Shown here: positions 1 to 43,297 of the stretch, piece by piece
Layout: every line of letters starts with the position of its first letter
Position numbering within the stretch: the stretch's first letter is position 1
The notes under the pieces: model-generated
What the model was told of the DNA's origin: nothing
The model's input: only the letters and a program-made list of their open reading frames with translations
The model's database searches: none
Assembly (NCBI GenBank): GCA_021738505.1
Contig: JAIPBW010000023.1
Location: 1 to 43,297, forward strand
Direction: 5' to 3'
Source: Bacteroidales bacterium
Lineage (GTDB): Bacteria > Bacteroidota > Bacteroidia > Bacteroidales > PWNQ01
DNA: 43,297 bases
Position numbers and translations under genes: made by a program

Positions 1-695
1 AACCCACCCTTTTTGCCTTTACGGACAGTGTGTATGAGGCGGAATGGCATTTCGGCGACAGCCTGGCGGGCGGAGCGGATACCTCTTCGGCCTTGTATCC
101 CTCGTACAAATACCCGCAGCCCGGGCAATATACGGTTTGGGTAAAAGCCCTGCATTACGGTATGTGGGACAGCATCGCCAAAACCGTTACCATCTACCAA
201 AATCCACAAATATCCCTGGGAAAGGATACCACAATCGCGGGCAACGACACGCTGGTATTAGACCCTGGCAGCGGCTACGTTAGCTATAAATGGAACACCG
301 GCGATACTACACAAACGCTAACGCTCTACGGCAGCCAGATGTCACCCGGCAGCCACACCTACTGGGTGGAAGTAACCGACAGCAACGGCTGTAAAGCCAA
401 AGCGTATCGCACCATCACCTATTCCGGCGTAGCCATCAACGAACAAAATGCGGATAAATGGAAGGTTTATCCCAATCCCGCGGAAGAAAGGCTAATCATA
501 GAACTCGATCACGCCATATACGAAAAAGCCACCCTCAGGCTTTACAACCAAAACGGGGCCATCGTGCGCCGCCATCAATGGCCAAAGCAGGCAAAAACCC
601 AACACCTCAGCCTCTACGGTCTCAGCGACGGCATCTACTGGCTGGAGCTGGACATAGAACAACGGAAATACCGGCAGAAGGTGGTGAAGCGATGA
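1..695 (+). CDS. Secreted PKD-domain protein with T9SS type A sorting domain (5' partial)
   Basis: The reading frame is open from base 3 to the TGA at 693-695, so the gene enters from outside the window and only its C-terminal ~230 residues are visible. First comes a PKD-like beta sandwich (residues ending WHFGD, then YKYPQPGQYTV). A second Ig-like unit follows, ending in the usual 'WVEVTDSNGCKA' pattern. The C-terminus is a T9SS type A sorting domain, with VYPNPAEE at its start and LSDGIYWLEL plus a basic tail at its end. By family knowledge such proteins cross the outer membrane through T9SS and are attached or released at the surface. The N-terminal domains, and so the function, are outside the window. 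The DNA is much richer in G+C than later genes: 38 of 60 bases at 61-120. Confidence 0.85.
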   Translation, partial: PTLFAFTDSVYEAEWHFGDSLAGGADTSSALYPSYKYPQPGQYTVWVKALHYGMWDSIAKTVTIYQNPQISLGKDTTIAGNDTLVLDPGSGYVSYKWNTGDTTQTLTLYGSQMSPGSHTYWVEVTDSNGCKAKAYRTITYSGVAINEQNADKWKVYPNPAEERLIIELDHAIYEKATLRLYNQNGAIVRRHQWPKQAKTQHLSLYGLSDGIYWLELDIEQRKYRQKVVKR

Positions 696-707
696 GGCGA
701 GCTGGCG

Positions 708-725
708 TCCCGATAGCTATCGGGA
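708..725. repeat. Perfect palindrome TCCCGATAGCTATCGGGA
   Basis: The 18 bases equal their own reverse complement. The preceding GCGAG-TGGCGTCCCGAT wording recurs in altered form near 5079-5112. A shorter TCCCGAT/ATCGGGA hairpin recurs near 31600 inside the inverted-repeat element. This suggests a dispersed repeat family. As RNA it could fold into a hairpin downstream of the first gene. Confidence 0.7.
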
Positions 726-755
726 TTAGCGAACGAAGCGACTGAGAGACTGAGA

Positions 756-801
756 GTACGAGGGTACGAAGGTACGATTGTACGAAAGTACGAAAGTGCG
801 A
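756..801. repeat. 8-base tandem repeat, unit GTACGAnn
   Basis: GTACGA starts at 756, 764, 772, 780 and 788, and GTGCGA at 796, all exactly 8 bases apart. A looser 8-base rhythm (TGAnGTGA) continues to about 817. Eight is not a multiple of three and there is no open frame, so this is a non-coding microsatellite-like array. Confidence 0.8.
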
Positions 802-945
802 TGAAGTGATGATGTGATGATATGCATGGAGCAGAGAGCATGGTGCATGGTGTGAAAATAGCCGAACTGCGAGCCCTCCGGGCTGGTTGATTGAGTAATT
901 AAGTTGATTAAGTGGGATAAGGCGTTTTTTTGCATAAAATCACCT

Positions 946-1011
946 TCCCTGACAGGATTTGCAATGAACAATAAACTATAGTTTTGAATAACTGCACCAC
1001 CCTGTCAGGGA
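946..1011. repeat. Inverted repeat TCCCTGACAGG / CCTGTCAGGGA
   Basis: The 11-base arms at 946-956 and 1001-1011 are perfect reverse complements separated by 44 bases. Similarity extends outward (ATCA..CC against GATGAT) with a small gap. This could be a miniature inverted-repeat element or a long-loop hairpin between the convergent genes. No target duplication is obvious. Confidence 0.5.
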
Positions 1012-1043
1012 TGATCTTAAAAAATTCACAAAGGCTTATGAGC

Positions 1044-2057
1044 TTATTCATTATTTTGATCTTTTAAGAACAGTTCGCCAAAGTCTGCGATACTTTCTTT
1101 TATAGGTCGATAGGAAAAGTCTGTGAAAGTAGTGATTTTACTCCCGTCATAGTAATGGTTATTCATTGCAGTGCGGGCTGTTTCTTTTGTTATCAGCGGA
1201 GGATTTCCGCTAAAGAAGCTTCGCGTGGCATCCAGCCGCCAGACAATCTCTGCCATTGCCGGTGTTGCTTTATTATGAGGAGGTTTTACATTCAGGATAT
1301 CGGCAATTTGTTCGAAAAGACTTTTGTAATCTATATTTTCTGCCACTAAAAGAAAACGTTCCTCTTCAATACCGGAAAACATTAGTTTTTCCATAACATA
1401 GGCTACATCCCGGACATCTACATATCCGTTGACTCCTTCCGTATAGAAATTAAGTCCGTTATAGAGTTTACTGAACAGTTGGCTGCTCCCTTTATCCCAG
1501 GGGCCGGGGCCTAAAATAATACCCGGGTTGACAACAGCCGTAGAAAGCCCTTCCATCTGTCCGCGCCATACTTCGCGTTCCCCAAGCATTTTCGAGATGC
1601 CATATTTACTGTTCTGATTGGAATCTTTCCACTGTGAGGTTTCACTTGTTTTTCCGTCCACGTCGCCACGGCCTAAAGCAGATGTTGAGCTTACGTGAAT
1701 GAGTTTCTTTACATTTTGATGCAGTGCTGCATTGACAACATTAGCAGTGCCTTCCACATTAATTTTATGCAGCAGAGGTTTGTCTTTTTTATGAAAAGAT
1801 ACAAAACCTGCACAATGAAACAGCAGATCGTCTTTTTCCAGAAAATCCTCCAGAGAGCTTATGTCTGTTACGTCACCCTGATACCAATGGATACGGTTGA
1901 AATATTCATGGGGGTTGGTTGTATAATAGCCGATTATTTTTTTGACCAGATTCGTATTATCCTTTCTCCTTAACGCTTTAACTTCATAGCCCTGATCCAG
2001 AAGTCGAAAGATCAGGTGAGCCCCTAAAAGGCCTGTACCTCCTGTTATTGCTATCAT
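1044..2057 (-). CDS. NAD(P)-dependent epimerase/dehydratase (extended SDR, dihydroflavonol reductase-like)
   Basis: 337 residues. The N-terminus has the extended SDR nucleotide-binding motif G-G-T-G-L-L-G (residues 6-12). The active-site Tyr and Lys lie in YGISK (152-156), and the Ser-rich HVSSTSA (121-127) supplies the catalytic Ser/Thr region. This order matches the 3-beta-HSD/dihydroflavonol-4-reductase branch of extended SDRs, which reduce or epimerise sugars, sterols or other ketones. The substrate cannot be read from sequence. The gene stands alone, divergent from tyrS, and converges on the repeat spacer. A TAnnTTTG box on this strand ends four bases before the ATG, so the mRNA may be almost leaderless. 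Confidence 0.85.
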   Translation of the reverse strand: MIAITGGTGLLGAHLIFRLLDQGYEVKALRRKDNTNLVKKIIGYYTTNPHEYFNRIHWYQGDVTDISSLEDFLEKDDLLFHCAGFVSFHKKDKPLLHKINVEGTANVVNAALHQNVKKLIHVSSTSALGRGDVDGKTSETSQWKDSNQNSKYGISKMLGEREVWRGQMEGLSTAVVNPGIILGPGPWDKGSSQLFSKLYNGLNFYTEGVNGYVDVRDVAYVMEKLMFSGIEEERFLLVAENIDYKSLFEQIADILNVKPPHNKATPAMAEIVWRLDATRSFFSGNPPLITKETARTAMNNHYYDGSKITTFTDFSYRPIKESIADFGELFLKDQNNE

Positions 2058-2061
2058 AAGT

Positions 2062-2069
2062 CAAAAATA
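2062..2069 (-). promoter_or_regulatory. -7 promoter box (TATTTTTG) of the SDR gene
   Basis: The plus strand reads CAAAAATA, which is TATTTTTG on the minus strand and fits the Bacteroidota consensus TAnnTTTG. Only four bases separate it from the ATG at 2057, implying a start of transcription at or very near the start codon. Confidence 0.5.
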
Positions 2070-2311
2070 CAATAAATTAATGAATCTTGTTTTCTTTCCT
2101 GATTAACAAAAATAAGCACAATGTGTTTCGGGCTTGCGGATCATGAAAACGATAAACCAATATTTTTGGCATCAATTTTAAAACCTCCACTCTGCAGATC
2201 AAATTGGTAAACAACAGAAAAACAATAAGATGCCAATGGGCTATATTGTCTTTTAATACACCGGATAGAAATGCATGAATTAATACAGGGTAAGAGTTAA
2301 AATTTTCGAAT

Positions 2312-2319
2312 TATCTTTG
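2312..2319 (+). promoter_or_regulatory. -7 promoter box (TATCTTTG) of tyrS
   Basis: Exact match to TAnnTTTG, 21 bases before the first ATG of tyrS. A clear TTG-type -33 element is not evident. Confidence 0.6.
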
Positions 2320-2340
2320 CATAGCAAAACCTGAAAATCA

Positions 2341-3636
2341 ATGCTCATGAATTTTGTAGAAGAACTAACATGGCGCGGTATGGTGCATGATATCATGCCG
2401 GGAACGGAAGAGTTGCTGGACAAGGAAATGGTAACGGCTTATGTCGGAATTGATCCTACAGCCGATTCTTTACATATAGGTCATCTTACCGGAGTTATGA
2501 TGTTAAAACATCTTCAGGATGCCGGTCACCGGCCTGTGGTATTGTTAGGTGGTGCTACCGGAATGATCGGGGACCCTTCGGGGAAATCCAAAGAAAGAAA
2601 TCTTTTGGATGAAAATGCATTGCGCAAAAATCAATATGCATTGGAGCTTCAGTTGCAAAAGCTGCTGGATTTCTCGCAGGAGAAACAAAACCAGGCGTTG
2701 TTAGTGAATAATTATGACTGGATGAAGGATTTTTCATTTCTGGAATTTATTCGTGATGTAGGCAAACATCTTACGGTCAATTATATGATGGCCAAAGATT
2801 CCGTAAAAAAACGCCTGGGCGCTGATTCACAAAATGGAATGTCATTTACGGAATTTAGCTATCAGCTTGTGCAGGGATATGATTTTTATTACCTCTATAA
2901 AAATTTAAATTGCAAGTTGCAGATGGGAGGTTCCGATCAGTGGGGAAATATTACTACCGGCACTGAGTTGATCCGCAGAAAATCCGGCGGAGAAGCATTT
3001 GCGCTTACTTGTCCGCTTATTACCAAGTCGGACGGAAATAAGTTTGGGAAAACGGAAGAGGGAAACATCTGGCTAGACCCCGAAAAGACCTCTCCCTATA
3101 AGTTCTATCAGTTCTGGCTTAACATTTCCGATGAAGATGCTACCCGACTGATCAAGATATTTAGCCTGAAAGATAAAGCAACGATCGAGAGTCTGATTGA
3201 AAAGCATCAGCAAGAGCCTCATTTGCGTGTTTTGCAAAAGGAAATGGCTGTTGAGCTTACTACGCGTATTCATGGGGAGAAAGAACTGCAAGCAGCTCAG
3301 CAGGCTTCTAAGATCCTCTTTGGTAAACAGGTAACCGAAGAACTGAAAGCCTTACCTGAAAAACTGTTACTTGAAGTCTTTGAGGGAGTGCCTCAACATG
3401 AAGCACAAAAGACTGCTGTAGAGCAAGGCATGGATATCGTTACTTTCCTGGCGGAAGCGTCCGGTGTATTTTCTTCAAAAGGAGAAGCACGACGAATGCT
3501 GAAAAGCAATGCTGTGAGCATTAATAAAGTGAAAGTGGATGAAAATCGTCAGATTACTGCTGAGGATCTTTTAAACGACAAGTATATACTTGTGCAAAAA
3601 GGGAAGAAAAACTATTTTCTGGTTCGTGTAAAGTAG
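2341..3636 (+). CDS. tyrS: Tyrosyl-tRNA synthetase
   Basis: Class I aminoacyl-tRNA synthetase that charges tRNA-Tyr with tyrosine in the cytoplasm. 431 residues, normal for bacterial TyrS. The HIGH signature is HIGH at 45-48 (in [10 protein letters not shown]), and the KMSKS-equivalent loop is KFGKT at 234-238. The tyrosine-binding region includes GGSDQWGN (196-203). The last ~65 residues are an S4-like RNA-binding domain. Two in-frame ATGs lie close together, at 2341 and 2347. The family usually begins MNFVEEL, so 2347 may be the true start. It is monocistronic behind its own promoter, and its stop codon is one base from the stop of the convergent gene at 3638. Confidence 0.97.
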
Positions 3637-3637
3637 T

Positions 3638-4696
3638 TTACTGCAGAAAGATATCCAGATACACTGGCAGATGATCGCTATAGCCTCCGTTGTATCTGTA
3701 TCCTATAAAAGACCGCAGAGGTTTTTTGTTCCCGTCATCATCGGTAAGCAGAAAATCCGAATCAAAAATGTGAGCTTTACTTTTGGTAAAAGGTCCGTTT
3801 CTGTCTAAAAGGGGACGGGAAACAATTATTTGGTCCAAAATATTCCATTCGGCTCCTGTTTCTTCTTTGTAAAAGTGCGTTCCTCTATTTGCTTTTAAAT
3901 AAGGGGTCATCAAATTGACAAGAAAGGTGTTTTCCGCGGAGTCTTTTGCATTTAATGTATTGTGTATGGAAAAATCTTCCGGTCCGTCATTAAAATCTCC
4001 CATAATGACAATATTTTGATTTGAAGGGCGATTTCGAAGCGAGTCTGTAACGGATTTCAGTGTTTTTGCTGCTTTTTTTCTTTTGGGCCTTGTGGCCTCT
4101 TCTCCACCCCAGCGCGAAGACCAGTGATTGACAAAAAAGTGCAGGGTATCATTGGAAAGTGTAAGTCCTTTTACATATAAAATATCTCTTGTGGGACGGG
4201 AGAAAGCTTTTCCCAAATATACCGGAATGGCACGTTTGTGCAAAATCGTCAGTTTTTTAGGCATGTAAGCAAGAGCCACATCAATTCCACGGACATCGGG
4301 AGATTCAAAATGAATAATATTATAGCCGTATTTTTTTAATCCGCTTCCGTAAAAAAGAGCATTAAGGGCATTGCGGTTTTCAACTTCACACAAACCCACA
4401 ACGGCAGGAGGTTCCCAACCTCCAACACTTATAATTACACTTGAGAGCTTGTTGACTTTTTGCCAAAAACGGAATTCATTCCAGTTGCGGGGGCCGTCGG
4501 GGAGAAATTCCTGATCTTGTTTAAGAGTGTCATCTTTAGTGTCAAATAGATTTTCAACATTGTAAAACATCACGCGTAAGCCATCAGCTCCGCGGGGTTC
4601 CGGATGAAAATCATCCGGTAACTTTTCCTGATCTTGTGAAAATAATATGAATACCGGAAGGATTATTAACCCTAATGTATATGCTAAATGCTTCAT
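3638..4696 (-). CDS. Secreted endonuclease/exonuclease/phosphatase family protein
   Basis: 352 residues with an N-terminal hydrophobic signal (residues ~1-20, ending ILFSQ). The DNase I-like fold is shown by YNVENLFD (45-52), the metal-binding Glu in GLCEVENR (E104), NHWSSRWGG, MGDFNDGP in the second half, and the closing SDHLPVYLD (340-348), which holds the catalytic Asp-His pair. Known members hydrolyse phosphodiester or phosphomonoester bonds in nucleic acids, phosphoinositides or sphingolipids. The substrate here is not determined. The YNVENLFD branch is common in Bacteroidota as exported protein. The gene lies tail-to-tail with tyrS and has a long gene-free region upstream. Confidence 0.88.
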   Translation of the reverse strand: MKHLAYTLGLIILPVFILFSQDQEKLPDDFHPEPRGADGLRVMFYNVENLFDTKDDTLKQDQEFLPDGPRNWNEFRFWQKVNKLSSVIISVGGWEPPAVVGLCEVENRNALNALFYGSGLKKYGYNIIHFESPDVRGIDVALAYMPKKLTILHKRAIPVYLGKAFSRPTRDILYVKGLTLSNDTLHFFVNHWSSRWGGEEATRPKRKKAAKTLKSVTDSLRNRPSNQNIVIMGDFNDGPEDFSIHNTLNAKDSAENTFLVNLMTPYLKANRGTHFYKEETGAEWNILDQIIVSRPLLDRNGPFTKSKAHIFDSDFLLTDDDGNKKPLRSFIGYRYNGGYSDHLPVYLDIFLQ

Positions 4697-5541
4697 TTTA
4701 AAGAAAAACTGCCCTGCGAATTTAGAGAGTGCGCATACCAGGTATGAAAAAGAGAGCTAATGAGTGGGTATATCCACAGGACAGTTCAGATTTTTGAAAG
4801 ATGGCACAATATTTCTTTTCAATTCGAAATATAATACATTTTAGTACTCAATGCAAGTTTATTACAAAAAAAATTTAATTTAATTTAAATCCGGACTGAA
4901 TAAATGATACGAATCTGCATTAAAATCAGGACGTGTGACGGGATGCAAAAAAAACTAATGTAAATGGCTAAATTCTCAATGGTTACTATTAAAATAGGAA
5001 TGAGAAGATAAACAGGAAAATATGAAACCTCCATAGCGAAATTTTCCCGGCATACAGGAAAATGATTAAACGCGAAGAGCGAGTTGGCGTTGATGCGAGA
5101 GGGCGTCCCGATGAGGTTACGAAATCAGGAAAACAACGGACACAGAACAAAAATTTAAACATTTTAATTGTGAAAAATAGAACACTGATAACACGGATAG
5201 TCATTGATTAACAATGTAAAACTGTCTTATTTGTCTCTCTTTTAATTCTTTCTGTCATTTGCGCTTCGCACGTCTTATTGCATACAAAGCCATTTTCTTT
5301 AGGGTTTTTATGATTCGGTTAAATTTAACATCAGCCGGTAAAACCTCTACTACTAAAAACTAATGACTATTAATGACAACTAAATGACTCCGATGAAACA
5401 AAAAATGGATTCACGAGGGAACCGATCGATGACATTATTTTCCTAGGTCCGGCAGCCTGTTGACACCCAGCCAATTTAATCATCCTCTTGTATTTTGATA
5501 ATTTCATCATGCAGCTTTCATAAAAGTGATAAAGCTCCGGC
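4697..5541. other. Long intergenic region with degenerate repeats
   Basis: No convincing gene in 845 bases. Visible structure: a 13-base imperfect palindrome CATACC-A-GGTATG at 4734-4746, about 40 bases upstream of the nuclease start and a possible operator. At 5079-5115 there is a diverged copy of the repeat wording seen at 691-714. TAATGAC-like words occur three times around 5361-5388. It also holds phrases such as AACACTGATAACACGGAT (about 5181-5200), of a low-complexity kind. It may be a graveyard of dispersed repeats between the divergent nuclease promoter and the 3' end of the protease gene. Confidence 0.6.
5079..5115. repeat. Diverged copy of the GCGAGnTGGCGT...GGCGTCCCGAT repeat
   Basis: GCGAGTTGGCGT (5079-5090) and GGCGTCCCGAT (5102-5112) together match GCGAGCTGGCGTCCCGAT near 697-714. 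Here the two halves are pulled apart by about 11 bases. The right half of the palindrome (ATCGGGA) is missing, so this copy looks decayed. Confidence 0.45.
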
Positions 5542-7131
5542 CTAAGGTTGAATTACTACTTTTTCCGTAAAAGATTGTTCTTTGGTCTTAATTTTAATAA
5601 TGTAAATCCCGCTGTTCAGATGATTTAAATCAATCATATTTCCACTTTGAGAACGTCTTGCTATTTCTTTACCTGTAATATCAAAAACGGAAAGTTCGAA
5701 TGTGCTGATTCCGGGACTTTGGATATGAAAAGTTCCACGAGAAGGGTTTGGATAGATCTTTAGTTTTTTGTTCTGATCAGCTACATTAATGCTGCTGCCT
5801 GTTAAACAGTTCAGGGAATGAACGGCATTTATTCTGCCACTGCCCATTTTTCCGGCATACGCCGCTAAATTTACGCTGTCAATATTATCTGCTCCCCATA
5901 ATAAGCAGTTTTTCAAATCGCTGAAGGAGGCTGAAGGTTTTAATGACTTCATTAAACCCAAAAGGCCGGCTACTATAGGTGTTGACATAGAGGTCCCCTG
6001 ACTGATATCATATTTACCGCTGAAGATGTTTTGTGTATAATAGGCATCATTAAAAGTGGTGCTTAGCAAGGAAATGCGTTGGCTTGCCGTTCCATTGGGG
6101 GAATATCCGCCGGGAGCTGAGACATCCAGCCAATCGCCATATTGGGAAAAAGAAGAGCGTTCATCATCAGCATTTGTCGAGCCAACGGCAATAACCGAAT
6201 TGTAGGCAGCCGGGTAGAGCTTTTCGTTGCCGGCATCTCCTTCATTGCCGGCAGCGGCAACAATAATAATTCCATTATTTTTTACCGAGGTATAAAAGTT
6301 ATTGTTTACACTGGAAAATCCTGTACTGCCCCATGAAGCACTAATAATATCGGCTCCGTTTTGGGCTGCCCATTGTACACCTCCAATGCCATTGTATGTG
6401 TATTCTCCGGAGCTACTGTCCGGAGCTGTCTTTATTCCCATCAGCGAAATGTCATAACCAATCCCGGCTACACCGGTATCATTGTTGGTTTTAGCGGCTG
6501 CCAGACCGGCACAATGCGTGCCGTGAGACCAGATATATTTGTCGGAAGAACTACCTCCTGAGGGTGGACTTGCATCATTGTCGTTATTGGAAATATCCCG
6601 CTCTTTGATAAACTTACCTGCTAAATCCGGGTGGTCTGTGTAAACGGCATTATCCACAATAGCCACGACTATATTGGGAGACCCGGTTGTGATATCCCAG
6701 GCCGCTTCAGCCCGGATCATATCCAAATGCCAGTTCCAGTCATAACCATAAATAGTGGAGGAATACATAGGATCATTGGGAGTCAGAAAGGTTTTTGTCA
6801 AAGGAATGCGTTCCGCAAACTCCACCTGAGGCAATTGAGAAAGCTGACGAATTAGTAGGTCAACCTTATCGGCCGGCTTAAATGAAACTTGCCATGTCCG
6901 GGATAATGTATCGCTTTCGATTGTAAACGGTTGTCTGGCTGAAGTAAACTGAACGTTCCAATCCAGTGTATCCAGAAAAGCTGTTGCATTTTCTGTTGTT
7001 GCGATATGCTCCTTTTCCAAAATCACATAAAGTTTACCATCTTTGTAGTCTGAATATATCGTTTGGGCAGCACCTGATGATATTATGAAAAAGGATGCAG
7101 CAAGAAATATGATTATTCGGATACGTTGCAT
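5542..7131 (-). CDS. Secreted subtilisin-like S8 peptidase with T9SS type A sorting domain
   Basis: 529 residues. A signal peptide covers about residues 1-23 (ends SGAAQ). A propeptide-like stretch follows, then the S8 catalytic domain: Asp160 in AIVDNAVYTDHPDL, His203 in SHGTHCAGL, oxyanion Asn296 in AAGNEG, and nucleophile Ser381 in GTSMSTP. The motif after the Asp is DNA rather than the usual DSG/DTG, and GTSMSTP replaces GTSMATP; both keep the catalytic residues. The C-terminal ~75 residues are a T9SS type A domain (IYPNPSRG ... LNSGIYIIKI ... KVVIQP). It should be an extracellular or surface protease for nutrient digestion or processing. It is monocistronic, flanked by long spacers. Confidence 0.95.
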   Translation of the reverse strand: MQRIRIIIFLAASFFIISSGAAQTIYSDYKDGKLYVILEKEHIATTENATAFLDTLDWNVQFTSARQPFTIESDTLSRTWQVSFKPADKVDLLIRQLSQLPQVEFAERIPLTKTFLTPNDPMYSSTIYGYDWNWHLDMIRAEAAWDITTGSPNIVVAIVDNAVYTDHPDLAGKFIKERDISNNDNDASPPSGGSSSDKYIWSHGTHCAGLAAAKTNNDTGVAGIGYDISLMGIKTAPDSSSGEYTYNGIGGVQWAAQNGADIISASWGSTGFSSVNNNFYTSVKNNGIIIVAAAGNEGDAGNEKLYPAAYNSVIAVGSTNADDERSSFSQYGDWLDVSAPGGYSPNGTASQRISLLSTTFNDAYYTQNIFSGKYDISQGTSMSTPIVAGLLGLMKSLKPSASFSDLKNCLLWGADNIDSVNLAAYAGKMGSGRINAVHSLNCLTGSSINVADQNKKLKIYPNPSRGTFHIQSPGISTFELSVFDITGKEIARRSQSGNMIDLNHLNSGIYIIKIKTKEQSFTEKVVIQP

Positions 7132-7339
7132 ATTGTGGTCGTTTAATATCTTTGATAAATAATAGATTATGCGTTCTTGTGTCCGGTTTTAACTCAGTCA
7201 TTATAAAAGCGCCACCGAACGATTAACGAATCTATTATGGCCAAACACTATTTGTCTGAGGTTGACCGTACACAAGTATAACAGTTAAAAAAGCGAATGG
7301 TTTTTTAGATGAAAAAATAAAAAAGTTATCATTAAATTG

Positions 7340-7347
7340 TACTTTTG
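7340..7347 (+). promoter_or_regulatory. -7 promoter box (TACTTTTG) of the MFS gene
   Basis: Matches TAnnTTTG, 22 bases before the ATG at 7370. It overlaps a TTG codon in the same frame at 7337. Transcription would therefore begin after that TTG, which supports the ATG at 7370 as the start. Confidence 0.55.
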
Positions 7348-7369
7348 GTACGACAAAAAAAAACAGGTT

Positions 7370-9295
7370 ATGGAAAAAATAAAGAAGTCTTTACGTGACA
7401 ATCCGCTGATGCGATGGGTGATCTTATTTGTGGCCAGTGCGATAATGTTTATGAACTATTATTTTTATGATGCATTATCCCCGTTGAAAGATCTAATGAC
7501 GACTAATCTGGGATTCTCTTCTTCAGATTATGGAATGTTTATGTCAGCTTATTCGGTACCCAATGTATTTTTGGCAATGGCTGTGTTGGGAGGAATTATT
7601 TTAGACAAAATTGGTATCCGGCCAACCGGGTTTATTTTTATACTTTTCATGGCATTAGGAGCCTCCATCACAGCTTATGGGGCCTCTGACGCATATTTAG
7701 CCGGTGGTTTTGGATACAGTTTTATGAATTCATTCCTCACTCAGTATTCTCCCGCTCTGAAGATGATGTATCTGGGATTTTTTGTTTTTGGCCTGGGAGC
7801 GGAAACCAGTATTGTAGCGCTTTCCAAAGTAATTGTGAAATGGTTTAAGGGAAAAGAATTAGCCCTTGCTTTGGGCTTAAATTTGGCTATTGGCCGACTG
7901 GGAACGGCCTTGGCGCTTTCATTGTCGCCGAAACTTATTTATCCCGAATGGACGAATGCAATTTGGTTTGGTGTGCTATTGTTGTGGATCGCTTTAGTTG
8001 CCTTTGTCATTTATATGTTATTGGACTTAAAACTGGACCGTCAGGAAAAAGTTAATGTTGAAGACCCTGAGGACGAATTCAAATGGGCTGATCTGAGATT
8101 TTTGGTTACCAACCGTTCGTTTATTTTTATTACGTTACTTTGTGTTACATTTTATTCCGCTGTATTTCCGTTTATTAAATATGCCCCTGACCTGTTAATG
8201 AATAAGTTCAGTATGGCAAGGGATACAGCCGGCAATGTTTCTTCTTACCTTATGTTTGGTACTATTCTGCTGACTCCGCTATTTGGCTGGATTACAGACA
8301 ATAAGGGGAAGAGTGCCACATTAATGTATTTGGGTTCTGCATTGTTGATTATTGCTCATTTGATGTTTGCTAAAACATATATTGAACCCCGTATTCCGAT
8401 CTTTATTCTTGGAATTGCCTTTTCTTTAGTGCCTGCTGCAATGTGGCCGGCAGTGACAAAGATTGTAGGGGAAAATAAACTGGGAACAGCTTATGGGTTT
8501 ATGTTTTCTGTGCAGAATATCGGATTATGGGCATTCCCAATGCTTATTGGCCTTGTTTTGGATAGTTCCAACCCTAACTTCACCGACCAATATTCGCCCA
8601 ATGAATTTCAGAATTTGCAACAATCCGGTCTCGTTTATTCCGGCTCTGTTGCAGACAGCGAGGAGGAAGCTGTGGCAAATTCCGAAATGAATATTTCCGT
8701 GGTGGCTTATCAGGATAGCCTGAAAGGTGATATTGTCTGGAAAGAAGAACACAAGCTAAAAACAGATGATAAGGGAGCGTTTGATATCGAAATTGGAAAT
8801 GGGGATGTGTTGGTGTCTGCTGATTTTAGCAAGCTCGTGGATACATTAGACTACAAAGCGAAATTGAATGTTGTTGATGATGAAGATACAACAAATGTCT
8901 ATGCCGGAGAGTTAGTTTATAATGAGAACAACATGTTTAAAACAAAATTATCTTCCGTAGACGAAGAGTATAAAGGACAGATCAATGAAGGTGTGTTTAG
9001 CGTGTATAGTGAGCAGGGAGGACTGGTATGGCGAGAATTAGCTACTTATCACATAAGCAATGATGGTGAAGTAGAGTTTTTAATAGGAAAAGGTAAGGTT
9101 ATCTCTGCCAATAAAGATTATTTTGGTTTACAATCAAACCACTATGCCATGGAAGTCATTAAACCGCTGGATTATACAAATCCCATGTTGATGCTTTCCG
9201 GCCTTGGCGTTTTAGGGTTACTGTTTGCCTTCTTGTTAAAACGCGATGATAAGACTTCCGGATTTGGTCTGGAACAGCCAAATAAGAATGACTAA
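7370..9295 (+). CDS. MFS transporter with a ~200-residue periplasmic insert between the last two helices
   Basis: 641 residues from the ATG at 7370, chosen because the promoter box overlaps the upstream TTG. Eleven hydrophobic helices fill residues ~15-400 in the usual two six-helix halves, with the central acidic loop at about 228-240. A helix at ~607-623 closes the protein. Between the last two helices (about 400-605), normally a short loop, lies a soluble insert. It contains two similar beta-rich units, about 441-501 and 541-597 (VWKEEH...IEIGNGDVLVSADF and VWRELA...FLIGKGKVISANKD). By MFS topology this loop faces the periplasm. The substrate is unknown. It overlaps the OmpA-like gene by eight bases (ATGACTAA), so the two are probably co-translated. 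Confidence 0.85.
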   Translation: MEKIKKSLRDNPLMRWVILFVASAIMFMNYYFYDALSPLKDLMTTNLGFSSSDYGMFMSAYSVPNVFLAMAVLGGIILDKIGIRPTGFIFILFMALGASITAYGASDAYLAGGFGYSFMNSFLTQYSPALKMMYLGFFVFGLGAETSIVALSKVIVKWFKGKELALALGLNLAIGRLGTALALSLSPKLIYPEWTNAIWFGVLLLWIALVAFVIYMLLDLKLDRQEKVNVEDPEDEFKWADLRFLVTNRSFIFITLLCVTFYSAVFPFIKYAPDLLMNKFSMARDTAGNVSSYLMFGTILLTPLFGWITDNKGKSATLMYLGSALLIIAHLMFAKTYIEPRIPIFILGIAFSLVPAAMWPAVTKIVGENKLGTAYGFMFSVQNIGLWAFPMLIGLVLDSSNPNFTDQYSPNEFQNLQQSGLVYSGSVADSEEEAVANSEMNISVVAYQDSLKGDIVWKEEHKLKTDDKGAFDIEIGNGDVLVSADFSKLVDTLDYKAKLNVVDDEDTTNVYAGELVYNENNMFKTKLSSVDEEYKGQINEGVFSVYSEQGGLVWRELATYHISNDGEVEFLIGKGKVISANKDYFGLQSNHYAMEVIKPLDYTNPMLMLSGLGVLGLLFAFLLKRDDKTSGFGLEQPNKND

Positions 9296-10478
9296 ACCTG
9301 ATATATACAGGATAATAATATTTGCTTTAGCTTTGAGTTTACCGGGATTACTGAAATCTCAGAACCTTTTGGTTAATGGTAGCTTCGAAACTTACAAATA
9401 TTGTCCGGGGAAGATCAGGCATGAACGTATTGATGAAGTTCAGGCCTGGTCTCAACCTACGGACGGCTCCCCGGATTACTTTCATGCCTGTAGCAAAAAG
9501 GGCAGTGGTGTGCCGAAAAATAAGTTTGGTGATATTAAAGCTGCGCAGGGAGAAGCCTATGTAGGTATGCATCTTTTCGTGGTCAAACATCAGTTTTCCA
9601 ATTATAAGGAATATCTTATGGGGCATCTTAAAAAGCCCCTGGAAAAAGGAGCACGCTATGCCGTGCAGTTTGACATCGCCCTGGCAGGGGAAGCTCAGTT
9701 CGCGATTGATCAAATAGGAGCTTTTCTTACCCCACAGCCGATACAGGTAAATACGTACGGAATGATCTTTTCTCTGGAAACATTTAATTTGGAATGTCAC
9801 AATGTTACAACGTCCAAATATCCACGTCCGCAAGTTCAGACACCTGCCTCAGAAAAAATCACTAACACACGCTCCTGGCGTACGATAGTGGATACTATTG
9901 AGGCCGGAGGTGATGAGCAATTCATTATCCTGGGGAGTTTTTTTCCGAATAAGGAGGTTCACTCAGCACAAGTGAATCCGGAAGGTAAATATAGTTCGGC
10001 ATATTATTATTTTGACAATCTGAACGTAACTCAGGTATCGCCTCCTCCGGAATTACCTTCAAAACCGGAAAAAGTAATTGAAGATGAGCCGGAAAACGTC
10101 CCTGAAGTCGATTCTACGGAAGTTGGGTTTACTTTTGAACTGGAGAATATCTATTTCGAATTTGACAAATCTTATTTAAAACCAGGTTCAAAAGAAGAAT
10201 TAGAAAATTTGTATGGTTTTTTAAAGCGCAATAAGGACTTGAGAATAGAAATTCAGGGCCATACGGACTCTGTAGGTTCACAACGTTACAATCAACGCCT
10301 TAGCGAGCGACGCGCAATAACTGTTAAGCGCTATCTGGAGCAAAAAGGTATTGCCGGCGATAGACTAAAAGCCGAAGGCTATGGTAAAAGAAATCCGCTG
10401 CGTTCTAACCGCACGGATACGGGAAGGGCTAAAAACAGACGGGTGATGATCAGGATTCTTCCTCCTCAAGATGAATAG
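9288..10478 (+). CDS. OmpA-family peptidoglycan-associated outer membrane protein
   Basis: 396 residues from the ATG at 9288, which overlaps the MFS stop and is followed directly by a signal peptide (about 1-25, ending LLKSQ). An in-frame ATG at 9246 lies inside the MFS gene and would bury the signal, so it is less likely. Residues ~26-250 form a beta-rich domain starting NLLVNGSFE, of the carbohydrate-binding-like kind often seen ahead of OmpA in this phylum. A Pro/Glu-rich linker (about 252-276) leads to the OmpA domain (284-392), with the peptidoglycan-binding GHTDSVG and the TGRAKNRRV helix. Role: anchoring the outer membrane to the cell wall, with the N-terminal domain possibly binding glycans. 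Its 3' end overlaps the convergent patatin gene by 29 bases. Confidence 0.9.
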   Translation: MTKPDIYRIIIFALALSLPGLLKSQNLLVNGSFETYKYCPGKIRHERIDEVQAWSQPTDGSPDYFHACSKKGSGVPKNKFGDIKAAQGEAYVGMHLFVVKHQFSNYKEYLMGHLKKPLEKGARYAVQFDIALAGEAQFAIDQIGAFLTPQPIQVNTYGMIFSLETFNLECHNVTTSKYPRPQVQTPASEKITNTRSWRTIVDTIEAGGDEQFIILGSFFPNKEVHSAQVNPEGKYSSAYYYFDNLNVTQVSPPPELPSKPEKVIEDEPENVPEVDSTEVGFTFELENIYFEFDKSYLKPGSKEELENLYGFLKRNKDLRIEIQGHTDSVGSQRYNQRLSERRAITVKRYLEQKGIAGDRLKAEGYGKRNPLRSNRTDTGRAKNRRVMIRILPPQDE

Positions 10479-11229
10479 GATTGTTCTCAAAATATTGTTT
10501 TGCCTTATTATATCCGATATTAAATATTTCTTGCCCTTGGGAGTTCTTTAAAAGCCCATATTCCATAAGCTCCGGCATGTCAATGAAGTGGTCGCAATAA
10601 CTGGCCTCTTCTAAAACATTAGCTGCTACTCCTAAATGAAAGGAGCGCAAGGCGACTTTTGCCAAAGAGCTTAAATTTTCTTCATAACCCGGTGATATTA
10701 CGTTAACGCCTAAAATAATGTCAGCTTTATCCTTTACAGCTTTTGCCGGGAGATTATTCATTAAGCCTCCATCCCCATATTTTACCCCGTCGATATCTAC
10801 CAACTGGAAAAGAATAGGAATAGAGGAGGAAGCTAAAACACGCTCACCGGCCGGTCCTTCAGTGAAAAAAGTGCTTTCGCCTTTATTCATATTTGTTGCG
10901 CACACAATCATTGGAATGTTAAGGTCTTCCAGATTACAATTGTCCAGCTTTTCATCAATCAGCTCTTTCATCCCGTTTAACTTCATCAGGCCACTACGAG
11001 GCATGGACAGATTTGTATACTGATAAAAAGACTTTTTCATAAGTATCTCTACAATTTCCCGTGGTCGATATCCGGCAGCATACAGCGTTCCGGCAATGGA
11101 GCCTGCACTACTGCCGGCGATAATAGAAGGATAGATGCCTAATTCTTCCATTACTTCGATAACTCCAAGATGAGCGAAGCCCCGGGCTCCGCCTCCGCTT
11201 AAGACTAGTCCCAGTTTCTTTTTTGCCAT
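10450..11229 (-). CDS. Patatin-like phospholipase / lipid acyl hydrolase
   Basis: 259 residues, cytoplasmic by appearance (no signal peptide). The oxyanion loop GGGARG is at 12-17. The nucleophile elbow GSSAG is at 39-43 with Ser41, and the catalytic Asp153 is in DGG, giving the Ser-Asp dyad of the patatin family (RssA/YlbK-like bacterial branch). Such enzymes hydrolyse acyl chains from lipids; the in vivo substrate is not known. The gene is divergent from hldD with about 90 bases between. Its 3' end overlaps the OmpA-like gene on the other strand. Confidence 0.92.
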   Translation of the reverse strand: MAKKKLGLVLSGGGARGFAHLGVIEVMEELGIYPSIIAGSSAGSIAGTLYAAGYRPREIVEILMKKSFYQYTNLSMPRSGLMKLNGMKELIDEKLDNCNLEDLNIPMIVCATNMNKGESTFFTEGPAGERVLASSSIPILFQLVDIDGVKYGDGGLMNNLPAKAVKDKADIILGVNVISPGYEENLSSLAKVALRSFHLGVAANVLEEASYCDHFIDMPELMEYGLLKNSQGQEIFNIGYNKAKQYFENNPIHLEEEES

Positions 11230-11321
11230 ATCTTATTTTTGGGGTAAAATAAATAAATTTTTACAAATATGTGGTTAATTGCGTTAGATTTTTAACCTTT
11301 GCAACCTTAAATCGAAGAATT

Positions 11322-12287
11322 ATGATCATAGTTACAGGAGCTGCCGGGTTTATCGGAAGTTGTATGATATCAGAGCTAAACAACCGCGGATATAAAAATA
11401 TTGTGGCCGTGGATGATTTTAGTCGCAGCGATAAAAACTCCAACCTGCAGGATAAAAATTTAGTCGACAGGATTAACAGGGATGCGTTTTTAGAATGGGC
11501 CGGGAAAAACAAAAATGATATACAATTTATCATTCATTTGGGAGCCCGTACGGATACGGCTGAGTTTGACCAGGCGATATTTGAGCGGCTAAATTTAAAC
11601 TATTCCAAAGCGATGTGGGAATTTTGTTCTGATAATCAAATTCCCTTAATCTACGCTTCGTCAGCAGCTACTTATGGGCTGGGAGAGCATGGATATAGCG
11701 ACGACCATGATATCGTCGATAAATTGCAGCCTTTAAATGCGTATGGAAAATCCAAAAATGATTTTGATAAATGGATGCTTAAGCAAGAAAAGGAACCTCC
11801 TTTCTGGGCCGGATTAAAGTTTTTTAATGTGTACGGGCCAAATGAATATCATAAAAGCAGAATGGCCTCTGTGGTGTATCATGCGTTTCATCAAATTTCG
11901 CAAACCGGTGGCATGAAGCTTTTCAGGTCTCACATTCCGGAGTTTAAAGATGGAGAGCAAAGCCGGGATTTTATTTATGTGAAAGATGTAACCAATATGA
12001 TCCTTTGGCTTATGGAAAACAAACCAAAGTCGGCAATCTATAATACCGGAACCGGAGTGGCGCGGTCATTTATCGACCTGACCCGGGCTGTGTTTGACGC
12101 GCTTGGCAAGGAGGAAAATATTCAGTTTATTGATACGCCGGAAGACATACGCGATAAATATCAGTATTTTACCAAAGCGGAAATGACCAAATTAAGAGAT
12201 CAGGGCTATAATGAGTCGATGACAAGCCTGGAAGAAGGAGTTAAAGATTATGTGCAGAACTATCTGGTGAAAAAGAAATATCTTTAA
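11322..12287 (+). CDS. hldD: ADP-L-glycero-D-manno-heptose 6-epimerase
   Basis: 321 residues from the ATG at 11322; an upstream in-frame GTG at 11271 would add residues with no family match. It interconverts ADP-D- and ADP-L-glycero-D-manno-heptose for lipopolysaccharide inner core synthesis. Visible motifs: NAD-binding G-A-A-G-F-I-G (6-12), YASSAATYG (111-119), YGKSK with Tyr141 and Lys145, and the family-typical FFNVYGPNEYHKSRMASV (167-184). A TTTAACCTTTGC sequence near 11290-11302 resembles a promoter box with a one-base-longer spacer. No other LPS genes are next to it. The overall match to HldD/RfaD is strong. Confidence 0.93.
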   Translation: MIIVTGAAGFIGSCMISELNNRGYKNIVAVDDFSRSDKNSNLQDKNLVDRINRDAFLEWAGKNKNDIQFIIHLGARTDTAEFDQAIFERLNLNYSKAMWEFCSDNQIPLIYASSAATYGLGEHGYSDDHDIVDKLQPLNAYGKSKNDFDKWMLKQEKEPPFWAGLKFFNVYGPNEYHKSRMASVVYHAFHQISQTGGMKLFRSHIPEFKDGEQSRDFIYVKDVTNMILWLMENKPKSAIYNTGTGVARSFIDLTRAVFDALGKEENIQFIDTPEDIRDKYQYFTKAEMTKLRDQGYNESMTSLEEGVKDYVQNYLVKKKYL

Positions 12288-12333
12288 GAGGAAAACCACA
12301 ATTCAGCTTACAGAAGAAATAAATTCGATCAGT

Positions 12334-12684
12334 CTATTCATTCGGTTCATCCAATTGCGCTTTTAGTTCTACCAGAAATCCTCTGACTTTCTTCAGACGA
12401 GCAGAAATATCAGCGGCTTTTTCCGTAGACTGATGGTCTTTCTTTAGTTTTTCTTTGGCTCCGTTAAGTGTATAGCCACGTTCCTTTACCAGATGATAGA
12501 TAATATGAAAATTTTCTACATCTTTTGCCGTAAAGTAACGGTTTCCTTTTTTATTGCGGCGCGGATTGATGACGTCAAATTCCTTTTCCCAAAACCGTAT
12601 GTTTGAGGTATTCAAATGAAACATATTGGCTACTTCGCCAATTGTGTAATACATTTTCTCGGGTTTCCCGGATGACTTTGCCAT
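12334..12684 (-). CDS. MerR-type helix-turn-helix transcriptional regulator
   Basis: 116 residues from the ATG at 12684. An in-frame ATG at 12768 lies upstream of a TAnnTTTG box (12729-12736), so it would fall outside the transcript. The N-terminal winged helix reads YYTIGEVANMFHLNTSNIRF and then WEKEF, the classic MerR start. The wing and second helix pair contain RRNKKGNRYF. A coiled-coil region with alternating Lys/Glu follows (KEKLKKDHQSTEKAADISARLKK). There are no Cys ligands for metals and no large effector domain, so the signal is unknown. In Bacteroidota this short form is a widespread conserved gene. It converges with hldD. Confidence 0.9.
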   Translation of the reverse strand: MAKSSGKPEKMYYTIGEVANMFHLNTSNIRFWEKEFDVINPRRNKKGNRYFTAKDVENFHIIYHLVKERGYTLNGAKEKLKKDHQSTEKAADISARLKKVRGFLVELKAQLDEPNE

Positions 12685-12728
12685 AAACGTAGCTTTCTTC
12701 TGTGGATGTGTAAAAGTAGTATCTTCTG

Positions 12729-12736
12729 CAAAATTA
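12729..12736 (-). promoter_or_regulatory. -7 promoter box (TAATTTTG) of the MerR-type gene
   Basis: The plus strand reads CAAAATTA. The box lies 44 bases before the ATG at 12684 and inside the longer reading frame, which decides in favour of the shorter protein. Confidence 0.5.
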
Positions 12737-12838
12737 AACAAGCTGTCGTAAAGATATATTTTCAACAAAAAAAATTACACCACAACACAACACGCACTCA
12801 CTCTATTGATATTTTGTTTAAAGGATGGTAAATATTTC

Positions 12839-12846
12839 TATTTTTG
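12839..12846 (+). promoter_or_regulatory. -7 promoter box (TATTTTTG) of the decarboxylase operon
   Basis: Matches TAnnTTTG with an upstream TTTG at 12813-12816, 22 bases away. That spacing is slightly long compared with the usual ~19. Confidence 0.5.
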
Positions 12847-12988
12847 CAAAAAAAATAAATGAGTTATATACAATAAAACGCCACAATATAGACGTTATTC
12901 CGTTTCTATCAGTTCATTGATGGTTGTTTTCAGGGCCGGCTTCTAATTAGCAGGTACAAGAAATAGAATTCTTGAGACAGCAGATGAA

Positions 12989-13003
12989 ATGAAAAGGAGG
13001 TAA
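12989..13003 (+). CDS. Possible Arg-rich leader peptide MKRR
   Basis: ATG AAA AGG AGG TAA encodes Met-Lys-Arg-Arg. It sits 14 bases before an attenuator-like hairpin and 77 bases before a decarboxylase of the ornithine/lysine/arginine family. The two tandem AGG codons would sense charged tRNA-Arg. The same bases also spell a Shine-Dalgarno-like AGGAGG, so it could be chance. Confidence 0.2.
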   Translation: MKRR

Positions 13004-13016
13004 TAAAAAACACATA

Positions 13017-13042
13017 GTCAGAAAAACGCTATTTTTTCTGGC
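13017..13042 (+). terminator. Attenuator-like hairpin in the decarboxylase leader
   Basis: GTCAGAAAAA (13017-13026) pairs with TTTTTCTGGC (13033-13042): ten pairs including one G-T, with a six-base loop, followed by TGTTTTTATT. It lies between the promoter and the coding start rather than after a gene, so conditional termination is plausible. Confidence 0.45.
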
Positions 13043-13080
13043 TGTTTTTATTCAATTTTTTTGAAAGTAAAAGAAAGACT

Positions 13081-15003
13081 ATGCACTATACAGTATTAGT
13101 TGTTGATCATGACGAAGAAGCTCGCGTAGAGCTTGTAGAAGCTTTGGTAATGCGAGGGTTAAAGGTTGTCAGTTGCGATAATTTTGATGATGCTTGCGAT
13201 TATATTCTTAGTGACGGTACAATTCACGCTGTCCTTTCCGAATGGAATTTGCCCAGAACATCTCAATCGGAAAAATGGGTGAAAGGGCTGGAAATATTCA
13301 AAAAATTTCTGGGATTGCGCTTTGAACTGTCCTTGTTTCTTTATACTTGCGTAAGTGATACAAAGGATTTGACCAGCGGAGGAATAATCAACGGGTATTT
13401 TCTCAAAGATGAAAAAGTTTATGATGATATCGTGCGTAAGATCCAGGCCGAAATCGGAGAAAAGAACCATGCTCCTTTTTATGAAAAGCTTGTTCGCTAT
13501 GCTTTAAAGGCTAAGGATTCCTGGCATACACCGGGCCATGCCTCCGGTAATTCGGTAAAATATTCGCCTTATGCAAAAGACTTTTATGAATTCTTTGGGG
13601 AGAATCTATTCCTTTCTGATGTATCAGTTTCCGTTCCTGAGCTGGACTCACTGTTGCACCCGGAAGGAGTCATTAAAGAATCCCAGGAACTGGCATCGCG
13701 GGCGTTTAATTCCCGTTATACGTTTTTCTCAACAAACGGAACTTCCACATCGAACAAGATACTTATACAGAGCCTGCTTAAACCCGGGGATGCTATATTG
13801 CTGGACCGGAACTGTCATAAATCAGTTCATTATGGAGTTATTATTGCCGGAGCCGAACCTCTTTATTTGATGCCTTCGGTTAACAATAAATATGGCATAT
13901 TCGGGCCTATCCCCAAAAAGCGCATTATTGAATCTATGGATGATGCGATTGCAAAGGGGAAAAAATTGAAAGCCCTTATCCTGACCAATTGTACTTATGA
14001 TGGATTGATTTATGATATTGAAGACATCGTGAATGAAGCACATAAACGGGATATTAAAGTGATTGTTGATGAGGCCTGGTTTGGTTATGCAATTTTCCAT
14101 CATAAATTCTATCCCAGTGCTATGGCTGCCGGAGCTGACTATTCTACCCAGTCTACACATAAAACGATGAGTGCTTTTTCTCAGGCTTCCATGATCCATG
14201 TAAATGACCCGGATTTTGAAAATATTGAAGACCTGTTTCAGGAAAATTTTAATATGCATTCTTCTACATCACCCCAGTATCCCATGATCGCATCGCTGGA
14301 TGTGGCTACAAGGCAAATGGTGATGGAAGGATACTCATTGCTGCAGCGTGTTCTGGAACTTTCGGACAAATTACGGGAGTCTATCAATTCCCTGAAAAAA
14401 TTCCGGGTACTTGAAAAAGAAGATTTGATTAATCCCGAGCTGAAAGATGATGATATTCGACTGGATCCCACAAAAATTACTATTGATGTTTCTAAATCGG
14501 GGATGACATCAAAACAGATCGAACATTTGCTGCTTAGCAAGCACAATATCCAAATTGAAAAATCCACATTTAATACGATTACCATTCTTCTCACAATCGG
14601 AGCGACATATTCCCGTATCAACCGGCTTTATCTGGCTTTAGAAAATATAGAAAAACACAGCGGAAACCGTAAAGTCAGCGGGCAGGATAAAATCATGAAG
14701 GATTTTCAGCTTACAATTTCACCTATACGCTATCGCCCGCGCTTTGCTTTTTATGCGGAGAACGAGGAATTACCTCTTCGGCTGGCACAAGATCGTATTG
14801 CTTCCCGGATGGTTACTCCATATCCTCCCGGAATACCTCTTTTAGTGCCCGGACAGTTGATAACAAAGGATATTATCAATGTATTGAATACCTACCGGGA
14901 CTATGGTGTGGAAATCCATGGCATGGAAGGCAGTCTGGTGAAAGTGGTTACTGAAGAAGAAGAAAATATCCTGAATGAAGAAGGCTTTGGAATTCAGGAT
15001 TAA
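13081..15003 (+). CDS. PLP-dependent Orn/Lys/Arg decarboxylase (class I fold, with N-terminal receiver-like domain)
   Basis: 640 residues. The N-terminal ~125 residues form a response-receiver-like wing domain (HYTVLVVDHDEEARVE), as in inducible basic amino acid decarboxylases. The PLP domain shows DSWHTPGHASGN (146-157), FSTNGTSTSNK, His246 in DRNCHKSVHYG to stack on the cofactor, Asp330 in VIVDEAWFG, and the Schiff-base Lys361 in STHKTMSAFSQ. The C-terminal domain has MVTPYPPGIPLLVPGQ. It removes CO2 from arginine, lysine or ornithine to give agmatine, cadaverine or putrescine; the exact substrate cannot be read, with arginine or lysine most likely. It is followed after 11 bases by an NhaC-family transporter, suggesting a polyamine or pH-homeostasis operon behind a regulated leader. 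Confidence 0.9.
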   Translation: MHYTVLVVDHDEEARVELVEALVMRGLKVVSCDNFDDACDYILSDGTIHAVLSEWNLPRTSQSEKWVKGLEIFKKFLGLRFELSLFLYTCVSDTKDLTSGGIINGYFLKDEKVYDDIVRKIQAEIGEKNHAPFYEKLVRYALKAKDSWHTPGHASGNSVKYSPYAKDFYEFFGENLFLSDVSVSVPELDSLLHPEGVIKESQELASRAFNSRYTFFSTNGTSTSNKILIQSLLKPGDAILLDRNCHKSVHYGVIIAGAEPLYLMPSVNNKYGIFGPIPKKRIIESMDDAIAKGKKLKALILTNCTYDGLIYDIEDIVNEAHKRDIKVIVDEAWFGYAIFHHKFYPSAMAAGADYSTQSTHKTMSAFSQASMIHVNDPDFENIEDLFQENFNMHSSTSPQYPMIASLDVATRQMVMEGYSLLQRVLELSDKLRESINSLKKFRVLEKEDLINPELKDDDIRLDPTKITIDVSKSGMTSKQIEHLLLSKHNIQIEKSTFNTITILLTIGATYSRINRLYLALENIEKHSGNRKVSGQDKIMKDFQLTISPIRYRPRFAFYAENEELPLRLAQDRIASRMVTPYPPGIPLLVPGQLITKDIINVLNTYRDYGVEIHGMEGSLVKVVTEEEENILNEEGFGIQD

Positions 15004-15014
15004 AACATAAGAAA

Positions 15015-16505
15015 ATGGAATTTGGGTGGCTTTCCTTAATACCGGCAATTGTTACGATTGTTGTGGCTTTATCGACGAAACGTGTGGCTTTAGCTCTGTT
15101 TTTTGGCGTAGTTGCAGGAGCTTTTACCATTGAAGCAGGAGCTCTGAAAGATTCGTTATTTAGTATTTGGGATTATCTGTTGCTATCGTTTACAGATCCG
15201 GAGCGTCTGCGCATTGTTTTATTTATTTTGCTTATCGGCGGAATGCTTCAGATCATATATAAAGCGGGAGGATATGATGCCTTTGCCGGTCGTTTGAGTA
15301 AACGGTTAAGCAACGGAAGGCGCTCGCGAGTTACTACCTGGGGCATCTCCATGTTGCTTTTCTTTGATGATTATGCCAATGTGCTTATTTCCGGAGCCTC
15401 AATGAGAAATATTAATATGCGCAATGGCGTAAGCCCTGCTCTGCTGGCATATATCGTTGATGTAGTAGCTATTATGGCCAGTGTAATGATTATCTCTACA
15501 TGGGCTGCTTTTGAAGGCGCGGTAATGGTTGATGCTGCTGAAAAAATCGGACGTGAAGGATCGCTCACTTTATTCTTCTTAGAATCTCTGCCGTATCATT
15601 TTTATACCTATTTGGCTATCATTCTTGCTTTTGTGGTTGCTTTCAGCGGGAAATGGTTTGGCTATAAGTTGGACAATAAATTGTATTCGGATAATACAGA
15701 TGAAAACAATAAAGCAAACGGAAAAGCCTCTTATGTCGTCATTCCGGTGATTACACTTATCGGTTCTGCCCTTATCGGACTTTTTGCTTCCGGGACATAT
15801 TTTTTATTGCAAGACGGACAAAGCTTTACGCTAATCAATATATTAGGGAATGCTCCTTCCGTAGATGTCTTAATAATGAGTACGGTGCTGGCGATAATTG
15901 TGCTGTTATTCCGTCTTTACCGGGATAAAAAGTTAACCGGAAATGAAGGGAAAAGCTTGCTTAAAGGAATGCGCAGCATGGTTGATGTAAGTCTTGTTAT
16001 TTTTATGGCTACCGGCCTGGCTGCAGTATCTTCCGATTTAGGCACAGGCACATTTATTACGAGCTCATTTTCCGGGTACATAACTCCGGAAGTATTACCG
16101 GCCTTGATATTTATTATTTCTATGCTGATAACTGTTGCCACAGGATTTAGTTGGTCGTCCATGGCAATTGTTATGCCTATAGCTTATCAAATGGCTGCTG
16201 CTGAGGGGATGTCAGAGCTAATCCCCATATTATCAGCTGCTGTCGTAAGTGGAGCTGTCTCCGGAGAACACATGATACCTTATTCAGAGAAAGCAGTGAT
16301 GACTGCAGCAGCGTGCCGGATTAGCCCGGTTTATCACATTCGTACGCAAATTTTACAGACCCTGACTGTTTTCACAGGCGGTGTGATTGCTTTTATCCTT
16401 ATTGGTTTTCAAACTCCACTCATAGTATCATTTTTGGCCGGCCTGGCTTTTGTTTTGATGATGCATCTGGTTTTTGCACGCAAATCAGTTATGAAAACGG
16501 AATAA
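15015..16505 (+). CDS. NhaC-family antiporter (Na+/H+ or amino acid/amine exchange)
   Basis: 496 residues with about eleven to twelve hydrophobic helices and no signal peptide. It begins SLIPAIVTIVVALSTKRVALALFFGV, the usual start of the NhaC family. The conserved core includes FFDDYANVLISG (about 115-126), with its acidic residues in a helix, and a second-half repeat with VATGFSWSSMAIVMPIAY. Known family members exchange Na+ for H+, or malate for lactate. Some NhaC-like proteins have been predicted as lysine transporters because lysine riboswitches control them. Lying 11 bases after a basic amino acid decarboxylase, it may import the amino acid or export the amine, or simply support pH homeostasis. 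Confidence 0.85.
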   Translation: MEFGWLSLIPAIVTIVVALSTKRVALALFFGVVAGAFTIEAGALKDSLFSIWDYLLLSFTDPERLRIVLFILLIGGMLQIIYKAGGYDAFAGRLSKRLSNGRRSRVTTWGISMLLFFDDYANVLISGASMRNINMRNGVSPALLAYIVDVVAIMASVMIISTWAAFEGAVMVDAAEKIGREGSLTLFFLESLPYHFYTYLAIILAFVVAFSGKWFGYKLDNKLYSDNTDENNKANGKASYVVIPVITLIGSALIGLFASGTYFLLQDGQSFTLINILGNAPSVDVLIMSTVLAIIVLLFRLYRDKKLTGNEGKSLLKGMRSMVDVSLVIFMATGLAAVSSDLGTGTFITSSFSGYITPEVLPALIFIISMLITVATGFSWSSMAIVMPIAYQMAAAEGMSELIPILSAAVVSGAVSGEHMIPYSEKAVMTAAACRISPVYHIRTQILQTLTVFTGGVIAFILIGFQTPLIVSFLAGLAFVLMMHLVFARKSVMKTE

Positions 16506-17057
16506 TCAGGAGTGGTTAGGATTCTTTAGAAAACTTGATTCCGGCGCTTTATTATGAAAAGAGAAGTAAAAGTATATTTTCACTTACCCTGGTCAATAGT
16601 TATATAACCAGTGTTTTACAGTCTTTTTAACAGCCGGGCCTGACATTTTTTTGAAGCAAACTCAAACAGAGATTAGAAAATACGAAGAGATTATTTTAAC
16701 GGACAGGAAACAAAAAATTAAAATTGATGTTTATAATTTTAGTTTGATAATGAGGATTTAGAAGTTTTTTGTCAGGGAGATTATAAATTGCACTAATGCT
16801 GTAATTATGATTTTAGCTTTATAATTAATATCTTTGTGCCCATAAAATGAGAATCATCCCGAAAAAAAGGGAATATTAGCAATAAATTCTAAAAAGGTTT
16901 ATTGGCAAAGAATAAAAATCGTTCATTATTTTTGGCACTAAAATAAAGTATTATTATACCTGAAAACTTATAAAAACTATTCGATTATTATAAACCGTAA
17001 AACTGGTAAATTACATCAGGCAAAAAGCATTTAAGTTTTATACAGAAAAAGAACACA
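16506..17057. other. AT-rich intergenic region with tandem promoter boxes
   Basis: No gene found in 552 bases. Two TAnnTTTG boxes point toward the FabH-like gene: TATCTTTG at 16829-16836 and TATTTTTG at 16927-16934. No hairpin with a T tract is evident after the NhaC-family gene. Confidence 0.6.
16927..16934 (+). promoter_or_regulatory. -7 promoter box (TATTTTTG) upstream of the FabH-like gene
   Basis: Exact TAnnTTTG match with a TTG at 16902-16904, leaving a leader of about 115 bases. A second box lies at 16829-16836, so two start sites are possible. Confidence 0.45.
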
Positions 17058-18140
17058 ATGAGCAAAGATATTTATAGTGTAATTACAGGGACAGGCAGTT
17101 ATATACCCAAGAAACGAGTAAAAAACGAAGATTTTCTAAATAACACTTTTTACGAAGCAAACGGTGAAAGGATTCCCAAATCCAATGAAGAGATAATCCA
17201 AAAGTTTGCTGAGATCACAACTATTAAGGAACGCCTGAATGTTAGTGATGATCTTTTAACTTCCGATATTGGTTATTTTGCAGCTCTGGAAGCCATCAAA
17301 GATGCAAATATCGATAAAGAAGAACTTGACTACATCATTCTTGCCCAAAACTTTGGCGATATTAATCCGGGAACAAATCGTACTGACATCGTTCCTTCGC
17401 TTGCAGCACGAGTCAAACAAAAGCTTGAGATTGAAAATCCTTTTTGTGTTGCTTATGACCTGCCTTTTGGCTGTCCCGGCTGGTTGCAGGGAATTATTCA
17501 GGCTGATTATTATATCAAGTCAGGAGATTCAAAAAAGATACTGGTAATCGGAGCAGATATTTTATCCAGAGTTTCCGATCCACATGACAGAGACAGCATG
17601 ATTTATGCTGATGGTGCAGGAGCTACAATTCTTGAAGCAAAAGAAAGCGAGCAACCCATTGGCATCCTGGCTCATAAAACCCGTTCGGATACTTTGCATT
17701 ATTCCCAGATGCTTTATATGGGCCCATCCAATAACCCGGATTATGAAAATCCGGAAGACTTATTTTTGAAAATGAACGGACGCAAGCTATACCAATATGC
17801 TTTGGAAAATGTACCGGATGCCATTCAGGCTTGTCTTCAAAAAAGCAATACCGAACTCAGGGACGTAAAGAAAGTGCTTATCCATCAGGCTAATGGAAAA
17901 ATGGATGAAGCCATCCTTAAGCGCTTATACCGCTTGTATAATATAAAAAGCGATCCGGAAAAGAATATGCCAATGAATATTTCATGGATGGGAAATTCTT
18001 CCGTAGCCACGATACCTACCTTATTGGATATGATTTTGAAAGGGCAAATGGAAACACATGAAATTAATCCGGGTGATATTATCGTCTTTGCTTCCGTTGG
18101 AGCAGGAATGAATATCAATGCATTGTCATACAAGATGTAA
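17058..18140 (+). CDS. 3-oxoacyl-ACP synthase III family protein (FabH-like)
   Basis: 360 residues with the thiolase fold. The catalytic triad is present: Cys139 in LPFGCPGWLQG, His276 in LIHQANGKMDEA, and Asn313 in SWMGNSSVAT. FabH condenses an acyl-CoA primer with malonyl-ACP to start fatty acid synthesis, and relatives make other beta-keto or beta-hydroxy compounds. This protein is longer than housekeeping FabH (about 320-335), with extra sequence at about 30-60, and has no fab genes next to it. It may thus be a specialised paralogue with an unusual primer. It is monocistronic behind a long AT-rich leader. Confidence 0.88.
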   Translation: MSKDIYSVITGTGSYIPKKRVKNEDFLNNTFYEANGERIPKSNEEIIQKFAEITTIKERLNVSDDLLTSDIGYFAALEAIKDANIDKEELDYIILAQNFGDINPGTNRTDIVPSLAARVKQKLEIENPFCVAYDLPFGCPGWLQGIIQADYYIKSGDSKKILVIGADILSRVSDPHDRDSMIYADGAGATILEAKESEQPIGILAHKTRSDTLHYSQMLYMGPSNNPDYENPEDLFLKMNGRKLYQYALENVPDAIQACLQKSNTELRDVKKVLIHQANGKMDEAILKRLYRLYNIKSDPEKNMPMNISWMGNSSVATIPTLLDMILKGQMETHEINPGDIIVFASVGAGMNINALSYKM

Positions 18141-18246
18141 AACCCCGGACTCGTTTTGATTTCTAACACCCTGAAAAAAAATAAGTTAAACCCGGACTAA
18201 AATAGGCGGGTTACGGTTCCAGTAGGCAGTTTTTGCTTGCGGGGTT

Positions 18247-18678
18247 TTATTTCTTTTTAAGATAGACCTGCGTATTGTCCTGGCTTAGGAGTATCAATTG
18301 GTCATTCGTTAATTCTTTTATTTCCCAGGTTGTATCCCCGTCAATAATGATGTGGCTTTGGTCTTCGGTAAATGAGAAATTCTTTTGTTTCAAGATCGTG
18401 TCCTCCCTGTTGATAATGTTGTATTTGTTATCTTTTGTAAATTCCATCGCTTCTACATTGTTCCTTGCTATGGAAAAGGCAAGAAGAGCTGACCCTAAAA
18501 CATCAGAGGTGTCTGCTGCCTGAATATCTTCAATATACCACTTTCCTGTGATTTTTTCCTGAGTGTGCTGATTGTTTTGACAGGCTAATAAGCCCGAAAG
18601 AAACAAAACGAATAAAATAAATTTCCTGATTTTCAAGATATATACGACTTTTTCTGCGGAGGAATTTCTATTCTTCAT
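18247..18678 (-). CDS. Small lipoprotein with lipocalin-like domain
   Basis: 143 residues. A signal peptide ends in the lipobox LSGLLAC (Cys33), so the protein should be lipid-anchored. The mature part starts after a short polar linker with ITGKWYIEDI, the GxW motif of lipocalin-like beta barrels. Alternating beta strands follow (MEFTKDNKYNI, SFTEDQSHIIIDGDTTWEI, QLILLSQDNTQVYLKKK). Members of this loose family in Bacteroidota have no assigned ligand. It lies tail-to-tail with the FabH-like gene and has its own promoter box upstream. Confidence 0.75.
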   Translation of the reverse strand: MKNRNSSAEKVVYILKIRKFILFVLFLSGLLACQNNQHTQEKITGKWYIEDIQAADTSDVLGSALLAFSIARNNVEAMEFTKDNKYNIINREDTILKQKNFSFTEDQSHIIIDGDTTWEIKELTNDQLILLSQDNTQVYLKKK

Positions 18679-18771
18679 ATTATTAATTTGATTAATTTAG
18701 TACTACTTGTTCTTGTTTTAAAGGAGTGTAACTTGCCCCGAATTTTCGGGTGTAATGAGTTTGACAATAGG

Positions 18772-18779
18772 CAAAAATA
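18772..18779 (-). promoter_or_regulatory. -7 promoter box (TATTTTTG) of the lipoprotein gene
   Basis: The plus strand reads CAAAAATA, about 93 bases before the ATG at 18678. This would give a leader of roughly 85 bases. Confidence 0.4.
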
Positions 18780-18855
18780 AGCAAAAGGAGATTATCAGTC
18801 AATAATTTTAGAATAAATGTAAATTTGGTACAAGGAAAATCAGGTTCTGAGATTG

Positions 18856-18885
18856 TTTGTTTTTTCATATTCCATACTATCTTTG
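18856..18885 (+). promoter_or_regulatory. Complete promoter of the dtd operon
   Basis: TTTG (18856-18859) and TATCTTTG (18878-18885) are 18 bases apart, the best -33/-7 pair in the window. Transcription would start near 18891 and the ATG follows at 18903. This excludes a longer in-frame protein starting at 18825. Confidence 0.7.
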
Positions 18886-18902
18886 CTAAAAAAAGAAAAA
18901 AC

Positions 18903-19355
18903 ATGAGAGCAATTTTACAGCGCACAAACCGTGCAGAAGTACGAGTAGAAGGTGAAGTCAAAGGAAAAATTGATCAGGGACTGGTTATTCTTTTAGGTGT
19001 TGAAGAGGCAGATGCTGAGGATGACATACAATGGCTGAGTGGGAAAATAGCCAAAATGCGGATTTTCGAAGATGAAGAAAGGAAAATGAATAAATCCCTG
19101 ATGGATATCGGAGGGCGAATTTTATTGATTTCCCAGTTTACGCTTCATGCAAGTGTGAAGAAAGGAAATCGTCCTTCTTTTATCAAAGCCGCCAAACCGG
19201 AAAAATCGATCCCGGTTTATAATAAAGTTAAAAAACAGCTCGAAGAAGATACCAACACTATAGTAGAAACCGGCGAATTCGGCGCTTTTATGGAAGTCGA
19301 TTTCATTAATGATGGTCCGGTAACTATATTTTTGGACACCAAAAACAAAGAATAA
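18903..19355 (+). CDS. dtd: D-aminoacyl-tRNA deacylase
   Basis: 150 residues, the normal size. It hydrolyses D-amino acids (and glycine mischarged on tRNA-Ala) from tRNA, acting as a dimer. Signature motifs are present: the N-terminal MRAILQRTNRAEVRVEG, SQFTL (77-81) at the active site, and NDGPVT (136-141) with the Gly-cisPro pair that rejects L-amino acids. The ATG at 18903 is set by the promoter just upstream. The stop codon overlaps the next ATG by one base (TAATG), so it is translationally coupled to the MazG-like gene. Confidence 0.97.
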   Translation: MRAILQRTNRAEVRVEGEVKGKIDQGLVILLGVEEADAEDDIQWLSGKIAKMRIFEDEERKMNKSLMDIGGRILLISQFTLHASVKKGNRPSFIKAAKPEKSIPVYNKVKKQLEEDTNTIVETGEFGAFMEVDFINDGPVTIFLDTKNKE

Positions 19356-19681
19356 TGGAGATTAAAAAAGCCCAGAAACTTGTGGATGACTGGATACAGG
19401 AAAACGGGGTTCGTTATTTTAATGAACTAACCAATATGGCAATGCTTACAGAAGAAGTGGGTGAGCTGGCGCGAATTATAGCGCGCAAATATGGCGAGCA
19501 GTCCTTTAAATCCAGCGATGAAGACTACGATATGGCCGATGAAATGGCCGATGTACTGTGGGTGTTGATTTGCCTTGCGAATCAAACCGGTGTTGATCTG
19601 ACCCAAGCATTGAAGAATAATATTGAGAAAAAAACCAATCGTGATGTAGACCGCCATAAGAATAATGAAAAATTGCTGTAA
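19355..19681 (+). CDS. MazG-like nucleotide pyrophosphohydrolase
   Basis: 108 residues, a single MazG-type all-alpha domain. The metal-binding signature EExxE is E33-E34-x-x-E37 (LTEEVGELAR), and ExxD is E63-x-x-D66 (DEMADVLWVL). It hydrolyses NTPs or dNTPs to NMP and PPi; short single-domain forms are often house-cleaning enzymes. The partner Dtd also acts in quality control, and the one-base overlap shows they form an operon. The DUF5686 gene follows 26 bases later and may be part of the same transcript. Confidence 0.92.
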   Translation: MEIKKAQKLVDDWIQENGVRYFNELTNMAMLTEEVGELARIIARKYGEQSFKSSDEDYDMADEMADVLWVLICLANQTGVDLTQALKNNIEKKTNRDVDRHKNNEKLL

Positions 19682-19707
19682 TGCGAAAAATGCCGTGCTT
19701 ATAAAAT

Positions 19708-22233
19708 ATGATGTCCTGTATGAAAACTATGAGTCAGTACAAATATTATCTGATCTTTTTGTGGATCCTGTTTATCGGAAATTCTGCCGCTTTAAATGCA
19801 CAGACAATTATTAAAGGAACAGTTGTTGACCGGCAGACCAATGAGCCTTTGTCCTTTGCCAATGTTACGGCTCCGGGTTCCAGCCTTGGAGACATGACGG
19901 ACATTAATGGCAAGTTTTCGATTCAATTTCATACCTCTGTGGACTCGATTGTCGTAACCTATGTAGGTTACAAAAAGAAAACCATTGGTCTCGATAATAA
20001 GGATTATTATAAAATCGGACTCCAACCGGTAGATTTTGAATTGTCAGAAGTAACTGTTACCCCCGGAAAAAATCCGGCACACAGAATTATTAAAAATGCT
20101 GTTGAAAACCGGGATGCAAACAATCCCCAATCCGAAGGTGCATTTAAGTTGGAGACCTACAATAAGATCATTGCCAATATCGACAAGGATTTATGGCGCA
20201 CAGATACCAGCAAGCTGGACAGCAGTCAGATGGACCTCAGGGAAGAGTTTTCTGATAAGAATCTGTTCATTATGGAAACGGCCTCAAGGCGGTTTTTTGA
20301 AGCCCCCGATAAAACAAAAGAAGAAGTACTGCATACGCAGGTTTCAGGCATGAAGAGTCCGTTTTTCTTCATTATTGCTTCTCAGCTTCAGTCATTTACT
20401 TTTTATGAGGATTTGGTCAATGTTGGTGGCTATCGATTAGTCAATCCAATCAGTCCGGGAAGTACCAAAAAATATTGGTTTCGCATAGAAGATACTACTT
20501 ATGTTAATGGCCCCAAAGACACTGTCTTCACGATCAGTTTTAAAAAACGCGGCGATCGCAGTTTTAAAGGAATGAAGGGAGTTGTAAATATTGGAAGTGA
20601 TGATTTTGCTATACGATCCGTTATCGCAAGCCCGGATGTCTCTTTGCAACAAGCTGCAGAAAACCGTGGTAAAGATTCAACAAATCGTCGCGATAGTGCA
20701 AACACGAAAAAAGATAAAAAGAATTCAGAATCTGCGATTGAAATTGAAATACAACAAAAATATGAAAAAGTAGAAGGGAAGAAATGGTTTCCGGATCAGT
20801 TGAATATGGATATTACATTAAATTCGGCGACAATAAATGGATTTCCTGTGATTGTTCAGGCAAGGAGCTATATTCAAAATGTAGAAATGAAAGAAAACAT
20901 CAAAAATAAAGTCTTTGATGAGAATTATCTGGAGATGAACAGGAATGCTGCAAAGCGCAATGACTCTTTAATGAGTTTATACCGAAGGGATTCCCTGACT
21001 TATAAAGAAAGAAATACCTACACTACTATTGACAGTATTAGTGAGGAATATGATCTGGAGAAAAAAATCAAAGCATATCGCATGCTTTTGGAGGGATACA
21101 TTCCCTGGGGACCTCTGAATTTTGCATTGGATAAATTTGTGAATTACAATGTATATGAAGGTTTTCGGTTAGGTGCCGGCATCAGTCTCAATGAGCAGTT
21201 TTCCGGAAAAATTCATCCGATGGTATATGCAGGCTGGGGAACAAAAGATCATACCTGGAAATACGGCGGAGAGCTTGAAGTGGAGGTTTGGGAAAAACAT
21301 GAGGTTTCGCTGAAAGCAAAATACCATAACGATTTACGGGAAACAGGAGCCTTACCTGAATTTGAAAGCAAAGGTTTGCTAAGCAGATACAATCTGCGCA
21401 ATTATTTGATCAATAAGATGGACAAAGAAGAACTGGGGAGTTTGTCTGCTAAATTCCGGATGTTAAAATATGCCGAAGTAGAAGCCGGCCTCCGGCGCCG
21501 GGATATTCAGATCTTTGATGATTATCGCTTTGGCAGTTACAGGGATCATGCTTTTATAGGCATTAATGAATTCCGTTCAGCTGAAGTTTTTGCTCAACTG
21601 CGTTTTGCTTTCCGGGAACGACACGTTAAAACGCCGGGGAATAAATATTCTTTGGGAACGAGTTATCCGGTGTTATGGTTGAATTATACACGGGGTGTGA
21701 ATATCTTAAACGGACAGCTTGAGTTTGATAAAGTAGATTTGCAAATTCAGAAAACATTCCGCACCAAATATTTAGGAAATACCGATGCATTAATCCGCGC
21801 CGGAAAAACTTCTGATAACATACCCGTCTCACTACAATATGCCGGGTTTGGCAGTTATTACGATTTTGCGATTGCTTGTCCGGGTACATTCAATACCATG
21901 CGGATAAACGAATTTGCAGCCAATGAATATGTAGCTGTGCATCTGGAGCATGATTTTAAGAAACATTTATTCCGCTGGGAAAATTTCCGGCCTTCTATAG
22001 CCATTGCAAGTTCGGCGATGTGGGGAAACTGGAATGGCGAGCAATATCAAAGCAATACCGGATATAAGCAATTGAACAAAGGGTATTTTGAGTCCGGTGT
22101 GATGATTAACAGCATATTGAAGAGTTCAATATCCGCTTTGGGGTTAGGCTTTTACTACCGGTATGGACCGTATAGTCTGGATACATTCCGGGATAATTTG
22201 TCTATAAAAGTAACAATGAGCTTACTTCTTTGA
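19708..22233 (+). CDS. Outer membrane DUF5686 protein with N-terminal carboxypeptidase-regulatory-like domain
   Basis: 841 residues. Several ATGs lie at the start (19708, 19711, 19720, 19729), and the signal peptide ends SAALNAQ whichever is used. A carboxypeptidase-D regulatory-like beta sandwich follows (TIIKGTVVDRQTNEPLSFANV ... VVTYVGYKKKT, about 35-105), as in TonB-dependent receptors. The DUF5686 region fills the rest, ending in amphipathic beta strands of a likely outer-membrane barrel. A low-complexity Asp/Lys/Asn stretch (about 320-345) is probably a loop. There is no TonB plug domain, so it is not a standard SusC receptor. Function is unknown; the family is widespread in Bacteroidota. 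It converges with the methyltransferase gene. Confidence 0.88.
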   Translation: MMSCMKTMSQYKYYLIFLWILFIGNSAALNAQTIIKGTVVDRQTNEPLSFANVTAPGSSLGDMTDINGKFSIQFHTSVDSIVVTYVGYKKKTIGLDNKDYYKIGLQPVDFELSEVTVTPGKNPAHRIIKNAVENRDANNPQSEGAFKLETYNKIIANIDKDLWRTDTSKLDSSQMDLREEFSDKNLFIMETASRRFFEAPDKTKEEVLHTQVSGMKSPFFFIIASQLQSFTFYEDLVNVGGYRLVNPISPGSTKKYWFRIEDTTYVNGPKDTVFTISFKKRGDRSFKGMKGVVNIGSDDFAIRSVIASPDVSLQQAAENRGKDSTNRRDSANTKKDKKNSESAIEIEIQQKYEKVEGKKWFPDQLNMDITLNSATINGFPVIVQARSYIQNVEMKENIKNKVFDENYLEMNRNAAKRNDSLMSLYRRDSLTYKERNTYTTIDSISEEYDLEKKIKAYRMLLEGYIPWGPLNFALDKFVNYNVYEGFRLGAGISLNEQFSGKIHPMVYAGWGTKDHTWKYGGELEVEVWEKHEVSLKAKYHNDLRETGALPEFESKGLLSRYNLRNYLINKMDKEELGSLSAKFRMLKYAEVEAGLRRRDIQIFDDYRFGSYRDHAFIGINEFRSAEVFAQLRFAFRERHVKTPGNKYSLGTSYPVLWLNYTRGVNILNGQLEFDKVDLQIQKTFRTKYLGNTDALIRAGKTSDNIPVSLQYAGFGSYYDFAIACPGTFNTMRINEFAANEYVAVHLEHDFKKHLFRWENFRPSIAIASSAMWGNWNGEQYQSNTGYKQLNKGYFESGVMINSILKSSISALGLGFYYRYGPYSLDTFRDNLSIKVTMSLLL

Positions 22234-22260
22234 CTATCGTTAGTCTTGTCAATCCTTGAG

Positions 22261-22869
22261 TTATATCTTTCTAAATATTCGTAAAGCAACTGTTTTTCCG
22301 AAGAAATAATGAGTTTCTGTGATTTCCAGGTTCAAATCTCCGGTTAAAAATTCCATTTGACCCGAAGCAAGATATTTTCGAAAATTCCGGTAATGGTCTC
22401 CGCCCACAAAATATTCAATGGCTTTCAGGGCTGTTTTCATAAATTTGGATGATCGGTCTGTGAAATCGTAATCAATGAGCATCAAAGAACCACTGGGTTG
22501 CGTAATTCTTATCATTTCTTTTATAACACTGCGGGCTGTATCAGCAGGCATTTCATGTAAGGATAGAGTTGTCATAGCCATATCAAACCGGCTGTCGGGA
22601 TATTCTGTTTGACTGGCATCGCCTTTTTTGCATTGCGTTTTCTCTGAACTTTTTGAAGCCTGCTGTAGCATCATATCATTCAAATCCACGCCGGTAGCGT
22701 CAATGTTGGCCGAATTAAGGTACTTGATTTGATGACCCGTGCCACAGCACATGTCAATAACGCTTTTAGCATGATAGTGCTTTGCGAGTTGCGCTACACG
22801 TTTGCGCAATTTATGGATAAATGGATGTAAGAGAACATCGTATACCGGGGCAAAATAATATTCGTTCAT
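22261..22869 (-). CDS. Class I SAM-dependent methyltransferase
   Basis: 202 residues. Motif I for AdoMet binding is VIDMCCGTGHQ. The acidic end of strand 2 is TGVDLNDMML, and motif IV is in MTTLSLHEMP. A UbiE/Methyltransf_11-type fold follows (QPSGSLMLIDYDF). The N-terminal YYFAPVYDVLLHPFIHKLR suggests small-molecule or lipid substrates, but the acceptor is unknown. There is no signal peptide. It sits tail-to-tail with the DUF5686 gene and downstream, on the same strand, of a terminator that closes the TonB-C-like gene. Confidence 0.88.
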   Translation of the reverse strand: MNEYYFAPVYDVLLHPFIHKLRKRVAQLAKHYHAKSVIDMCCGTGHQIKYLNSANIDATGVDLNDMMLQQASKSSEKTQCKKGDASQTEYPDSRFDMAMTTLSLHEMPADTARSVIKEMIRITQPSGSLMLIDYDFTDRSSKFMKTALKAIEYFVGGDHYRNFRKYLASGQMEFLTGDLNLEITETHYFFGKTVALRIFRKI

Positions 22870-22943
22870 TTAACAAATGTCGGTTAAAGGGGTTTTAACA
22901 GACCAACAAATGAGAAGGAAAAAGTTCACAAATTTTTGGCTAT

Positions 22944-22978
22944 AAAAAAAGGCCACCCGGTATGTGAGGTGACCTTTT
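22944..22978 (-). terminator. Rho-independent terminator of the TonB-C-like gene
   Basis: GGCCACC (22951-22957) pairs with GGTGACC (22968-22974) with one mismatch, extended by A4/T4 pairs. On the minus strand it is followed by seven T. It lies just past the stop at 22996, so it should end that transcript and separate it from the methyltransferase gene. Confidence 0.75.
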
Positions 22979-22995
22979 CGTTTTGACAACTCAGG

Positions 22996-23328
22996 TTACA
23001 ACAGATGAAAGTCAAAGTGCATCTGATATTTTTCTTTTTTGGCATCCACAAACTTAGAAGCGTCCATGCCGTCAAGCTCTTCCAGGACATAATTTTTCAA
23101 TGGAATGCAATCGGAATTTAATTGCTCTACTTTGATTTTTCCATCTTCTGTTAATGAGAACTCTACCCATACAGTACCTTCGAGGTTTTCTTCAACAGCA
23201 AACTCAGGGTATTCAATAGCTTGCTTTACGGTTTGTTTTAGCATTGCTGTGTCGTCTTCATCGGCATGTGCTGTGGTGAAACTTAAGAGGCCGATGACCA
23301 TTGCTAATGTGAAAAGTTTTGCGTTCAT
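22996..23328 (-). CDS. Small secreted protein with TonB C-terminal-like domain
   Basis: 110 residues. A signal peptide of about 22 residues ends TTAHA. The rest resembles a lone TonB C-terminal domain: VKQAIEYPEFAVEENLEGTV is the classic opening, followed by VWVEFSLTEDGKIKV. The closing part differs from true TonB. There is no membrane anchor or Pro-rich spacer, so it cannot energise receptors as TonB does. Free periplasmic forms of this domain are common in Bacteroidota with unknown roles. It is monocistronic with its own terminator. Confidence 0.8.
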   Translation of the reverse strand: MNAKLFTLAMVIGLLSFTTAHADEDDTAMLKQTVKQAIEYPEFAVEENLEGTVWVEFSLTEDGKIKVEQLNSDCIPLKNYVLEELDGMDASKFVDAKKEKYQMHFDFHLL

Positions 23329-23472
23329 AATTGTATTATTTTTAGGTTTAGGTTGTTGGTTTGTTAATGTGACGCAGACCTGTATGTTTTTGTTACAAAC
23401 TATTTTATAGAAATTTATATAATCTTCTGGAATTCCCGTCTTTATTGCAATAACTAATTTGATAAAATCTTA

Positions 23473-23480
23473 TAACTTTG
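23473..23480 (+). promoter_or_regulatory. -7 promoter box (TAACTTTG) of the GNAT gene
   Basis: Matches TAnnTTTG and ends only four bases before the ATG at 23485. Transcription should start at or just inside the start codon. A second in-frame ATG follows at 23491. Confidence 0.55.
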
Positions 23481-23484
23481 CCTC

Positions 23485-23916
23485 ATGACTATGCAGATAA
23501 AAAAGTTTAACTACCCGGAAACCGGGTTAATGGATCAGGCTTTTAAAATCCGGGAAAAGGTTTTTATCCGGGAACAGGGCGTTCCTGAGGACCTGGAAAA
23601 AGATTCTTCCGACCGGGATGCGGTGCATTACATTTTGTTTGATGAGGAAAAACCTATAGCAACAGCCCGCAGAAGAAAAACTACGAATGGAATAAAACTG
23701 GAACGTTTTGCTGTATTAAGCGAATACCGTAATCACGGCATAGGCTCTAAAGTTTTGCATTTTGTGCTTGAAGATTTGAAAAACGAGGATACCACAATTT
23801 ACCTGAATTCACAGGAAAAAGCAGTCCCTTTTTATGAACGCTACGGATTTGTGAAATCCGGCGAACCATTTATGGAAGCGGGAATAAGACATTTTCTGAT
23901 GTATTACAATGCGTAA
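23485..23916 (+). CDS. GNAT family N-acetyltransferase
   Basis: 143 residues (141 if the ATG at 23491 is used). The fold is clear: IREKVFIREQGVPEDLEKD opens the family as in ElaA/YjcF-type proteins. Strand 4 with LERFAVLSEYRNHGIGSKVL carries the acetyl-CoA pyrophosphate loop R-N-H-G-I-G. NSQEKAVPFYERYGFVKSGE is the C-terminal signature. It transfers acetyl from acetyl-CoA to an unknown amine. The promoter box is so close that the mRNA may be leaderless. Its 3' end overlaps the convergent PHP gene by 13 bases. Confidence 0.9.
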   Translation: MTMQIKKFNYPETGLMDQAFKIREKVFIREQGVPEDLEKDSSDRDAVHYILFDEEKPIATARRRKTTNGIKLERFAVLSEYRNHGIGSKVLHFVLEDLKNEDTTIYLNSQEKAVPFYERYGFVKSGEPFMEAGIRHFLMYYNA

Positions 23917-24740
23917 TCTTCCCAGCCGTTTTCAGTCAGACGTTTAACGGAATTTATTCCGTTTTCCTTTAGTTTCTTAATAGCTTTCTCATGCCCTTTC
24001 GACAGTTCATCGGTTTTATGAGCATCTGTGTTAATTGTGACCGGAATATTATTGTCTCTGATAATTTCCAATGCTATATCTGAAGGAAATAAATCTTCAA
24101 TCTTTCCTTTATAAAAACCACGGGGATTTATTTCTAAAATGCAATTGCATGATTTTACACAGGTGAGTGTTTCTTCCAATAGTTCCTGATACCAGGGATC
24201 AGATGGTAAGAAAAAACGTTTCATATTGTTCATCCGGATCTTATCAATATGTCCGATAATATCCGGTTTTTGTGTGCGGATCATTTCATTGATCTGATGA
24301 AAATAAGTTTGTACGCCTTTTTTAATATCCTGATGAAAGATCTTTTCCAGTCCGCTGTCATAGTTTTGTTTGGGGCCATCAATGAACCATAATTTGCCGC
24401 TTTCGGGATGTTTAACCAGATGAACAGAACCAACGACCAATTCCAAATCCCAGAGTTCTTTTAACTTTTGAAAGTCTTCTGTAATGCCCGGGATATAATC
24501 CAGTTCCAGTCCACGGAAAATATTCATATCCGGGTAAAGGTCCTTCTGCTCATTGATCATTTTAATATAAGCCTTCCGCGCAGCCTGGTCTATACTCCAG
24601 TCATTTTGAAAGGGGAGCGGACCATGATCGGTGATAGCAATATGTTTAAAACCTGATCTGTGGGCTTGCTGGGTCATTTGCCACATGGGTGACGCCCCGT
24701 CACTGAATGTGGAATGAATGTGATAATTGAAATCTAACAT
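23904..24740 (-). CDS. PHP-domain phosphoesterase, histidinol-phosphatase (HisK)-like
   Basis: 278 residues. Metal-binding motifs of the PHP family appear in order: YHIHSTFSDG (His7, His9), ITDHG, RGLELDY, VGSVH, GHIDKIR, and INTDAHKTDEL near the C-terminus. This set is that of HisK-type histidinol phosphatases, which remove phosphate from L-histidinol phosphate with two or three metal ions. No other his genes are near, so another phosphate ester is possible. There is no signal peptide. It overlaps the GNAT gene tail-to-tail. Confidence 0.9.
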   Translation of the reverse strand: MLDFNYHIHSTFSDGASPMWQMTQQAHRSGFKHIAITDHGPLPFQNDWSIDQAARKAYIKMINEQKDLYPDMNIFRGLELDYIPGITEDFQKLKELWDLELVVGSVHLVKHPESGKLWFIDGPKQNYDSGLEKIFHQDIKKGVQTYFHQINEMIRTQKPDIIGHIDKIRMNNMKRFFLPSDPWYQELLEETLTCVKSCNCILEINPRGFYKGKIEDLFPSDIALEIIRDNNIPVTINTDAHKTDELSKGHEKAIKKLKENGINSVKRLTENGWEDYAL

Positions 24741-25131
24741 AACACAATAATAACGATTTAATATCGACTTTGTTTATATGGTGAAAAATAAAATCATTCC
24801 TTTTGAAAAATTTTATGAAATAAGCCCGGTAGTGCGCAATGGAACCCAATGTGTTCTTCTGTACCAAAGGAACAATTTTTTTGGCGAATCTGCAACTATT
24901 GTGAAACAAGCTACCGGTACAAGATTATTGTTTCTTTGAAGCTACACTTTACAGACAGTTTTTTTATTGCTCTTATTCTTTTGCACATCAAAATATCTAG
25001 AACTAACTTAAATAGGTTATATTCTTAACTCTGTTTAATATGTTAAAAATCAGAAAATTATTGGGTTTTTGTTTGGATTCCGGAGGATTTGTTTTTATCT
25101 TAGTTTATAGTATTCATGAAACTTTGTAAAA
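24741..25131. other. Intergenic region with one possible small ORF
   Basis: Upstream of both a divergent PHP gene and the large T9SS protein. It holds a 53-codon frame (24778-24939), described separately. The sequence before 25132 is AT-rich; AAACTTTG just before the ATG is one base off the TAnnTTTG consensus. Confidence 0.5.
24778..24939 (+). CDS. Possible small protein of 53 residues
   Basis: ATG at 24778 to TGA at 24937-24939. The protein has mixed charge and composition (IIPFEKFYEISPVV in its first part, ACT-ATT-GTG-AAA-type coding later), with one Cys and no signal peptide. I do not recognise it. The nearest promoter-like string is GACTTTG just before the ATG, a poor match to the consensus. 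It could be a chance frame in an AT-rich gap. Confidence 0.25.
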   Translation: MVKNKIIPFEKFYEISPVVRNGTQCVLLYQRNNFFGESATIVKQATGTRLLFL

Positions 25132-28100
25132 ATGAAAAATCCCCTACCCCCCAATGGTTTTTATCATCTTTTCAATCAACAATTCTTTATTGTTGCAATG
25201 TTGATAATGGTAAGTTTGGTTATCAGTAAGAAAGGTTCTTCGCAAAATGTATTGGTAAACTATCCTTTTACCAATGATAGTCCTTCTCCACAAAATGTTG
25301 CTCAGGATCTGGAGGCCACCAATTTTAAAATAAGTTCCGGTAATATAACTTTTAACAGTTCTGCCCCGGGAAGCTGGACAGATGTTCCCTACGCGCAAGG
25401 TGGATCCGGATGGGATGCTGCGAACACCGGAACAGCAAAGTATTTTTACTTTACTCTGGATGCTGATATTACAAAATTATTTGACATTACACGTCTGTCT
25501 TTTGAATACAGAGCAACTGCAAATGGTCCTTCAGCATTAACTGTTATAATTGATACCACTACAATTGATACTATTGATGTTTCATCAGATGAAACAAAAA
25601 TGTTTGATACGACTTTTTCTAATAACGACCATTTCGGTTATACAACGGCAGATATAAAAATAATCGGATGGGATAATAGTTCCCGATCTACCTCAGGAGG
25701 AGGTGATTTCCGGGTTGATGAGATAAAGTTGGAAGGAGAAGTAAAGTTACGCCCTGTTGTTATCGATTTTGATTATGACCGGTGGAAAGAAGGATCAGGT
25801 GTGCTTAAAAGTTATCAGAAAGACCATGAATATGAAGACCTGGGAGTTTTTTTTACAGGCGGAGATGCTTTGCGTGAAACCAATAGCGATCAGGATGGCT
25901 TCCCTGCTGCTTTAGGTGAATACGCATGGAGGATGAATGACGCTGACGATGTATCATGGACCGCCAGACTGAATCGATGCGGCGACATATATGGATTTGG
26001 TCTGAAAGTGCGACGATGGGATGATGGGGGTAGTATTGATTATAATCTTAAATATAGTACGGATAGTGGACAAACCTTTACGAACGCGAAAACAATAACC
26101 AATAATTTTTTTAATGATTCCAGCGATTGGATGTCATACCAACACCAAATAAACTCAAAAATAAATGTTCAAAAAGGGGATTTTGTGGTTAAATTAGAAG
26201 CAAAAACAGATAATGCTCAACAGATAATGCTCGACGATTTTCAATATACGTTAGACTGTACAGAACCGGAGGGATGGAGCGTTGATGCTGAAGATCAACT
26301 GTTTTCTATAGATTTTGACAGCACTCTGAATAGTGTGAATAAGGGAATCTTTAAGGGGAAAGGATTTTCTTATGCACCCGCTTTAGGCGAATTAGATAGC
26401 AGAGCCTGGTGTATTACCGGAGTGGATGGTGAAAATCTGGATTTCGGAAACTTTAAACGGAATGATGATTTTGCGCAAGGCGTATCTTCAGGAGGTGTTG
26501 GATTAGGTGGAGTGTATGCTTTTGAAGTGGAAACAGGAAATCATGGCCTTGGCTTTCAGCAAACCAGTGATAATTTTACTCCCGGCGAAATTATCCTGAA
26601 AATAAAAAACCAAACAGCCAATACGATAAGCGAACTGGCTCTTGCTTATAAAATCTATCACTATAATGACCAAAGCCGTTCCGGATCAGTTAAATTAAGC
26701 TATTCATCAGATAATCACATATACACACCGCTTAGTACATTGGATTTTGTTTCGAAAGAAACCAGTGACGCTTCTGCAAGCTGGAAAGCAAACCTAAGGA
26801 CGACCACTTTATCCGGACTCTCAATCAATGATGGAGAATATTTTTATTTGCGCTGGGATGTTGATGATGTTAGCGGAAGCGGGACAAGAGATGAATTTGC
26901 CCTGGATGACATTCAGCTTGTTGCTAATCCGGTTGATAGTTATCCGCCAGTAGACAGTACTTACCAAACGGTTGCTATTGAAGGGAGAAGAACATTGAGT
27001 AATGATCTGGCTGTTAGTGATACATTGACATTGGCTAATTCTGTTGTTCATACGGGAAATCATAAAATACGTTTTGAAAATGGCTGTCAGGTCCGGGGAT
27101 ATGGGATCCAAAACTATATTAATGGTACAGTCAAAACCACCGGAAAGAATAACTATATAATCCCTGTAGGTTACAGGCAGGGCCAGGAAAATCATTATGG
27201 GCAGGTTTTTCTTGATAATAGTTCAGGTAGTGCAAGTGATGAATTTACCATTACCTACACCTACGATACGCCGCCTAACCGTAGTGAGTTCAATACAGGT
27301 GACGGTGGCCTGCAAACTTTAAGTAATCTGGAATATTGGAAAATCTCAAGAATAAGTAATACGTCAACTCCTGACATAACGCTTCATTGGGACGATAATG
27401 ATGATGGCACAAGCGGAGTTAATGATCCTTCTAATATTGAAATCGCTCACTGGGATTCAGTTAATGGAAGCTGGGAGAGTTTTGGACAAAATAGTTCCGA
27501 TGGCAATGGAAGTAATGGTTCTGTTACAATTGAAAATGTAGATGATTTTTCAATCTTTACTTTGGGTTCAACCAGTAACACGGACCCATTACCGGTGGAA
27601 CTTCTTTCATTTTACGGTTATGCTGAAAAAGAGCATAAAATTATTCGCTGGTCAACCGCAAGCGAGCAAAACAATGATTTTTTTACACTGGAGAAATCTC
27701 TGAATGGAGAAGAATTTGAGGTAGTGACTACAATCACCGGAGCCGGAAATTCCAATGAAATAGTGAATTACAAAGCGAGCGATAATGAGGTCGATCAGGA
27801 AATAACTTATTATCGACTGAAGCAAACCGATTACGACGGACAGTATACCTATAGCGAAATTATTAGTGTAAAACAGGAGGCCGGAGAGACTGATGAAATG
27901 ACTGTTAATTATTGGTGCGAACAGAACAAGCTAAAAATGGAAATAAACCAATTGGACCCCGGCGGGCTTGGGATTGAAATGTATGATATGGCGGGGAACA
28001 GAATTAGAAAAGAAAAATATCAAACCCGGCAGAATGCTAAGTTTGTTCAATGGGATATTTCTCATCTGAACAGCGGCATTTATCTTATCAAAGTATTGAA

Positions 28101-28140
28101 TAATCAGAATGCTTCAGAGCATAAGTTGATGGTGCAGTAA
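25132..28140 (+). CDS. Large secreted multidomain protein with T9SS type A sorting domain
   Basis: 1002 residues. A signal segment covers about residues 15-38. Three beta-sandwich stretches follow: about 40-205, ending in FRVDEIKLEG; about 206-380, with MLDDFQYTLDC; and about 385-600, with FALDDIQLVANP. Each ends in the 'DDI/DEI' style of choice-of-anchor or jelly-roll domains. A module at about 605-815 carries NYIIPVGYRQGQENHYGQV. Then comes the stock pre-sorting domain LPVELLSFYGY ... YYRLKQTDYDGQYTYSEI, and a type A sorting domain (WDISHLNSGIYLIKVL). It is likely a surface adhesin or binding protein; no catalytic motif was seen. It heads a run of T9SS-type genes. Confidence 0.88.
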   Translation: MKNPLPPNGFYHLFNQQFFIVAMLIMVSLVISKKGSSQNVLVNYPFTNDSPSPQNVAQDLEATNFKISSGNITFNSSAPGSWTDVPYAQGGSGWDAANTGTAKYFYFTLDADITKLFDITRLSFEYRATANGPSALTVIIDTTTIDTIDVSSDETKMFDTTFSNNDHFGYTTADIKIIGWDNSSRSTSGGGDFRVDEIKLEGEVKLRPVVIDFDYDRWKEGSGVLKSYQKDHEYEDLGVFFTGGDALRETNSDQDGFPAALGEYAWRMNDADDVSWTARLNRCGDIYGFGLKVRRWDDGGSIDYNLKYSTDSGQTFTNAKTITNNFFNDSSDWMSYQHQINSKINVQKGDFVVKLEAKTDNAQQIMLDDFQYTLDCTEPEGWSVDAEDQLFSIDFDSTLNSVNKGIFKGKGFSYAPALGELDSRAWCITGVDGENLDFGNFKRNDDFAQGVSSGGVGLGGVYAFEVETGNHGLGFQQTSDNFTPGEIILKIKNQTANTISELALAYKIYHYNDQSRSGSVKLSYSSDNHIYTPLSTLDFVSKETSDASASWKANLRTTTLSGLSINDGEYFYLRWDVDDVSGSGTRDEFALDDIQLVANPVDSYPPVDSTYQTVAIEGRRTLSNDLAVSDTLTLANSVVHTGNHKIRFENGCQVRGYGIQNYINGTVKTTGKNNYIIPVGYRQGQENHYGQVFLDNSSGSASDEFTITYTYDTPPNRSEFNTGDGGLQTLSNLEYWKISRISNTSTPDITLHWDDNDDGTSGVNDPSNIEIAHWDSVNGSWESFGQNSSDGNGSNGSVTIENVDDFSIFTLGSTSNTDPLPVELLSFYGYAEKEHKIIRWSTASEQNNDFFTLEKSLNGEEFEVVTTITGAGNSNEIVNYKASDNEVDQEITYYRLKQTDYDGQYTYSEIISVKQEAGETDEMTVNYWCEQNKLKMEINQLDPGGLGIEMYDMAGNRIRKEKYQTRQNAKFVQWDISHLNSGIYLIKVLNNQNASEHKLMVQ

Positions 28141-28540
28141 CAAATCGGACAGAAGTATTTAATTTTCCAGGGACAACTGTTGATTTATTTAAAACGTTTC
28201 CCAAAAATGGAAATCAGAAGCGGTTTCTTTTGACTTTAGTCCTAATTCTCTTCCTTTATTCTTTTATTTGTAAAAGATATTAGATGTAAAATATCAGGAA
28301 TTTATTTGTTTTAGAGAGATAGAAGGCACAATAAATTCCATGTATGGGAAATTTATATATTCGGGAACATAGAGCTATTGAGTCCAAAGAATCTCAGGAA
28401 TAATTATTATGACTAAATTAATCTTTAGTATACCAGGTTATGTGCGTACTTATTGCTCGTGTAGTCATTTTTTAACGTTTTATCCGGGCAATGATTTTCA
28501 GAATTTTCCTGTACTGCAGCATCCAATGCTTTCAGAATTA
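28141..28540. other. Intergenic region before the Ig-like protein cluster
   Basis: About 400 bases, AT-rich. No gene, clear terminator or strong TAnnTTTG box was found. An in-frame extension of the next gene back to 28409 exists. It would place more than 50 residues before the signal peptide and is probably leader sequence. Confidence 0.5.
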
Positions 28541-30433
28541 ATGCGATGGAATTATTGGGGTTCTTTTCGTTTTGAGAAAATTAAAAAACACTCAATTAAG
28601 CTGAGCTTTCTGTTTGTCTTTTTGCTCCTGAATACTTTTGGTTTAGCCCAGTTAAAACCCGGAAATGTAGCCGTAGTAGGTGTAAATATCGAAGATGACA
28701 GCATGAATAACGACCAAATAAGTATGGTTACTTTTGATACCATAACAACGGGTATGACCATAGAGATTACGGATAATGGCTGGCAGCAAACATATCCGGA
28801 TCGGTGGGGAAATCAAGAAGGTGTAATTAGTTTAACCCGTACCGGACCTGATATCAATCCCGGATTTGTGTTTACGATAAAAGGAACAGGTAGTCAACCA
28901 TCTGATTTTTCGATGTCCCCGGATGGTAATAATTGGTCTGTAGATATGGTTGTTGGAACTTTCGATTTAACATTAAATGATCAGTTCTGGGTGTTACAGG
29001 GAGGACATTGGAGTAATAATAGTGATTCTACAGATAAGGCCACCTATGATGGAAATATTATAACAGGCTGGTCAGCACCGGAGTGGAATAACAACTATGC
29101 AAACCCCTTAATAAATTCAGATGTCTACCCTAATATGAATTGTCTTGTATTTTCTTTTGATGTTAATGTTAAACACCAAAAATTAAAATACAAAAACGGT
29201 TCTTTCCAAAATGCATCTAAAAGAGAATGGATAAACAGGATTACTGATTATAACAACTGGAAAGATTTTAATTCGACAAGTTCGTATGAAAATTCGAATC
29301 CTGACTATATCCAGGGGTATATGCTTGATGTTTCCACTGATTCCATAACCGATGGCATTTGGTACGGCGATAAAAATCATAATTGGTTTGACTGCGCCAA
29401 CTGGAGTGATCTCACTGTGCCTGGGGAGGAATCTGATGTATATATGAACAGCCATGCTCAAAGATATCTGGAAATCGACAGTGATGCCGAATATTCCGGT
29501 TTATTTAATGATACGGCCAAATGTAGAAACTTAACTGTTAATGAAGATAGTATATTATTGTTCAACAATTCAGATCAACTGGACATTTCCGGTAATCTTC
29601 TGATAAACGGAGGAAAGCTGATTGCCAATAGTGGTCATATTTCTGTCCGTGGAAATTGGCAAAGTGTAGATACCCTGGGTTTTTTCCGTGGTGATGGAGT
29701 TGTAAAATTTTATGGCAACAGTCAACAGACCATAGCTAATGATCAGGCAAGAGAATATTTTAATCAGCTTGAAGTTGAAAAGCCCCAGGGAACCAAATTA
29801 GAACTGAGAGCCAATGTAAATACCCGAAATCTCAATCTGATAAGTGGACATGTATTGCTTGATACATTTAATTTGATTGTGGATGACTCTCTGGAAGGCG
29901 GAGATCAGCAAAATTACATCATAACCAAAAATGATCATGCCTCCGGAGGATATTTGTTTCTAGAGCCTAATGATACGGAAACATTGTTCCCGGTAGGAAC
30001 AGAAAATAATTACACTCCGGTTTCTATTTCAAATTCCGGAACAGAAGTATTTAAAGTAAGAACTTTTGACGGGATCTTCGAAAATGGATACAGTGGGAGT
30101 GCTCTTACAGGAGATATTGTAAACAGAACATGGGCAATTGAACTGGTTAATGCTGACTCTGCTGTAGCAAACATCAAATTACAATGGAATAAATCCCTTG
30201 AGGAAAATGAATTTTCAATAGACCGTGATAAAGGGGTTATGATTTTTAATTCCGGTAAGGGCATGGGAAATGACTGGGCGGATTGGTCATTGTTGCTTTC
30301 GAAAAGCCAACCACCCGCCGGAACGAATCCTTTTACGATACAATCGCTTGATGTCAATCATTTTGGACTTTTTGGAGTTCATAACCGTTGCCAGCATATT
30401 GAAATAAACACATCGAAAATATATCATTATTGA
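28541..30433 (+). CDS. Secreted beta-rich surface protein without recognised sorting domain
   Basis: 630 residues from the ATG at 28541, chosen because the hydrophobic signal (KLSFLFVFLLLNTFGLAQ) then starts near residue 18; the frame is open back to 28409. The first ~260 mature residues open GNVAVVGVNIEDDSMNNDQI with ITDNGWQQ, a pattern of lamin-tail-like or related secreted domains. The middle has IWYGDKNHNWFDCANWSDLTVP and stacked strands typical of adhesin layers. The last part shares the LFPVG-type module with the gene at 25132. It stops after HIEINTSKIYHY with no type A or type B domain. The gene at 30453 starts 19 bases later, so they form an operon. Confidence 0.75.
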   Translation: MRWNYWGSFRFEKIKKHSIKLSFLFVFLLLNTFGLAQLKPGNVAVVGVNIEDDSMNNDQISMVTFDTITTGMTIEITDNGWQQTYPDRWGNQEGVISLTRTGPDINPGFVFTIKGTGSQPSDFSMSPDGNNWSVDMVVGTFDLTLNDQFWVLQGGHWSNNSDSTDKATYDGNIITGWSAPEWNNNYANPLINSDVYPNMNCLVFSFDVNVKHQKLKYKNGSFQNASKREWINRITDYNNWKDFNSTSSYENSNPDYIQGYMLDVSTDSITDGIWYGDKNHNWFDCANWSDLTVPGEESDVYMNSHAQRYLEIDSDAEYSGLFNDTAKCRNLTVNEDSILLFNNSDQLDISGNLLINGGKLIANSGHISVRGNWQSVDTLGFFRGDGVVKFYGNSQQTIANDQAREYFNQLEVEKPQGTKLELRANVNTRNLNLISGHVLLDTFNLIVDDSLEGGDQQNYIITKNDHASGGYLFLEPNDTETLFPVGTENNYTPVSISNSGTEVFKVRTFDGIFENGYSGSALTGDIVNRTWAIELVNADSAVANIKLQWNKSLEENEFSIDRDKGVMIFNSGKGMGNDWADWSLLLSKSQPPAGTNPFTIQSLDVNHFGLFGVHNRCQHIEINTSKIYHY

Positions 30434-30454
30434 AACGCAAAACTATATCATTAT
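30420..30454. repeat. 11-base direct repeat TATATCATTAT spanning a gene junction
   Basis: Exact copies at 30420-30430 and 30444-30454 are 24 bases apart. The first encodes the last residues (IYHY) and precedes the stop of the upstream gene. The second contains the start codon of the next gene. A short tandem duplication at the junction is a possible origin. Confidence 0.6.
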
Positions 30455-31541
30455 GAAAAAGGTAAAATTTTTACTCGTGATTTTAATTGTTACGACAGCA
30501 TCTGCTTTAACGGCTCAAACTACAAATCCGGACACGGTGTGCGTTAATGCTTCCGGAGTAGAATATTTTGTAAATGGAACACCCGGAAGTTCCTACTCCT
30601 GGGATATAAGTGGAGGAGGTACTATTGATAGTACACAAGCAGATACGATGATTTTTGTTACCTGGAATAGCACTCCGGGGACTGACACGATTTATGTAAC
30701 GGAGATAGATAGTTTGGGTTGTGTAGGAGATACCTCAGAATTGCCTGTTACACGTGAGCCTCTGCCTATTGCAGATATTGCCGATGATTCAGTAACGATC
30801 GGAAATTGTTCGCCGGGCATACAAATTGCTCCGGATACTAAGGATGCGGACATGACTTATTCCTGGTCACCGGCTACAGGATTAAGTGATGCTTCAATAG
30901 CGGACCCGATTGCAAATCCGACAGATACAACAACATACGTGCTTACTGTTTCCTCACCGTATGGTTGTTCCGTAACGGATACAATTACTGTTAATGTGGC
31001 ACCTGCACCTGTCGCTGATGCCGGAACGAATGATACCATTTGTTACGGGCAAACAGCTCAACTTGATGGTAGTAATAGTTCAGGTGTTAATTTGAGCTAT
31101 TCCTGGACATCAGTATCAGGAGGAAGTTTCAGTTCAAATTCAGTCAGCCCTTCAGTTAGTCCTGTTGATACAACGACTTATCAGTTGGTTGTAACCGACG
31201 AATATGGGTGTAGCGATACCAGCACAGTTACTGTGAATGTTGTTCCTGATGTAGTAGCAGATGCCGGTGTTAAAGACTCTATTTGCGAGGGAGAAACTCA
31301 TTTTCTAACAGGAACTGCTGATAATTATAGTTCCGTGGTCTGGACAACAAACGGTGACGGTTCATTTAACGGGAACACTACTCTAAACCCTGAATATATA
31401 CCAGGACCTAATGATATTTCAAGTGGTTCGGTAACTATTGAAATTGAAGCAAAAGGAATTGCTCCATGTGGGCAAACTACAGATACTGTTGAACTGATCA
31501 TACATCCAAAACCAAATACACCAGCTATACAGAAAAATTAA
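30453..31541 (+). CDS. Secreted Ig/PKD-like repeat protein without recognised sorting domain
   Basis: 362 residues. The signal peptide ends ASALTAQ (about 22). The first domain starts DTVCVNASGVEYFVNGTPGSSYSWDISGGG and ends DSLGCVGD. It is clearly related to the first domain of the gene after it. Then come two Ig/PKD-like units, each closing with YGCSxT (SPYGCSVTDT, DEYGCSDTST). The final unit has ADAGVKDSICEGE and SSVVWTTNGDGSFNGN, common in gliding-motility-type proteins. It ends LIIHPKPNTPAIQKN at the stop, without the CHU_C domain expected in such proteins. It is either a complete protein with a different tail, or was cut at the element that follows directly. Confidence 0.8.
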   Translation: MKKVKFLLVILIVTTASALTAQTTNPDTVCVNASGVEYFVNGTPGSSYSWDISGGGTIDSTQADTMIFVTWNSTPGTDTIYVTEIDSLGCVGDTSELPVTREPLPIADIADDSVTIGNCSPGIQIAPDTKDADMTYSWSPATGLSDASIADPIANPTDTTTYVLTVSSPYGCSVTDTITVNVAPAPVADAGTNDTICYGQTAQLDGSNSSGVNLSYSWTSVSGGSFSSNSVSPSVSPVDTTTYQLVVTDEYGCSDTSTVTVNVVPDVVADAGVKDSICEGETHFLTGTADNYSSVVWTTNGDGSFNGNTTLNPEYIPGPNDISSGSVTIEIEAKGIAPCGQTTDTVELIIHPKPNTPAIQKN

Positions 31542-31731
31542 ATAGTATCTGATTCAGAATGTCCGAGATCTGCGTTTTGCTCGTATTTAAAACATTCATC
31601 CCGATGTTACAATCGGGACTCCTTGGTTTTAGATGCTTCGAAAGCCCCGATAAATGCGGGGTAAACCTTGAACTCGAACATTCTGAACCAGACTCTGACG
31701 TTATTGCCAAACTCTCATTTATTATAGTATC
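31542..31731. mobile_element. MITE-like inverted-repeat insertion between two surface-protein genes
   Basis: Terminal inverted repeats at 31550-31567 and 31673-31690 match at 16 of 18 positions (TG[AG]TTCAGAATGT[CT]CGAG). Between them are two hairpins: TCCCGAT/ATCGGGA near 31600-31619, and CCCCG/CGGGG near 31646-31662. The 8-base word ATAGTATC occurs directly before the left end (31542-31549) and again at 31724-31731, like a target duplication. The right copy sits 33 bases beyond the right terminal repeat, so the element boundary is uncertain. No transposase is encoded. Confidence 0.55.
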
Positions 31732-32742
31732 AAAAAACGAATAATACATATCATTTTAATCCTGATCTCTGTTTTTCAGGGCCTTGGGGCACAGGTTGTA
31801 GTCGATACTGTATGCCCCAATGACCCTTTTGGTACTTATTTTGTCGATGGAGATAGTAATTCTGTCTATCAATGGAATGTCTCAGGAGGGATCATTTATA
31901 ATCAGAAAGGCAAGGATACAGTTGAAGTGCACTGGAAGGATAATTCTTCCACACTACAATTAAGTGTTGTGGAAATTAATGAGCATGGATGTGTTGGAGA
32001 TACTTTGACTGTAGATATTGTGATGTCTGACTATGTTGATGCCAAAATATCCGGACGGGATTCCGTATGTAAAAATGAAAATGTAAGTCTGACTAGTGTG
32101 AAAGCGAATAGATACTATTGGAGCAACGGCGATACAGCAAGATCCACGAATATTAAAGTAACCCGGGATACTTCCGTTTCACTTGTGATCGACGATGGTT
32201 GCCGCCTCGATACTGCCTATAAGAATATAACTGCTTTACCTTTACCTGACGCTGATTTTTCATTATCACCTTCCAATATCAGACCGGGGCAATCCGTGAT
32301 GTTCAATAGTAATAGTTCCGATTCATATATTCATACATGGATTCTCGGGAAGGATACACTACCAATTAATGAAGAATATGGAGACTATATGTTCTATAAT
32401 AGAGGAAGTTATCAGCTGACGCTGATGGTGGAAAATCAATATCGTTGTGTGGATACAGCTATAGAAGTTGTAACTGTAGAAAACATGTTGGTTAATACGA
32501 TTACTCCGGATGGTGATGACATTAATGATACCTGGGAGTTGGATATATTAGAAGAATTTCCCGATTGTGAGGTATGGATTTTTGATCGTTCCCATGGGCA
32601 GATATTTTATTCCAAAGGTTATAACGAACCCTGGGATGGGACTTATAAAGACTCTCCTGTGCCTGATGGTTCCTATTTTTATGTTATTGATTATGGCGAT
32701 GGATCGCAACCTGAAAAAGGCGTAATAACTGTAATACGATAA
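31729..32742 (+). CDS. Ig-like surface protein with T9SS type B (gliding motility-type) sorting domain; start codon ATC instead of ATG
   Basis: 337 residues if read from the ATC at 31729. The frame then gives KKRIIHIILILISVFQGLGAQ, a clear signal peptide. It aligns with MKKVKFLLVILIV of the preceding gene, with ATC exactly where ATG is expected. No ATG, GTG or TTG precedes the signal in this frame (it closes at 31696-31698); the first GTG is at 31927, past the signal. The mature protein has a related first domain (DTVCPNDPFGTYFVDG ... HGCVGD) and a PKD-like unit. It ends in a CHU_C domain (ITPDGDDINDTWEL ... VWIFDRSHG ... WDGTYKDSPVPDGSYFYVIDYG). It may be a pseudogene or use a non-standard start. 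A PorP/SprF gene follows after three bases. Confidence 0.75.
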   Translation: MKKRIIHIILILISVFQGLGAQVVVDTVCPNDPFGTYFVDGDSNSVYQWNVSGGIIYNQKGKDTVEVHWKDNSSTLQLSVVEINEHGCVGDTLTVDIVMSDYVDAKISGRDSVCKNENVSLTSVKANRYYWSNGDTARSTNIKVTRDTSVSLVIDDGCRLDTAYKNITALPLPDADFSLSPSNIRPGQSVMFNSNSSDSYIHTWILGKDTLPINEEYGDYMFYNRGSYQLTLMVENQYRCVDTAIEVVTVENMLVNTITPDGDDINDTWELDILEEFPDCEVWIFDRSHGQIFYSKGYNEPWDGTYKDSPVPDGSYFYVIDYGDGSQPEKGVITVIR

Positions 32743-32745
32743 ACT

Positions 32746-33738
32746 ATGAGTAAGAAACTAATCTATACCTTTATATTTTTTCTTTCGGGGATTATTATGG
32801 CCTTTGGTCAACAGGATTCCCGGTTAAACTTCAGACCTTTTGCTGACATGTATGAAAATCCGGCTGCTCTTGTAAACAAAAGACAATGGCAGGGTATCGT
32901 AAATTACAGGAATAGTATGCCCGGCTTTCAGGACGGGGCACAAACTTTTTATTTTGGTATTGGTGGGCCTGTTGGAATGTATAAATCAAATTCAAATGTT
33001 ACATACAGACATGCGTATACCCGCAAAAAGATAGCCCGCCATGCTTTAGGGGCTTATGTGGTGCAGGATAATTTTGGTCATATTGGTTATAATTCGTATA
33101 TCGTAAATTATGCTCAACGGTTTCCGATTTCCGGGAGTTATTCATTTTCACTGGGTGTTGGTTTTGGGTTGTATGATTATCAGGTGTATAGTGATAAACT
33201 GAGAGTAAAATACAGCAATGATCCGACGTATTATCAATATTTAAATGAACACGATCAATTTTTGTTGGGTGATTTAAATCTGGGAATCGAATTCTCAGGC
33301 CCAAACTTTCGTCTGGGTTTTGCAACGAAACATTTGGCCAATAATAAAGTTAAATTTAGGGATACTCCGGATTATGCTTCACTAAATGAAACCTACACGG
33401 GATTTGCCAAAGCGACGTTTGATGTAAAAGATAATATTGTTATGGTACCCGGAATTAATGGGGTTTATACACAGGGGATACCTTATGATTTGAAAATAAG
33501 TGCTCCGTTTGTGTTCCACGAAATGTTTATGGCAGGGATTGGTTATTCTTTGAATAAAAGTGTTTCTGTAGAAACAGGACTTTATAAAGGCGGGCTTTTT
33601 ATAGGCTATTCTTTTACGATCAATACATCAGAACTGCATTCCTTTTCCGATCTTGCTCACCAGGTTGCTGTAGGTTATGTGCTTCCCTTTACACCAGATG
33701 CCAGAGATAAGTTTTCTATTGGGGAAGCTTTGTTTTAG
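32746..33738 (+). CDS. PorP/SprF family T9SS-associated outer membrane protein
   Basis: 330 residues. The signal peptide ends IIMAFGQ (about 21), followed by QQDSRLNFRPFADMYENPAALVNKRQWQGIV, the family's typical opening with 'NPA'. The remainder is a predicted beta barrel of alternating strands (FSLGVGFGLYDYQVY, GLFIGYSFTIN). In known cases (SprF with SprB) such proteins are needed to secrete or attach a partner with a type B sorting domain. It starts three bases after exactly such a gene, so the pairing is expected. A 6-pair hairpin at 33750-33764 follows the stop but lacks a long T tract. Confidence 0.9.
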   Translation: MSKKLIYTFIFFLSGIIMAFGQQDSRLNFRPFADMYENPAALVNKRQWQGIVNYRNSMPGFQDGAQTFYFGIGGPVGMYKSNSNVTYRHAYTRKKIARHALGAYVVQDNFGHIGYNSYIVNYAQRFPISGSYSFSLGVGFGLYDYQVYSDKLRVKYSNDPTYYQYLNEHDQFLLGDLNLGIEFSGPNFRLGFATKHLANNKVKFRDTPDYASLNETYTGFAKATFDVKDNIVMVPGINGVYTQGIPYDLKISAPFVFHEMFMAGIGYSLNKSVSVETGLYKGGLFIGYSFTINTSELHSFSDLAHQVAVGYVLPFTPDARDKFSIGEALF

Positions 33739-33895
33739 CCTATAGAAGTGTCTTTACTAAAGACTTATCATAATCCAGACAAAAAACAGACACGGCTAAA
33801 TCAGTTTTTATTGGTCTGAAGATCAGCATATAAAGAAGTTATTTAAAAACGATCCGATTTATCAGGACTTGTACGAAGGCTATTGATATTCCTTT

Positions 33896-33903
33896 TATTT
33901 TTG
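33896..33903 (+). promoter_or_regulatory. -7 promoter box (TATTTTTG) of the endonuclease I gene
   Basis: Matches TAnnTTTG, 20 bases before the ATG at 33924. This separates the nuclease gene from the PorP/SprF operon. Confidence 0.55.
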
Positions 33904-33923
33904 TAACCGTTAAAAATTCTATT

Positions 33924-35720
33924 ATGTCAAAATACAAAGCCCTATTACTGGGAATAAGCCTTCTCTTCGTCTTTTCCTTAAGTACGGCACAAACGATCAG
34001 TGTATCCGTCTCCAGTTTGGATTTTGAAGAGGTATATCCGGGATTTCATTCCCGGGTTCAAACCTATACGGTATCTGCTACAAATCTCAGCACTGACTTA
34101 ACCATAACCAGTCCGCAGGGATTTCTTATTTCGGGGAACTGTTCCTCCGGTTATGCTGCTAATCTGGTGCTGTCAAACAGCGGAGGGAATATTTCAACCC
34201 AAAAGATTTATGTGAAGTTTTATCCTCAATCTTCCGGAACATTTTCCGGAGCGATTATGCATGAATCAACAGGAGCATCCACGGAAACCATAAGTCTTAA
34301 TGAAACAACCGGTTCATTTTCACTTCCGCAAAATTACTACAGTACGGCCACGTCAACCGGAGCAGCATTAAAAACGGAATTGTTTAATATCATCAAAGGG
34401 CATAATGTTCAGAGTTATAATGCACTCTGGTCGCACTATCAGAGTACGGATGCAAAGCCCAACGGAAAAGTATGGGATATGTACACCGACAATGGCGGCT
34501 GTGAAACGAATGGGGTTGAGTTTACTTTCAGTAGCGATCAATGTGGTAATTATGGTGCTGAAGGAGACTGCTATAACCGGGAACATAGCTTTCCCAAAAG
34601 CTGGTTTAATGACGGAAGCCCAATGAACACCGACTTATATCATGTTGTTCCTACAGATGGCTACAACAATGGGATGCGGGCGAATTATCCTTACGGAGAA
34701 GTAAGTTCAGCCGGTTATCTTACAGACAATGGCAGTAAACGCGGCTACAATAATGTGGGCAGTGCATATACCGGTCGTGTGTTTGAGCCTGCTGATATTT
34801 ACAAAGGTGATTTTGCCCGTATCTACTTTTATATGGCAACGCGATATGAAAATCAAATTAATGGCTGGGAAAGCAATTCAGGAAGTGCTGATGCCATTTT
34901 AGACGGAACTTCTTTTCCTGTCTTTGAACAGTGGCAGCTGGATATGCTCGTTAACTGGCATAAGCAAGACCCTGTCAGTCAAAAAGAAATCGAACGAAAT
35001 AATGAGATTTTCGCTATCCAGGGAAACCGGAATCCTTTTGTTGATCATCCGGGTTATGTGTATAAAGTTTGGGGAAATGAGATATCAGTAAAACCCGAAC
35101 CTGATAGTTTCCCTTCCGCCTTCACAGCAACAGCCATTAGTGATGAAGAAATCCAAATAACCTGGACCGATGCATCAGGAACAATAGAACCGGACGGGTA
35201 TATGATAAAGGCAAATTTAAACGGTAATTTTAGCGTGCCTGCAGACGGAAATCAAAATGCACAAGATGCGGACTTAAGCGATGGAGAAGCATTGGTTTAT
35301 GTTAATCAGGGCATCGAAAGTTATACCTTTTCCAATCTGGATGCTGAAACGATTTATTATGTTAAAACCTGGGCATATTCTAACTCAGCATCCAATATTA
35401 ATTTTAAGACAGACACGGTAGCACCTCAGGATACGGCTAAAACTCAGGCTGATAATACTTCTGTTTATCAGAGAGATCACCAAAATATTTTTGATCCTCC
35501 GCTAATAAAAGATGGAAAGATTTGCATCAATAAACACTCAAATGAGGCGATGACAGTTCATGTATACTCCATCACAGGACAAAAACTGAAACAACAAGAA
35601 GTAAATGAGCAAGGATCTGTTAAAATAGCTTTTCCGGAAAAAACAACACATTTGTTACTAATTACTATTTCTGCAGAATCCGGTGTCTGGACATTCAAGC
35701 GGCTGATAAATAATAAATAA
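33924..35720 (+). CDS. Secreted endonuclease I with T9SS type A-like C-terminus
   Basis: 598 residues. The signal peptide ends LSTAQ (about 23). An Ig-like domain covers about 25-130 (SVSSLDFEEVYPG ... GAIMHESTGASTETISL). The endonuclease I domain (about 138-384) has CYNREHSFPKSWF with catalytic His221, TDLYHVVPTDGYNN, FEPADIYKGDFARIYFYMATRY, and ERNNEIFAIQGNRNPFVDHP. It should cleave DNA, with a role in nutrient scavenging outside the cell. A fibronectin III-like domain (about 396-508) and a type A-like sorting domain (about 525-598, VHVYSITGQKLKQQ) follow; the last is less standard, lacking 'YPNP'. It shares its Ig-like and FN3-like modules with the next gene. Confidence 0.92.
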   Translation: MSKYKALLLGISLLFVFSLSTAQTISVSVSSLDFEEVYPGFHSRVQTYTVSATNLSTDLTITSPQGFLISGNCSSGYAANLVLSNSGGNISTQKIYVKFYPQSSGTFSGAIMHESTGASTETISLNETTGSFSLPQNYYSTATSTGAALKTELFNIIKGHNVQSYNALWSHYQSTDAKPNGKVWDMYTDNGGCETNGVEFTFSSDQCGNYGAEGDCYNREHSFPKSWFNDGSPMNTDLYHVVPTDGYNNGMRANYPYGEVSSAGYLTDNGSKRGYNNVGSAYTGRVFEPADIYKGDFARIYFYMATRYENQINGWESNSGSADAILDGTSFPVFEQWQLDMLVNWHKQDPVSQKEIERNNEIFAIQGNRNPFVDHPGYVYKVWGNEISVKPEPDSFPSAFTATAISDEEIQITWTDASGTIEPDGYMIKANLNGNFSVPADGNQNAQDADLSDGEALVYVNQGIESYTFSNLDAETIYYVKTWAYSNSASNINFKTDTVAPQDTAKTQADNTSVYQRDHQNIFDPPLIKDGKICINKHSNEAMTVHVYSITGQKLKQQEVNEQGSVKIAFPEKTTHLLLITISAESGVWTFKRLINNK

Positions 35721-35793
35721 AGATGACAGACTAATTTCTGCTCTTTTTAACCATAACTTAATCTTTTTTTGTAAAACCTGTCGGAAAATTATG

Positions 35794-35801
35794 TAAATTT
35801 G
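35794..35801 (+). promoter_or_regulatory. -7 promoter box (TAAATTTG) upstream of the choice-of-anchor gene
   Basis: Matches TAnnTTTG with TTTG at 35768-35771, 22 bases away. It gives a leader of roughly 95 bases before the ATG at 35902. Confidence 0.45.
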
Positions 35802-35901
35802 TTATATGATCTGATTATGAAAATAATGCAGGTTAAAATATAATATGTTTAAATATCTTCTATAAAATAATAAGGTGATAATAACTTAAAATTTAGGACC
35901 A

Positions 35902-38535
35902 ATGACACAAAAAAATTATCCTGTTGCTTTGGCTGTTCTTCTGGCACTAGTGCTTGGAACAATGACAAAGCTAAATGCGCAAAATGTCTTCTGGAATGAA
36001 GACTTCTCGGACTCTCTACAATATAATGTTACCCTGGGAGCAGTAGGAAATGATGGCACGAGCGATTATTTTCATCGTACGGATGGCTCGAATATCAACA
36101 AAACCTATAATGGGGTAACAGGATATTTCTTTGCCGGACAAGATATTGATGATAGTGGATGGAACGGAAGTGCCAGCCCTTCTCAATTAATCTGGGCCGG
36201 AATTGATATTACCGGAAAAACAAACCTGGAATTCACCGGAATGTTTGGGGAAGTTTTCGATTCACCCGGAGATATTGATGACAATGATTATTTATATCTG
36301 GAATATCGAATTGATAATGGATCATGGGATACGCTTATTGCATTTCGTAATGACGGATCTCAATATAACTCGAATTTTTATGAAGACACAAATTTAGATG
36401 GCATTGGCGATGGTGACTCAATTTCCGACGGCAACATGCATTCATTTACAAAGCAGATTGTCCAAACCGGAGATAGTATTGCCTTGCGATTCACGGCGGC
36501 TGTAAGTTCCGGTGATGAGGATTTTGCAATTGATGAGTTTGAACTGGCTGAAAGCGGAACCACACCGGCTCCGGTTACTTTTCTCTGGGATGAAGGTTTT
36601 GATAATGACCTGAGCGGTATTGACACTGTTAATGTGCTTGGAGCCCAATCATGGATACAAGATTCCTATAGCGGGACCAGTTATGCAAAAATGAGCGGAT
36701 ATAGTGGTAGCGCCATGCCTAATGAAGACTGGCTTATCTCCCCGGCAATGGACCTTAGTAACTTCAATACAGCTAAAATGGTCTTCAGGGAAGCCATTAA
36801 TTATGAGTCAGCTACAATAAATGACAGGGAAGAAGTTTATGTGTCTACAAACTATAATGGAGACCCGTCAGCAGCAACCTGGACCGAACTGACGGTTACT
36901 AGCCGTGCCGGAGGCAGCAGCTGGACATTTGTGGAAGTCGATACGATAGATTTGTCTTCTTATCTGGGGAATTCCAATGTTCATGTCGCCTTTAAATATA
37001 CTTCCGACGCTAGTTCAGCCGGAACATGGGAGATTGATTATGCACAAGTTTTCGGAGAGACAGCAGCAAGCGTACCTTCCGTGTCATTGTCCACACAATC
37101 CATATCCGGCCTGGAATATACCGAAGGCAATGGCCCTTCGACAGCAGATACTTTCATGATTTCTGCTACCGACATTCAGGATAGTGTAGTTCTTGCCTCT
37201 TCAGGCAATTTTGAATTAAGTCTGAACTCTATGCTTACTTTTTCCGATACACTTATTCTTGATGATACAGCCGGAGTCTTTTCCAATATAGAAGTGAACG
37301 TGCGATTAAAATCCGGTTTGGCGGCTGATGTATATTCAGGCAACATTAAAGTAAGTACCAGCGGGATGTCGGATAAAAACATTAGCCTTAGCGGTGAGGT
37401 GAAAACACCTCCGAATCCGAATGAATTGTGGTTCGAAGATTTCAAACCGGATCTTGCCGGTATTGACACGGTTAGCGTTGTAGGTCCGCAAGTATGGGAA
37501 CACGGAAGTTATGGTTCCGACAACAACTGCGCTGTAATGAATGGATATGACGGAAGTGCCAATGCGAATGAAGACTGGTTGATATCTCCTGTTATGGATT
37601 TTTCCTCACAGAATAATATAAAAATGGCTTTTTCTGAAGCGATCAATTATGAGTCGGGGAATGTCAATGATCGGGAAGAAATATATGTTTCTCTGGATTA
37701 TGCCGGAGACCCGACAGCAGCAACCTGGACAGAACTCAGTGTAACAGGTCGGGCTGCAGGTGACTCCTGGTCTTTTGTCGATGTTGATACTGCTGACCTC
37801 TCAGCCTATGCCGGCGAGCCCAGCGTTACAATCGGTTTTAAATATACTTCGGATACCACCTCAGCGGCAACATGGGAAATTGACCATGTAAATGTTTTTA
37901 TCGAGCCTTTAGCAAACGAACCTTCATCGCATGTTAGCTTGTTTGAAGCTGCTGCCACAGACTCTACTATCGTAGATGTTACCTGGAGCGATGTTTCGGA
38001 TGCTGACGGATATCTGATAAAAATGAGCGAAAATGGATACTCCTCTATTTCAGCTCCCGTGGACGGAACGCCCGAGCAAGATGATACGGATTATTCGGAT
38101 GGAAATGGAGTAATTAATGTTGCCCAGGGCACTGAATTTTATGCCTTTGACAGCTTGAAATCCAACACGGAATATGCTTTCATGATCTGGCCTTATGCCA
38201 ACTCCGGGGTGAATATTGACTACAAAACGGATGGAACTGTGCCTCAGGATACAGCTATGACTCCGCAAAGCACAACCGGAATAAATGAAAATTCAGACCT
38301 TCAGCTAATTTCACGACCCTATGTTGATAATCAGATGCTAACATTTGAAATGAACATTAAAGGTAAAGCAAAAATAAACCTTTACAACCTCAACGGGCAA
38401 ATTGTTCGCTCTAAACTGGTTGCTAATGGGCTGGATGAACAGGTGGAAATTCCTGTAGGTGATATTAAAACCAGAATGTTTATTTTGAGCATTGAAGCTG
38501 AAAATAATCGCAGTGTCTATAAAATCATTCATTAA
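35902..38535 (+). CDS. Secreted protein with duplicated choice-of-anchor J domains and T9SS type A-like C-terminus
   Basis: 877 residues. The signal peptide ends TKLNAQ (about 27). Domain order: an N-terminal jelly-roll-like unit (about 28-218, with DFAIDEFELAE); a choice-of-anchor J domain (about 228-386, NEDWLISPAMDLS ... FKYTSDASSAGTWEIDY); an Ig-like spacer (about 390-500); and a second anchor J domain (about 508-667, NEDWLISPVMDFS ... FKYTSDTTSAATWEIDH). A fibronectin III-like domain (about 678-790) and a sorting-like C-terminus (INLYNLNGQIVRS) follow. The two anchor J domains are near-repeats, evidence of internal duplication. It is probably a surface binding protein, with no catalytic motif seen. 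A strong terminator follows. Confidence 0.9.
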   Translation: MTQKNYPVALAVLLALVLGTMTKLNAQNVFWNEDFSDSLQYNVTLGAVGNDGTSDYFHRTDGSNINKTYNGVTGYFFAGQDIDDSGWNGSASPSQLIWAGIDITGKTNLEFTGMFGEVFDSPGDIDDNDYLYLEYRIDNGSWDTLIAFRNDGSQYNSNFYEDTNLDGIGDGDSISDGNMHSFTKQIVQTGDSIALRFTAAVSSGDEDFAIDEFELAESGTTPAPVTFLWDEGFDNDLSGIDTVNVLGAQSWIQDSYSGTSYAKMSGYSGSAMPNEDWLISPAMDLSNFNTAKMVFREAINYESATINDREEVYVSTNYNGDPSAATWTELTVTSRAGGSSWTFVEVDTIDLSSYLGNSNVHVAFKYTSDASSAGTWEIDYAQVFGETAASVPSVSLSTQSISGLEYTEGNGPSTADTFMISATDIQDSVVLASSGNFELSLNSMLTFSDTLILDDTAGVFSNIEVNVRLKSGLAADVYSGNIKVSTSGMSDKNISLSGEVKTPPNPNELWFEDFKPDLAGIDTVSVVGPQVWEHGSYGSDNNCAVMNGYDGSANANEDWLISPVMDFSSQNNIKMAFSEAINYESGNVNDREEIYVSLDYAGDPTAATWTELSVTGRAAGDSWSFVDVDTADLSAYAGEPSVTIGFKYTSDTTSAATWEIDHVNVFIEPLANEPSSHVSLFEAAATDSTIVDVTWSDVSDADGYLIKMSENGYSSISAPVDGTPEQDDTDYSDGNGVINVAQGTEFYAFDSLKSNTEYAFMIWPYANSGVNIDYKTDGTVPQDTAMTPQSTTGINENSDLQLISRPYVDNQMLTFEMNIKGKAKINLYNLNGQIVRSKLVANGLDEQVEIPVGDIKTRMFILSIEAENNRSVYKIIH

Positions 38536-38557
38536 TGAACTATTGAAATATTTTTCC

Positions 38558-38588
38558 AAAAGCCCTGTATATAAAATGCAGGGCTTTT
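38558..38588 (+). terminator. Strong rho-independent terminator
   Basis: AAAAGCCCTG (38558-38567) pairs perfectly with CAGGGCTTTT (38579-38588) around an 11-base loop and runs into T6. It ends the anchor J gene transcript. Confidence 0.9.
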
Positions 38589-38641
38589 TTAGTGTTTGCT
38601 GATAAATTCTTGTTTGCTTCATGATTATCTATTTCTTTTTA

Positions 38642-38649
38642 TAGCTTTG
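38642..38649 (+). promoter_or_regulatory. -7 promoter box (TAGCTTTG) of the DUF3307 gene
   Basis: Matches TAnnTTTG, 17 bases before the ATG at 38667. Confidence 0.55.
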
Positions 38650-38666
38650 CAGAAAAGTTTAATATT

Positions 38667-39050
38667 ATGATCGAAAAAGTGATTTATATCCTGATTGCAC
38701 AGGGCGTTGGTGATCATCTGTTACAGGGGCCCCAATTGGACAAGTGGAAGCGTGATAGCTTAAAATATTTACTGGCACATACCGCTTTGTATTCCATAGC
38801 TTTGTTGCCGCTTTCTTTCTTCTTGCTGGGTTTTGATACTACAACAGCTGCTTATTACTTTCTGGTAAATTTTGTTCTTCATGCCGGGATTGATTTTTTT
38901 ACCGGAAAATTAAAAAAACGATACTGGCAGAAAAATGAAAAGGCCTATTTTTCCGTAGCCGGGATCGATCAGTTAGCACATATTGTTATTATGCTTTTAA
39001 CTTATGTATATTTTGCTACAGGCAGTTTGAATCTACAAGCTATTAGCTAA
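38667..39050 (+). CDS. DUF3307 integral membrane protein
   Basis: 127 residues with about four hydrophobic helices. The family pattern is visible: an early AQGVGDHLLQGPQLDKWKR, with conserved Asp and Gln in 'D-x-x-x-Q', and HAGIDFFTGKLKKRYW. The third region has IDQLAHIVIMLLTYVYFA with a conserved His. DUF3307 proteins are small inner-membrane proteins of unknown function. It has its own promoter, a terminator ahead and about 135 bases before porZ, so it appears to stand alone. Confidence 0.85.
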   Translation: MIEKVIYILIAQGVGDHLLQGPQLDKWKRDSLKYLLAHTALYSIALLPLSFFLLGFDTTTAAYYFLVNFVLHAGIDFFTGKLKKRYWQKNEKAYFSVAGIDQLAHIVIMLLTYVYFATGSLNLQAIS

Positions 39051-39185
39051 TCAAAGCTTGACATTGAATGCTTGTAAAGGCAGTTATAACTGATCTACAT
39101 TTAATGCATCAATAACAGAAGTGAAGTTAAATGCAATAAAATAAAGACGAAATAGTTATAATCTAAACGATTTATTTTTTTGATT

Positions 39186-41525
39186 ATGGGGAAACTCCGC
39201 TTCTTTTTGATATTTCTTATCACCCAAATATTGTTTACTACTGCTGCTTTTTCGCAGGGTATAAGCATCGGACAATGGAGAGAGCATCTGCCTTATGCTC
39301 AGGGTAAAAGCATCACAGCATCAGATGATAAAGTTTTTTGCGCAACAGAATATTCTGTTTTTGCTTATAAAAAAGCGGATAATAGTCTTGTTTATTATAA
39401 TACCATCAATGGATTGTCTGATGTGGGGGTTTCCGTGATCAATTATCATAAGCCGACTGAAACGCTTGTGATTGGATACAAAAACGCCAATATTGATTTA
39501 ATCACAAAATCTGGCCGTGTCATCAATCTTTCAGATATCTACAGAAAAAGTATAACCGGAAATAAGACCATCAATGAGATTACATTTGAAGGCAATCTGG
39601 CTTATCTGGCATGTGGGTTTGGAATTGTATCGATGGATATGGAGAAACAAGAGATCCGTGATACATATATTATTGGGCCTGCCGCAACTTATTTGAACAT
39701 AAATGATATTGCTGTCAGGGATACGGCCATCTATGCTGCAACTGCTGAAGGTCTCTATTTTGCTGATGATTACCAGAATGTAAATCTACTGGACTATCGC
39801 TCCTGGCAAAAAGATACATCCTTAATGAAACCCAATGCTCCTTATAGAGAGGTTGCCTTTTTTCAGGATTTTATGTTTCTCATTGATGATTATGGAAATC
39901 CCGAAGGCGATACGGTTTATCTAAGAGAAAATAAAACCTGGGACTACTTTGATACCACCGAGGTAAAGAATTTCCATAATATCTATACATCTCAGGATCA
40001 AATGTTGTTGGTCTCCAGAGGAGACATTGATTTCTTTGACTCATCGTTAAATATGACACGGAGGATTTATACCTATGTAGACAGATCATTAAATGCACGG
40101 GATGTATTGATTGATGATCAAGAGGAGATCTGGATAGCAGATCATTCCGTAGGAATGGTACGAAGTAAAAAAGCATGGCATTTCGATATTATTACTCCGG
40201 ATGGCCCACGGTTTATCAATTCTACAGCAATGGCCTATGGTGCCGGAAACATCTGGGTTGCTACCGGAGGAGTAGATGTTTCCTGGAATAACCAATACCG
40301 GATCTTCGGAGTAGCTAATTTTGCGGACGGAGACTGGGATGCTTATTATTATGGTAATGAACCGGCCTTTGATACGATCTTTGATATCATGGATGTTGCC
40401 GTAGACCCTGCGGATGGGGATCACGTTTTTGCCGGTAGCTGGGGGAAAGGGATTGTTGAAATGAAAGAGGGCAAAGTGGTTAAAGTGTATACGGATAAAA
40501 ATAGTCCTGTTCAACCGAGACCCGAATATTATTTTATGGGAATTGCCGGGTTGACATTTGATAATAACAAAAATTTATGGGCAACGAACTCTTATGTAGG
40601 GGATGGCTTGTTGATGAAAACTCCGGACGGCAAATGGAAATCTTTCGACTTGAGACCTGCTTCCGGCTCGAATGAGCTTGGGGATTTGGTGATCGATGAA
40701 TATGACCAGAAATGGATAATTGTGCCCAGAAGCGGAGGCCTGGTCGTGTTTAATGATAACAACACCTATGATATACCCGGCGATGATCAGGTAAAAAGAC
40801 TTTCCAATACCGAAGGGAACGGAAATCTGCCTTCCACAGGAGTTCGTGCTATAGCCAAAGACCATGATGGTGAAATTTGGGTCGGCACAAATAAAGGAAT
40901 TGCTGTTTTTTATTCCCCGGGAAATGTGTTTTCAAACCGGAATTTTGATGCCCAGCAGATTTTTATCCCCCGAAACGATGGTACCAACACAGGGACATTT
41001 TTGCTGGAAACCGAAACGGTTACAGAAATACTCGTTGATGGGGCCAATCGAAAATGGATAGGCACAGCCAAAGCAGGTTTATTTTTAATGTCACCGGAAG
41101 GACGAGAAGAAATCCATCATTTTACCAGGGATAATTCCCCTCTGTTATCCGATAATATTACCAGCCTGACAATGAATGACCAAACCGGGGAGTTGTTTGT
41201 AGGAACCGATCAGGGAATTATTTCTTTCCGCACGGAAGCTACCGGAGGCGGACAAGAGCATAATGATGTGTATGCTTATCCTAACCCTGTTCCGCCGGAA
41301 TACAATGGTAAGATTGCTGTAAAGGGATTGGTGAGGGATGCCAATGTAAAGATTACAGATGTGTCCGGAAATTTGATATATCAGACAATTGCCAAAGGAG
41401 GGCAAGCCATCTGGAATGGGAAGAACTTTGATGGCGAAAGAGCTCATTCAGGCGTGTATCTGGTATTTTCTTCTAATGAAGATGGTGAGGAAACCATGGT
41501 CACCAAAATTTTGCTTGTGCGCTAA
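39186..41525 (+). CDS. porZ: Type IX secretion system protein PorZ
   Basis: 779 residues from the ATG at 39186; an upstream in-frame TTG at 39180 lies next to a T-rich promoter-like sequence. The signal peptide ends TTAAFSQ (about 24). The opening ISIGQWREHLPYAQGKSITASDDKVFCATEYSVFAY is the typical start of PorZ beta-propellers. The repeats after it (IWVATGG, LWATNSYVGDGLLM, IWVGTNKGIAVF, RKWIGTAKAGLFLM, LFVGTDQGIISF) form two propellers. The C-terminus is a type A sorting domain (VYAYPNPVPPEYNG ... HSGVYLVFSSNEDG). PorZ belongs to the surface attachment complex that delivers A-LPS to T9SS cargo. recO follows 45 bases later; I recall this pairing as common in the phylum. Confidence 0.9.
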   Translation: MGKLRFFLIFLITQILFTTAAFSQGISIGQWREHLPYAQGKSITASDDKVFCATEYSVFAYKKADNSLVYYNTINGLSDVGVSVINYHKPTETLVIGYKNANIDLITKSGRVINLSDIYRKSITGNKTINEITFEGNLAYLACGFGIVSMDMEKQEIRDTYIIGPAATYLNINDIAVRDTAIYAATAEGLYFADDYQNVNLLDYRSWQKDTSLMKPNAPYREVAFFQDFMFLIDDYGNPEGDTVYLRENKTWDYFDTTEVKNFHNIYTSQDQMLLVSRGDIDFFDSSLNMTRRIYTYVDRSLNARDVLIDDQEEIWIADHSVGMVRSKKAWHFDIITPDGPRFINSTAMAYGAGNIWVATGGVDVSWNNQYRIFGVANFADGDWDAYYYGNEPAFDTIFDIMDVAVDPADGDHVFAGSWGKGIVEMKEGKVVKVYTDKNSPVQPRPEYYFMGIAGLTFDNNKNLWATNSYVGDGLLMKTPDGKWKSFDLRPASGSNELGDLVIDEYDQKWIIVPRSGGLVVFNDNNTYDIPGDDQVKRLSNTEGNGNLPSTGVRAIAKDHDGEIWVGTNKGIAVFYSPGNVFSNRNFDAQQIFIPRNDGTNTGTFLLETETVTEILVDGANRKWIGTAKAGLFLMSPEGREEIHHFTRDNSPLLSDNITSLTMNDQTGELFVGTDQGIISFRTEATGGGQEHNDVYAYPNPVPPEYNGKIAVKGLVRDANVKITDVSGNLIYQTIAKGGQAIWNGKNFDGERAHSGVYLVFSSNEDGEETMVTKILLVR

Positions 41526-41554
41526 TAAATTTACCCGATTCGCAAAAGGAATAC

Positions 41555-41562
41555 TAACTTTG
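41555..41562 (+). promoter_or_regulatory. -7 promoter box (TAACTTTG) of recO
   Basis: Matches TAnnTTTG and ends eight bases before the ATG at 41571. It implies a separate, nearly leaderless recO transcript besides read-through from porZ. Confidence 0.5.
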
Positions 41563-41570
41563 TTGCTGTT

Positions 41571-42305
41571 ATGAGTGAACTCCGGAAAATGAAAGGTATT
41601 TACCTGCATAAAGTAAGATATTCCGACCATAGTGCGATAGCCAAAGTTTATACTAATGAAGCCGGAATGCAAAGCTTTATTATCCGCGGTCTTGGTAATT
41701 CGTCCAAAAACAAGAAGAATGGGCTCCTGCAACCTTTAACGCTACTCGATATGGTCGTTTATGTTAATCCTAAGAGGGACATCCATCACATCAAAGAGAT
41801 TAGCCTGGCTTATCATTTTAAAAATTTGCAGCAAAAAGATTTTGTGAAATCATCAATTGCGATCTTTATAAATGAATTGATTTATAATAGCATAAAAGAG
41901 GAAGAAAAAAATCAGGCGCTTTTTGATTTCCTTCAGAATTCCATCCAATATCTTGATCTGATTGAGCAGGGATACCTTAATTTTCATTTGTTTTTTGCAA
42001 TTCAGTTTACGAAATATTTGGGCTTTTTCCCGGCCTATGAGCAAGAGACCACCAATGGTTTTTTTGATTTACGTGAGGGTAAATTTGTGCCAAATGAGCC
42101 GTTCCATCCGGATTATATGGATACACTGAAATCGGGAGTGTTTAAAGAACTTTTGGTGCAGGAATATTCCGGGTTAGCCGGTTTTCACATAACGAATCAA
42201 CAGCGCAGGGATTTACTGAATGATATCTTGTATTATTATTCTATACATCTGCAGGGATTCGGAAATATTAAATCACATCAGATACTTGAAACGGTATTAT
42301 CTTGA
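41571..42305 (+). CDS. recO: DNA repair protein RecO
   Basis: 244 residues, a normal length. The N-terminal OB-fold begins MKGIYLHKVRYSDHSAIAKVYTNEAGMQSFIIRG, typical of RecO. The all-alpha C-terminal part has YLNFHLFFAIQFTKYLGFFPAY and ends with helices (RRDLLNDILYYYSIHL). The zinc-binding cysteines of some RecO proteins are absent, which I recall as usual in Bacteroidota. RecO helps RecR and RecF load RecA on SSB-coated DNA. A second in-frame ATG at 41589 would begin MKGIYL and could be the true start. Confidence 0.9.
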   Translation: MSELRKMKGIYLHKVRYSDHSAIAKVYTNEAGMQSFIIRGLGNSSKNKKNGLLQPLTLLDMVVYVNPKRDIHHIKEISLAYHFKNLQQKDFVKSSIAIFINELIYNSIKEEEKNQALFDFLQNSIQYLDLIEQGYLNFHLFFAIQFTKYLGFFPAYEQETTNGFFDLREGKFVPNEPFHPDYMDTLKSGVFKELLVQEYSGLAGFHITNQQRRDLLNDILYYYSIHLQGFGNIKSHQILETVLS

Positions 42306-42324
42306 ATTTGCCCGTTTTTTACCT

Positions 42325-42332
42325 TAATTTTG
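42325..42332 (+). promoter_or_regulatory. -7 promoter box (TAATTTTG) of the BtuF-like gene
   Basis: Matches TAnnTTTG, with a TTG at 42302-42304 placed 20 bases before it. The ATG at 42355 follows 22 bases after the box. Confidence 0.6.
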
Positions 42333-42354
42333 TTGGGTTTAAAATACATTAACT

Positions 42355-43167
42355 ATGGCCAAAGTATTTACAGATGATTTGAGAGAAGATATTCAACTAG
42401 AGGCGGTTCCACAGCGTATTGTTTCACTGTGTCCCTCTGTAACAGAAACCCTTGTAAAATTAGGTTTAAAAGAAGAGCTGGCAGGAAGAACGTCCTATTG
42501 CTACCGTCCCGTTGGAGAGATTGAGGATGTGGAAAAAATCGGTGGCCCCAAGGAATTGGATTTTCAGGCCATAGAAACGGCCAAGCCGGACCTGATCTTT
42601 GCAGTAAAGGAGGAAAATGATCGCAATCAGATCCAAAAGTTACGGGAGAACTATCCGGTTTTTGTTTTTGACGTGAATACGTATGCCGAGGCTCTGGATA
42701 TGATCATCCGTATTGGAGAAATGACGGAAAAACAAGAGAAGGCCGTGGAGTTAAGTGATCAGATTGATAAAGCATTTGCGCAAATCCCTCAGCTGGAAGT
42801 ACCGAGAACATTTCTGTATTTGGTTTGGAAAGACCCGCTGATGGCTGCCGGAAAACGAACATTTATCAACAGTGTATTATCGTCTCATGGGTTTATTAAT
42901 TGTATGGACCCTTTCATTCAGCGCTATGTTACGTTGAATATTGAGGTATTTAAAAAGCTGAAATTTGAAGTTGCCTTTTTGCCCAGTGAACCCATGGAAT
43001 TTAATGAAGAAGATAAGAAAGATATTCTTGCCTTTTTTCCGGAAGCTGATGTGCGACTGGTGGATGGAGAATCTTTTAGTTGGTTTGGCTATAGAATGTT
43101 ACATGCTGCAGAATACCTGACAAAACTGATCGGGGATTTTAATCAGGAACCGAAAAAAACTAAATAG
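42355..43167 (+). CDS. Helical-backbone metal/cobalamin receptor (BtuF-like), apparently without signal peptide
   Basis: 270 residues. The first lobe starts RIVSLCPSVTETLVKLGLKEELAGRT, the classic opening of class III substrate-binding proteins (BtuF/FhuD type). VEKIGGPKELDFQAIETAKPDLIFA follows and a single long helix joins the lobes. The C-terminal lobe has VDGESFSWFGYRMLHAAEYL. The protein begins directly MAKVFTDDLRED, with no hydrophobic signal and no lipobox. No ABC permease or ATPase gene is visible beside it. It is probably cytoplasmic and may sequester or deliver a corrinoid or metal rather than serve an importer. Confidence 0.85.
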   Translation: MAKVFTDDLREDIQLEAVPQRIVSLCPSVTETLVKLGLKEELAGRTSYCYRPVGEIEDVEKIGGPKELDFQAIETAKPDLIFAVKEENDRNQIQKLRENYPVFVFDVNTYAEALDMIIRIGEMTEKQEKAVELSDQIDKAFAQIPQLEVPRTFLYLVWKDPLMAAGKRTFINSVLSSHGFINCMDPFIQRYVTLNIEVFKKLKFEVAFLPSEPMEFNEEDKKDILAFFPEADVRLVDGESFSWFGYRMLHAAEYLTKLIGDFNQEPKKTK

Positions 43168-43258
43168 AGTCTGTCAATAAACATCAAAATGTTGATAATT
43201 AAAAGAGTAATCACTGACAATCGTTTTCAAATATTTGTAATTTTACTAAAAAAAGCAG

Positions 43259-43297
43259 ATGAAGCTATTTGATGATATTAAGATAAAATTTGAAAGA
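43259..43297 (+). CDS. Start of a further gene (3' partial), possibly rhomboid protease
   Basis: ATG at 43259 opens 13 codons (MKLFDDIKIKFER) running to the window edge without a stop. The start MxLxDDIKxxF resembles the N-terminus of some rhomboid-family proteases in this phylum as I remember it, but the stretch is too short to be sure. No promoter box of the standard type is evident just upstream. Confidence 0.4.
   Translation, partial: MKLFDDIKIKFER

Follow-up and report, generated by a model that had tools for sequence, protein, structure and literature searches.

Bacteroidota secreted proteins that carry a signal peptide and no T9SS domain are usually deemed periplasmic or are left unexplained. 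The window considered here, by which we mean the whole stretch of 43,297 nucleotides analysed (contig JAIPBW010000023.1 of a Bacteroidales bacterium), encodes two such proteins, A and B, directly ahead of a type B protein, C, and a PorP/SprF-family protein (Table 1). A and B end in short tails that look alike, and the question is what such a tail is for. Judging from comparisons of protein and genome sequences, we contend that it may be a C-terminal docking peptide that joins A, B and C into a surface complex, a reading to which we assign a probability of roughly one half.

Table 1. Features of the tail locus, in coordinates of the window
Feature	Position	Strand	Description
Protein A	28541..30433	+	~630 aa; signal peptide; body without Pfam/NCBIfam match; no T9SS sorting domain; tail at end
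Tail of A, NTSKIYHY	30407..30433	+	including stop; from the sequence and tail comparison
Protein B	30453..31541	+	362 aa; signal peptide, N-terminal PKD_6-like domain, further PKD/Ig-like domains, tail
PKD_6-like N-terminal domain of B	30516..30776	+	proposed tail receptor; residues ~22-108, directly after the signal peptide
Tail of B, NTPAIQKN	31515..31541	+	including stop; divergent form; orthologue in G001 ends PVTSPIFNY
Dispersed repeat element	31542..31715	+	MITE-like, imperfect terminal inverted repeats; ~174 bp, between B and C
Protein C	31729..32742	+	signal peptide, N-terminal PKD_6-like domain, type B (CHU_C) sorting domain; no tail
PorP/SprF-family outer-membrane protein	32746..33738	+	presumed carrier/anchor of C

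The locus and its same-genus orthologues

An earlier note, made from the letters of the window, had described the two C-terminal sequences, the want of type A and type B sorting domains in A and B, and the type B and PorP/SprF genes that adjoin them, and all three descriptions are borne out. The tails read as given in Table 1, and the signal peptides at the start of both proteins were read by eye. Searches against Pfam and NCBIfam returned PKD-like domains only for B and no match for A; at the C-terminus of either protein there was no match to the type A domain (TIGR04183/PF18962) up to E = 0.1, the type B domain (TIGR04131/PF13585) was not found there, and neither protein contained a fimbrillin-family domain in these two collections. 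The next gene encodes the type B domain of C (CHU_C, 74.4 bits; TIGR04131, 57.6 bits), and the PorP/SprF gene adjoins it. Within 31699-31765 there is no ATG, GTG or TTG before the signal peptide of C, an ATC standing at 31729 where the orthologue in G001, a Bacteroidales MAG of the same genus, has GTG; the repeat element lies just upstream of this start region. The C of the window may be impaired, may use a rare start or may contain a sequencing error.

The likeness of only two tails is weak evidence alone, and it is the orthologues that show the similarity to be real. The genome G001 (contig JAIPAE010000028.1) has the same four genes in the same order; its B shares 64% identity with that of the window over residues 1-358 and has HPKPVTSPIFNY at its end, and its A ends KPITPPIFHF. 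The A of a second same-genus genome (G002) ends KPDTSPIYYYAQ. The tails of these orthologues (PITPPIFHF, DTSPIYYYAQ and PVTSPIFNY) end at the same position as in the window, and none of the orthologues of A and B continues beyond the tail into a sorting domain, which agrees with the note's suggestion of a shared tail rather than truncation. The G001 orthologue of A is present as two ORFs (L143:3960-5908), through a frameshift or an assembly error. A 24-nt direct repeat (75%) at 30416-30463 extends over the codons for the A tail and the region where B starts; as an origin of the A tail it was set aside, given that the G001 and G002 orthologues carry equivalent tails.

The tail motif across gene clusters

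Comparison of 58 tails from 26 clusters gives the consensus P-x-T-[ST]-x-I-x-H-[D/N/Y/F]-COOH, with Ile at position -4 in 54, His at -2 in 51 and Thr at -7 in 36 of them, and with Asp, Asn, Tyr or Phe as the usual last residue. The core I-x-H-[DNYFEQ] stands at the exact C-terminus in 50/58, mostly preceded by P-x-T-[ST]-x, and the B tail of the window (IQKN) is among the divergent ones. The pattern NTxxIx[HK][YN] that had been proposed for A and B thus captured a tail that is indeed shared, but as an exact pattern it was too narrow, fitting 4/58 tails. The carriers, found in Bacteroidales and Flavobacteriales MAGs, are otherwise unrelated secreted proteins without a T9SS domain. The same arrangement and tail type recur in further families of the order and in two Flavobacteriales MAGs; in UBA6267 a type B gene and SprF come after genes with the tails KPITSNIFHF and PKPSTSPIFHF, and in NIOZ-UU86 a type B gene comes after genes with STVATQPINHY and GPTTGPIQHF.

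Within 65 tailed proteins, 23 of 35,631 internal positions match the tail pattern, so that fewer than 1/1000 C-termini should fit it by chance. Tails are also more alike within a cluster than between clusters: the mean BLOSUM62 score over the last five residues was 16.0 within clusters, against a mean of 9.4 and a maximum of 15.0 when tails were shuffled between clusters, and 0/5000 shuffles reached the observed value. Because related clusters are present in the sample, this test is conservative; part of the within-cluster similarity could stem from a common ancestry of the last domains of A and B. One cluster, L282 (G890), has an A and a B that share a different tail, ITPTN/LTPTN in place of IxH[DN], possibly a co-evolved variant. 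In four further genomes (L111, L114, L115 and L116) a lone B-like gene of ~210-250 aa with a tail like KTSNIIHN is found without A or C, and it comes after a gene whose product ends in CxxC(G).

Coupling of the tail to an N-terminal PKD_6-like domain

The first domain of B served as the basis of a profile (A1), which matched in 44/393 genomes of the order, and 40 regions were taken from these. For counting, we defined a strict tail as [ILV]xH[NYFDEHQK], a regular expression written after the first tails had been seen. Among genes directly upstream of a gene with the N-terminal domain, 26/39 carried the strict tail and four more an extended form, TGPI[FY]HIP plus ~7 residues. The corresponding figures were 6/158 for other ORFs with a signal peptide, all six in the same clusters, and 1/162 for ORFs without one (7/320 over all other ORFs; Fisher p = 1e-23 for upstream genes versus other ORFs). 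Because the expression postdates sight of the first tails, an independent set of 20 new regions was obtained by a class-wide search with a second profile, and here the strict tail occurred in 12/19 upstream genes versus 7/134 others (p = 8e-9). Six of the seven other upstream genes in this set end in variants, namely KPVTSQIYH (three genes in three clusters, one residue short), TPTN (two) and IIQHRN (one). Type B proteins that begin with a PKD_6-like domain had the tail in 0/13 cases of the independent set and likewise in none of the first set, and throughout the loci surveyed no protein has both the tail and a type A/B domain. It was mainly by way of the receptor domain that the loci came to light, and the rule that there is no tail without a receptor is covered by this sample in part.

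The earlier note had also expected such tails to cluster upstream of CHU_C plus PorP/SprF genes in general, and this expectation failed. In 60 regions from the same order that surround PorP/SprF genes with high scores, no tail was found upstream of SprF at any of the 60 ordinary loci, many of which have type B genes upstream; no N-terminal PKD_6-like copy was found in the genes upstream, and 1/344 ORFs fits the tail pattern, by chance. A search for the sprB operon by means of SprB repeats gave too many matches to be useful. The 60 loci rule out the tail as a general CHU_C/SprF (or T9SS) signal. What survives of the note's idea of a docking or sorting signal tied to the neighbouring genes is that the tail does behave in this way and is linked to a type B neighbour; the real partner that it tracks is the PKD_6-like domain with which the product of the next gene begins, and which B and C both have. 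There is good support for the tail itself, for its coupling to this domain and for the lack of it in ordinary type B operons.

The same counts bear on the possibility that the tail is a minimal sorting signal for the T9SS or for a dedicated carrier, forming a further class beside types A, B and C and acting independently of a partner. Such a signal would explain why the tail and type A/B domains exclude each other and why signal peptides and surface-type domains accompany the tail. It would also suit the distant relatives of the A body (~35% identity over ~300-380 residues), which lie within large proteins outside these clusters, with no N-terminal-domain neighbour; their C-termini read like type A sorting domains (e.g., GIYLLKIYSKNSVYSKKIIKR), by eye and not by profile, as if tail and sorting domain replaced one another. 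However, a partner-independent signal fits poorly with the 60 ordinary SprF genes and with the coupling to a single N-terminal domain, nor is the tail spread over secreted proteins generally. The DNA pattern P-4x-I-x-H-[NY]-stop showed no excess over a permuted control (119 genomes each), and 0 of 30 matches inspected on either side, pattern or permuted, end an ORF; at this specificity chance dominates such a search. We therefore consider a sorting signal unlikely.

A proposed model of docking and its possible structural basis

In the docking model, proteins that have a signal peptide and no T9SS sorting domain would bind, through their tails, a PKD_6-like receptor at the extreme N-terminus of a partner encoded together with them. 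A, which has a tail only, would bind B, which has receptor and tail, and B in turn would bind C, which combines the receptor with a type B domain; self-binding of B is also conceivable. C would leave through the T9SS and be retained by its SprF protein, and A and B would be displayed on the surface, or exported, by way of C. Physical binding, strand donation, the order of the chain and export with C are what we infer from the conservation of the tail in syntenic orthologues and in other families and orders, from the way it is tied to the N-terminal domain, from the want of tails on type B proteins and in ordinary SprF operons, and from the likeness of tails within one cluster.

A simple chain is not the whole story, because some clusters have several tails for one receptor and in others B stands last. 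In L140, L142 and L124, three to four tailed genes accompany only one detected N-terminal receptor domain each, which is why a strict one-to-one tail/receptor chain was rejected as a universal rule; after some tailed B proteins (e.g., L105-L108, L132) the next downstream gene is not a receptor gene. The tailed genes of L140, L142 and L124 have unrelated N-terminal domains and precede the PKD_6-like-first protein, most of their tails being I[KR]H[NQ]. The PKD_6-like-first protein is giant where the contig extends far enough (>2,400 aa in L140 and L142).

As to how docking might work, the tail is proposed to donate the first beta-strand, which N-terminal copies of the domain would lack and internal copies would have. 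A linker P..[IV]xG precedes 88/117 internal domain copies versus 1/42 N-terminal copies, which mostly start no more than ~10 residues after the signal peptide; in giant tandem proteins the typical linker before an internal copy is NPxPxPxISGxxxVC. Since the tail resembles this inter-domain linker, the missing strand could be supplied in trans by the tail. AlphaFold2 was run on read-through fusions of in-frame pairs with the stop codon replaced by Gly (B tail with C receptor, A tail with B receptor); the mixed alignment A2, in which MAFFT had placed the domain of C on that of B, was left out. With 10-13 sequences and the signal peptide as linker, the receptor alone folded (pLDDT ~85-95) and the tail was disordered (largely <50). 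We regard this outcome as a failed test and not as a disproof of docking, and it leaves the strand-donation step unsupported.

The resemblance to linkers, together with the position of the tail, mostly after the last strand of an Ig/PKD-like domain, would also suit an edge strand that caps this last domain and is kept for folding, with no partner involved. We judge this improbable, in that the tail follows differing last domains, at the exact C-terminus, varies together with its neighbours within a cluster and is not carried by comparable proteins that lie outside such clusters. More doubtful still is the idea that an enzyme of the sortase or exopeptidase kind recognises the tail for processing or attachment: Ile-x-His is short, strongly conserved and near the C-terminus, but no candidate for such an enzyme was noticed in the genes nearby, and the motif stands so close to the very end that little is left to cleave off.

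The repeat element beside the B stop codon

The dispersed element between B and C occurs in ~40 or more copies in the 3.06 Mb MAG, at ~68-89% identity, and several assembly contigs start or finish in its copies, so the element probably breaks the assembly; it is not part of the tail system. Truncation of A and B, with B eroded by this element, which begins at 31542 immediately past the B stop, can be given almost no credence and is ruled out by element-free orthologues that end at the same place and by aligned repeat copies that begin only after the stop codon, for which reason the B tail is native.

Significance and comparison with known systems

If tails do dock, it can tentatively be speculated that Bacteroidota build surface fibres in which the C-terminal peptide of each subunit completes the incomplete first domain of the next, the last subunit being carried and anchored by T9SS/SprF; this wider proposal, doubtful as it is, would imply modular export and display of proteins that themselves lack an outer-membrane secretion signal. 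Independently of fibres, a searchable tail names one class of signal-peptide proteins without T9SS domains in Bacteroidota, with gene order predicting the partner, and it suggests how extra subunits of type B operons, possibly sprC/sprD, may reach the surface and stay there. The tail is not described in the literature searched, which comprised open-licence papers only and is thus weak evidence of absence.

Type B proteins are known to bind SprF/PorP, as in SprB-SprF and PG1035-PorP (PMC9143113, PMC12618676), so that the proposed assembly would be anchored. The present locus is like these systems in that the type B domain is found in C and PorP/SprF is encoded next to it, and unlike them in that a CTD is missing from A and B; neither the tail nor the N-terminal PKD_6-like domain occurs in ordinary SprF operons. 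The sprC-sprD-sprB-sprF operon of F. johnsoniae (Rhodes 2011, cited in PMC12635249) offers another parallel, as extra proteins there share an operon with a type B adhesin and SprF, and SprC travels along the gliding track (PMC12635249). The type C T9SS CTD of the ChiA type (cl41395; PMC10202324) is likewise a sorting signal outside types A and B. It comprises ~100 residues, in contrast to ~9-12 for the tail; the Pfam and NCBIfam searches gave no sorting-domain match in A or B.

The closest analogy in logic is with the Bacteroidales type V (FimA/Mfa1) fimbriae, in which a terminal strand has been proposed to fill a neighbour that lost its N-terminal strand (PMC4789730, PMC5954841), and which also have tip, shaft and anchor subunits. 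However, A and B have no fimbrillin family match, the anchor here would be a T9SS type B protein, and the proposed receptor would be strandless from the outset, with no gingipain cleavage; strand donation is, in the present case, a proposal only. The solved structure nearest to B by sequence is GhpA, the grappling-hook protein of Aureispira (PDB 9flp, E = 2e-42), and 9flp is also the best fold match of the N-terminal domain of B (E = 4e-3). GhpA is one giant protein with tandem domains, whereas at the loci described here the domains are spread over several proteins.
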